The notes under the pieces were generated by a model. The model made no database searches. It saw only the letters and a program-made list of their open reading frames with translations, and was not told where the DNA came from. Both the position numbers and the translations under genes were made by a program. A stretch of 31,583 nt of DNA from the IMG/VR virus record IMGVR_UViG_3300042445_002079, positions 1 through 31,583 of that record. One strand, written 5' to 3'. Positions 1 to 31,583 of this stretch are shown here, piece by piece. The stretch is from a virus. How positions within the stretch are numbered: position 1 is the stretch's first letter; every line of letters begins with the position of its first letter.

Positions 1-1301
1 GTATCTTTGTCAGCTGCGGGGTCTAGCCCACAAACAATGTAGAAACCTTCGGGGTTGGCGGGGTGTCCAGCGGCCTGCCCGTTCAGTGGGCCCACTTTAC
101 GCATACCGTTTACGCTTCCGCGAACAGCGGCAGGGTGGAAGATCGCATCCTCAGATACATCCTGTTGCTGGTACACCATTGACCAGATGCGGGGGCCAAC
201 AGCACCACGCACGTTATCAAGGTGAGGGCCATCCCAACGCCGGTACAAACCATTCTCGTCAGGTTCTTCACCCTCAGACCCCTCAAAAGGAACCTCGGCC
301 TTGGGCCACAAGGTCAACCAGTCCTCAGAGTTACCGCCACCATAATCTAATACAGCCGGTTGTGAGAAGCGTGTCCAGGGTGACGTACCTGAAACGTAGT
401 GGTCACCGTTCATAAGTTGTTGATACAGGTCAATGGGCGCAACGCGCGTACCAATAACCAGCAGTTTGCCCGTGGGGGCCAGTCGGGAGCTAACTTCAAT
501 ACGAAGCCAGTCCATGTGCTTTTCCCACTCAGCTGCGTTAGCCAACACCACCGCGTCATCAATAATAATCAGGTCAGCACGGGCACCATAGATCTGCCCA
601 CCAATACCAATGGCCTGAACCGTTGGATCTTTCTCCTGACCATCCCGCTCCTCACCACCCAAATAGATTTGGTTGGCAGTCCACGAGTCAGCAGTTTTCT
701 TAAAACCACCCTCAGGGCTAAAGTTGGCTTGCAACTTCGCGTACGCTGGGTGCGTCAGTCGCTGCTTGATACCGTACAAGAACTGTTGCGCCATCTTCTG
801 TGTCTTAGACACAAGGATCACGCGGGTGTCGGGGTTCTTACAAATCCGGTACACCACATAGTCAATGGAAACGGTCTGCGATTTGGCGTGTGCAGGGGGG
901 GTGTTGATTAAGATACGGCTAGCTTGACCTGGTTGGTACTCAATGGCCGGATGAAACAACTCCGGCTCTCGGCCCTCAAGCAGATCGATCCAGCCCTGCT
1001 GATGGGGGTAGGTTTCCCGATTGAGGAACGTGCGTCGAAACGACGCGAAATCCCCAACAGGTTCCCTACCCGTAGTTTTTACTTCTTTAAGAACAGCACG
1101 AGCGTTATCCACATCCCGCTTAAACTCTGGGTAGTCGCGGCGTGAAGCCTCATACCAAGACAGCGAACGACCAACCTTCGCCAAAGCGGTAGGGTTGGTG
1201 GCACCAGTAGCAACCTCGGCAAGGAACAACCGGCGGGCCTCATTGGGGGAAAGATCCGAACCAGGCTTACGCCCCGAACGACCCTTCTTACCCTCAGCCA
1301 T
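1..1301 (-). CDS. Terminase large subunit (partial, C-terminus beyond window)
   Basis: This is the DNA-packaging motor ATPase and nuclease, which cuts concatemers and pumps DNA into proheads. Reading the minus strand from ATG at 1301 gives about 433 residues. A Walker A variant (NTPPAHAKSQ) lies near residue 135, Walker B LIIIDD near 243, and a coupling-type motif VIGTR near 275. A GLDPA motif near 427 marks the first acidic residue of the RNase H-like nuclease domain. The remainder, probably 100-150 residues, lies past the left edge. The first 60 or so residues look like a small helical, HTH-like segment before the ATPase. The gene lies 3 bp downstream of the DUF6321-like gene. The family call is secure; the exact subfamily is not. 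Confidence 0.93.
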   Translation of the reverse strand, partial: MAEGKKGRSGRKPGSDLSPNEARRLFLAEVATGATNPTALAKVGRSLSWYEASRRDYPEFKRDVDNARAVLKEVKTTGREPVGDFASFRRTFLNRETYPHQQGWIDLLEGREPELFHPAIEYQPGQASRILINTPPAHAKSQTVSIDYVVYRICKNPDTRVILVSKTQKMAQQFLYGIKQRLTHPAYAKLQANFSPEGGFKKTADSWTANQIYLGGEERDGQEKDPTVQAIGIGGQIYGARADLIIIDDAVVLANAAEWEKHMDWLRIEVSSRLAPTGKLLVIGTRVAPIDLYQQLMNGDHYVSGTSPWTRFSQPAVLDYGGGNSEDWLTLWPKAEVPFEGSEGEEPDENGLYRRWDGPHLDNVRGAVGPRIWSMVYQQQDVSEDAIFHPAAVRGSVNGMRKVGPLNGQAAGHPANPEGFYIVCGLDPAADKD

Positions 1302-1304
1302 CAG

Positions 1305-1592
1305 TTACCACTTAACCTTGTCAGCCCAGTAGGCAGCGGAAAGCGTACCCTTATCAATGTTTGCCTTGTGGCGGGCCTTGAAAGAAGCCCTACGGGCAGC
1401 ATCAGACTTCGACTCACCAGACTTCTTAGGTGAACCAGACACGCCCTGCTGACCAAAACGAATAGTTTTGATCTGATCCCCAGACTTAGCCACAACAACA
1501 TGCGACTTCGTGGGATGGTTTGGGGTGCGCTTAGGCTTATTGAAACCAGCCACACCAGCACGCTCAAGGCGCGGATCCTTCTTCGCGGCCAT
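1305..1592 (-). CDS. DUF6321-like small basic phage protein
   Basis: A lysine-rich protein of 95 residues whose conserved core (KPKRTPNHPTKSH, then TIRFGQQGVSGSP, ending SAAYWADKVKW) I recognise as a DUF6321-type protein, common in phages of aquatic bacteria and often found near terminase. Its function is unknown; small size, basic charge and position suggest a nucleic-acid or packaging role (inference). The ATG at 1592 (MAAKKDPRL) is chosen because relatives begin this way. A GTG at 1619 would add nine residues but lacks a Shine-Dalgarno sequence. It is the first gene of the leftward unit leading into terminase. Confidence 0.75.
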   Translation of the reverse strand: MAAKKDPRLERAGVAGFNKPKRTPNHPTKSHVVVAKSGDQIKTIRFGQQGVSGSPKKSGESKSDAARRASFKARHKANIDKGTLSAAYWADKVKW

Positions 1593-1662
1593 GATGACAC
1601 CAATCGGGTAATAGATCACTTAAAGGGTAAAACAATGTAAAAAACTAAGGGAGCAGTAAACC

Positions 1663-1784
1663 GTGAGTAACTGCGACAAAGGAGCAGTTACGAACCACTA
1701 CCTTGCTACTCACCTAAGGCTTCGTAGCAACAAGCGAAGAAGCCACAGAAGTTCAGCTCGTCGCTTGCAGCTCCTCACTGAACT
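1663..1784. ncRNA. Candidate structured RNA with H-type pseudoknot
   Basis: A chain of perfect complementary segments: 1663-1667 with 1709-1713, 1667-1674 with 1684-1691 (8 bp), 1703-1709 with 1724-1730 (7 bp), 1718-1723 with 1739-1744 (6 bp), 1731-1737 with 1761-1767 (7 bp) and 1750-1756 with 1778-1784 (7 bp). The third and fourth pairs interlock with two 8-base loops and no gap, the geometry of an H-type pseudoknot. The fifth pair competes with its second loop. Read leftward it would be the 5' leader of the terminase unit; read rightward it would be a free-standing RNA. No known class was recognised. Confidence 0.45.
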
Positions 1785-1797
1785 GTAAAACCCTCTC

Positions 1798-1803
1798 ACT
1801 ATA
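1798..1803 (-). promoter_or_regulatory. Possible -10 box for leftward terminase unit
   Basis: On the minus strand this reads TATAGT, five of six bases of the sigma-70 -10 consensus, just upstream of the structured leader. No good -35 hexamer stands at the usual distance (TTGGTT lies 14 bp upstream), so the call is weak. Two inverted repeats flank it, 1810-1815 with 1830-1835 (GCGTGG/CCACGC) and 1839-1854 (GTAAC-N6-GTTAC). Both could be operators. Confidence 0.3.
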
Positions 1804-1838
1804 TAAACGGCGTGGAAAACCAACATTTACCACGCAAA

Positions 1839-1854
1839 GTAACCAAATTGTTAC
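1839..1854. promoter_or_regulatory. Inverted repeat, operator-like
   Basis: GTAAC-CAAATT-GTTAC is a perfect 5-bp dyad with a six-base spacer in an AT-rich stretch between the leftward terminase unit and the rightward arm. It sits next to a second dyad (1810-1815/1830-1835). The spacing suits a dimeric repressor; which protein binds is unknown. Confidence 0.35.
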
Positions 1855-1960
1855 AAACTATTTTACACAACCCATATAAATACTGGCCCCAGCTAATAAC
1901 GAAAAAAATTCGAGAGGAGTTTATATACTAGGGGGGGGCGTGGTTAATCATCGTGGGGTC

Positions 1961-2042
1961 AGGTTACCCGTCAGTAACTTACCAGTCAGTAACTTACGGC
2001 TGCGTAGGTTACCCGCTAGTAACTTACGGTAGCGTAGGTAAG
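1961..2042. repeat. Iteron-like repeats with dyads (origin or operator candidate)
   Basis: A 22-bp unit occurs at 1961-1982 and 2006-2027 with two mismatches, 45 bp apart. It comprises AGGTTACCCG, two variable bases, then AGTAACTTAC. A third AGTAACTTAC lies at 1988-1997. The segment 1989-2012 forms a 10-bp dyad (GTAACTTACG/CGTAGGTTAC, one G-T pair), partly repeated at 2019-2039. Direct repeats carrying internal dyads next to an AT-rich stretch suit a replication origin or a multi-site operator. Confidence 0.5.
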
Positions 2043-2063
2043 GGTACCCTAAGTTTTAGGGGG

Positions 2064-2174
2064 GTGTCCGATATGTCCTACCTGCCCCATATGTCCGATT
2101 TGCCCTACTATGTACAGGTATAGGACGGTTTACACTCATCTGCCCCTTTCGACCGTTATGTCCGTTATGTCCGT
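2064..2174. repeat. TATGTCC repeat cluster
   Basis: TATGTCC occurs at 2072-2078, 2090-2096, 2157-2163 and 2166-2172, with a related GTGTCC at 2064-2069. At 2153-2170 the 9-bp unit CCGTTATGT is tandemly duplicated without interruption. This family differs from the AGTAACTTAC family just upstream, so two different proteins may bind side by side. It lies 140-250 bp before the first rightward gene. Confidence 0.5.
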
Positions 2175-2257
2175 AGCTGCCGTAGTGTTAGGACAAGTGT
2201 TCGATTATAACGGAACGGTAACGATGGGTGGGTGTAGGTGACATTCACCTTGACCTG

Positions 2258-2315
2258 GCCCCATAATGGGGGGGCGACCGGTAATGGTTACCGGCGGAAT
2301 GGTTAGGGGTAGGTC
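2258..2315 (+). promoter_or_regulatory. Start-associated hairpin element 1
   Basis: The first hairpin is short here (GCCCC with GGGGC, or CCCCA with TGGGG, 2258-2275). The second pairs CCGGTA 2278-2283 with TACCGG 2289-2294 around the loop ATGGT. GGTTAGGGGTAGGTC at 2301-2315 directly precedes the ATG at 2316. The last 20 bases up to and including the ATG are identical to those before the gene at 2671. Confidence 0.65.
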
Positions 2316-2579
2316 ATGTCATTCGATGAACGTAGTGAGAATACACCGGTGCAGCTCGCGCACCAACTAGAGCGCATGGCGCATGAGGTTCGGGGCTTAG
2401 CCACGGCAGGGTTCAGGGTGCTCGACCGATGGGCTGAGTGTGGTGATGAGGTGACTGACCGGCTTGATGGCATCTACCCTGAGGGGTTCAATGAGTCGTT
2501 TGACGAATGGGTGGCGGGTGTATCGGAATGGGCTAGGGACATTGAGGACCTGGCCGCCAAGGTAAAGAGGGGTGAATGA
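2316..2579 (+). CDS. Small acidic hypothetical protein
   Basis: An 87-residue acidic protein, the first gene of the rightward arm. It is predominantly alpha-helical by appearance, with Leu/Ala/Glu-rich segments (QLAHQLERMAHEVRGL and WARDIEDLAAKVKR) that could form a coiled coil. I recognise no family. The ATG lies six bases after the AGGGG of a start-associated element, which fixes the start. Being first in the arm, it is probably expressed early (inference). Confidence 0.75.
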   Translation: MSFDERSENTPVQLAHQLERMAHEVRGLATAGFRVLDRWAECGDEVTDRLDGIYPEGFNESFDEWVAGVSEWARDIEDLAAKVKRGE

Positions 2580-2589
2580 TCCATTGGCT

Positions 2590-2670
2590 CTAGATGATCC
2601 CCTGACCCGTTCAGGGGCTCGTCTAGTCCTAATGGCTAGGGCTATCGACACACATGGTTAGGGGTAGGTC
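2590..2670 (+). promoter_or_regulatory. Start-associated tandem-hairpin element 2
   Basis: Hairpin 1 pairs 2590-2605 with 2611-2626 over 16 bp, including G-T pairs, around loop CCCGT. Hairpin 2 pairs AGTCCTA 2625-2631 with TAGGGCT 2637-2643 around loop ATGGC, sharing the last AG of hairpin 1. GGTTAGGGGTAGGTC at 2656-2670 abuts the ATG. There is no T-run, so it is not a typical terminator. Confidence 0.8.
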
Positions 2671-2967
2671 ATGATCCACAATGCGTTCACCGTGACGTTT
2701 CGTACGAATCGGGAACTAGACCCGCGTGAATGGGATGACATTCTTAGTGCCGTCTTGGCGCAAGTAGATGAGCCGGTCACGTCGGAAGAATCCATCCCGC
2801 TTAGTGAGTATTCCGAGCTGCACACTAGCGACGCTTACGCAACGCGCCTGCATGGCCCCGCTAATGATCCCGATGCTAAAGGTGTGACCTGCGAATCTTG
2901 CGGGGTTCACTATTCATTCCTAACTCAGGCGGGAATCAACGCGAGCCAAGTGCATTATTGCGCGTAG
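2671..2967 (+). CDS. Hypothetical protein with C-terminal CxxC
   Basis: A 98-residue protein of no recognised family. The N-terminal half is acidic and polar. Near residues 74-77 a CESC pair is followed by H79 and a final HYC, enough for a small zinc knuckle (inference). The start is fixed by the motif GGTTAGGGGTAGGTC directly upstream. It stands alone between two tandem-hairpin elements. Confidence 0.7.
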   Translation: MIHNAFTVTFRTNRELDPREWDDILSAVLAQVDEPVTSEESIPLSEYSELHTSDAYATRLHGPANDPDAKGVTCESCGVHYSFLTQAGINASQVHYCA

Positions 2968-2977
2968 TCCATCCGCG

Positions 2978-3063
2978 CTAGATGATCCCTCGCGCTGAGA
3001 ATGGCGCGGGGGCTCGTCTAGTCCCGATGGGCGGGGCTATCGACACACGGTTAGGGGTTAGAC
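2978..3063 (+). promoter_or_regulatory. Start-associated tandem-hairpin element 3
   Basis: Hairpin 1 pairs 2978-2995 with 3004-3021 (18 bp with G-T pairs). Its lower half matches element 2 but its upper half has a different sequence that still pairs. Hairpin 2 pairs AGTCCCG 3020-3026 with CGGGGCT 3032-3038 around loop ATGGG. GGTTAGGGGTTAGAC at 3049-3063 precedes the ATG. Confidence 0.8.
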
Positions 3064-3354
3064 ATGACGGAACGCATCACGGCCAAGCAACTAGACACAA
3101 TGGCGCGGGCTTACGTTGACGCGCTCATTGCGGCAGGCGTTTATCCTGAGGGTACGGCTCTAGAGATTCACGGGGGGAGCGTGACTTACGGCAGGGGCTA
3201 CGGGTTCACGATCACGCGGCCTGGCGGCAGGTATGAGGGTATGGCGGGGGCCAATAGCGCATGGCATCTACCCTGCGAGGACGCTCGACGCGTTGCGCCT
3301 AACTACTACGCGCTGCGGGCGTTGCTCGCGGGCGTGCAGGCGGTGACGGCATGA
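3064..3354 (+). CDS. Hypothetical protein
   Basis: A 96-residue protein. An N-terminal helix (ITAKQLDTMARAYVDALIAAG) is followed by a Gly/Tyr-rich beta-type stretch and a C-terminal helix. No family is recognised. The start lies six bases after AGGGG. The last four bases ATGA start the next gene, so the two are probably translationally coupled. Confidence 0.7.
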   Translation: MTERITAKQLDTMARAYVDALIAAGVYPEGTALEIHGGSVTYGRGYGFTITRPGGRYEGMAGANSAWHLPCEDARRVAPNYYALRALLAGVQAVTA

Positions 3355-3569
3355 GCCACCCCGTGCGCCTGACTAGGCGCGGGTGGATCGTGGCAGCTCT
3401 AGCCATCCTGGCGGGGGCCATTGCCCTAAACGCTCTAGCGGGATGGAATCGGGGCCTGATCCCATGCGGGGACGTGACGTATTCCACCCCATCGACATAC
3501 CCCGCCGGTAGCGCGGGGGCGCGTGCGTTCAACGCTGAGAATGGCGCGGGGATCATTGTTTGCCGTTAG
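3351..3569 (+). CDS. Small single-pass membrane or secreted protein
   Basis: A 72-residue protein with a basic N-terminus (RLTRRG), then a hydrophobic helix at about residues 12-31 (WIVAALAILAGAIALNALAG), then a polar tail carrying two cysteines (PCGDV and IVCR). This is the layout of a type II anchored protein or an uncleaved signal. The tail would lie outside the membrane and might form a disulfide (inference). It overlaps the preceding gene by ATGA and has no separate ribosome site, so it relies on coupling. Function unknown. Confidence 0.7.
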   Translation: MSHPVRLTRRGWIVAALAILAGAIALNALAGWNRGLIPCGDVTYSTPSTYPAGSAGARAFNAENGAGIIVCR

Positions 3570-3572
3570 TGC

Positions 3573-3664
3573 CTAATCTCGCCCCCTGGCATGATATCGT
3601 CAGGGGACGGGGTTAGCGGCTAAGGGTTAGTCGCTAGTCAATATCTACTAGATAGGGGTGCATG
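3573..3664 (+). promoter_or_regulatory. Start-associated tandem-hairpin element 4
   Basis: Hairpin 1 pairs 3573-3590 with 3599-3616 (17 of 18 positions) around ATGATATC. Hairpin 2 pairs TAGCGGCTAA 3614-3623 with TTAGTCGCTA 3627-3636. A further CTAGT/ACTAG pair follows. The motif is degenerate (GATAGGGG), but its six-base spacing points to the ATG at 3665 rather than 3662. Confidence 0.7.
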
Positions 3665-3859
3665 ATGACCGCTTACACATTGCACGCGGTGAATACTCAC
3701 TACGTGACATACAGGGTTCACGCTGACACGGTTGAGGATGCCATCGCCATATTCAACGATCAGGATTTGGCCGACTTTGACACGGTAGAGGGTGACATCG
3801 TGCTAGTTGGCGCGACTCTCGATGATGGCAGTGACGTATTCGGCGCGGTGACGGCATGA
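3665..3859 (+). CDS. Small acidic hypothetical protein
   Basis: A 64-residue acidic protein with an alternating beta/alpha look (YTLHAVNTHYVTYRVHADTVEDAIAIF, shown here only by its order). It resembles small DpnD/PcfM-like folds seen in phages, but that is only an impression. ATG occurs twice in tandem; 3665 lies at the standard six bases after AGGGG, 3662 at three. The gene ends in an ATGA overlap with the next. Confidence 0.65.
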   Translation: MTAYTLHAVNTHYVTYRVHADTVEDAIAIFNDQDLADFDTVEGDIVLVGATLDDGSDVFGAVTA

Positions 3860-4041
3860 CTACCCGCGTTCCCGCTCCAGAATGGTCAGACATTGACGGC
3901 AGCTCCCGTAAGTGCCTGGAATGTGGCTGCGTAATCGGATGGGATGGCTGCCCGTATGACATTGACTATTGCGCGGGATGCCACGGCACCGGCGTGACCG
4001 ATAGCGACGGCAAGATTCACGCATATAGTTGCTGCGGGTAG
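3856..4041 (+). CDS. Small zinc-ribbon protein
   Basis: A 61-residue protein with two cysteine pairs, CLECGC at about residues 20-25 and CAGC at about 38-41, plus a terminal SCCG. This is typical of a treble-clef or zinc-ribbon microprotein that could bind nucleic acid or protein. It is coupled to the preceding gene through ATGA. No specific family was recognised. Confidence 0.7.
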   Translation: MTTRVPAPEWSDIDGSSRKCLECGCVIGWDGCPYDIDYCAGCHGTGVTDSDGKIHAYSCCG

Positions 4042-4051
4042 TCCATATGCT

Positions 4052-4139
4052 CTAGGTGATGCCCTGGCATGATATCGTCAGGGCACTGCCTAGTACTGAT
4101 GGCCGGTACTAACGCTCCATACATAGTTAGGGGAATCGC
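4052..4139 (+). promoter_or_regulatory. Start-associated tandem-hairpin element 5
   Basis: Hairpin 1 pairs 4052-4068 with 4077-4093 around ATGATATC; its upper 22 bases (4062-4083) are identical to 3584-3605. Hairpin 2 pairs AGTACTG 4092-4098 with CGGTACT 4104-4110 around loop ATGGC. GTTAGGGGAATCGC at 4126-4139 precedes the ATG. Confidence 0.8.
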
Positions 4140-4481
4140 ATGATGGATCACGTAGCACTTTACCCGCTTGAATCAGAATGGCGGCTACGTTGCGTGCCGT
4201 GCCTGATCCACGGGACACACACCGATTCGGCGGGACGGGAATACGCACGTCCCCTCTTTGCACTAACGCAGCTCCCGCTAGTTGCCAGGTATCTTGAATG
4301 GGCCAACGATTACGTGCTAGTGGTCAAGGGTGATCACGTTACGGTTCAATGGGATACGGGCGACGGTGACGGGATCATTGAACGGGACTACCCGTACGTC
4401 ACGCTCCAGGACGTGACGTACGTTAAGCTCGATTTAGAATGGCTGCCCGTATCGCTGCATGATGGATACGTAGTTGCCTGA
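4140..4481 (+). CDS. Hypothetical protein
   Basis: A 113-residue acidic protein rich in Tyr, Trp and Val with alternating beta-type segments. Two cysteines (RCVPCL) lie near residue 20. No family recognised. The ATG at 4140 lies six bases after AGGGG. It is monocistronic between two hairpin elements, directly before the sliding-clamp gene. Confidence 0.7.
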   Translation: MMDHVALYPLESEWRLRCVPCLIHGTHTDSAGREYARPLFALTQLPLVARYLEWANDYVLVVKGDHVTVQWDTGDGDGIIERDYPYVTLQDVTYVKLDLEWLPVSLHDGYVVA

Positions 4482-4491
4482 TCTACCGATG

Positions 4492-4570
4492 CTAGGTGAT
4501 GCCCTGCCGAATATGTCAGGGCATTGCCTAGTCCCGATAGGCGGGACTTTCAATAGTTAGGGGATTCACA
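4492..4570 (+). promoter_or_regulatory. Start-associated tandem-hairpin element 6
   Basis: Hairpin 1 pairs 4492-4506 with 4517-4531. Hairpin 2 is perfect: AGTCCCG 4530-4536 with CGGGACT 4542-4548 around loop ATAGG. GTTAGGGGATTCACA at 4556-4570 precedes the clamp ATG, here with seven bases between AGGGG and ATG. Confidence 0.8.
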
Positions 4571-5650
4571 ATGTCAGACATCACGCCCGCTAGGGCTAAG
4601 CAACTATCCAAGGCCCTGGCGATCACTAAGCCATCACGGTCCAACGGTCACGTCAACGTGATCGAGCTGCACGCCGATGCGTCAGGGTTACGCGTGCAGA
4701 TTCGGGATCACTACCTTGATCTATTCGGGGTAGTCACCCTGACGGATGACCCGCAGCCGGTAGCGATTCATCAACTATCGCGCGAGGCCCTGACCGTATG
4801 GTCTAAGGCGGTCAAGGCTAAGGATGCCCTGGCGGTCACGCTTGACGCGGATTCGGTTAGCCTCAACCGTAACGGGCTAGTCACTAGCGGCCTGGCTACC
4901 GATTCGGTAAATACGCGGGGCCTGATCGACACAGCAGCAATAACGGATGCCCTGACCGGCGTGAACGTCCCGTGGAATGAGCTGCCTGCCGTATTGCTTG
5001 CCGCCGGTAGTGATGAGACCCTACCCGCCTTGACCGGCGTAAGTATTCGATACGGGGAATCAGGTATAGCACGCCTGGCATCAACGGATCGCTACCGTAT
5101 GGTCATCACCGATGCAGACATCATGCACTATGAGAATCACGCGCTAGTGCCTGCCGCATGGCTAGGTAAGGTCACTAAGCAACTAGGCGGGGGGATCATG
5201 GGCCTGACGGGTGAATACGTAGTGGTTAGTGATGCAGCTAACCCGTCCTGGCTTATGGGGGCACGCCTCATTGACGCGGAATACCCGCGCGTTGATTCCC
5301 TAGTCCGGCACGATTCGAGCATCCGGCTAGTGTTTGATTCTGACCGCCTGCGGGATGCCATCAAGGTCATTGCCCCTGCCGTGCCTAAGAATACCCCCGT
5401 AGTGCTTGACCTGGCTGCCGGTGTACTACGCACGCGCGAGGGTGACGTGACCGCGCCGATGCCCGCCTATGAGGGTAACGGGGATGGCCTAGTAATCGGC
5501 TTTAACCCCGCCTACCTAGTGGATTCTCTCGCGGGGATCACGGGTAGCGTAAGATTCGACATGGAATCGGGGAATAAGCCCGCCATCATCACTAGCGATT
5601 CCACCAATACTACGCGCGTGCAGATGCCCGTGCGTATGGCAACTAACTAG
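4571..5650 (+). CDS. DNA polymerase III beta-clamp homologue (DnaN-like)
   Basis: A 359-residue protein, close to the roughly 370 of bacterial DnaN. Clamps are ring-shaped processivity factors that tether DNA polymerase and recruit repair enzymes. Evidence includes a central LIDAEYPRVDSLV segment, matching the conserved YP motif at the junction to the third domain. The C-terminal GFNPAYLVDSLAGI followed by VRFDMES and KPAIIT matches the third domain and the hydrophobic partner-binding pocket region. The three-domain repeat pattern is plausible along the length. Only this gene in the early arm has a clear replication role; primase and helicase are on the opposite strand. No DNA polymerase is seen, so it probably serves the host polymerase (inference). 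Confidence 0.88.
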   Translation: MSDITPARAKQLSKALAITKPSRSNGHVNVIELHADASGLRVQIRDHYLDLFGVVTLTDDPQPVAIHQLSREALTVWSKAVKAKDALAVTLDADSVSLNRNGLVTSGLATDSVNTRGLIDTAAITDALTGVNVPWNELPAVLLAAGSDETLPALTGVSIRYGESGIARLASTDRYRMVITDADIMHYENHALVPAAWLGKVTKQLGGGIMGLTGEYVVVSDAANPSWLMGARLIDAEYPRVDSLVRHDSSIRLVFDSDRLRDAIKVIAPAVPKNTPVVLDLAAGVLRTREGDVTAPMPAYEGNGDGLVIGFNPAYLVDSLAGITGSVRFDMESGNKPAIITSDSTNTTRVQMPVRMATN

Positions 5651-5662
5651 GGGGCATGGGCC

Positions 5663-5869
5663 ATGAATGAACGCAACATGTCGGAGCTAGCAGCCGTAGC
5701 CTGGGATGCGAAGATTCTACTTAGTCGCTTAGGCACGCTTGATATCATGGTGACTAATGAGGCTATGCCTGAGCAACTACGGGATGCCCTGACCGATGTA
5801 ATCGAGAGTGTTAGCCGGTTCACCTACCGGTCAGAATGGTCACTTGATTCTGACCTTATGGTGGACTAG
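5663..5869 (+). CDS. Small acidic hypothetical protein
   Basis: A 68-residue, largely helical acidic protein (DAKILLSRLGTLDIM, then LRDALTDVIESVSRF). No family recognised. It follows the clamp gene by 12 bases, with AGGGGG upstream as a ribosome site, so it is the second gene of a clamp bicistron and could act with the clamp (inference). Confidence 0.65.
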   Translation: MNERNMSELAAVAWDAKILLSRLGTLDIMVTNEAMPEQLRDALTDVIESVSRFTYRSEWSLDSDLMVD

Positions 5870-5884
5870 CTGCGGGTGTCGCTG

Positions 5885-5966
5885 CCAGGTCATGCCCTGG
5901 CCTTATGGTTAGGGCATGGCCTAGTGCCGATAGCCGGTGCTAATACACAATAGTTAGGGGTAAGTA
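5885..5966 (+). promoter_or_regulatory. Start-associated tandem-hairpin element 7
   Basis: Hairpin 1 pairs 5885-5902 with 5907-5924 around TTAT, with one mismatch. Hairpin 2 pairs AGTGCCG 5923-5929 with CGGTGCT 5935-5941 (two G-T pairs) around loop ATAGC. GTTAGGGGTAAGTA at 5953-5966 precedes the ATG. Confidence 0.8.
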
Positions 5967-6464
5967 ATGAGTACACACTTAGTCGATGAGGATACGATCA
6001 ACCTATTAGTGACCTGCCTGCACGATAGGCACGTCACCGATCTAATAGAGCAATACCGTGACCAGGGCCGCGCTAGTCTGGCATCCGCACGCGGGCCGGT
6101 TGATTACCGCGAATACTTAGGTCACCGCCTGCATGATATGAACGTGGCAGCCGTTGAGGATCACTATGGGGAGCCTGCCAAAGAGGCAGGCGTGCATTAC
6201 TATGACTACTCACCTACGGAACTAGCTAGTGATCCTGCCAGAATCTCGCCGGATGTAGCGCGTCGAATCCTAGGGGCAGCGTATTGCTATCAGTATCAGG
6301 CGATGGACGCGCTATCGTGGCAGGATAGCCTGGAGCAACAACTAATCCACCGCCTAGTGGATCAACTAGCCCGCGAGCTATCGGTAGGATGGGAATACGT
6401 AGAATCCCGTGACCTACCCGCAATGCAGCCAGGCGTTAGCTTGATGAAACTAGCCGGTAAGTAG
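5967..6464 (+). CDS. Hypothetical protein
   Basis: A 165-residue soluble, mainly helical protein of no recognised family. It has paired Tyr residues (HYYDYSPTE) in the middle and a helical C-terminal half (LEQQLIHRLVDQLARELS). The start-associated motif fixes the ATG. It is monocistronic between two hairpin elements. Confidence 0.7.
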   Translation: MSTHLVDEDTINLLVTCLHDRHVTDLIEQYRDQGRASLASARGPVDYREYLGHRLHDMNVAAVEDHYGEPAKEAGVHYYDYSPTELASDPARISPDVARRILGAAYCYQYQAMDALSWQDSLEQQLIHRLVDQLARELSVGWEYVESRDLPAMQPGVSLMKLAGK

Positions 6465-6475
6465 GCGTGCCGCTT

Positions 6476-6569
6476 GCCTGATCCATAGGCTTATGGTCTA
6501 TGGTTCGGGCTAGGGGTTCGATAGGCGAATCTCTACCCGCTTACGCGGGCTAACGGTTAGGGGTAAGTA
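6476..6569 (+). promoter_or_regulatory. Start-associated tandem-hairpin element 8
   Basis: Hairpin 1 pairs 6476-6490 with 6496-6510 (14 of 15). Hairpin 2 is a full 10-bp stem, TAGGGGTTCG 6511-6520 with CGAATCTCTA 6526-6535, around loop ATAGG. A third hairpin, CCCGC/GCGGG at 6536-6549, follows. GGTTAGGGGTAAGTA at 6555-6569 precedes the ATG. Confidence 0.8.
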
Positions 6570-6962
6570 ATGAAGACTATTGCTGCGGAAGTGTGGTATA
6601 TCAGTACGGAATGTCATTGTTACGACGAAGACGAAGATAGTGCATATGGATGGTGTGGTGGCTGCTATGAGGATGATAAGCGCGAGGTGCTAATCCTGAT
6701 CGAACGATGGGTGAATAACTACGCGCCAGAATCCTGGCAGGGCAACGTAGCTATTGACGCTAAGGGAATGGGATGGCAACGCGTATCCGGTAGGGCCATT
6801 GTGGATATGACCGATATCCTGCCCGCGCTGCGGGTCAATGGTGACTATCGCTTAGAGGTGACCCTTGACGGGGGCGAGCTATCTGCCGTTCGATCATCGC
6901 ATGATGAGCCGTGTGGCGCATCGTTCCGTATTACGTTCACGAATGAGGATGGTAACCAATGA
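6570..6962 (+). CDS. Hypothetical protein with Cys/Asp-rich N-terminus
   Basis: A 130-residue acidic protein. Residues 14-32 contain four cysteines and a His (ECHCYDEDEDS, then YGWCGGCYED), suggesting one metal site. The rest looks beta-rich. No family recognised. The start lies six bases after AGGGG; the gene ends in an ATGA overlap with the next small gene. Confidence 0.7.
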   Translation: MKTIAAEVWYISTECHCYDEDEDSAYGWCGGCYEDDKREVLILIERWVNNYAPESWQGNVAIDAKGMGWQRVSGRAIVDMTDILPALRVNGDYRLEVTLDGGELSAVRSSHDEPCGASFRITFTNEDGNQ

Positions 6963-7132
6963 TTACACATGAGAGGGTGCGTCATAGTGGCGCGTTGATC
7001 CTAAGCTGCATGGTTAGCGATGGGTCTATGGTGTGGCTTGAGAGTCGAACGTATCAGGGCTACCCCGTGCGCGAGGCTAAGCGGATTCACCGTGACTACC
7101 TGGCACACAATGGCCTGACCATTGTGGACTAA
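6959..7132 (+). CDS. 57-residue hypothetical protein
   Basis: A small gene read from ATG at 6959 to TAA at 7132. It starts MITHERVRHSG and ends HNGLTIVD. The ATGA overlap with the upstream stop supports translational coupling, and its codons resemble those of its neighbours. The KRIHRDYLAHNGL segment is basic and helical. No family recognised. Confidence 0.65.
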   Translation: MITHERVRHSGALILSCMVSDGSMVWLESRTYQGYPVREAKRIHRDYLAHNGLTIVD

Positions 7133-7133
7133 T

Positions 7134-7223
7134 CCTAGTGGTTTGCCTGATACCCGTAGCGGGGAAGCTGCGGGTATCGGGTTCGGCACTAGGCCGATAT
7201 CGAAACAATGAAAGGTTAGGGCT
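7134..7223 (+). promoter_or_regulatory. Start-associated hairpin element 9 (variant)
   Basis: Hairpin 1 pairs 7145-7160 with 7167-7182 (16 bp with G-T pairs) around GGGGAA and is enclosed by a further perfect 7-bp pair, CCTAGTG 7134-7140 with CACTAGG 7187-7193. No second hairpin of the usual type is present. GGTTAGGGCT at 7214-7223 is a degenerate motif touching the ATG. Confidence 0.6.
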
Positions 7224-7550
7224 ATGACTACCGAGGAAACAGAAAAGACACACAGCTGGGGTGACCTGGCAGCACTTACCCACGAAACGCAGGTCGATGA
7301 GTTCGGTTTCTGCATATGCGAGGACAATGAGGGTAATGAAAATCCCTATGATGACTGCCCCGAAAACGTCATGAGTAAGTATGACCTATGGGTGGACACC
7401 GAAACGGGAACGTATGGTGGCGGGGCGATCACGTTGCTATCCTGGGCCGAGCTGCCCGTACCGGTGCGTAATGACCTTGATGCAGCCGTCGAATCCGGCG
7501 ATGAGGCCGTCATTGTGCGTATCGCTAACGGTTACGGGTGGTCAGCATGA
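7224..7550 (+). CDS. Acidic hypothetical protein with Cys residues
   Basis: A 108-residue, strongly acidic protein. FCICEDNEGNENPYDDC near residues 29-45 could be a metal-binding loop. The C-terminal half has one beta segment and one helix. No family recognised. The start is at the ATG after GGTTAGGGCT. The last four bases start the next gene. Confidence 0.7.
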   Translation: MTTEETEKTHSWGDLAALTHETQVDEFGFCICEDNEGNENPYDDCPENVMSKYDLWVDTETGTYGGGAITLLSWAELPVPVRNDLDAAVESGDEAVIVRIANGYGWSA

Positions 7551-7738
7551 ACGTCACACGCGTAAGCATTGACGCGGACACCTACTATGACGTTCGCACG
7601 TTCCTATCTGTTGCCGTTGGTGCATTGAGGCAGGAGCGGCAAATCTATTCTTACAAGCCCGAAGAAATCCTGGCACTTTATGATTCGATGCTGACTAACG
7701 CAGACTTTATCTTCCCAGCCGATAGCAACGCTGAATGA
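7547..7738 (+). CDS. Small hypothetical protein
   Basis: A 63-residue protein starting MNVTRVSIDADTYY. The ATG at 7547 forms an ATGA overlap with the upstream stop and is preferred over an in-frame GTG nine bases earlier. A central helix resembles a ribbon-helix-helix or helical hairpin protein, but I cannot assign it. It overlaps a tiny membrane peptide gene by ATGA. Confidence 0.65.
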   Translation: MNVTRVSIDADTYYDVRTFLSVAVGALRQERQIYSYKPEEILALYDSMLTNADFIFPADSNAE

Positions 7739-7809
7739 CGGCAACTATCGTGGCATTAGTCATCTTATCTTTACCCGTAATCGTAGAGTATTGGAGAATA
7801 GGAAAATGA
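7735..7809 (+). CDS. 24-residue membrane micropeptide
   Basis: The reading frame from ATG 7735 to TGA 7809 encodes a peptide that is almost entirely one hydrophobic helix (IVALVILSLPVIV) with a basic end (YWRIGK). Both ends overlap neighbours by ATGA (7735-7738 and 7806-7809), the arrangement used between real genes throughout this arm. That is the main argument that it is translated. It could be a membrane-active or regulatory peptide. Confidence 0.5.
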   Translation: MTATIVALVILSLPVIVEYWRIGK

Positions 7810-7994
7810 AAGCCAAACTAAGAATGATCGAGCATCCCCGCCCAGCGCGGGACGTTATCATTGAGGAACTATCTGAGAGCTACACGCAGCACTGCCGTGA
7901 ACCTTGGTTCAGGGTATTGGACTGCAAAACAGGGATCAGGGTGTATGCCTCGGTGCATGAACTAACCCTAAGCGGGGTGGCAGCTCATGCGTGA
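7806..7994 (+). CDS. Small hypothetical protein
   Basis: A 62-residue basic protein beginning MKAKLRMIEHP. The ATG at 7806 is chosen because GGAG lies nine bases upstream and it forms an ATGA overlap with the micropeptide gene; a TTG at 7791 is less likely. No family recognised. The gene ends in an 8-base overlap with the WhiB gene. Confidence 0.65.
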   Translation: MKAKLRMIEHPRPARDVIIEELSESYTQHCREPWFRVLDCKTGIRVYASVHELTLSGVAAHA

Positions 7995-8391
7995 CACCTA
8001 TGTGGCACAGCGAGATAGTGACCGTGAATGGTGGGATAAAGCATCATGCGCCCGTGGCTATTCGGAATGGTGGGATGTGGATATGCACCAGCATGAGGCC
8101 ACGCTAAGCCTGAACAATGTGAAAGGCGTGGTGATGTGTGTGCAATGCCCCGTTCGTAATGAGTGCCTAGCTGATGCACTAAAGCATGGCGGTGAACACA
8201 CCATTCGAGCGGGATACACACCTAAGCAGCAGAATGAGCTAATCAAGAACGGTCATGCCTGGTCACGGGTTATCCGCATCGTGGAAAAGATGCTAACCTT
8301 ATCACCGGACGATCAGATAGTGGCTGAAAAGTCACATGAAGTGCTACGCGGTAGTGCGAAAAGGGTGAACGGTAAATGGATAGATACCTAA
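7987..8391 (+). CDS. WhiB-family iron-sulfur transcriptional regulator
   Basis: A 134-residue Wbl protein. The four cluster cysteines are visible: one in ASC near residue 21, and three in CVQCPVRNEC near residues 51-60, the family C-x2-C-x5-C pattern. A further segment, GGEHTIRAGYT, matches the G-rich turn, slightly altered from the usual GVWGG. Wbl proteins bind a [4Fe-4S] cluster and contact the primary sigma factor. Phage Wbl proteins, such as that of mycobacteriophage TM4, interfere with host WhiB2 and with septation. It is the marker for an actinobacterial host. The C-terminal 45 residues are charged and not conserved. Confidence 0.9.
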   Translation: MRDTYVAQRDSDREWWDKASCARGYSEWWDVDMHQHEATLSLNNVKGVVMCVQCPVRNECLADALKHGGEHTIRAGYTPKQQNELIKNGHAWSRVIRIVEKMLTLSPDDQIVAEKSHEVLRGSAKRVNGKWIDT

Positions 8392-8552
8392 CCAAACGTG
8401 AAACGGTGGATGAAGCAGAGTTTCTGATGAGCCTACGCGTTTCACAATGGCAGGCAGCTGAACAACTAGGGGTCACGCTAAAGACCCTGGAAACCTATTG
8501 GCGCAAGATTAGAGGGGTGAGAGCACCGTGGCTACCGAGCAACCAGAACTAG
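8376..8552 (+). CDS. Small helix-turn-helix protein
   Basis: A 58-residue protein from ATG 8376 to TAG 8552. Residues 20-46 (SLRVSQWQAAEQLGV, then TLKTLETYWRKI) form a clear HTH of the kind seen in small phage regulators and sigma region 4. It overlaps the WhiB gene by 16 bases and the next gene by 25, so the three are one translational group. It may act with WhiB on transcription (inference). Confidence 0.7.
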   Translation: MDRYLTKRETVDEAEFLMSLRVSQWQAAEQLGVTLKTLETYWRKIRGVRAPWLPSNQN

Positions 8553-8707
8553 AGATGTGTGCCTGGCCGATATTGGGGTCAGGATGGACTGCATCAGGCG
8601 ATTGGGCCGATGAGGGTGGATCATGTTGGCAGCTGGCTGAACCGGATAGTGCCTATTGCGCGGATCACCGCTATAAAACCATTCCACCAGGGTATCGAGA
8701 TGAGTAA
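8528..8707 (+). CDS. GcrA-like zinc-finger microprotein
   Basis: A 59-residue protein from GTG 8528. CAWPI near residue 11, C at about 33, and YCADHRY near 43-49 reproduce the C/C/C/H spacing of the zinc-binding tail of GcrA-type proteins and related actinophage microproteins. GcrA itself works with sigma-70 at methylated promoters; whether this protein does is unknown. It overlaps the HTH gene by 25 bases and the lysozyme gene by 8. Confidence 0.65.
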   Translation: MATEQPELEMCAWPILGSGWTASGDWADEGGSCWQLAEPDSAYCADHRYKTIPPGYRDE

Positions 8708-9218
8708 TCAGGAACGCCCGCCTGCGGGCTTAGTGGTGTTCACCATTGTGGTAGTGGCTATGGCCGTGGGTGCATTGTGGCTTGACTCTAACCGAGCTGC
8801 ACCTGTGGCTAAACCTAAAGCTGAGCGGTCTTTCACCGTACCAACTAACCTAAAACCGATTCCTGGCACACCACCACCCACCAAAGCTGCCTTTAAGAAG
8901 CCACAGAAGCGTATCTCGCGGGCTAAGGTGCGTATTCTGAACGTGGACTCCAAGGCTAAGCGTTACGCCCTTACGTTGGTGTCTAGCCCCACTCAGATGG
9001 CCTGTCTGCTGCCGTTGTGGCAGAAGGAGTCTGGTTGGTCTGCTACTAGCGACAATCCTACGTCCTCAGCCTACGGTATCCCGCAGATTTTGGGGCTTGA
9101 GGCTCGTACTGGTGATGATTACCGAGCGCAAGTGCGTGCTGGCCTGGGATACATCAAGCATCGCTATGGCACACCCTGTCGAGCGTGGGCTTTCTGGCAG
9201 AACAATCGGTGGTACTGA
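8700..9218 (+). CDS. Membrane-anchored lysozyme-like (transglycosylase) protein
   Basis: A 172-residue protein. It has a short cytoplasmic N-terminus, a hydrophobic helix at about residues 11-30 (VVFTIVVVAMAVGALWL), a Pro/Lys-rich linker, then a C-terminal lysozyme-like domain. The domain carries WQKESGWS with the putative catalytic Glu, SSAYGIPQ, and GLGYIKHRYGTPCRAW, as in Rpf-type and aggregation-promoting-factor transglycosylases. The ATG at 8700 is preferred to a longer frame from 8559, because the extra residues overlap the zinc-finger gene in another frame and do not resemble the family. It probably cleaves peptidoglycan from the outer membrane face, for exit, or to alter the host wall early. 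Confidence 0.85.
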   Translation: MSNQERPPAGLVVFTIVVVAMAVGALWLDSNRAAPVAKPKAERSFTVPTNLKPIPGTPPPTKAAFKKPQKRISRAKVRILNVDSKAKRYALTLVSSPTQMACLLPLWQKESGWSATSDNPTSSAYGIPQILGLEARTGDDYRAQVRAGLGYIKHRYGTPCRAWAFWQNNRWY

Positions 9219-9445
9219 TGTATTGGTCTTTCGCCCTTGCTGCCGGTTCTATGACCGGCTTGTGGATCGCTGGGAAGCGACCCATGCAGGGCTGGATAGT
9301 CCTACTGGGGATGGAAGTGTTGTGGTGCTGGTATTCGGTAGCCACCAAGCAGTACGGGCTGGGTGTGCTATGCCTGGCATACGGGATCATTTATTGTGCA
9401 AACACAATCAGGGAATGGAAGCGAAACAATGAGCAGCAGGGGTAA
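9218..9445 (+). CDS. Small three-pass membrane protein (holin candidate)
   Basis: A 75-residue protein from ATG 9218, which shares one base with the stop of the lysozyme-like gene. Three hydrophobic segments (about residues 2-19, 26-45 and 47-65) are followed by a charged tail, REWKRNNEQQG. Small size, the membrane segments, charged C-terminus and position after a wall hydrolase suggest a holin or partner protein. No family signature is seen, so this is inference. Confidence 0.65.
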   Translation: MYWSFALAAGSMTGLWIAGKRPMQGWIVLLGMEVLWCWYSVATKQYGLGVLCLAYGIIYCANTIREWKRNNEQQG

Positions 9446-9611
9446 AGGTTTCAGGTATCAGCTGGTACTGGTCAGGGATGGCCGTCAATGCGCCACCATG
9501 TATGGCAATGACCTTGAGGAGATCACCGGAGTGCAGACGAACGCCACCTTCGATGGCTACCATGCTGAACTCACTGAACTTGACGACGAAGGTAACCCTG
9601 CACTACCCTAA
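9429..9611 (+). CDS. Small hypothetical protein, last gene of rightward arm
   Basis: A 60-residue protein from ATG 9429, overlapping the membrane protein gene by 17 bases. A basic N-terminus (MSSRGKGFRYQ) is followed by beta-type segments and an acidic C-terminus. It could be a small DNA-binding or anti-restriction-type protein, but no family is recognised. Confidence 0.6.
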   Translation: MSSRGKGFRYQLVLVRDGRQCATMYGNDLEEITGVQTNATFDGYHAELTELDDEGNPALP

Positions 9612-9659
9612 AGATGTTGCCGGAACCCATCAACCCCCCGAAGGTGGGCCTACGGCACG

Positions 9660-9725
9660 CCACCTAACCCCTAATAGGTGGAAAAGAAGAACCCACTAGC
9701 TACCTAACCGGCTAGTGGGTTTTTC
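9660..9725. terminator. Bidirectional intrinsic terminator with upstream hairpin
   Basis: A perfect 10-bp stem, ACCCACTAGC 9691-9700 with GCTAGTGGGT 9711-9720, is followed on the plus strand by TTTTTCT. On the minus strand it is followed by a pyrimidine tract. It ends the rightward arm and lies at the stop of the convergent sigma-like gene. A second 7-bp hairpin (CCACCTA 9660-9666 with TAGGTGG 9675-9681) stands just before it. Confidence 0.85.
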
Positions 9726-10408
9726 TATTGGTTGCGTGAAGTTTCGACCGCAGCCTGAGCATTGGACTTGACCCGACGTGAACCGAGGCCGTCCCAGGGT
9801 GTGTCACCACCGGTTAGCTCAACGATACGCTCCACGGCACGATCAACGCGGGCTTTCAGGGCATGAACAGTGATCTCCAACTCCATTGCGGCCAACTCCT
9901 CACTCATCTTGTCCAAGTAAAGGAACTCTAGGGCCATACGTTGCTCAGCAGACAGCTTTGGTAGCACCATCTCAATGTCGATAGCCATTGCGGGTAGGTT
10001 TCCACCTGTTGATGGCTCTCTTGGTGGCTTACGTCCACCCTCGGGTTCACCACGCAAGGTTTCACGCCACGATCCATCATAAACTAGGGGTAGCAGCTCA
10101 CGCACAATGCCACGGTTAAAGAACCATTCATCGGTGTGGTGGTAGCCACACATCTGGGCCTTCATCTTCCGGCAGAACCGTTCACCCTGCTTATGCATAC
10201 GCTTATTTAAGATCCACACATTAGTTTTGAGAACCTTCTCATCCTCAACGCTGAGCCATTCAGTCACACGGCGGTGGTTATGGTATCCCCACTCAATCAG
10301 ATCGGATCGAATGTCATCAGCCTCAACGTAGCCCGAATACCTTCGGGCAAGGTTAGTGGCAACAGGGTAGGCGTGTTGGAGAAAGTCTGGGTGCAGGTAC
10401 TCGGTCAT
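9725..10408 (-). CDS. Sigma-70-like factor (phage sigma or HTH)
   Basis: A 227-residue protein, last gene of the minus-strand replication operon. The N-terminal segment ATNLARRYSGYVEADDIRSD resembles sigma region 2 (DD followed by an acidic, helical stretch). Residues 150-195 (LPKLSAEQRMALEFLYLDKM, then TVHALKARVDRAVERI) resemble the region 4 HTH. The middle and the extreme C-terminus are unlike ECF factors. It could direct RNA polymerase to late promoters. An ATGA overlap couples it to the exonuclease gene. The alternative is a generic HTH protein. Confidence 0.6.
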   Translation of the reverse strand: MTEYLHPDFLQHAYPVATNLARRYSGYVEADDIRSDLIEWGYHNHRRVTEWLSVEDEKVLKTNVWILNKRMHKQGERFCRKMKAQMCGYHHTDEWFFNRGIVRELLPLVYDGSWRETLRGEPEGGRKPPREPSTGGNLPAMAIDIEMVLPKLSAEQRMALEFLYLDKMSEELAAMELEITVHALKARVDRAVERIVELTGGDTPWDGLGSRRVKSNAQAAVETSRNQ

Positions 10409-11160
10409 TTTGCACCACGCATCTCAGTGCCACGCAGCTGGGATTTACCCTTAGACCATGAACCGCAGTCACGGCACTGGTATCGCTGGTACACGGCGGT
10501 GGTGGTGTATGCCTGACCACGTTTGGTTAGCCTGCTGCCACCACAGCGAGGGCAACAGCCCTCAGCTCCACCGTAAAGCTCATGCGATGGGTGGTCTTTG
10601 ATCCACGAACCGAGCCGGTCATACAGTTTCTCAGTTAATCGAACATCTTGGATGTTGTACTTCTTCATCAACGCCCAAGCCTTCACGTCACCAGCCAGGC
10701 ACTTGACCCACAGATCGTGACCCGTGTGTGGTGTTTTTTGTCCGATACCAAGTTGATCGGAAACGTGTTGCAGCTTGTTTGATGGGAAACGGAACTGCGA
10801 CTTGACCACCTTGAGCAAGTCCACGTTCCTGAACGGGCTTGGTGGGTTCATGCCAGCAAGTACAAACTCTCGCTGAAAGTGTTTGATGTCAAACGTGACA
10901 CCGTTGTAGGTCACAACAATGTCGGCTTCATCAAGTAGTCGGTGTGCTTGCTTCACCATCTTGGCGTGACCATCGTGGTGGTCTGAATAAAACTCTACGT
11001 TCCTCTCGCCATACCACTTAGCGGCAAATGAGATCATGGACGTTGTGTCCATCAGTTGTGATAAGGATACGTTCTGCTGCCACAATCCCCAAACGTGAGC
11101 TAAGTTTGGACTGGTCTCTATGTCGCAAAGGAGTATGCGTGGCTTGTTTGTTTCCGGCAT
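10405..11160 (-). CDS. DnaQ-like 3'-5' exonuclease with C-terminal zinc ribbon
   Basis: A protein of about 251 residues. The RNase H-like exonuclease motifs are in order: CDIETS near residue 12 (Exo I, D and E), VTYNGVTFDIKHF near 85 (Exo II), and YNIQDVRLTEKLY near 173 (Exo III, D). A C-terminal zinc ribbon follows, with CCPRCGGS and YQCRDCGSW. This resembles predicted exonucleases of B-family type carried as separate proteins in actinophages. GGAAGG lies eight bases before the ATG at 11160 and almost touches an ATG at 11166, so 11160 is preferred. It may proofread or process replication ends. Confidence 0.82.
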   Translation of the reverse strand: MPETNKPRILLCDIETSPNLAHVWGLWQQNVSLSQLMDTTSMISFAAKWYGERNVEFYSDHHDGHAKMVKQAHRLLDEADIVVTYNGVTFDIKHFQREFVLAGMNPPSPFRNVDLLKVVKSQFRFPSNKLQHVSDQLGIGQKTPHTGHDLWVKCLAGDVKAWALMKKYNIQDVRLTEKLYDRLGSWIKDHPSHELYGGAEGCCPRCGGSRLTKRGQAYTTTAVYQRYQCRDCGSWSKGKSQLRGTEMRGAK

Positions 11161-11217
11161 TGTCATGCCTTCCGTTAAGTAGCCCCCAGGTGCAGGGCGA
11201 AGTTCAGGGTAGTCGGG

Positions 11218-11664
11218 TTATAAGTCGTCAATGATTTCGATGTTGGCAACATAGCCAACCACATCAACAAGGTTGTCGCGCTTCTCAAGGTGAGCATCAC
11301 GACTAATCTTTTGTAAAACATTCAACCAGCACACATCGCGTGCATCCAGGTCGAGGTCAATGTCGTACTTGCGGTTCAAGTAAGCAGTCCACATCTCAGC
11401 AGTGCAGCCGTGGTTGTCTGCTGGGTGGCCGTAGGTGTCTTGCCGTTCACCATTCACAATCTCATCAGCCTCAGTAAGAACAGCCGACTTAACCTTCTTG
11501 CTTTCCTTGCGGTAATCATCCCACTGATGCGGGTCTATGGATTTACGGGCGGAACTTGTACCAAAACCAGTCCAGCTTGCAGATCCGATTTTACTACCCG
11601 AAACCCACTGTCGCGGAGAAGGTTCAGCACCTGCTCCCATTCCGTTCGAGTCACTCACAATCAT
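11218..11664 (-). CDS. DUF6378-like protein
   Basis: A 148-residue protein. The first 50 residues are Gly/Ser-rich and probably disordered. The rest carries ADEIVNGERQDTYGHPADN and RDAHLEKRDNLVDVVGYV, which I recognise as the DUF6378 pattern of phage proteins. The conserved acidic helices resemble an all-alpha NTP pyrophosphohydrolase (MazG-like) arrangement, so a nucleotide-pool role is possible but unproven. A good ribosome site (AAAGGACG) precedes ATG 11664. Confidence 0.7.
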   Translation of the reverse strand: MIVSDSNGMGAGAEPSPRQWVSGSKIGSASWTGFGTSSARKSIDPHQWDDYRKESKKVKSAVLTEADEIVNGERQDTYGHPADNHGCTAEMWTAYLNRKYDIDLDLDARDVCWLNVLQKISRDAHLEKRDNLVDVVGYVANIEIIDDL

Positions 11665-11678
11665 CCGTCCTTTCGTTA

Positions 11679-12389
11679 TTAGAATGGTGGTTCATCTTCA
11701 TCAACTGGTGGCTTGAGTAAGTCCAAGACGTACTGTGGCCCTTGCTTTAGTACCGTGCTATTCAAATCTTCACCTGCTGGCAGGTAAATAATCCTTGCCC
11801 AAGGCAGTGCGTCAATGATCCTGTTAGCCAAACGCAGCCCAGGGTTCTCGCCGTTCTCTTTCACATCATTATCAGCCATGATGTAGATATTCTCAAATCC
11901 TTCGAAGCAACGTGTGAAGTAATCCTTCCACATTTCCACACCCGCAACACCAACAGCTGCAATGCCGACCACCGAATCCATGACAAGGGCATCAAGTTCA
12001 CCCTCACAAATGGCAATGGAAGTATCCGAGTTGTGAAACGCACGCACATTGAACAAGTGCGGTCTTTGACCAGCTGGCACTAGGTACTTTGGTTGCCTAT
12101 GTTCATCAAGAAACCGAAACTTGAAACCAACCGGCCCCGTTGGGGTCAGGTAGGGAATGGACAGCATCCCTTGGTACGGTTCATGCCCAGGTTCAGGCAC
12201 TTCCACGCTTCCAAGCCGGTAGTTGCTTATGGCTTGCTCGTCCAGTCCCCTTTCGAGTAGATAAGAATGAGCCTTCTCGGACAACTGCTTCTCGTAAGCT
12301 TTGGTAGCCCTCTCCTGTGATTTCTTCGACAAGCCTGACGGCAGTATTGAAGTCACAACACTCCTGTTCCCTAACAATAGATATGGCAT
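11679..12389 (-). CDS. Primase Toprim domain (second part of split primase)
   Basis: About 236 residues. From roughly residue 30 the sequence matches primase: AHSYLLERGLDEQAISNYRLG, then a Toprim core with ICEGELDALV (catalytic Glu) and IYIMADNDVKENG (DxD-type). The first 25 residues lie over the zinc-finger frame and do not look conserved. The frame is +1 relative to the zinc-finger gene, and the two overlap by about 200 bp. It is either translated separately from GTG 12392 or ATG 12389, or joined by a frameshift. Together the two make a DnaG-type primase. Confidence 0.85.
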   Translation of the reverse strand: MPYLLLGNRSVVTSILPSGLSKKSQERATKAYEKQLSEKAHSYLLERGLDEQAISNYRLGSVEVPEPGHEPYQGMLSIPYLTPTGPVGFKFRFLDEHRQPKYLVPAGQRPHLFNVRAFHNSDTSIAICEGELDALVMDSVVGIAAVGVAGVEMWKDYFTRCFEGFENIYIMADNDVKENGENPGLRLANRIIDALPWARIIYLPAGEDLNSTVLKQGPQYVLDLLKPPVDEDEPPF

Positions 12390-12555
12390 CACCCTTGATG
12401 CCGCAGGTGAAGCAGTAAAACAATCCTTTATCTGGGTTCACGGTTGCACTTGCGTGCTTATCGCCATGAAACGCGCACTTAATTGACTTGTTGTTTCCGT
12501 GATCGGGCACTCGCTCAAATCCATAATGGATTAATATTCTGCTGATGGTACTCAT
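12193..12555 (-). CDS. Primase CHC2-type zinc finger (first part of split primase)
   Basis: A 120-residue protein. IKCAFHGDKHASATVNPDKGLFYCFTCGIKG (only its C/H/C/C order matters) is the zinc-binding CHC2 domain of DnaG primases. AISIVREQECCDFNTAVRLVEEITG completes that domain. After about residue 78 (TGEGY) the conserved sequence continues in the other frame. The C-terminal 40 residues here (SLREAVVREGSF onward) look like out-of-frame read-through. The start overlaps the upstream small gene by ATGA. Confidence 0.85.
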   Translation of the reverse strand: MSTISRILIHYGFERVPDHGNNKSIKCAFHGDKHASATVNPDKGLFYCFTCGIKGDAISIVREQECCDFNTAVRLVEEITGEGYQSLREAVVREGSFLSTRKGTGRASHKQLPAWKRGSA

Positions 12556-12725
12556 AAAATCCTAAAAACTAACTCGCAGGGATCTTCACCCTCATCAATT
12601 TGATCATCGTATCCACGCCCGTGGGCTGCACAGTATTGCTTACTAATCCAGCCCTTGTTGATACCGAGGGTAAGCCAGTCGGCCCTGTCGTTCCATTCTT
12701 TAGTTTCCATTGCGTGACTATTCAT
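12552..12725 (-). CDS. Small Cys/His protein of common actinophage type
   Basis: A 57-residue protein from ATG 12725. It contains KGWISKQYCAAHGRG and DEGEDPC. These resemble a frequent small actinophage protein of unknown function with the order W-I-S, Y-C, x2-H, then acidic residues and D-P-C. One Cys-His and one Cys could hold a metal. It overlaps the nuclease gene and, through ATGA, the primase gene. Confidence 0.7.
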   Translation of the reverse strand: MNSHAMETKEWNDRADWLTLGINKGWISKQYCAAHGRGYDDQIDEGEDPCELVFRIL

Positions 12726-13101
12726 TGTTCAGTCCACTCATCAAATGCAATAGCTGGTGCAATGGGATCACACACATAGCGTCAAGCGTGTTGCGCTGCC
12801 TCATCTTACGAACAACAACACCGAACACCCTTCCCCTGTTCCCACGAGCCTCAGCCCAGTTGCCTGCTTCAAGTTCTGCCTGACGTAACCAGTTGGCCCA
12901 CTCGGGTGTCTTAACATCCTTAGCCTCAAGCACAAGAACCGTGTGACCCAGATCAATATGAAGGTCGCCCTCATCTTTGGAACCTGTCTGGGCAGTACGT
13001 TCTACTGCCCAACCGTTCTGTGCCATACCCACCCAGCCACGGATGTGACCGAGCAGGTCTGTTTCGAACTTGGTTCCTTTACGCTTGTTCGCTGAACTCA
13101 T
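12718..13101 (-). CDS. Hjc-like PD-(D/E)xK nuclease (Holliday-junction resolvase type)
   Basis: A 127-residue basic protein. NKRKGTKFETDLLGHI gives the first conserved Glu, GDLHID near residue 46 the catalytic Asp, and VLVLEAKD near 57 the E-x-K. This is the PD-(D/E)xK core order seen in Hjc-type resolvases and VRR-NUC-like enzymes. It probably resolves branched intermediates before packaging. It is coupled to neighbours by overlaps on both sides. Confidence 0.75.
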   Translation of the reverse strand: MSSANKRKGTKFETDLLGHIRGWVGMAQNGWAVERTAQTGSKDEGDLHIDLGHTVLVLEAKDVKTPEWANWLRQAELEAGNWAEARGNRGRVFGVVVRKMRQRNTLDAMCVIPLHQLLHLMSGLNNE

Positions 13102-13193
13102 TGTTCACCATCTTCCAAACAGTCAGTACAGATAAATCCGTAGTCAATTTCTACGTTACCGCAGCTAGTACATATGACCGGATCAAAACTCAT
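13098..13193 (-). CDS. 31-residue zinc-ribbon microprotein
   Basis: Read from ATG 13193 to TGA 13098. ICTSCGNVEID and FICTDCLED give two CxxC knuckles 14 residues apart, a minimal zinc ribbon. Both ends overlap flanking genes by ATGA (13190-13193 and 13098-13101), strong evidence of translation between helicase and resolvase. A partner role for one of these enzymes is plausible. Confidence 0.7.
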   Translation of the reverse strand: MSFDPVICTSCGNVEIDYGFICTDCLEDGEQ

Positions 13194-14050
13194 ACGACGC
13201 TATCCCAAAACTGTTGAAGTGCTGGGGCCAGTTGCACTGCTGGTGCAGGAAGGGAAGATTGGTAATCCATCGCATCCTGAATCTGCATCCGTGGTGCATC
13301 CACGAACAGGGAAACATGACTGCGAGCTTGTGCATCGGCTGGCCCTGAACGGTTCTTAACAGTGGCAACCTTAAGCTCCCTGGCCATCTCATCGTAAGCA
13401 AGGGTGAGGATTACTTCCGGTAGCTGCGAGACTTTACCGAGGATTGCTTTACGGGGTGGGCACTCGCCTGCGTTGGACGTGTTCTCACTGACGTGGTGGA
13501 GCAGGATGATCCCCGCTTCCGTCGAACGGGCGACGTGGTGCAACGCCCGACTGATCTCACGCATACCTGCATACTCATCCAAATGTTCAGCCACTACATT
13601 GTAGAGGGAATCAATAACAATGATCTCTGGTGGGCAACCCCACATCTCGGTGAACGCCATCGTCTCAAGGTCAATGTCATCCAGGGTGGGTGAAGGGTCG
13701 AAGCACCAACGAATATTCTGCAAACCCGTTACCTGTTCGGTGTAGTAGTCAGTGCCTGACCCACTGATACCAGCCTCAACAATGTCAACCGCATCACCGG
13801 TTAGCATTGCAGCTACACGGTTGACAATGGTTGAAGCATCAGTGTCTGCACTAAAAAACAGGGTGGGGATGTTGTGCTGGGCCACATACCACAAAGCAAG
13901 CAGGGTTTTCATGTTGCCTGGTGCTGCTGCGATCATGGTCACTTGTCCACGTCGAAGCCTCACCCCTGCCTGTGTCAGGCTTGGTGTCAGGTCTGGCAGT
14001 GGTCTGCCTGACTCACCACTAAGCATGATGGTTTGGGCCAGGGACTTCAC
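13190..14050 (-). CDS. DnaB/RecA-like replicative helicase ATPase domain
   Basis: A 286-residue protein, ATPase domain only; the N-terminal domain of full DnaB is absent. Walker A reads AAPGNMKT near residues 42-49, with Met in place of the second Gly. Walker B is EIIVIDSLYN near 140. Later come IILLHHVSENT, with His/Gln-loop-like residues, and TLAYDEM. It probably unwinds DNA at the fork with the adjacent primase. It overlaps the RHH gene by ATGA at its start. Confidence 0.82.
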   Translation of the reverse strand: MKSLAQTIMLSGESGRPLPDLTPSLTQAGVRLRRGQVTMIAAAPGNMKTLLALWYVAQHNIPTLFFSADTDASTIVNRVAAMLTGDAVDIVEAGISGSGTDYYTEQVTGLQNIRWCFDPSPTLDDIDLETMAFTEMWGCPPEIIVIDSLYNVVAEHLDEYAGMREISRALHHVARSTEAGIILLHHVSENTSNAGECPPRKAILGKVSQLPEVILTLAYDEMARELKVATVKNRSGPADAQARSHVSLFVDAPRMQIQDAMDYQSSLPAPAVQLAPALQQFWDSVV

Positions 14051-14226
14051 GCCTTACTCCACCAACGCTTAGGTACTGGTTGTCCACCTGTTTGAACAAA
14101 GTTCACAAGAGCTTGACGCACCACGTTGGATGCTGTGGTTTCTTTCTTATCGGCAAGATCAACAATGGCTTGCCAAATCTCATCATTGATTCGCACGTTG
14201 CGGATTGGTGTGTTCACTTCTTCCAC
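14047..14226 (-). CDS. Ribbon-helix-helix DNA-binding protein
   Basis: About 59 residues. NVRINDEIWQAIVDLADKKE followed by TTASNVVRQALVNFVQTGG is the strand-helix-helix pattern of CopG/Arc-type repressors. GTG 14226 is chosen as start with GGGAAGAAG upstream; TTG 14229 or a GTG at 14214 are alternatives. It could repress this operon or bind the operator-like dyads elsewhere (inference). Confidence 0.75.
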   Translation of the reverse strand: MEEVNTPIRNVRINDEIWQAIVDLADKKETTASNVVRQALVNFVQTGGQPVPKRWWSKA

Positions 14227-14405
14227 CAACGCTTCTTCCCATACACTGCTTGTTCAAGATTTGCTGCCTGGTTCCAAAGAATGTCGATCATATCGTTAAC
14301 GATATCCAATTCTTCGGCAATCGCAGCTAGTTGGTAGTCGGTTTCAAAAGCGTAGTCACTTAGTGACAGTCGCTTAGGCTTAACCAGCTCAATCTTCTTC
14401 GCCAT
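14214..14405 (-). CDS. Small helical hypothetical protein
   Basis: A 63-residue protein with a basic N-terminus (MAKKIELVKPKRL), an acidic amphipathic helix (YQLAAIAEELDIVNDMIDILW) and a basic end, KKRWWKK. A strong ribosome site (AGGAAAGGAAC) fixes ATG 14405. It is adjacent to the RHH gene and could be its partner. No family recognised. Confidence 0.65.
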   Translation of the reverse strand: MAKKIELVKPKRLSLSDYAFETDYQLAAIAEELDIVNDMIDILWNQAANLEQAVYGKKRWWKK

Positions 14406-14742
14406 TTTGTTCCTTTCCTAATAGTTTTTCTCTAAGTTCTTGCGTATTCATCTGCATCGCAATGTTCGGATCGCCATTGACCATGAGGGCTACGGCTGAC
14501 GCGTAAGCATCTGACATTCCCATTAGGTAACATCTCATGCGTACGTTCTTGGTCGAGTTGCCAAGAAACTTGGTGGCCAGCAAACTGGACTGGTCACGAA
14601 AAGCTTCAAGCAGCTCAACGTAATCAACGGAATCATCCATCTCCCAATAACCCGCTTGGTCGCTCAATGTATCTACCGTCCTCGTGGGGTTGGTGCTGAC
14701 AGAAGCACGAATCGTACTGATCTTTTGGTCGGAGTACGTCAT
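14389..14742 (-). CDS. Helical hypothetical protein
   Basis: A 117-residue protein starting MTYSDQKISTI. ATG 14742 is chosen because GAGGA lies six bases upstream; ATG 14754 has no ribosome site. It is mostly helical and acidic toward the C-terminus (LREKLLGKEQNGEED). No family recognised. It overlaps the next gene by 17 bases. Confidence 0.65.
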   Translation of the reverse strand: MTYSDQKISTIRASVSTNPTRTVDTLSDQAGYWEMDDSVDYVELLEAFRDQSSLLATKFLGNSTKNVRMRCYLMGMSDAYASAVALMVNGDPNIAMQMNTQELREKLLGKEQNGEED

Positions 14743-14784
14743 CGCAATCCTCATGCTTGTTGTAAGTACAAGGAGTGCAGATCA

Positions 14785-15144
14785 TTAAACGAATACCGGC
14801 TTGCACTTGTTCGGGTCGTCCTTGTCAGTGTTGCAGAACCATGCAGTCCAAGGGCCGTTCTTGCCAACACCGGTACGGTGAACCCGCGCACCATGCGAAC
14901 AGGTTGGTACACCCTGCTGTGCTGGCTGGTCTTGGGGAACAATCTTGGTTCCTGGGAAAGCTGCAGCGATCACCGCCGGTACTGCTTCTTCACCGTTGTA
15001 CTGCGCGATCAAGTTCGCCACCGATGGGAACATATTGAACGCTTCGAGTCGTGTGAGGAACGTGGCGGGGTCATCCCCACGGATGGTGAATAGGTCACCG
15101 TTGATTTTGGTGGTGAAACTGATTGGTGCTTCTGAGTTGGACAT
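14785..15144 (-). CDS. Hypothetical protein with C-terminal zinc-ribbon-like motif
   Basis: A 119-residue protein. The N-terminal half is beta-alpha (FTTKINGDLFTIRGDDP). The C-terminus has CSHGARVHRTG, then WFCNTDKDDPNKCKP, giving Cys/His ligands for one zinc. Similar short tails occur on phage proteins lying next to Cas4-like nucleases. TAATG couples it to that nuclease gene. It may be a single-strand-binding or recombination helper (inference). Confidence 0.65.
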   Translation of the reverse strand: MSNSEAPISFTTKINGDLFTIRGDDPATFLTRLEAFNMFPSVANLIAQYNGEEAVPAVIAAAFPGTKIVPQDQPAQQGVPTCSHGARVHRTGVGKNGPWTAWFCNTDKDDPNKCKPVFV

Positions 15145-16001
15145 TACTTGCCTTCCTTGTTGGTGTAGATTGGGTCAAACTCTTTTGCAAGCGAACCGTT
15201 AACTGCAGCGCAGTAGTTGGCTACACCGCAACCTTTACACATTGATGTGACTCTAGCAGGAAAAAGTTCTGCCTTGATAGCCTTATCAACATTGACAATC
15301 GTATCTGTCAGAGAATCAACATCGGTTTGAGAGAACGTGGTTGGTACTGACAGCTCGCCCTTGCGGGTCATGAAAAATGCACCCAAGGTTGGTGTTGGCA
15401 GCGACAGCTTTTCCATAGCAAACGCATACAAAGCTAGTTGTTGGAATGTGTCTGGTGTTCGAGAACCGGTCTTGTGGTCAATGACCATCAGTTCACCGGA
15501 CGGCAGTTCCATGATGAGATCGGCGTAACCCTTGATCCGTACACCACCAAAGTCCACGTTCAGTTCAATCTCGCAGGCAAGGTTCCCTGCAAACGTGGGA
15601 ACAAACCAGCCCTCGTTGATGCGGTCATCGAACCACTGGCTAAACAGTATGATCTGGCGCAAGCCCTCATCAAGCCAGAACGTGTAGTTCTCAGCATCTG
15701 GGTTGGCCTTGGTCTTTCGACCACCAGTACGCCAATCGTGGCGACTAACACCACTGCGTTCCTCAAGGGAATGGATTTCATCATTGAACGCGTTCTTCCA
15801 CAGTTCTGGGTACAGTTCGTCTGTCTTTCCCAGTCCAACCTCGTCTTTGGTAATTTCTTCTAGGCAAGCATGAACGGCACTACCAGCTGCCAAATACCAG
15901 GCTGGGGTTTCCGGTACACGCACAACGCGTGCCAACTGGTATGACTTTGGGCAGGATAGGTACGATGTTACTTGCGAGTAAGACCTGTGACCAACACTCA
16001 T
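15144..16001 (-). CDS. Cas4/RecB-like PD-(D/E)xK exonuclease
   Basis: A 285-residue protein. SYSQVTSYLSCPKSYQLA gives the first Cys; GSAVHACLEE is the conserved His/Glu helix. GYADLIMELPSGELMVIDHKTGS gives the catalytic D-x(n)-D-x-K. A C-terminal CKGCGVANYC supplies three cysteines for a 4Fe-4S cluster with the first. These are the Cas4/AddB-type nuclease features. It probably processes DNA ends in recombination or degrades host DNA. It is coupled by ATGA to the methyltransferase gene. Confidence 0.87.
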   Translation of the reverse strand: MSVGHRSYSQVTSYLSCPKSYQLARVVRVPETPAWYLAAGSAVHACLEEITKDEVGLGKTDELYPELWKNAFNDEIHSLEERSGVSRHDWRTGGRKTKANPDAENYTFWLDEGLRQIILFSQWFDDRINEGWFVPTFAGNLACEIELNVDFGGVRIKGYADLIMELPSGELMVIDHKTGSRTPDTFQQLALYAFAMEKLSLPTPTLGAFFMTRKGELSVPTTFSQTDVDSLTDTIVNVDKAIKAELFPARVTSMCKGCGVANYCAAVNGSLAKEFDPIYTNKEGK

Positions 16002-17173
16002 TTTGTTTCCTCACTTAGGACTAGGCGGTTAAAAATCCATTCAACAACGGGGACAGCAACGGCGTTGCCCATCTGCTTGTACCTGGACGAGTCAGCTTGA
16101 TCGACAACAACGCCCTTCTTGTGATCCACGCGTTGCGCTGACCAGCCATCGGGAAATCCTTGCAGCCGTTCACATTCCGTTGGTGTCAACCGGCGAACAG
16201 TTTTTGGTAAAGCCACCGAGGGTGACTGCTGACTATGTTTTAATGTAGGAGAAATATTGTTAAACACTTGTGCATTTGAACCAAACTGTGTATCAAAAAC
16301 ATCAATACGTTGCGTATTGGCCTCAACCATTGGCACGTTATTGCCACCAGTACCCCACGTTCGAGTAACCGTTGGACTGATATTATCGTACAAACGAACA
16401 TCACCATCAGACTGCTTATTGTGAATCAATGTAGCAGCTGGAACAAGATTTTGGTGTTCATCACCAGCGGGGCCACCGTTACCCTTATGCCATTTTGATG
16501 TAACAGTTGGTGAAACTAGAGGGGGCCATTTGCGATCTGGCTTAGAGCTTGATGCAATGTTTCCGGCAATGTCTTGCCCCTGCGTTCCGCTCGCCTCAGT
16601 ATCCCTTCGGCGGCTTTCTGACTCAAACAATACTTGTTCAACTCTGGTCGCATCGGCTCCAAGATGGCCGACAATAAAGACTCTACGCCGTCGCTGGGGA
16701 ACTCCGAAGTTTTGTGCGTCCAAGATCCGCCAGGAGAAACTGTACCCGAGTTCAGCCAAACTCCCGACGACGACTCCCATATCCCGTCCTCGCTTGGATG
16801 ACAGCAAGCCTGGGACGTTTTCGAGGATGAACCATTCGGGATTGAACTCCCGCAGGATTCGCACAATTTCAAAAAAGAGCGACGACCTTTCCCCGCCTTC
16901 AAGCCCTGCTTGCTTTCCTGCAATGGAGAGGTCTTGGCAGGGAAACCCGCCAGTGATAATTGTTCGTCGAGGATCAAGTCCGTGTTCCCTGAGTTTGTCA
17001 CCTGTTACATCCTTCACATCGTTGATAAGAATTGTGTTTGGGAAACGGTGTTGTAAAACACCGCGAGCTTGTGGGTCAATCTCACACGCCACAATGGGGT
17101 CAATGCCTGAGCGTTCAGCTGCGATGTCAAAACCACCGACACCGGCAAACAGGGAAACCAGTTGAAGGCTCAT
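15998..17173 (-). CDS. DNA (cytosine-5) methyltransferase
   Basis: A 391-residue enzyme that transfers a methyl group from SAM to cytosine C5. Motif I is SLFAGVGGFD at residues 7-16, motif IV GGFPCQDLS with catalytic Cys near 79, motif VI ENVPG near 117, motif VIII QRRRRVF near 160, motif IX LTPTECERLQGFP near 335, and motif X YKQMGNAVAVPV near 370. The target domain between VIII and IX contains repeated SPTVT and ISPT segments. No restriction enzyme is adjacent, so it is an orphan phage enzyme, probably protecting phage DNA. Confidence 0.95.
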   Translation of the reverse strand: MSLQLVSLFAGVGGFDIAAERSGIDPIVACEIDPQARGVLQHRFPNTILINDVKDVTGDKLREHGLDPRRTIITGGFPCQDLSIAGKQAGLEGGERSSLFFEIVRILREFNPEWFILENVPGLLSSKRGRDMGVVVGSLAELGYSFSWRILDAQNFGVPQRRRRVFIVGHLGADATRVEQVLFESESRRRDTEASGTQGQDIAGNIASSSKPDRKWPPLVSPTVTSKWHKGNGGPAGDEHQNLVPAATLIHNKQSDGDVRLYDNISPTVTRTWGTGGNNVPMVEANTQRIDVFDTQFGSNAQVFNNISPTLKHSQQSPSVALPKTVRRLTPTECERLQGFPDGWSAQRVDHKKGVVVDQADSSRYKQMGNAVAVPVVEWIFNRLVLSEETK

Positions 17174-17355
17174 TCTGCGCTCACCTCGTAGTAGTCCTCA
17201 ATAAACTTGGCGATGCGTTCAATGGTTTCATAGGTTGCCATCATCGATGGATTCCGGCGCGTTGCAAAGCACTCTGGTTCGGTGCCTTTACATTCGCAGG
17301 TGAAAGCAAACGGTGTGAAGCGGGCGCGGATCATTTCAGCGAGATCGTTGCTCAT
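17170..17355 (-). CDS. Small hypothetical protein
   Basis: A 61-residue protein with a CECKGTEPEC segment near residues 20-29 that could bind a metal. A C-terminal helix follows (YETIERIAKFIEDYYEV). ATGA overlaps bind it to genes on both sides. No family recognised. Confidence 0.65.
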   Translation of the reverse strand: MSNDLAEMIRARFTPFAFTCECKGTEPECFATRRNPSMMATYETIERIAKFIEDYYEVSAE

Positions 17356-17714
17356 GTGGTCACCTCTGGCAACATCGCATCAGCGATAGCGTTCAACGCT
17401 TGGGATACACCCTTGCCATAGTTGGCTTTGGTGGGGTTGTTCGACCGCAGTGATTCCCCAGCGATTTGGCTACCGGCTCGCTTAATGTCGTGGCCAACCG
17501 TGTACACACAAACGTACGCTGCGGCCTCGGCAAGATCAGCCAACAGGTCTGGGTCAACACCTTCGGCCTTGAGGGCGAAAGGTGAGTCCTCACTCAGCAA
17601 AACAGCTTTGAGAAAGACCATCGTTTGTGAAGGGTTTTCTAGTTCGGTATCTGTATCAACCAGTGGTTGAGACGTGTCCTTCTTGTCCTCAGTGGTGGTT
17701 TCTTTTGTTGTCAT
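17352..17714 (-). CDS. Hypothetical protein, first gene of replication operon
   Basis: A 120-residue protein. The N-terminus is Thr/Asp/Lys-rich and disordered (MTTKETTTEDKKD), then a helical C-terminal domain. ATG 17714 is chosen over a TTG at 17804, whose extra 30 residues are Cys/His-rich and out of character. No clear ribosome site is seen before 17714, so it may be read from a leaderless or short-leader transcript. No family recognised. Confidence 0.6.
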   Translation of the reverse strand: MTTKETTTEDKKDTSQPLVDTDTELENPSQTMVFLKAVLLSEDSPFALKAEGVDPDLLADLAEAAAYVCVYTVGHDIKRAGSQIAGESLRSNNPTKANYGKGVSQALNAIADAMLPEVTT

Positions 17715-17892
17715 ACGGTGAAGGTAGTGCAGTTGTGAAACGGGCGCAAGTCCAGTGACACCAAGGCAGTGGATTTGACAGCAAAGGTATGCCTGTGAGT
17801 ACAATAGAAACAGTTAGTAAAACTACATAGAAATAGGGCCGTCCTAAGACGGCCAATAGTAGTACTATATAGATAGATAGTTGGTGCTTAGT
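17715..17892. other. Divergent promoter region between replication operon and two-gene unit
   Basis: A 178-bp gap from which the minus-strand replication operon and a plus-strand pair diverge. It holds a plus-strand promoter candidate, a perfect 7-bp hairpin GGCCGTC 17837-17843 with GACGGCC 17848-17854 (loop CTAA, no T-run), and an AT-rich palindromic stretch around 17855-17872. A minus-strand promoter was not clear. Confidence 0.6.
17775..17805 (+). promoter_or_regulatory. Sigma-70-type promoter candidate
   Basis: TTGACA at 17775-17780 and TACAAT at 17800-17805 match consensus at six and five positions. The spacer is 19 bp, longer than ideal. Transcription would start near 17812, run through the 17837-17854 hairpin, and express the zinc microprotein and HExxH genes. 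Confidence 0.45.
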
Positions 17893-18015
17893 ATGTCTAA
17901 ACTGGTGAAATGTTCTGCCTGCGAAAGCTATGCTTCCGTATGGTTCGCAACCTTTGATGGAGAGGAAGTTCCCCTGTGTCAAGACCACCAACCAAGCCTG
18001 GAAGCAAGCAAGTAA
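17893..18015 (+). CDS. 40-residue zinc-binding microprotein
   Basis: Read from ATG 17893 to TAA 18015. KCSACES near residue 7 and LCQDHQ near 29 give a C-x2-C...C-x2-H zinc site. Only a weak ribosome site is visible. It overlaps the next gene by 40 bases in another frame. It is set in opposite orientation to both flanking operons. Confidence 0.6.
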   Translation: MSKLVKCSACESYASVWFATFDGEEVPLCQDHQPSLEASK

Positions 18016-18335
18016 CCCGACCGGAAACGGTCTATGTCAGCCCCTACACTTGGAACATCAAGTACTCCAAAGCTGAGGTGCTTAAACACCACCCAAGCGG
18101 GGATGCTTGTGGCTCCTGCGACCTAGAGTCCATGACCATTGCCATTGACCCAGGCAAGTCTGAGGAATACGCCAGGGTAACCCTGTTGCACGAGATCCTG
18201 CACGCAGCTATTCGATCCTCTGACCCCAACATTGAGTCCGATGCCGAGGAAATGGCGGTGGCTTCCATGACCGGCCCACTCCTAGCCTGCCTCAGGGACA
18301 ACCCAGAAGTAGTGGCATACCTGATTGGCAAGTAG
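17976..18335 (+). CDS. HExxH metallopeptidase-like protein
   Basis: A 119-residue protein from GTG 17976, with GAGAGGAAG upstream. LLHEILHAAI near residue 71 is the zincin HExxH motif, and E88 or E89 in SDAEEMAVAS is a possible third ligand. This short form (beta strands before HExxH) is frequent in actinophages and resembles SprT or ImmA-type domains. ImmA-type peptidases cleave repressors, so a regulatory role is possible. It carries CGSC before the motif. Confidence 0.72.
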   Translation: MSRPPTKPGSKQVTRPETVYVSPYTWNIKYSKAEVLKHHPSGDACGSCDLESMTIAIDPGKSEEYARVTLLHEILHAAIRSSDPNIESDAEEMAVASMTGPLLACLRDNPEVVAYLIGK

Positions 18336-18369
18336 CCCTCAGAATCCACAGGATGCCCTGTAACGAGAG

Positions 18370-18410
18370 AAAACCCCCTGCCTAGTAGTAACTACCAGAC
18401 AGGGGGTTTC
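18370..18410. terminator. Bidirectional intrinsic terminator
   Basis: A perfect 10-bp stem, AAACCCCCTG 18371-18380 with CAGGGGGTTT 18400-18409, with a 19-base loop containing a smaller GTAGT/ACTAC pair. On the minus strand it is followed by TTTTCTCTC, a good stop signal for the late lysis-virion operon whose last stop is at 18427. On the plus strand it can end the two-gene unit. Confidence 0.85.
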
Positions 18411-18426
18411 AGTCCTTCTACGGGGC

Positions 18427-19089
18427 TTACAGCCCCATACGATCCCATTCCTTCTTGCCAACTAAACCAGTACGCCTAATCAAACGACGCAACTGCCAAC
18501 GCTTCACAGCCTTCTCAGTAACAGGGCCAAACCAGCCAGACACAGGAGACACACCCAGCTTACGCTGAATCCGCTTCACATCAGACTTGTCCTCGCTGTT
18601 ACGGTAGCCATTGTGTATCTTCGCAGAAATCTTGCGACCAAACGCCTGACCAGCAGGCAACGGGAACGTCGAACGCTTAACCGGATTAGGCTTAGGCTTC
18701 ACAGTGGCACCAGCCAACCACGGAGTCGTGTCCCTCTCGGCACTAGCCGATTGCAAGATGGACACATGAAGGTGCGTTTTGTGAGGGTTAATACCCGTGT
18801 AGGCGACAGCCTTCCAGTTACTTTTTTTGGAATAAATATTCCGGTTAAAGATCACATAGTTTGCTGATGGGTGCTTAGACACAGCAGCAATAATGATCTT
18901 CGGGTCAACACCAGGGTAAGTGATATCGAAAGCGTTCACCGAACCACGCTCATTAGGGTTGTGGTCAGACTTACGGGCATTGTGGCTTGTGTCACCAACA
19001 GTGCCATCGGAACCCTTAGGGCGGTTGGGCCAACGCCTATTCACCTCAGCACGGAGCTGCACCAGAGATGGTGCTAGATGCCAAGTCAC
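18427..19089 (-). CDS. Endolysin: M15-type peptidase with peptidoglycan-binding domain
   Basis: A 220-residue protein. The N-terminal domain has SDHNPNERGSVNAFDI near residues 41-56 (His and Asp zinc ligands) and THLHVSI near 105 (third His), as in M15 D-Ala-D-Ala/VanY-like peptidases. A Pro/Lys linker follows. The C-terminal part, VKRIQRKLGVSPVSGWFGPVTEKAVKRWQ (seen as its order of conserved G, F and W), is a PG_binding_1 repeat. It cleaves the host wall for lysis. It is the last gene of the late operon and overlaps the holin gene by ATGA. Confidence 0.88.
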   Translation of the reverse strand: MTWHLAPSLVQLRAEVNRRWPNRPKGSDGTVGDTSHNARKSDHNPNERGSVNAFDITYPGVDPKIIIAAVSKHPSANYVIFNRNIYSKKSNWKAVAYTGINPHKTHLHVSILQSASAERDTTPWLAGATVKPKPNPVKRSTFPLPAGQAFGRKISAKIHNGYRNSEDKSDVKRIQRKLGVSPVSGWFGPVTEKAVKRWQLRRLIRRTGLVGKKEWDRMGL

Positions 19090-19343
19090 GGGGTCTCATC
19101 ACCAATAGCGTCCAGGTCAACGCTGTCATCAAACTCAAACGTCACCTCAGGGGCACCGTTACCGAACGCAGTGTTCTTCGGGTCAAGGTAAGCCACGGCA
19201 GTACGCACAGTGGTCAGGGCGGCAGCGATCAGGGCTGACTGCAACCAGGAGAAGTCTTGGCTAGCCAAAGCTGACAACGGGACGAGAGCAATAAACGAAG
19301 TGACAAATGTGGTCACAGCGGAACGGAGTAACTGGTTCATCAA
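19086..19343 (-). CDS. Holin
   Basis: An 85-residue protein. Two hydrophobic segments, about residues 6-27 and 34-52 (SALIAAALTTVRTAVAYL), are followed by an acidic tail (FEFDDSVDLDAIGDE). Small size, the two membrane segments, charged tail and position directly before the endolysin gene support a holin that permeabilises the membrane. ATGA overlaps tie it to both neighbours. Confidence 0.75.
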   Translation of the reverse strand: MMNQLLRSAVTTFVTSFIALVPLSALASQDFSWLQSALIAAALTTVRTAVAYLDPKNTAFGNGAPEVTFEFDDSVDLDAIGDETP

Positions 19344-19927
19344 ACACCCTTATCTTTAGCGATTTGGTCAATCTTGGTTTTCAAAGCAAGCTGGCGTGAT
19401 TCGATACGCTCAACCTGCTCCATGACGTTTTCAAACTTAGCACACAGGTCAGTCAGAACCTGTGCGTGCTTCCTATCATTCTCAATGTGCAGAATGTCTG
19501 CCTCAACCCCAGCCTTCCAAGCCTTATAAATCTTCCCAGCCCCCAAACCAATGGTCAGTAAACCAACCAGTAAAGAAATGGTGAACGCTGTTCCGTTCGC
19601 CAAACTCTCCGTGCTAGCCAAAGCCACGATCAAGGGCGAGCCAGTCAAAACTGAACCAGCCATAGCCATAGTCAACGTAGCCTCACCCCTATCATCAGAT
19701 ACACCCTTGACGTTTCTCAACCTGTGATAAGTCAACTCAGTTAACCAACCATTAGGCACAAGACCGGCAACCGTTTGAAACCCGCGCAGCCTCTGCTCCA
19801 TTGGCTCATCAAACAAATCACTATCAGGCAAAGCCAACAACCGTCGAACACTACGAACCGTTTCGGATGATTCACCACGCACAGCCAACACACCAAATGG
19901 GCTTTGAACATCCTTGTCCGGTGTCAT
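19340..19927 (-). CDS. Membrane protein with wall-binding-like N-terminus and coiled coil
   Basis: A 195-residue protein with three parts. Residues 20-70 (VRSVRRLLALPDSDLFDEPM, then RGFQTVAGLVPNGWLT) resemble a PG_binding_1 repeat. Residues 85-135 hold two membrane helices. Residues 140-195 form a charged coiled coil (MEQVERIESRQLALKTKID). It lies between the tail protein and the holin, so a second holin, a wall-membrane linker like a spanin substitute, or a virion-associated lysis protein are the options (inference). Confidence 0.65.
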   Translation of the reverse strand: MTPDKDVQSPFGVLAVRGESSETVRSVRRLLALPDSDLFDEPMEQRLRGFQTVAGLVPNGWLTELTYHRLRNVKGVSDDRGEATLTMAMAGSVLTGSPLIVALASTESLANGTAFTISLLVGLLTIGLGAGKIYKAWKAGVEADILHIENDRKHAQVLTDLCAKFENVMEQVERIESRQLALKTKIDQIAKDKGV

Positions 19928-21819
19928 ACCTGTTGCACCGTCAACTCAATGATCCCACCGAAGTTATCAACCTTGTTCTGGGTATTAGCAACTTCTTGGG
20001 TGAAAGAAACATCCTCAACAGTGGCGGAGAACTGTTCACCAGTACGCAAATCTTGGAACACCACAATCGCACCAGTGGTGCAGTGACTTTGCAAATCAAC
20101 CAAGCGGTCGTAGGCGTAACCTTCACGGCCACGGGCAGTACCAGCATTATCCGTTTCGTGGTCAAAACACAACAGTGGAATCTTCACAAGAATCCTACGA
20201 TTAGAACCAGGAACAGCTTTCAGCTGCCAACCAGTAACCGTTGGGGTTTGGGAAGCAGTACCACGGCTAAGCGTTAACTTGAGGCCCAGGGACTCCTGCA
20301 AAGGATTCGTTGGGATGGAGATAGCAACGTCCTGGTTAATATCCACAGTGGAATTAAAAGTAAACAACGACACTGGTGACTGGTTGTAAAGAACCGAGGA
20401 AACATTAACCGAACCAACAGACACGTCACCACGCAAACGGAACGAACGGAAGTTCTTTGGCTCAAGAGTGTTGTATCGAACCTGCCCCGTGGTCAAATAG
20501 CCACTGGTCACATAGTCGGTGGCCGACTCAATGTACAAATTGGTTTGGGTGAAAGCAATCAAGTCGCCATAGTTGGTGACAGACCTAACACTGCCAGTGG
20601 TTCCAGAGTTCAAGTCAGTTGCCCAAGCGTACCGACCCTCACCATCAGTTGAACCAAGGTCAATGCGGATCAGACCAGAGTTACCGTCAAGCTCGTTACC
20701 AACACCAACATAAACGAAACGGTCACGACCAGCCATACCACTGATCGTGGTTGTGCTGGTGCTAGTGAACGACAGTGGGCCATAAGCCAAATCACCGTTA
20801 CCATCAACCTGACCAACACGGACACCACGGTTGGTGCCAATGATGACGTAAGAACCAAGGTAGGAAAACATTCCGGTGACCAGTTCCCCGTAGGGAAGTT
20901 CGGCGGCAGTGATGGCAGATGTCAGGGTTGGTAGGGTTCCGTCTGCTGGGTCAAGAGTAAACTTGTAGATCGCCGACTTGCTACCCGAATAACCCGCAGC
21001 AAGGATGGCATTAGGGGTTTCCACTACGGAAGTCCAAGTCCATGTTTCCAGTGGGTGTGAGTAATGTTTGCTTGCGGAGCTTAAGTTGACCGAACCAGTG
21101 ACACCGGCCTTCTCAAACAGGTGGTGCCCATCAGCAATAATGAACCGTTGCTTAACCCACCAAGCGTTCATGGTTGTTGTTACCGCGTTAGTGGCAAGGG
21201 TAACCTTTGAACCAGTGAAAGGTGCGGCCAAATACTGCATACCACTCGTGGTGCAGATAACAACACCATCACCAGTCGATGTTGCGTTACCGTTCGGGGT
21301 GCCAGTCCAACTGGTGACAGTACCGGCAGCGTAACCATCATAATAAACAGTGGCGTTAGCCGACTCCGCAGTAACAATGTACTTGTTTGAACCATTGTTA
21401 ACAGCAACAGCAGTTGAAATGTTACTCGTCAAAGTTCTAGTACTAACAGCAGACTTTAGCAACGTCAGCTTACCGCGAGTCCACGGGTCAACACCAAGAG
21501 AAGAAGCAAACCGCTTCATCTGGAACTCATCATTCGACGGTTCCATGAACGTGATGCCAGCACCACCAGTGAAGTCCTGCTGTGAACGCAACCAGTAACC
21601 ATCCAAGGACTGCTCACCAGGGTTAGTGCTCGTGTCGTACTGTTGCTTACGGATCTCGGCAAGGCCACGGCGGTAAGGTGTCTTAGCACTGATCCCATTC
21701 AGGAACGCATTGTCACCAATAGCAAAGTCGTAGCCAAAGTTGTTGGCATCAAATGTTGCTGCCGCTGGCTCAACACCAATACCGAATACTGGTTCATCGG
21801 TTACATCAAAGCCAGTCAT
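19924..21819 (-). CDS. Large beta-rich tail protein (tail tube/hub, T7 gp12-like role)
   Basis: A 631-residue protein, the largest in the window. It is rich in Thr, Ser, Gly and Val with alternating strands, and has repeated Tyr/Gly turns suggesting a beta-propeller core (for example SYLGSYVIIGTNRGVRVG and GRDRFVYVGVGN). No cytoplasmic enzyme motif is present. Its position after the adaptor and fibre genes and its size fit a tail tubular B or hub protein of a short-tailed phage. The C-terminal domain may clamp the nozzle. AGGAATAGG precedes ATG 21819. Confidence 0.65.
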   Translation of the reverse strand: MTGFDVTDEPVFGIGVEPAAATFDANNFGYDFAIGDNAFLNGISAKTPYRRGLAEIRKQQYDTSTNPGEQSLDGYWLRSQQDFTGGAGITFMEPSNDEFQMKRFASSLGVDPWTRGKLTLLKSAVSTRTLTSNISTAVAVNNGSNKYIVTAESANATVYYDGYAAGTVTSWTGTPNGNATSTGDGVVICTTSGMQYLAAPFTGSKVTLATNAVTTTMNAWWVKQRFIIADGHHLFEKAGVTGSVNLSSASKHYSHPLETWTWTSVVETPNAILAAGYSGSKSAIYKFTLDPADGTLPTLTSAITAAELPYGELVTGMFSYLGSYVIIGTNRGVRVGQVDGNGDLAYGPLSFTSTSTTTISGMAGRDRFVYVGVGNELDGNSGLIRIDLGSTDGEGRYAWATDLNSGTTGSVRSVTNYGDLIAFTQTNLYIESATDYVTSGYLTTGQVRYNTLEPKNFRSFRLRGDVSVGSVNVSSVLYNQSPVSLFTFNSTVDINQDVAISIPTNPLQESLGLKLTLSRGTASQTPTVTGWQLKAVPGSNRRILVKIPLLCFDHETDNAGTARGREGYAYDRLVDLQSHCTTGAIVVFQDLRTGEQFSATVEDVSFTQEVANTQNKVDNFGGIIELTVQQV

Positions 21820-21831
21820 ATTTACCTATTC

Positions 21832-23109
21832 CTATACGCTCAACAAGGCTGCTGATAGTCGGGCATCGGTGATGTTAATTGAAGCACCAGCAACATGGTT
21901 TGCGCGTAACTGAATGTAGTCACCACTATTCAAGTATTGGATAACGGTGTGGATTTGTTGCTCCGAGTAAGTTCCCGAAACGGAAGATGAGACAGAAGGC
22001 TCAGACACAACCTGTGTACCACTAGGGCCAGTGTAAAACCATAGGGTTCTACGACCGTCAGCGTCAGCATCCCAAGCAACAAACGCAGTCAGCAAGTAGT
22101 ACCCATTCGTAGGAGCAACAACGCGGTTGTTTACCAGATCGATACTGAACAACGACCACTCTGACGAGTTGAACTCCGTTGAAGTAAAATCAACAGTGGT
22201 TGTTGTGTTGTTGGCGATTGACTGGTTAGTTGCCGAAGCAATCTTGACAACAGGATTAGCAGTTTGAGTGTGAGTGTGACTACCAGGTGCTGCCTGATAT
22301 TGACCAGTACCGAGCGTGTGGTGAATGGAAGAAGTAGAAACATCAGTGTCAACAGACTCGTGAGTGTTGGCCTGCAACAACTTTCCACCACTGGTCGAAC
22401 CAGCATGAGCATGGTTGGCGTTATCGAAACCAGTGCTACTAATTGTTGGTGTGGTTAGCGTTGGTGAGGTCAGCGTCTTATTGGTCAAGGTTTGCGTGTC
22501 ATCAACACCAACAGGTGAACTGGTCAAACCAATCGCACTATTGGGAACATTGGTGATCGTGTTTGATGCACCACTAATCGTCTTGTTAGTTAGGGTTTGC
22601 GTGTTTGTTGTACCAACCACAGCACCAGTAGCACCGTGAACAACAGTGGCAGCAATGTGAGTATCAACACCAGTAACCGAAGCGGAAGGAATAGAACTTA
22701 ACGTGTTCGACGCACCACTAATGGTCTTGTTCGTCAAAGTTTGGGTATCAGAAGTACCAACCACAGAACCGGCAACACCATGCACGGCCGTTGAAGCAGC
22801 GTAGTGAGCCGCACCATCCTCAAAGTCCTGGGAATAAATACCGTGACGAACCGTTTCGCCAATACCGTGGGCTTGGCCCGATGTGCCACCAACACCACGA
22901 GTGATCGTCAGTGTTGTGGTAGAACCAGCAGTAACAGTTACAAGCTCCTCACTGGCAGTGTCCTCACCAATAATAACCGTGTAAGGAAAACTTCCAGGCC
23001 AACCAGTAACAGTGCTAACCACCATTGTAGTTGCGCTACTGGTTAAAGTGGCTGTTAAAGTTCCTGCAACAGCAGTGGAAGAATAGTACCGGCGAGTGGG
23101 AGACGGCAT
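21832..23109 (-). CDS. Tail fibre with TQTLTNKT repeats and C1q/TNF-like C-terminus
   Basis: A 425-residue protein. Three copies of a TQTLTNKT motif lie near residues 121, 167 and 210, two of them followed by ISGASNT, with VHG and HAH segments between them. The C-terminal 140 residues (NNTTTTVDFTSTEF, then GYYLLTAFVAWDADADGRR) resemble a jelly-roll C1q/TNF-type knob used for receptor or glycan binding. GAGGTGATC before ATG 23109 is a near-perfect ribosome site, suggesting high expression. Confidence 0.75.
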   Translation of the reverse strand: MPSPTRRYYSSTAVAGTLTATLTSSATTMVVSTVTGWPGSFPYTVIIGEDTASEELVTVTAGSTTTLTITRGVGGTSGQAHGIGETVRHGIYSQDFEDGAAHYAASTAVHGVAGSVVGTSDTQTLTNKTISGASNTLSSIPSASVTGVDTHIAATVVHGATGAVVGTTNTQTLTNKTISGASNTITNVPNSAIGLTSSPVGVDDTQTLTNKTLTSPTLTTPTISSTGFDNANHAHAGSTSGGKLLQANTHESVDTDVSTSSIHHTLGTGQYQAAPGSHTHTQTANPVVKIASATNQSIANNTTTTVDFTSTEFNSSEWSLFSIDLVNNRVVAPTNGYYLLTAFVAWDADADGRRTLWFYTGPSGTQVVSEPSVSSSVSGTYSEQQIHTVIQYLNSGDYIQLRANHVAGASINITDARLSAALLSV

Positions 23110-23113
23110 CAGA

Positions 23114-24037
23114 TCACCTCAAGTAGTGGATAGTTGGTTGGGTGGTGCGTAACAATGCGTCGCGTTCCTCTTGCAAACGCTGTTGGTGGAAGGCATACAA
23201 CTGCTTACCAAAGTTATTGGCAGAACTGCGCCAGTTGTTGCCATACTGGTCGGCAAGGGCATTAGCTGAAACACCGGTCTGGTTAGTTCGACTACCCTCA
23301 ACGGCCCAAGCAAGACGGGCAGCTGCACCGTAAGTGATAACATCCTTCGCTGATGAAGGAATGTTGGTGGTGCTGAACAGTGCGGTGGTTGAAGCGTTGT
23401 CGGCGAAAGCAACAGTGTTCTTCGTGTACGTCAAGTTTATGTCAGAACCCGAACGGATCGGGTCATACAAGTCAATAGACTTACCGGAAGGAAACACAGT
23501 GACATTGGCCTTGTCAATGAACTTCCAACGGCGAACCGTGATCCAACTATCCGTACTCGTTTCACTATCGTAAGTGACAGCAAGAACATCCAGCAGGTCA
23601 GGGAACGTGGCAGTTGACAGCTCGTAAGTGACAGTGCCGGATTCGTAACTGATCGTTCCGTTGGCTACACCAAACAGGTCACCACCAACAGCCTCAATGG
23701 TTTCGTTGATGGCACGCCGAACACGGTTTCGTGGAAGCAACGGGTTCATTGTTACCTTGGTCTTGTCAGTGTGAGTTGTTGCCGTGGTGCCACGGTAGCC
23801 ACGACCAAACGGTGCGATCGTTGCCTGATTGGACACGGTGTTAACCGACTCAACCCACAACAACTCGTCATCAATTTCAATGACACCACGACGCAGGCCC
23901 TCAACCGAACCTAGCGTCAACGTCAACGCGGTGGATGTGATAGACCCGTCTAGGTAAGTAACCTGCTCGTCCTGACCGGTATGGCCCTGCAACAAACCCT
24001 CAACGTCTTCAATCAGATCACCAAGTGTGGTAGCCAT
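23114..24037 (-). CDS. Head-to-tail adaptor (tail tubular A-like)
   Basis: A 307-residue protein. An N-terminal region with a helical start (TLGDLIEDVEGLLQGH) and a beta-rich insertion (GVIEIDDELLWVESV and GRGYRGTTATTH) leads into NRVRRAINETIEAVGGDLF and a helical C-terminus, YGAAARLAWAVEGSR. This pattern is typical of gp11/gp4-like adaptors in podoviruses. It lies between the capsid-fibre group and the tail protein. The family assignment is moderate. Confidence 0.65.
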   Translation of the reverse strand: MATTLGDLIEDVEGLLQGHTGQDEQVTYLDGSITSTALTLTLGSVEGLRRGVIEIDDELLWVESVNTVSNQATIAPFGRGYRGTTATTHTDKTKVTMNPLLPRNRVRRAINETIEAVGGDLFGVANGTISYESGTVTYELSTATFPDLLDVLAVTYDSETSTDSWITVRRWKFIDKANVTVFPSGKSIDLYDPIRSGSDINLTYTKNTVAFADNASTTALFSTTNIPSSAKDVITYGAAARLAWAVEGSRTNQTGVSANALADQYGNNWRSSANNFGKQLYAFHQQRLQEERDALLRTTQPTIHYLR

Positions 24038-24298
24038 TTATACTCCCTGAAATGCGACACCGGAAGCGTCACTGATACGGTGGGCTTGTTCAATCTGATG
24101 CGTTTGCGTACCAGCAGGCTGGATACCCTCGGCACGGGCAGACCTGTACGAGTCGAGTTCCTTATCAGCCTTACGTTGGGCCGTGTAGTCCTGACCGTTA
24201 GCAGAGTTGGCGTAGGCAACACGGATGTTGGCAGCTTGGGCGCACTCAACCCACGAAGCGTGATCTTTGGTTTTACAACCTGAACGGCAATTACTCAC
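24038..24298 (-). CDS. Small conserved phage protein (MSNCxSGCKTKDH type)
   Basis: An 86-residue protein from GTG 24298. The opening NCRSGCKTKDHASW with three Cys and one His, and later AEGIQPAGT, is a pattern I associate with small late-operon proteins of environmental podovirus-like phages. It could bind zinc and be a minor virion component. GTGA overlaps the preceding gene. Confidence 0.65.
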   Translation of the reverse strand: MSNCRSGCKTKDHASWVECAQAANIRVAYANSANGQDYTAQRKADKELDSYRSARAEGIQPAGTQTHQIEQAHRISDASGVAFQGV

Positions 24299-26034
24299 GA
24301 TGTTCTCGTTTCTACTGTGTATCCTGCTGATTCTAATTCGGCTTTTTCTGTACCATTGATACGGTTCTCACAACCACCCTTGAACACATACTCACACTGG
24401 TCAAGCCAATCCTCTTGCCTGTTTTGAACAAGCTTCCACACACCGTCACGCTTAACGAGGGTTCTGCCCTGCAAGTAGCCAACAAGTTGGTAGTACGGGT
24501 CAAGGCTTAGCGGTGAAATCTCGCGTGTTGGTGGCTTGAAAATGTAGAACGTGTGCGTCATGCCAGCATCCGATGTGGCTGTGGCAGTGGCCGTGGCTTC
24601 CAGGTGCCTTGTCTTAGTCATTGCAGCTGAACCCGCAGCAACAATTATGTTCGGGTTGCACCCAACTAGCGCGGCACCACCAGGGTACGTTCCTGCATTT
24701 CTATAAACATTACCGCAACGGTAGAGGTTGGTTACCTTCTCGATACCACCCGTACCAGTGGCGGTACCGGTACCGGTTCCACCTAAGTCGCCTACTCCGG
24801 CGGTTGAACTATTGGCCGTACCGGTACCAGTACCAGTACCCGAACCACCGATGACTTGCGTGCTTGACATTGAAGCCGTGGCACTTGCAGTAGCGGTAGC
24901 AGTACCGGCTAATGTTAGCTGGTTCGACGCAGCAGCCGTACCAGTGGCAGTGACCGTTGCTGATGCGCTAACTTCCTTTGAAGCCAATGCCTCAGAGATA
25001 CCAGTGGCAGTGACAGTACCGCTTGCAGACATTGATCGCGTTAGTAATACTTCCGCCACACCAGTAGCCGTACCAGTGCCCGAAGCACCAATAACCTTTG
25101 TACTTGACATTGCAGCCGTACCACTGGCAGTGACCGAGGCACTACCAGTTACAGACTGACCACGCGAAGCGGCACCAGTACCAGTGGCGGTAACACTGCC
25201 ACTCACAGACATTGCCTGCGTGCTCGACATAGCAGAAGTGCCAGAAGCCGTAACGCTGGCACTAGCAGCCAACGTGCGCTGGTTAGATGCAATAGCAGTA
25301 CCAGTGGCAGTGCCAGTACCAGTACCCTGCAACGTCCTAGCATTAGACATTGCTGCGGTGCCAGTCGCGGTTGCGGTTGCTGTCCCTGCTGCGGTGTGAG
25401 CGGTGCCACTAGAGGCAACCTTGATCTCTCCCATCACAGATGCAGGGAGAGAAAGGCCCCGCGAAACAGATGCAGTAAAAGTTCCAGGGCTAGCGACCGG
25501 TTGGTAGGCTAAAATAGCGGTTCCAGAAGCAGTAGAAACCGTTGTTTCCACCATGTTAGATGAAGTTAACGCCGTAGTGCTAGTGTCAGTAATTGACAAC
25601 AAGGCCAAGGCATCGCTACTGGCTACGCTTAGAGAGAGAGAGCCGATATTGGTGGTTCCGATTGGCGTAGTCAAGTCGTGACCAGTAATCACATACCCGC
25701 AAAGAGAGCGTTGAACGTCGAAACCACCAGTAGGATCGTAATAAACCGAAATGGTTATGGTTTGGGCGGTCGTGTTCTTGGCGTACCAAATCTGGCTTTG
25801 AACGTAACCGCTTCCATCATCGTTTTCGTTGGTGTTTACCAAAGCCCAGGTAAGGGCTGTTCCTGTATTGGTTGGTGTATTCGCCGTATGGTAAGTGTCA
25901 AGGTAAGAGACGGAACCGGTAGTCACAATAACAAGACTGTTGGCTGGCAGACTTACGGACGCTGACACTAAAGGATTGGTGCCAGTATAGGGAGAGGTTT
26001 GAAAGGCTAGGGTTTGGGCAATCGCAAGAGCCAC
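24295..26034 (-). CDS. Fibre protein with about ten 20-residue tandem repeats
   Basis: A 579-residue protein from GTG 26034, with GAGGAG upstream. Residues 1-200 form a beta-rich head domain. Residues 205-430 are tandem 20-residue units of the form x-GSxTVTATGTAAxSxxxx with alternating small residues (Ala, Thr, Gly, Ser), which suggests a beta-helical or beta-roll shaft. The last 85 residues (TFYIFKPPTREISPL to ESAGYTVETRTS) form a distinct domain with two Cys. The shaft-plus-cap design fits a tail or head fibre. The C-terminal domain is not a known enzyme to me. Confidence 0.7.
   Translation of the reverse strand: MALAIAQTLAFQTSPYTGTNPLVSASVSLPANSLVIVTTGSVSYLDTYHTANTPTNTGTALTWALVNTNENDDGSGYVQSQIWYAKNTTAQTITISVYYDPTGGFDVQRSLCGYVITGHDLTTPIGTTNIGSLSLSVASSDALALLSITDTSTTALTSSNMVETTVSTASGTAILAYQPVASPGTFTASVSRGLSLPASVMGEIKVASSGTAHTAAGTATATATGTAAMSNARTLQGTGTGTATGTAIASNQRTLAASASVTASGTSAMSSTQAMSVSGSVTATGTGAASRGQSVTGSASVTASGTAAMSSTKVIGASGTGTATGVAEVLLTRSMSASGTVTATGISEALASKEVSASATVTATGTAAASNQLTLAGTATATASATASMSSTQVIGGSGTGTGTGTANSSTAGVGDLGGTGTGTATGTGGIEKVTNLYRCGNVYRNAGTYPGGAALVGCNPNIIVAAGSAAMTKTRHLEATATATATSDAGMTHTFYIFKPPTREISPLSLDPYYQLVGYLQGRTLVKRDGVWKLVQNRQEDWLDQCEYVFKGGCENRINGTEKAELESAGYTVETRTS
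24740..25420. repeat. 60-bp degenerate tandem repeats inside fibre gene
   Basis: The coding repeats of the fibre gene give a 60-bp period over about 680 bp. Many units contain short runs of alternating GTACC/GGTACC-like and AGTGGC-like words (for example 24760-24850). Units have drifted but keep the 20-residue length exactly, which makes copy-number changes by slippage or recombination likely. Confidence 0.75.
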
Positions 26035-26037
26035 GGC

Positions 26038-26334
26038 CTACTCCTCTGTGTTGTCAGCGATGATCTCCTGCAAAACTTCAACCGGAGTTAGCGTGGTATC
26101 CGCATACTTGACCACATACTTTTCAAGCGAACGATACAAGCCATTCTTTTGCTTCATAATGATCGGCAAAAGACCAGCAATAAACGCCTGCGGGTCAGAG
26201 TTATCTGGTAACGAAACAATGCCAACAGCGGTCTCAGCAGCACGCTGAGAAACCACAGCAGGATCAGTCAACTCCTCAGCAACAATGACTCCCTCAACGT
26301 ACGAGGCAGCAACAGCAATAGCAGCCTCATCCAT
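26038..26334 (-). CDS. Small helical hypothetical virion-region protein
   Basis: A 98-residue acidic, alanine-rich protein (MDEAAIAVAASYVEGVIVAEE) that looks helical throughout. The second half has QKNGLYRSLEKYVVKYAD. No family recognised. It lies in the fibre cluster between two fibre-type genes, so a chaperone or minor virion part is possible. Confidence 0.65.
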   Translation of the reverse strand: MDEAAIAVAASYVEGVIVAEELTDPAVVSQRAAETAVGIVSLPDNSDPQAFIAGLLPIIMKQKNGLYRSLEKYVVKYADTTLTPVEVLQEIIADNTEE

Positions 26335-26336
26335 GA

Positions 26337-26726
26337 CTAAGCTGCAATAGGTGTGAACGCCAAGGTGAGCGAAGTCAACGACAACGTGTCACCACTAACC
26401 ACAGACTTACTCGCAGTCAAAGCAACAGACCACAAAAAGTTACCAGCAGTTGACGCATCCCACAAACTAATGTGAGTAATCGTTTCAGTGGCAGTCATTG
26501 ACCACGTGCCACCCATAGAAGTCAAAGCCATAGACCCAGCCGAAGCCGCACTGAACGTGCAAGCGTAACGAGTGGTAACGGCAGAAGCAGCAGTCGCAGC
26601 AGTCGCGCCAGGGTCAGCGGTGTGCAACTTCACATACAAAGAACCAGCCGTGAACGTGGTACCGGCACGGCCAATCGTGTTAAGCAACTTTTCAGCCGTG
26701 TTAACGGCGGAGAGACCAACGGTCAT
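26337..26726 (-). CDS. Small fibre or head-decoration-type protein
   Basis: A 129-residue beta-rich protein. SLYVKLHTADPGATAATAAS near residues 28-47 matches a frequent tail-fibre or head-fibre family opening (VxLHTxDPG). The remainder, THISLWDASTAGNFLWSVALTASKSV, follows the same family. It is probably exposed on the virion. ATGA overlaps the upstream micropeptide gene. Confidence 0.72.
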   Translation of the reverse strand: MTVGLSAVNTAEKLLNTIGRAGTTFTAGSLYVKLHTADPGATAATAASAVTTRYACTFSAASAGSMALTSMGGTWSMTATETITHISLWDASTAGNFLWSVALTASKSVVSGDTLSLTSLTLAFTPIAA

Positions 26727-26818
26727 TTTGTTTCCTCATTCTCGGTAGTAGATGCAGTGTGTGTTATTTCCATCGTTGCCGTGGCAACTAATTGAGCGAT
26801 AACATTTTGTTCATACAT
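26723..26818 (-). CDS. 31-residue micropeptide
   Basis: Read from ATG 26818 (MYEQNVIAQLVATATME) to TGA 26723. AAAGGA lies seven bases upstream, and ATGA overlaps the fibre-like gene. The start is similar in pattern to the 19-residue peptide at 27934-27993 (MxEQxV). It may be a leader peptide or a small virion peptide. Confidence 0.5.
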   Translation of the reverse strand: MYEQNVIAQLVATATMEITHTASTTENEETK

Positions 26819-26849
26819 TTTTATTCCTTTCATCAGCTATCACATACCC

Positions 26850-27941
26850 TTAGGCGGCGGTACCTGGTAGGGTGGCGGGCCATGTGTCGGTCGTTAGGTA
26901 GTCAATTGTTCCGCGCCCTGATGTAATTAACGTTGGCGAACTAGCAAGTGAAATCGTGTTTGAGAAGTAAGTAATCGCGGAGTTAGGTGTCTGGTCACTT
27001 GACGACCTGCCCATCCAAGTTTGGCGAATACGACTATCGCTAGCAAAACCCGTGGGAAGTGTGTAAAGCGTTGTACCCGTAGAAGAACTTCCGTTTAGCG
27101 CAAAGATTGTAATAGAGACTTGATCGCCAAAGCGACGAATCTTTACACTTGTCGCAGTGAATCCGTTAAGCAAAACTGATCCAATTTCGCGCCAACCAGT
27201 GTCGCCATACTCAACCCGCCAACCCGTGTTGCCATTAGTAGTGGCTTTGATCCAACGAATCGCACCGTTAGTGGCAGCAGTGTCGGTGTACATACTCCCC
27301 ACAGGGGCGGTAACAACACCTTCGGGTGAACCTGTGCCGGTGATGATGCCAACGTTACCTGCGGAACGGTCAAGTCGTAGGTGTGCGGTGCCAGCGGTTG
27401 TTTCACCAATTCGGTTCTCGCCAGTGCTTCGGATAATACTGAGCGGTGCGGTTCCCAACTGTGCGCCCGAATCGTCATAGCGGATAATATGAAAATCGCT
27501 TCCCGCGTTACTGCCCGACTCTGCGTTTGCAATTTTAGCAACAACCCACCGATTCGAACCGCGACGCTGAAACAGTGAGCCTGTTACACGTTCAGCGGTA
27601 GTGTCGGAAGCGTTAGAAACAAAGTAAGGGTTCCCTGACGCACTATTAACAGTGGGGCTACCATTCGTGAAAGTCACGGTGCTGGAAAAGGTTTTGGAAC
27701 CGGTAATGGTCTCAGTCCCAGCCGTGTGAACAACGTCGCTGTCCACCGCAAGCGTATCAAGGCGGGCCTTCACCGTTGCCGAAGAACCCTGAGGGTTTGT
27801 TCCCAACGTGGACTGAACAGCCTCAATAGCCTCAGCCTCGTTAGTATGAACAACATCATGTTCGAACCCAGCGGCATCCTCTTTAGTCGTGGCAGTGGGC
27901 TTAGCCAAAGAATCATAACCACCAGGGTATGAACTAGCCAC
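26850..27941 (-). CDS. Tail or head fibre
   Basis: A 363-residue protein from GTG 27941, with AAGGAG five bases upstream. The N-terminus SYPGGYDSLAKP followed by HTNEAEAIEAVQSTLGTNP is the typical virion-binding region of fibres in podovirus-like phages. The middle has GSPEGVVTAPVGSMYTDTA and WIKATTNGNTGW, as in many fibres. The C-terminal 110 residues form a beta-rich tip. It lies directly after the capsid gene. Confidence 0.78.
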   Translation of the reverse strand: MASSYPGGYDSLAKPTATTKEDAAGFEHDVVHTNEAEAIEAVQSTLGTNPQGSSATVKARLDTLAVDSDVVHTAGTETITGSKTFSSTVTFTNGSPTVNSASGNPYFVSNASDTTAERVTGSLFQRRGSNRWVVAKIANAESGSNAGSDFHIIRYDDSGAQLGTAPLSIIRSTGENRIGETTAGTAHLRLDRSAGNVGIITGTGSPEGVVTAPVGSMYTDTAATNGAIRWIKATTNGNTGWRVEYGDTGWREIGSVLLNGFTATSVKIRRFGDQVSITIFALNGSSSTGTTLYTLPTGFASDSRIRQTWMGRSSSDQTPNSAITYFSNTISLASSPTLITSGRGTIDYLTTDTWPATLPGTAA

Positions 27942-27993
27942 AATTTCTCCTTAAGGTTGATACCTGGACTACAAGAACACTTTGTTCAGACAT
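27934..27993 (-). CDS. 19-residue leader peptide candidate
   Basis: ATG 27993 (MSEQSVLVVQVSTLRRNCG) ends at TAG 27934, inside the first codons of the fibre gene. AAGGAAGG stands six bases upstream, a strong ribosome site for so short a frame. Overlap with the GTG start suggests translational coupling that sets fibre output after the capsid gene. A chance frame cannot be excluded. Confidence 0.35.
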   Translation of the reverse strand: MSEQSVLVVQVSTLRRNCG

Positions 27994-28075
27994 TCGGTTC
28001 CTTCCTTAGTGGAAGTGCAATGCCCCCCACCCACAATATGATGGGGAACAAAGCACAACCACTAAACAGCGATTA
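27994..28075 (-). other. Short gap after capsid gene
   Basis: It contains a small hairpin around 28023-28048 (CCCC-rich arm with GGGG arm around the TGTGGG region), no T-run, and the ribosome site for the leader peptide. The hairpin may reduce read-through from capsid to fibre genes or stabilise the capsid mRNA 3' end. Confidence 0.4.
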
Positions 28076-29032
28076 TTACGCAGTGATAGTTGAAGTGGTT
28101 TCGATACGGTACAGGCTTTCTTCGCGGTAGCGAGCCCAACCGATCAAAGCCTTCCAACCCACAGGGCGGAAACGCATCAGCTTGTCAGTGACGGGGCCAA
28201 TAACAACTTGTGGCTCGTAACCAACAGCCTCAGCCAGGGCCTGCTGGCCCATGATGAGGGTACGGTGAACATTCTTGGAAGAAGCACCATCAGCACCGAT
28301 GTAGGTACGAGGCGACTCAATGAAGAACGCGCCTTCGTAAACACCAAGCACGCCACCCCAGATGTCAGATGCACCTGAGTACTCGTGTGGTGAACGCCAT
28401 CCAGCAGCACCGCTCTCGGCACGAAGGTCGTGCGAAACGTCTGGGTGGATGTAGCAACCGTACAGGCCATTAGCCAACGGCAGGGCGTTGTTGCCACGGA
28501 GCTTAGCAACCGTGTAGCGGACGTGTGCTGACGAGAAGTCGTCACCAGTGGTCAACAGGTTCAGTGCTTGCGTGCTGACAGCATCAGCGTCAGAACGAAT
28601 CACGTTAGTACCGCCGATGAGCACGGTGCGAACCAACTGGTCAAGAGTGTCAATCTGGTTATACGCAATGATGTTTGCGATAGCAGGGTCAACATCTGAC
28701 AAGGATTCGAACACAAGCTTGTCGGTGGTGAGGACGGAGTTACCGTACTCGTTGAGGGTAACGTCAACAGTGGTGGTGTTGGCAAGTGCAACCGAGTCCT
28801 TGTCAACATTTTCAGTCAACGCAGTGGTGGCAACAGCAAGGTCAACATACCGTTGGAAACGAACAGAGGCACCAGCATGGGATACATCAACCGGACGCTT
28901 AGTAGCGGCCTGACGGAACAACGGCTGACTACGCAGAGCAAACTCAACGTACTTGTCATAAGCGGTTGTTACGAGGTTGGTGATACCAGTCTGGTCGGTA
29001 ATTGCAGCGGTACCAGTAAACTGGTTAGCCAT
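28076..29032 (-). CDS. Major capsid protein (N4-gp56-like)
   Basis: A 318-residue shell protein. The opening (TDQTGITNLVTTAYDKYVEFAL), the alternating TLNEYGNSVLTTDKLVFES segment, then LVRTVLIGGTNVIRSD and a C-terminal WKALIGWARYREESLYRIETTS match the N4-gp56 family of HK97-fold capsids. GAAAGGTTGTG precedes ATG 29032. It follows the scaffold gene, as expected. Copies per virion should be in the hundreds. Confidence 0.85.
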   Translation of the reverse strand: MANQFTGTAAITDQTGITNLVTTAYDKYVEFALRSQPLFRQAATKRPVDVSHAGASVRFQRYVDLAVATTALTENVDKDSVALANTTTVDVTLNEYGNSVLTTDKLVFESLSDVDPAIANIIAYNQIDTLDQLVRTVLIGGTNVIRSDADAVSTQALNLLTTGDDFSSAHVRYTVAKLRGNNALPLANGLYGCYIHPDVSHDLRAESGAAGWRSPHEYSGASDIWGGVLGVYEGAFFIESPRTYIGADGASSKNVHRTLIMGQQALAEAVGYEPQVVIGPVTDKLMRFRPVGWKALIGWARYREESLYRIETTSTITA

Positions 29033-29074
29033 AATTCACAACCTTTCAAACAGACATTGGATGGGTTAAAGCCA

Positions 29075-29590
29075 TCAGCGTCCAGTCAACAACCGATTCA
29101 ATTCTTCTGGGGTAGCAGCGTTCTGGATCGCGGCCAGAGCAGCACCCTCAGAAGTCATAGGAACCGAACCTTGACTGGTTTGACTGATGGTCGTAAAAGC
29201 ATCAGCCTGCTGTTGCGAAACACCCACAGGTGGAGTGACCGTACCCGTTAGATCGAAAGGGTTTGCGCCGGTGGGAGCCGGTGCTTCCTCATTAGATCCG
29301 CCAAGGTTGAAGTTAAAGATGCTCGCGTTTTCAACGAGCCACTCATTAACAGACGATTCACTATCCACATCAGATGGAATGAACTTAGCAATAGCAGGAT
29401 TAACGCCGTTACTATTCAGGACTTCCTTCAACGTACGCTCACGAGAGGACTTCTGGAGTGAAGCAAGCTTTTCTTCAAGCTGCTTACGTTCCTTCTGTTC
29501 CTTCTTGAGTGCATCACGCAAAGCCTTTGGGCCTTCACCCTCATCGCCATACGTTTCGTCGTCGAACTCGTCCCATTGGTTGTTGCTCAT
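29075..29590 (-). CDS. Capsid scaffolding protein
   Basis: About 171 residues. A very acidic N-terminus (NNQWDEFDDETYGDEGEG) is followed by a coiled coil (LRDALKKEQKERKQLEEKLASLQ), then a Gln/Pro/Thr-rich tail and a C-terminal helix, TPEELNRLLTGR. This layout is standard for scaffolds that guide prohead assembly and then leave. ATG 29590 has GGGAG upstream and is preferred to GTG 29632. It lies just before the capsid gene. Confidence 0.82.
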   Translation of the reverse strand: MSNNQWDEFDDETYGDEGEGPKALRDALKKEQKERKQLEEKLASLQKSSRERTLKEVLNSNGVNPAIAKFIPSDVDSESSVNEWLVENASIFNFNLGGSNEEAPAPTGANPFDLTGTVTPPVGVSQQQADAFTTISQTSQGSVPMTSEGAALAAIQNAATPEELNRLLTGR

Positions 29591-29811
29591 CGCAACGTCT
29601 CCCTTACTTGTTGTAGTTTTCGCAACCCTCAACCACCGCAGGGGAAGGGTGATTGGCTGTTACTACCGGTCTCTATACTCTCCGCAGGGCCGGTCGGTCT
29701 GCGAGAGGTCTATGGGGCTACGGGTTTGCACCGCGCATAGCCGTGTGTTACTGTTCATTCACGAAGCAGGTGGTACTTGGTGGGGAAGCCTGGTGCCACC
29801 TGCTTTAAGTT
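29591..29811. other. Structured 221-bp gap before the scaffold gene
   Basis: No gene. It contains a GC-rich hairpin, GCAGGTGG 29766-29773 with CCACCTGC 29796-29803, placed just after the internal-protein gene. There is also a 7-bp stem on the minus strand, GGCTATG with CGTAGCC, around 29716-29743. A 9-bp stem with one bulge (CTCTCGCAG with CTGCGGAGAG) lies around 29677-29707. It may be an mRNA processing or attenuation site raising capsid output. Confidence 0.55.
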
Positions 29812-30645
29812 TTAGATCCCACCCTTTTCTTGGGCCAAAGATCCAGCACGGACACCAGAGGAACCACTGAACGAGGCACGTTCCTTACTAGCAAGCTTCT
29901 TTTTAGTGGTCTCCGCTTGGGCCGCACCAGCCAAACCAAAGGTTTCGGCAGTTGCCTGCTCAATACCATACTGGTCACCATAGATCTGGGACAGTTCCTG
30001 ACCACGGGTACCAAGTTGTTGGGCCTGAGCAAAACCTTGGGAAGCCTGTGCGTAAGTGAGATCTGGATTCACTTGGGTGATCTGTTCAGTCAATGTCGAG
30101 TTGATACCCTGATCCTTGGCTGCACCACTAACAGTAGCAGTGGCAATACGCTTATCAATCAGCGGCTTAGCGATCTCTGGGTCAAGGAAAGCACCCATGA
30201 GGTCAACCGAGGTAACACCGTAAAGCCTAGCGTACTCATCGCGCACCGATGATGGGGTGGAGTTAACAAAGTCATAGGCTGACTTAACCCTGTCCTGAAC
30301 CTCATTTGGGGACACATCCCCACCAATCAATTTAGCAAGGTAGTCACGGCTCATAAAATCCTTGGACAAACCATACGCGTTCATTGCGTTCATCATCTGG
30401 TTTTCAACATCCACATAGGTTGCTTCATCCAGTGGTGCAAGACCAGCTTTACGTCGAGCCTCATTACCAGCGAAACGCTTAGCGTATTCTGGCGTTTGGC
30501 GCAGCTTGAGAATAATGGTGTCATCACCATAACCGTTGCTGATGTAGTCCTTGATAAGATCAGTCAAGTCACCAAGGCCGTACTGTGCAAAGGTGGCACT
30601 GAGAAGTTCGAAGGCATCCAGGTCAGCCCCTGTTAGGTCAGCCAC
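29812..30645 (-). CDS. Internal or ejection-type virion protein
   Basis: A 277-residue helical protein from GTG 30645. Early motif ILKLRQTPEYAKRFAGNEARRKAG, then ALA-rich helices and a flexible basic tail, TTKKKLASKERASFSG. The LRQTPEY stretch resembles the LKNTKWYKNT region of its upstream neighbour, so both may share a repeat. The place between portal and scaffold suits internal (ejection) proteins of podoviruses. No enzymatic motif. Confidence 0.6.
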   Translation of the reverse strand: MADLTGADLDAFELLSATFAQYGLGDLTDLIKDYISNGYGDDTIILKLRQTPEYAKRFAGNEARRKAGLAPLDEATYVDVENQMMNAMNAYGLSKDFMSRDYLAKLIGGDVSPNEVQDRVKSAYDFVNSTPSSVRDEYARLYGVTSVDLMGAFLDPEIAKPLIDKRIATATVSGAAKDQGINSTLTEQITQVNPDLTYAQASQGFAQAQQLGTRGQELSQIYGDQYGIEQATAETFGLAGAAQAETTKKKLASKERASFSGSSGVRAGSLAQEKGGI

Positions 30646-31555
30646 TGAAACCCCACTTCTGCAAGATGCCGTTCGCTACCTTGCTGGTTTGTTCACGGGC
30701 ATTGGCTGTCTTAGCCCAACGAGGGTCTTTACGCAGATCATTCTCAAACTGCCACAACGACTTGGCTTGAGCTTTACCGGTTTCAGGGTTGATACCACTG
30801 ATCGCTTCACGGATCGTAGAATCATTCAGGTTAATGTCCTGATCGTTAATCTCAAGCAACGCACCCATGCGCTGAATGTACGGTGAAGCAATGTCCTTTA
30901 CGTTTTGACCAGCCTTGATCTGCTCCGCATACACCGGATAAGCAGAGGCAGCTTGAACACGAACATCGTTAACATAGTCTTGGAGAGTTTTAGTTCCTTT
31001 GACAATCGACTGTGCTGCCGTCTGGTAATAGTTGTCATTGTATGAGACACCATTAGCATCAGCCAAAGCACGCAACTGGTCAATGCTTGTGCCAGTTCCC
31101 CCACCAACCTGGCCCTGTTTGATTTTTACATAACCAGAAAGTGCTGCATCAAGTTGTTCAGGTTGCCAACCCTGCCGATAAAGTTGGCTGGATGCGTAGT
31201 TTAGGGTTGATTCATCAAGCGTTGCACCAACCTTAGCTGCCTGATTGATGACGGCTTGTCGAGCAGCAGCTAAACCGTTCTTATATTCCGCAGGGCGTGT
31301 TGTTCGCAAGATTTCTGTTTGTTGCCAACGCGCACTGGTGTTTTTGTACCATTTAGTATTTTTTAGTTCAGCTTGAAACTTGGTTGCGTTCCAACTACCA
31401 GCAACAGCATTAGTGAACAAACGGTTCAGTTCGGCATTTGATTGCAGAACAGCACGGTTCCAACCAACATCGGCAAGTGTTAGTGTGTCCCTGCGTGCAG
31501 GTGCCGTCTTTTTTGCCGCTGCCTTCTTAGCAGTTGCTTTCTTGGCGGTTGCCAC
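30638..31555 (-). CDS. Internal virion protein with histone-like basic N-terminus
   Basis: A 305-residue protein from GTG 31555. Residues 1-22 are a run of Lys/Ala/Thr (MATAKKATAKKAAAKKTAPA), like histone H1 tails, so DNA binding in the capsid is plausible. The remainder is helical with Gln/Ala-rich segments and Trp-containing repeats, e.g. ELKNTKWYKNT. No enzyme motif. The start shares bases with the upstream stop (TAGTG). Confidence 0.65.
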   Translation of the reverse strand: MATAKKATAKKAAAKKTAPARRDTLTLADVGWNRAVLQSNAELNRLFTNAVAGSWNATKFQAELKNTKWYKNTSARWQQTEILRTTRPAEYKNGLAAARQAVINQAAKVGATLDESTLNYASSQLYRQGWQPEQLDAALSGYVKIKQGQVGGGTGTSIDQLRALADANGVSYNDNYYQTAAQSIVKGTKTLQDYVNDVRVQAASAYPVYAEQIKAGQNVKDIASPYIQRMGALLEINDQDINLNDSTIREAISGINPETGKAQAKSLWQFENDLRKDPRWAKTANAREQTSKVANGILQKWGFSG

Positions 31556-31583
31556 TATGCACCACCACTAATGGCTGACATTA
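31555..31583 (-). CDS. C-terminal end of upstream gene (possibly portal), partial
   Basis: Only the last residues, SAISGGA preceded by a Met, and TAG at 31557-31555 are in the window. In podovirus-like gene order, portal lies between terminase and the internal proteins, so portal is the likely identity. The residues themselves are not diagnostic. Confidence 0.4.

Follow-up and report, generated by a model that had tools for sequence, protein, structure and literature searches.

Eight gaps in the early arm of the analysed viral DNA (the window, which comprises 31,583 nucleotides) carry hairpin modules that look like an undescribed family of viral mRNA control or processing signals. The structure of these elements is well supported, while their function is what we infer: with a probability of roughly 0.4, they are intercistronic mRNA-processing or stability elements, whose duplex is probably a site for a double-strand nuclease of the RNase III type, perhaps gated by the terminating ribosome.

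All hairpins described in an earlier note on this DNA are present, and each of the eight gaps (2580-7223) contains one of 13–18 bp, referred to as H1. The second hairpin (H2), to which that note had ascribed a shared AG, overlaps the AG or TAG of H1 in six gaps; in copy 7 (6476), it adjoins H1 with no bases in common and is followed by a third hairpin (6536-6549), while the eighth gap (7134-7193) holds a single long interrupted duplex instead of a tandem. H1 and H2 abut, and both are kept through compensatory change. In copy 3 (3573), where the second hairpin reads TAGCGGCTAA-GGG-TTAGTCGCTA and has TAG in common with H1, the relatives L083 and L089 have changed TAG..CTA into TAC..GTA, which preserves H2 and loses the outer pair of H1; the shared AG is therefore assigned to H2. 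The modules start at or shortly 3' of the stop codon of the upstream gene; most tandem copies end 7–16 nt 5' of the ribosome-binding site that follows. Exactly 1 nt separates stop codon and duplex in copies 1, 2, 4, 5 and 8 as well as in several relatives, and the distance is 6 and 11 nt in copies 6 and 7, respectively. A third strand at the upstream stop codon, here termed U, is complementary to the H2 loop in a fixed register. The features are as follows, all on the + strand:

2238-2267, +: early promoter-like site GTGACA-18-CATAAT (10/12 matches), 5' of the first early gene
2278-2294, +: hairpin CCGGTAA-tgg-TTACCGG, predicted near the early mRNA 5' end
2300-2315, +: start-associated sequence GGTTAGGGGT..ATG, first occurrence; a putative ribosome-binding site that recurs after the elements
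2581-2586, +: U of copy 1, CCATTG, 1 nt past the TGA stop; pairs with TAATGG of the H2 arm and loop
2590-2643, +: copy 1, class A; H1 2590-2626, H2 2625-2643
2969-2974, +: U of copy 2, CCATCC, 1 nt past the stop
2978-3038, +: copy 2, class A; H1 2978-3021, H2 3020-3038
3562-3569, +: U of copy 3, GCCGTTAG, including the TAG stop
3573-3636, +: copy 3, class A'; H1 3573-3616, H2 3614-3636 (10 bp, GGG loop); covaries in L083 and L089
4043-4048, +: U of copy 4, CCATAT, 1 nt past the stop
4052-4110, +: copy 4, class A; H1 4052-4093, H2 4092-4110
4483-4488, +: U of copy 5, CTACCG, 1 nt past the stop
4492-4548, +: copy 5, class A; H1 4492-4531, H2 4530-4548; 5' of the sliding clamp gene
4571-5650, +: sliding clamp (DNA polymerase processivity factor) gene, 3' of copy 5
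5876-5881, +: U of copy 6, GTGTCG, 6 nt past the stop
5885-5941, +: copy 6, class A; H1 5885-5924, H2 5923-5941; orthologues in L083 and L089
6476-6549, +: copy 7, class B core; H1 6476-6510, H2 6511-6535, third hairpin 6536-6549
7134-7193, +: copy 8, class B; 24-bp interrupted duplex from 1 nt past the TAA stop; orthologues in L083, L089 and L082

Folding of the sense strand gave z < −2 in all eight gaps (mean −3.87), a score that does not discriminate by itself, as the gaps of phage Anaya score low too, and the sense fold was more stable than the antisense fold in 8/8. Within class A, 96.9% of 160 cells are paired, and the signal is destroyed when the partners are slid out of register. Two-sided changes occur at 10 of the 20 class A pairs, compared to a mean of 4.4 after shuffling (0/500 shuffles), although these shuffles, like the permutations below, exaggerate significance because the compared sequences are kin. 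The proposal of the earlier note that many base changes are compensatory and that RNA structure is under selection is thus borne out. With a scoring that is symmetric between the strands, 72 G-T pairs were counted versus 10 A-C pairs. The folded molecule is therefore the sense RNA, and on this strand asymmetry the DNA cruciform that had been offered as an alternative is rejected.

The strand U had been missed in the earlier note. Its register score with the H2 loop is 29.5/42 at the true offset versus 7.5–17 at others (permutation P=0.006), and over 33 elements cognate complementarity averages 5.08 versus 3.98 for non-cognate combinations, with a maximum of 4.62 in 5000 permutations. Across phages, the pairs formed by U and the H2 loop include UAGUG/CACUA, UAGCA/UGCUA, UGAGUU/AACUCA and UGAAC/GUUCA. 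Copy by copy, the energy gain from U itself is nothing exceptional, and the antisense control gains similarly. For H2, the same 33 elements average −8.1 versus −3.3 kcal/mol in shuffles (p=1.6e-9), while antisense and other-hairpin controls gain about 1 kcal/mol over shuffles. In the relative L087, the upstream ORF as read terminates inside H1, not before U. Given the complementarity of U to the H2 loop, the RNA may adopt either the tandem hairpins or one long duplex. Such a duplex of 19–25 bp can be drawn in 8/8 window elements in spite of their differing sequences; it requires the extended conformer, with which the tandem form competes, and in most copies the energies of both lie within a few kcal/mol.

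A covariance model, as suggested in the earlier note together with a covariation test, retrieved nothing in the window beyond these copies and their shadows on the reverse complement, and covariation was found. Applied to 25 whole records, to 154 loci outside the window and then to six more, among them loci of Streptomyces phages and Anaya, the model gave no convincing new copy; by these searches, the elements are confined to this lineage and to its early arm. Rfam 15 yielded nothing credible at gathering and relaxed thresholds, and no entry of the phage collection matched directly at the DNA level. A first exact pattern found nothing in viral contigs and a second one only the known relative L087 and L165 (probably a chance match); an exact-pattern scan of bacterial genomes was likewise empty, a class B pattern scan returned known relatives only, and the sliding clamp, used as a handle for relatives, led to L083 and L089 alone. 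The gene content of the window phage is actinobacterium-like, and no tRNA was found. In cultured Streptomyces phages of the Beephvirinae (Manuel, RosePharie, FlowerPower, Abafar and others), most early gaps follow the same U-H1-H2 design, i. e. H1, in typical copies a closely following H2, and a loop complementary to the stop strand; a start-associated sequence belongs to the shared architecture as well. Their sequences are unrelated to those of the window (the covariance model gave no match at the sequence level), covariation is strong, and the loops are often complementary to the stop codon itself; many of these elements fold best as a tandem, the single duplex being merely 11–15 bp. The likeness of the two sets need not reflect common descent. 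The new class postulated earlier is supported in part: neither Rfam nor the searched literature holds a match, yet the elements extend beyond this virus, since their architecture is also found in Streptomyces phages.

The earlier note had also listed CCGGTA/TACCGG among the gap hairpins. This hairpin (2278-2294) occupies no gap between genes: it closely follows the promoter-like site (2238-2267) on its 3' side, so that the early mRNA would carry it close to its 5' end. At the same place, L083 has TTGACA-16-TATGCT followed by the equivalent hairpin CGGGAA-agg-TTCCCG, and L082 has TTGACA-16-TAGTGT followed by CGGGAA-gcg-TTCCCG. No convincing promoter-like site was seen at the elements themselves, the sole element-linked one being that 5' of the first gene. 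In the favoured reading, the sense-RNA modules would partition the polycistronic early transcript into units of translation: the long duplex would be the site for a double-strand-specific nuclease such as the host RNase III, although RNase III sites are not recognisable from sequence with confidence, and cleavage would leave H2 at the newly made 5' end or close to it, where it would serve as a protective hairpin, like the predicted 5' hairpin of the primary transcript. Conceivably, a ribosome that ends translation of the upstream gene might cover U and favour the tandem form, which could link processing or decay to translation.

A broader and rather tentative proposal is a conserved actinophage family of three-strand RNA switches, one in most gaps between early units, in which the H2 loop would capture the stop-codon strand unless a terminating ribosome holds it. 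If so, translation of the preceding gene would set the mRNA processing, decay or expression of each unit. In a rather unlikely alternative, a cis-acting switch read by the terminating ribosome would act on how the following unit is translated or transcribed and not through cleavage, with H2 forming when a ribosome on the stop codon covers U, and U capturing the H2 loop when there is none. U adjoins or includes the stop codon, and its pairing with the H2 loop recurs in different phages, which agrees with this, as do the similar energies of both forms and a geometry that fits the footprint of a terminating ribosome. However, the predicted accessibility of the ribosome-binding site is independent of the element, no anti-terminator/terminator pair with a U-tract was seen, and the compact layout could merely be tight packing past the stop codon. 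Insulation of the ribosome-binding site was rejected likewise, as no effect is predicted. A U-G at one fixed pair of classes A and B, invariant amid otherwise variable stems, and two alternative internal-loop motifs in the Streptomyces phages (GGAUGG/CUCCGU and GGUUG/UUCC) would suit binding sites for a phage or host RNA-binding regulator (repressor, stabiliser or antiterminator) before every early unit; this is unlikely in our estimate, as RNase III recognition might conserve such features too and no candidate protein was identified.

The put RNA of phage HK022 also consists of two abutting stem-loops in an early transcript, so that tandem hairpins might make RNA polymerase pass downstream terminators, but the elements differ from put in copy number and position, in that they precede almost every unit instead of occurring once per early promoter, and no downstream terminators, nor any convincing ones within the early arm, were seen for them to pass, which makes this role very improbable. 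Intrinsic terminators or attenuators after each gene would account for strong GC-rich hairpins right after stop codons. Yet a plain terminator at each copy is disfavoured because a T-tract follows H1 or H2 at no copy, unlike the likely terminators of the window phage (9682-9729 and 18371-18409) with their flanking A/T tracts; there is also no convincing promoter at the elements from which transcription could restart, and we give this explanation little credence. Similarly remote are DNA functions, either as ESAS-like operators and promoters or as recombination linkers between gene modules. Junctions of gene gain and loss between relatives do fall at elements (window 3630 | 4556 in L083 and L089), and an extra gene block is flanked by class B copies, but mosaic junctions may be a consequence, and compensatory change and the excess of G-T over A-C select for sense RNA pairing, which neither DNA function needs.

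The role of repeated start-associated sequences in actinophages has been a standing question since 2011. One set of them can now be assigned to RNA, not DNA, with an explicit secondary structure and a competing stop-codon pairing; because this architecture recurs in cultured Streptomyces phages, the function can be tested there.

Among known systems, the early R sites of phage T7 are RNase III cut sites in early mRNA, formed by imperfect hairpins that contain internal loops and span about two helical turns. As these do, the window elements lie between early genes of a polycistronic transcript, just 5' of ribosome-binding sites; we know of no T7 site with an abutting H2 whose loop pairs to the upstream stop codon. 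The nearest named comparison is the SAS/ESAS of cluster K mycobacteriophages (TM4, Anaya, Adephagia), which are likewise repeats before many non-structural genes with a conserved start-associated sequence at the ribosome-binding site and an imperfect inverted repeat 5' of it, just as hairpins here precede GGTTAGGGG..ATG. However, departures in the ESAS arms do not support RNA pairing (PMC3203893), whereas the arms of the window elements compensate, and ESAS contain SigA-like promoters (PMC11373665), whereas no SigA-like −35/−10 promoter was found at the window elements. ESAS have been interpreted as DNA or promoter elements (PMC3203893, PMC11373665). In the test applied here, the ESAS-like elements of Anaya gave 8 G-T versus 6 A-C pairs and equal sense and antisense energies; cluster K ESAS thus fail the RNA test, and the difference from SAS/ESAS drawn in the earlier note becomes sharper. 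The 13-bp SAS consensus GGGATAGGAGCCC is replaced at the window starts by GTTAGGGG..ATG, and neither a tandem second hairpin nor a stop-codon strand is described for cluster K ESAS. In Microbacterium phages, the SAS/ESAS of cluster EF and the 18-bp inverted repeats of cluster EG are also short repeats before early genes (PMC7302621), but the EG repeats are a fixed palindrome, GATCAACCNNGGTTGATC (PMC7302621), while the stem sequences of the window vary between copies. Finally, Corndog of cluster O shares the feature of many dyad repeats per genome (PMC4351075); these 17-bp repeats are invariant, occur within genes too and in both orientations (PMC4351075), and are likely DNA sites.

The tailed phage behind this IMG/VR record (31,583 bases; genes including WhiB, a Cas4-like exonuclease, DnaB and a sliding clamp) has a capsid protein about 52% identical to that of Beephvirinae Streptomyces phages. 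In its early arm (2316 onward, plus strand), small genes are clustered as translational units, in several of which the second gene overlaps or nearly overlaps the first. Between 2580 and 7223, each inter-unit gap longer than 40 nt contains an element, typically a first hairpin (H1) followed by a second one (H2); the elements are numbered here as copies 1–8 in map order:

2590, 2978, 4052, 4492 and 5885, plus strand: class A copies, H1 of 13–18 bp and H2 of 7 bp with loop ATRGN, AG common to both
3573, plus strand: class A' copy, a divergent tandem
6476 and 7134, plus strand: class B copies, TTGCCTGAT core

In all eight gaps, the folding z is below −2 and the sense RNA is more stable than the antisense. 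Standard pairs make up 96.9% of pair cells in eight class A sequences, with two-sided changes in 10 of 20 pairs, a value reached by none of 500 shuffles; RNAalifold independently predicted H1 and H2 with double changes at 13 of 23 pairs. Class B (seven sequences) keeps 11 pairs at 100% and has eight double-change cells. The selection on compensatory RNA pairing proposed in the earlier note is thus supported. Its alternative, a DNA cruciform, is rejected, since a scoring rule with equal treatment of G-T and A-C gave 72 G-T versus 10 A-C pairs across 21 elements (20 versus 3 in the window alone), an excess not expected from a cruciform; a folded transcript of the other strand would likewise give none. 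As copies are related within and between phages, shuffles and permutations are not probabilities, and with orthologues not being independent, the class A, class B and strand-test figures show direction more than exact significance.

A third strand, U, comprises six bases at constant spacing upstream of H1 and pairs with the end of the H2 5' arm plus loop (CCAUU/AAUGG, CCAUC/GAUGG, CCAU/AUGG, CUA-CG/CG-UAG, UGUCG/CGAUA and UGUCG/UGACA). This register scores 29.5 of 42 at the true offset versus 7.5–17 at others (P=0.006 on permuting U in seven non-orthologous copies, which are related, so that this is not a strict probability), and three of the six U pairs display two-sided changes. The resulting extended duplex measures 19–25 bp in all eight window elements and lies within a few kcal/mol of the tandem hairpins in most copies. 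The last base of the upstream stop codon lies exactly 1 nt ahead of U or of the outer stem in copies 1, 2, 4, 5 and 8 and in several relatives. The distance is 6 nt in copy 6 and 11 nt in copy 7, and in the relative L087 the upstream ORF, as read here, terminates within H1.

Among the close relatives, L083 and L089 both harbor orthologues of copies 3, 6 and 8 plus one extra class B copy each, L089 also one of copy 7; L087 and L082 carry more distant class A copies. Junctions of gene gain or loss against L083 and L089 lie at or beside elements (window 3630 and 4556; 5977 and 6951; 7127–7149), which may therefore be recombination linkers between gene modules. Other repeats were seen as well. L087 (IMGVR_UViG_3300028025_003492; 12000–17769, minus strand) has the palindrome GTTTAAAC 18 times in its 17.8-kb locus, in gaps ahead of genes and within genes, versus 0–1 times in the window and other relatives. 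Upstream of the early promoter, a GTAACTTAC / GTAGGTTAC array of alternating context (window 1946–2056; L083 17958–18040) possibly represents operators or replication iterons, and between array and promoter TGTCC-type motifs are repeated (2066–2180; ATGTCCGATTTG, TTATGTCCGTTATGTCCG). The stretch 9725–10408 (minus strand) matches a family of phage sigma factors (PHROG 354, E 2e-7) and may encode a late transcription regulator.

The architecture is common to the window and cultured Streptomyces phages. Long hairpins occupy most early gaps of Manuel and Kumquat, and a second hairpin lies close behind H1 in most Beephvirinae-type elements. Ten such phages supplied 84 gaps (many orthologous), of which 76 fold lower on the sense strand, and 210 G-T pairs compare with 73 A-C. 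Covariation is strong in hairpins of orthologous gaps and in pooled motifs; two internal-loop motifs recur (GGAUGG/CUCCGU and GGUUG/UUCC), and motif II has double changes at 8 of 15 pairs versus 3.1 when shuffled (0/500). In a pooled set of 33 elements (27 Streptomyces, six window), H2 gains −8.1 kcal/mol versus −3.3 for shuffles; for the antisense and other-hairpin controls, the gain exceeds that of shuffles by about 1 kcal/mol, and gaps of the cluster K mycobacteriophage Anaya gain more than other controls, non-significantly (n=9). In this set, the H2 loop scores a mean of 5.08 against its own upstream strand versus 3.98 against those of other elements, above the highest of 5000 permutations (4.62), which is no strict probability among related copies. 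Several elements have the stop codon inside that strand (UAGUG/CACUA, UAGCA/UGCUA, UGAGUU/AACUCA, UGAAC/GUUCA), and in two probably orthologous gaps the stop is UGA in FlowerPower (5525) but UAG in RosePharie (3337), and the loop differs accordingly. A covariance model of the window elements had no match in the Streptomyces phages tested, so the resemblance shown is in architecture and common descent no more than possible. Beephvirinae early gaps also strongly conserve a start-associated sequence, ACAAGGG(G)AGAGA, before ATG (e. g. loci L184, L185 and L192–L195), the equivalent of GGTTAGGGGTAAGTA in the window.

T7 early mRNA carries processing sites, and the elements may act similarly between units, in which case H2 would remain near the new 5' end. 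Such processing fits their inter-unit position, the duplex of about two turns that the extended form would have, the similarly sized hairpin predicted at the primary transcript's 5' end and the lack of terminator signals (no T-tract follows any window copy). The main alternative, that the elements are binding sites of a regulator, draws on U-G pairs and internal loops conserved beyond the stems. The H2 loop has two alternative partners and the stop codon keeps a fixed geometry, which suggests that a terminating ribosome could select the conformer.

Rfam gave no match to the elements, and no earlier description was found in open-access PMC text, although one in a subscription paper is possible. 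Cluster O repeats (PMC4351075) and EG repeats (PMC7302621) differ in having a fixed sequence. Only one promoter-like site, upstream of the first gene, is tied to the window elements. ESAS of cluster K mycobacteriophages are regarded as DNA elements with promoters (PMC3203893, PMC11373665), in agreement with the same strand test on ESAS-like elements of Anaya, which gave equal energies on both strands and 8 G-T versus 6 A-C pairs, compared to 72 versus 10 here; the present elements hence differ from ESAS beyond the difference in sequence that the earlier note had held.
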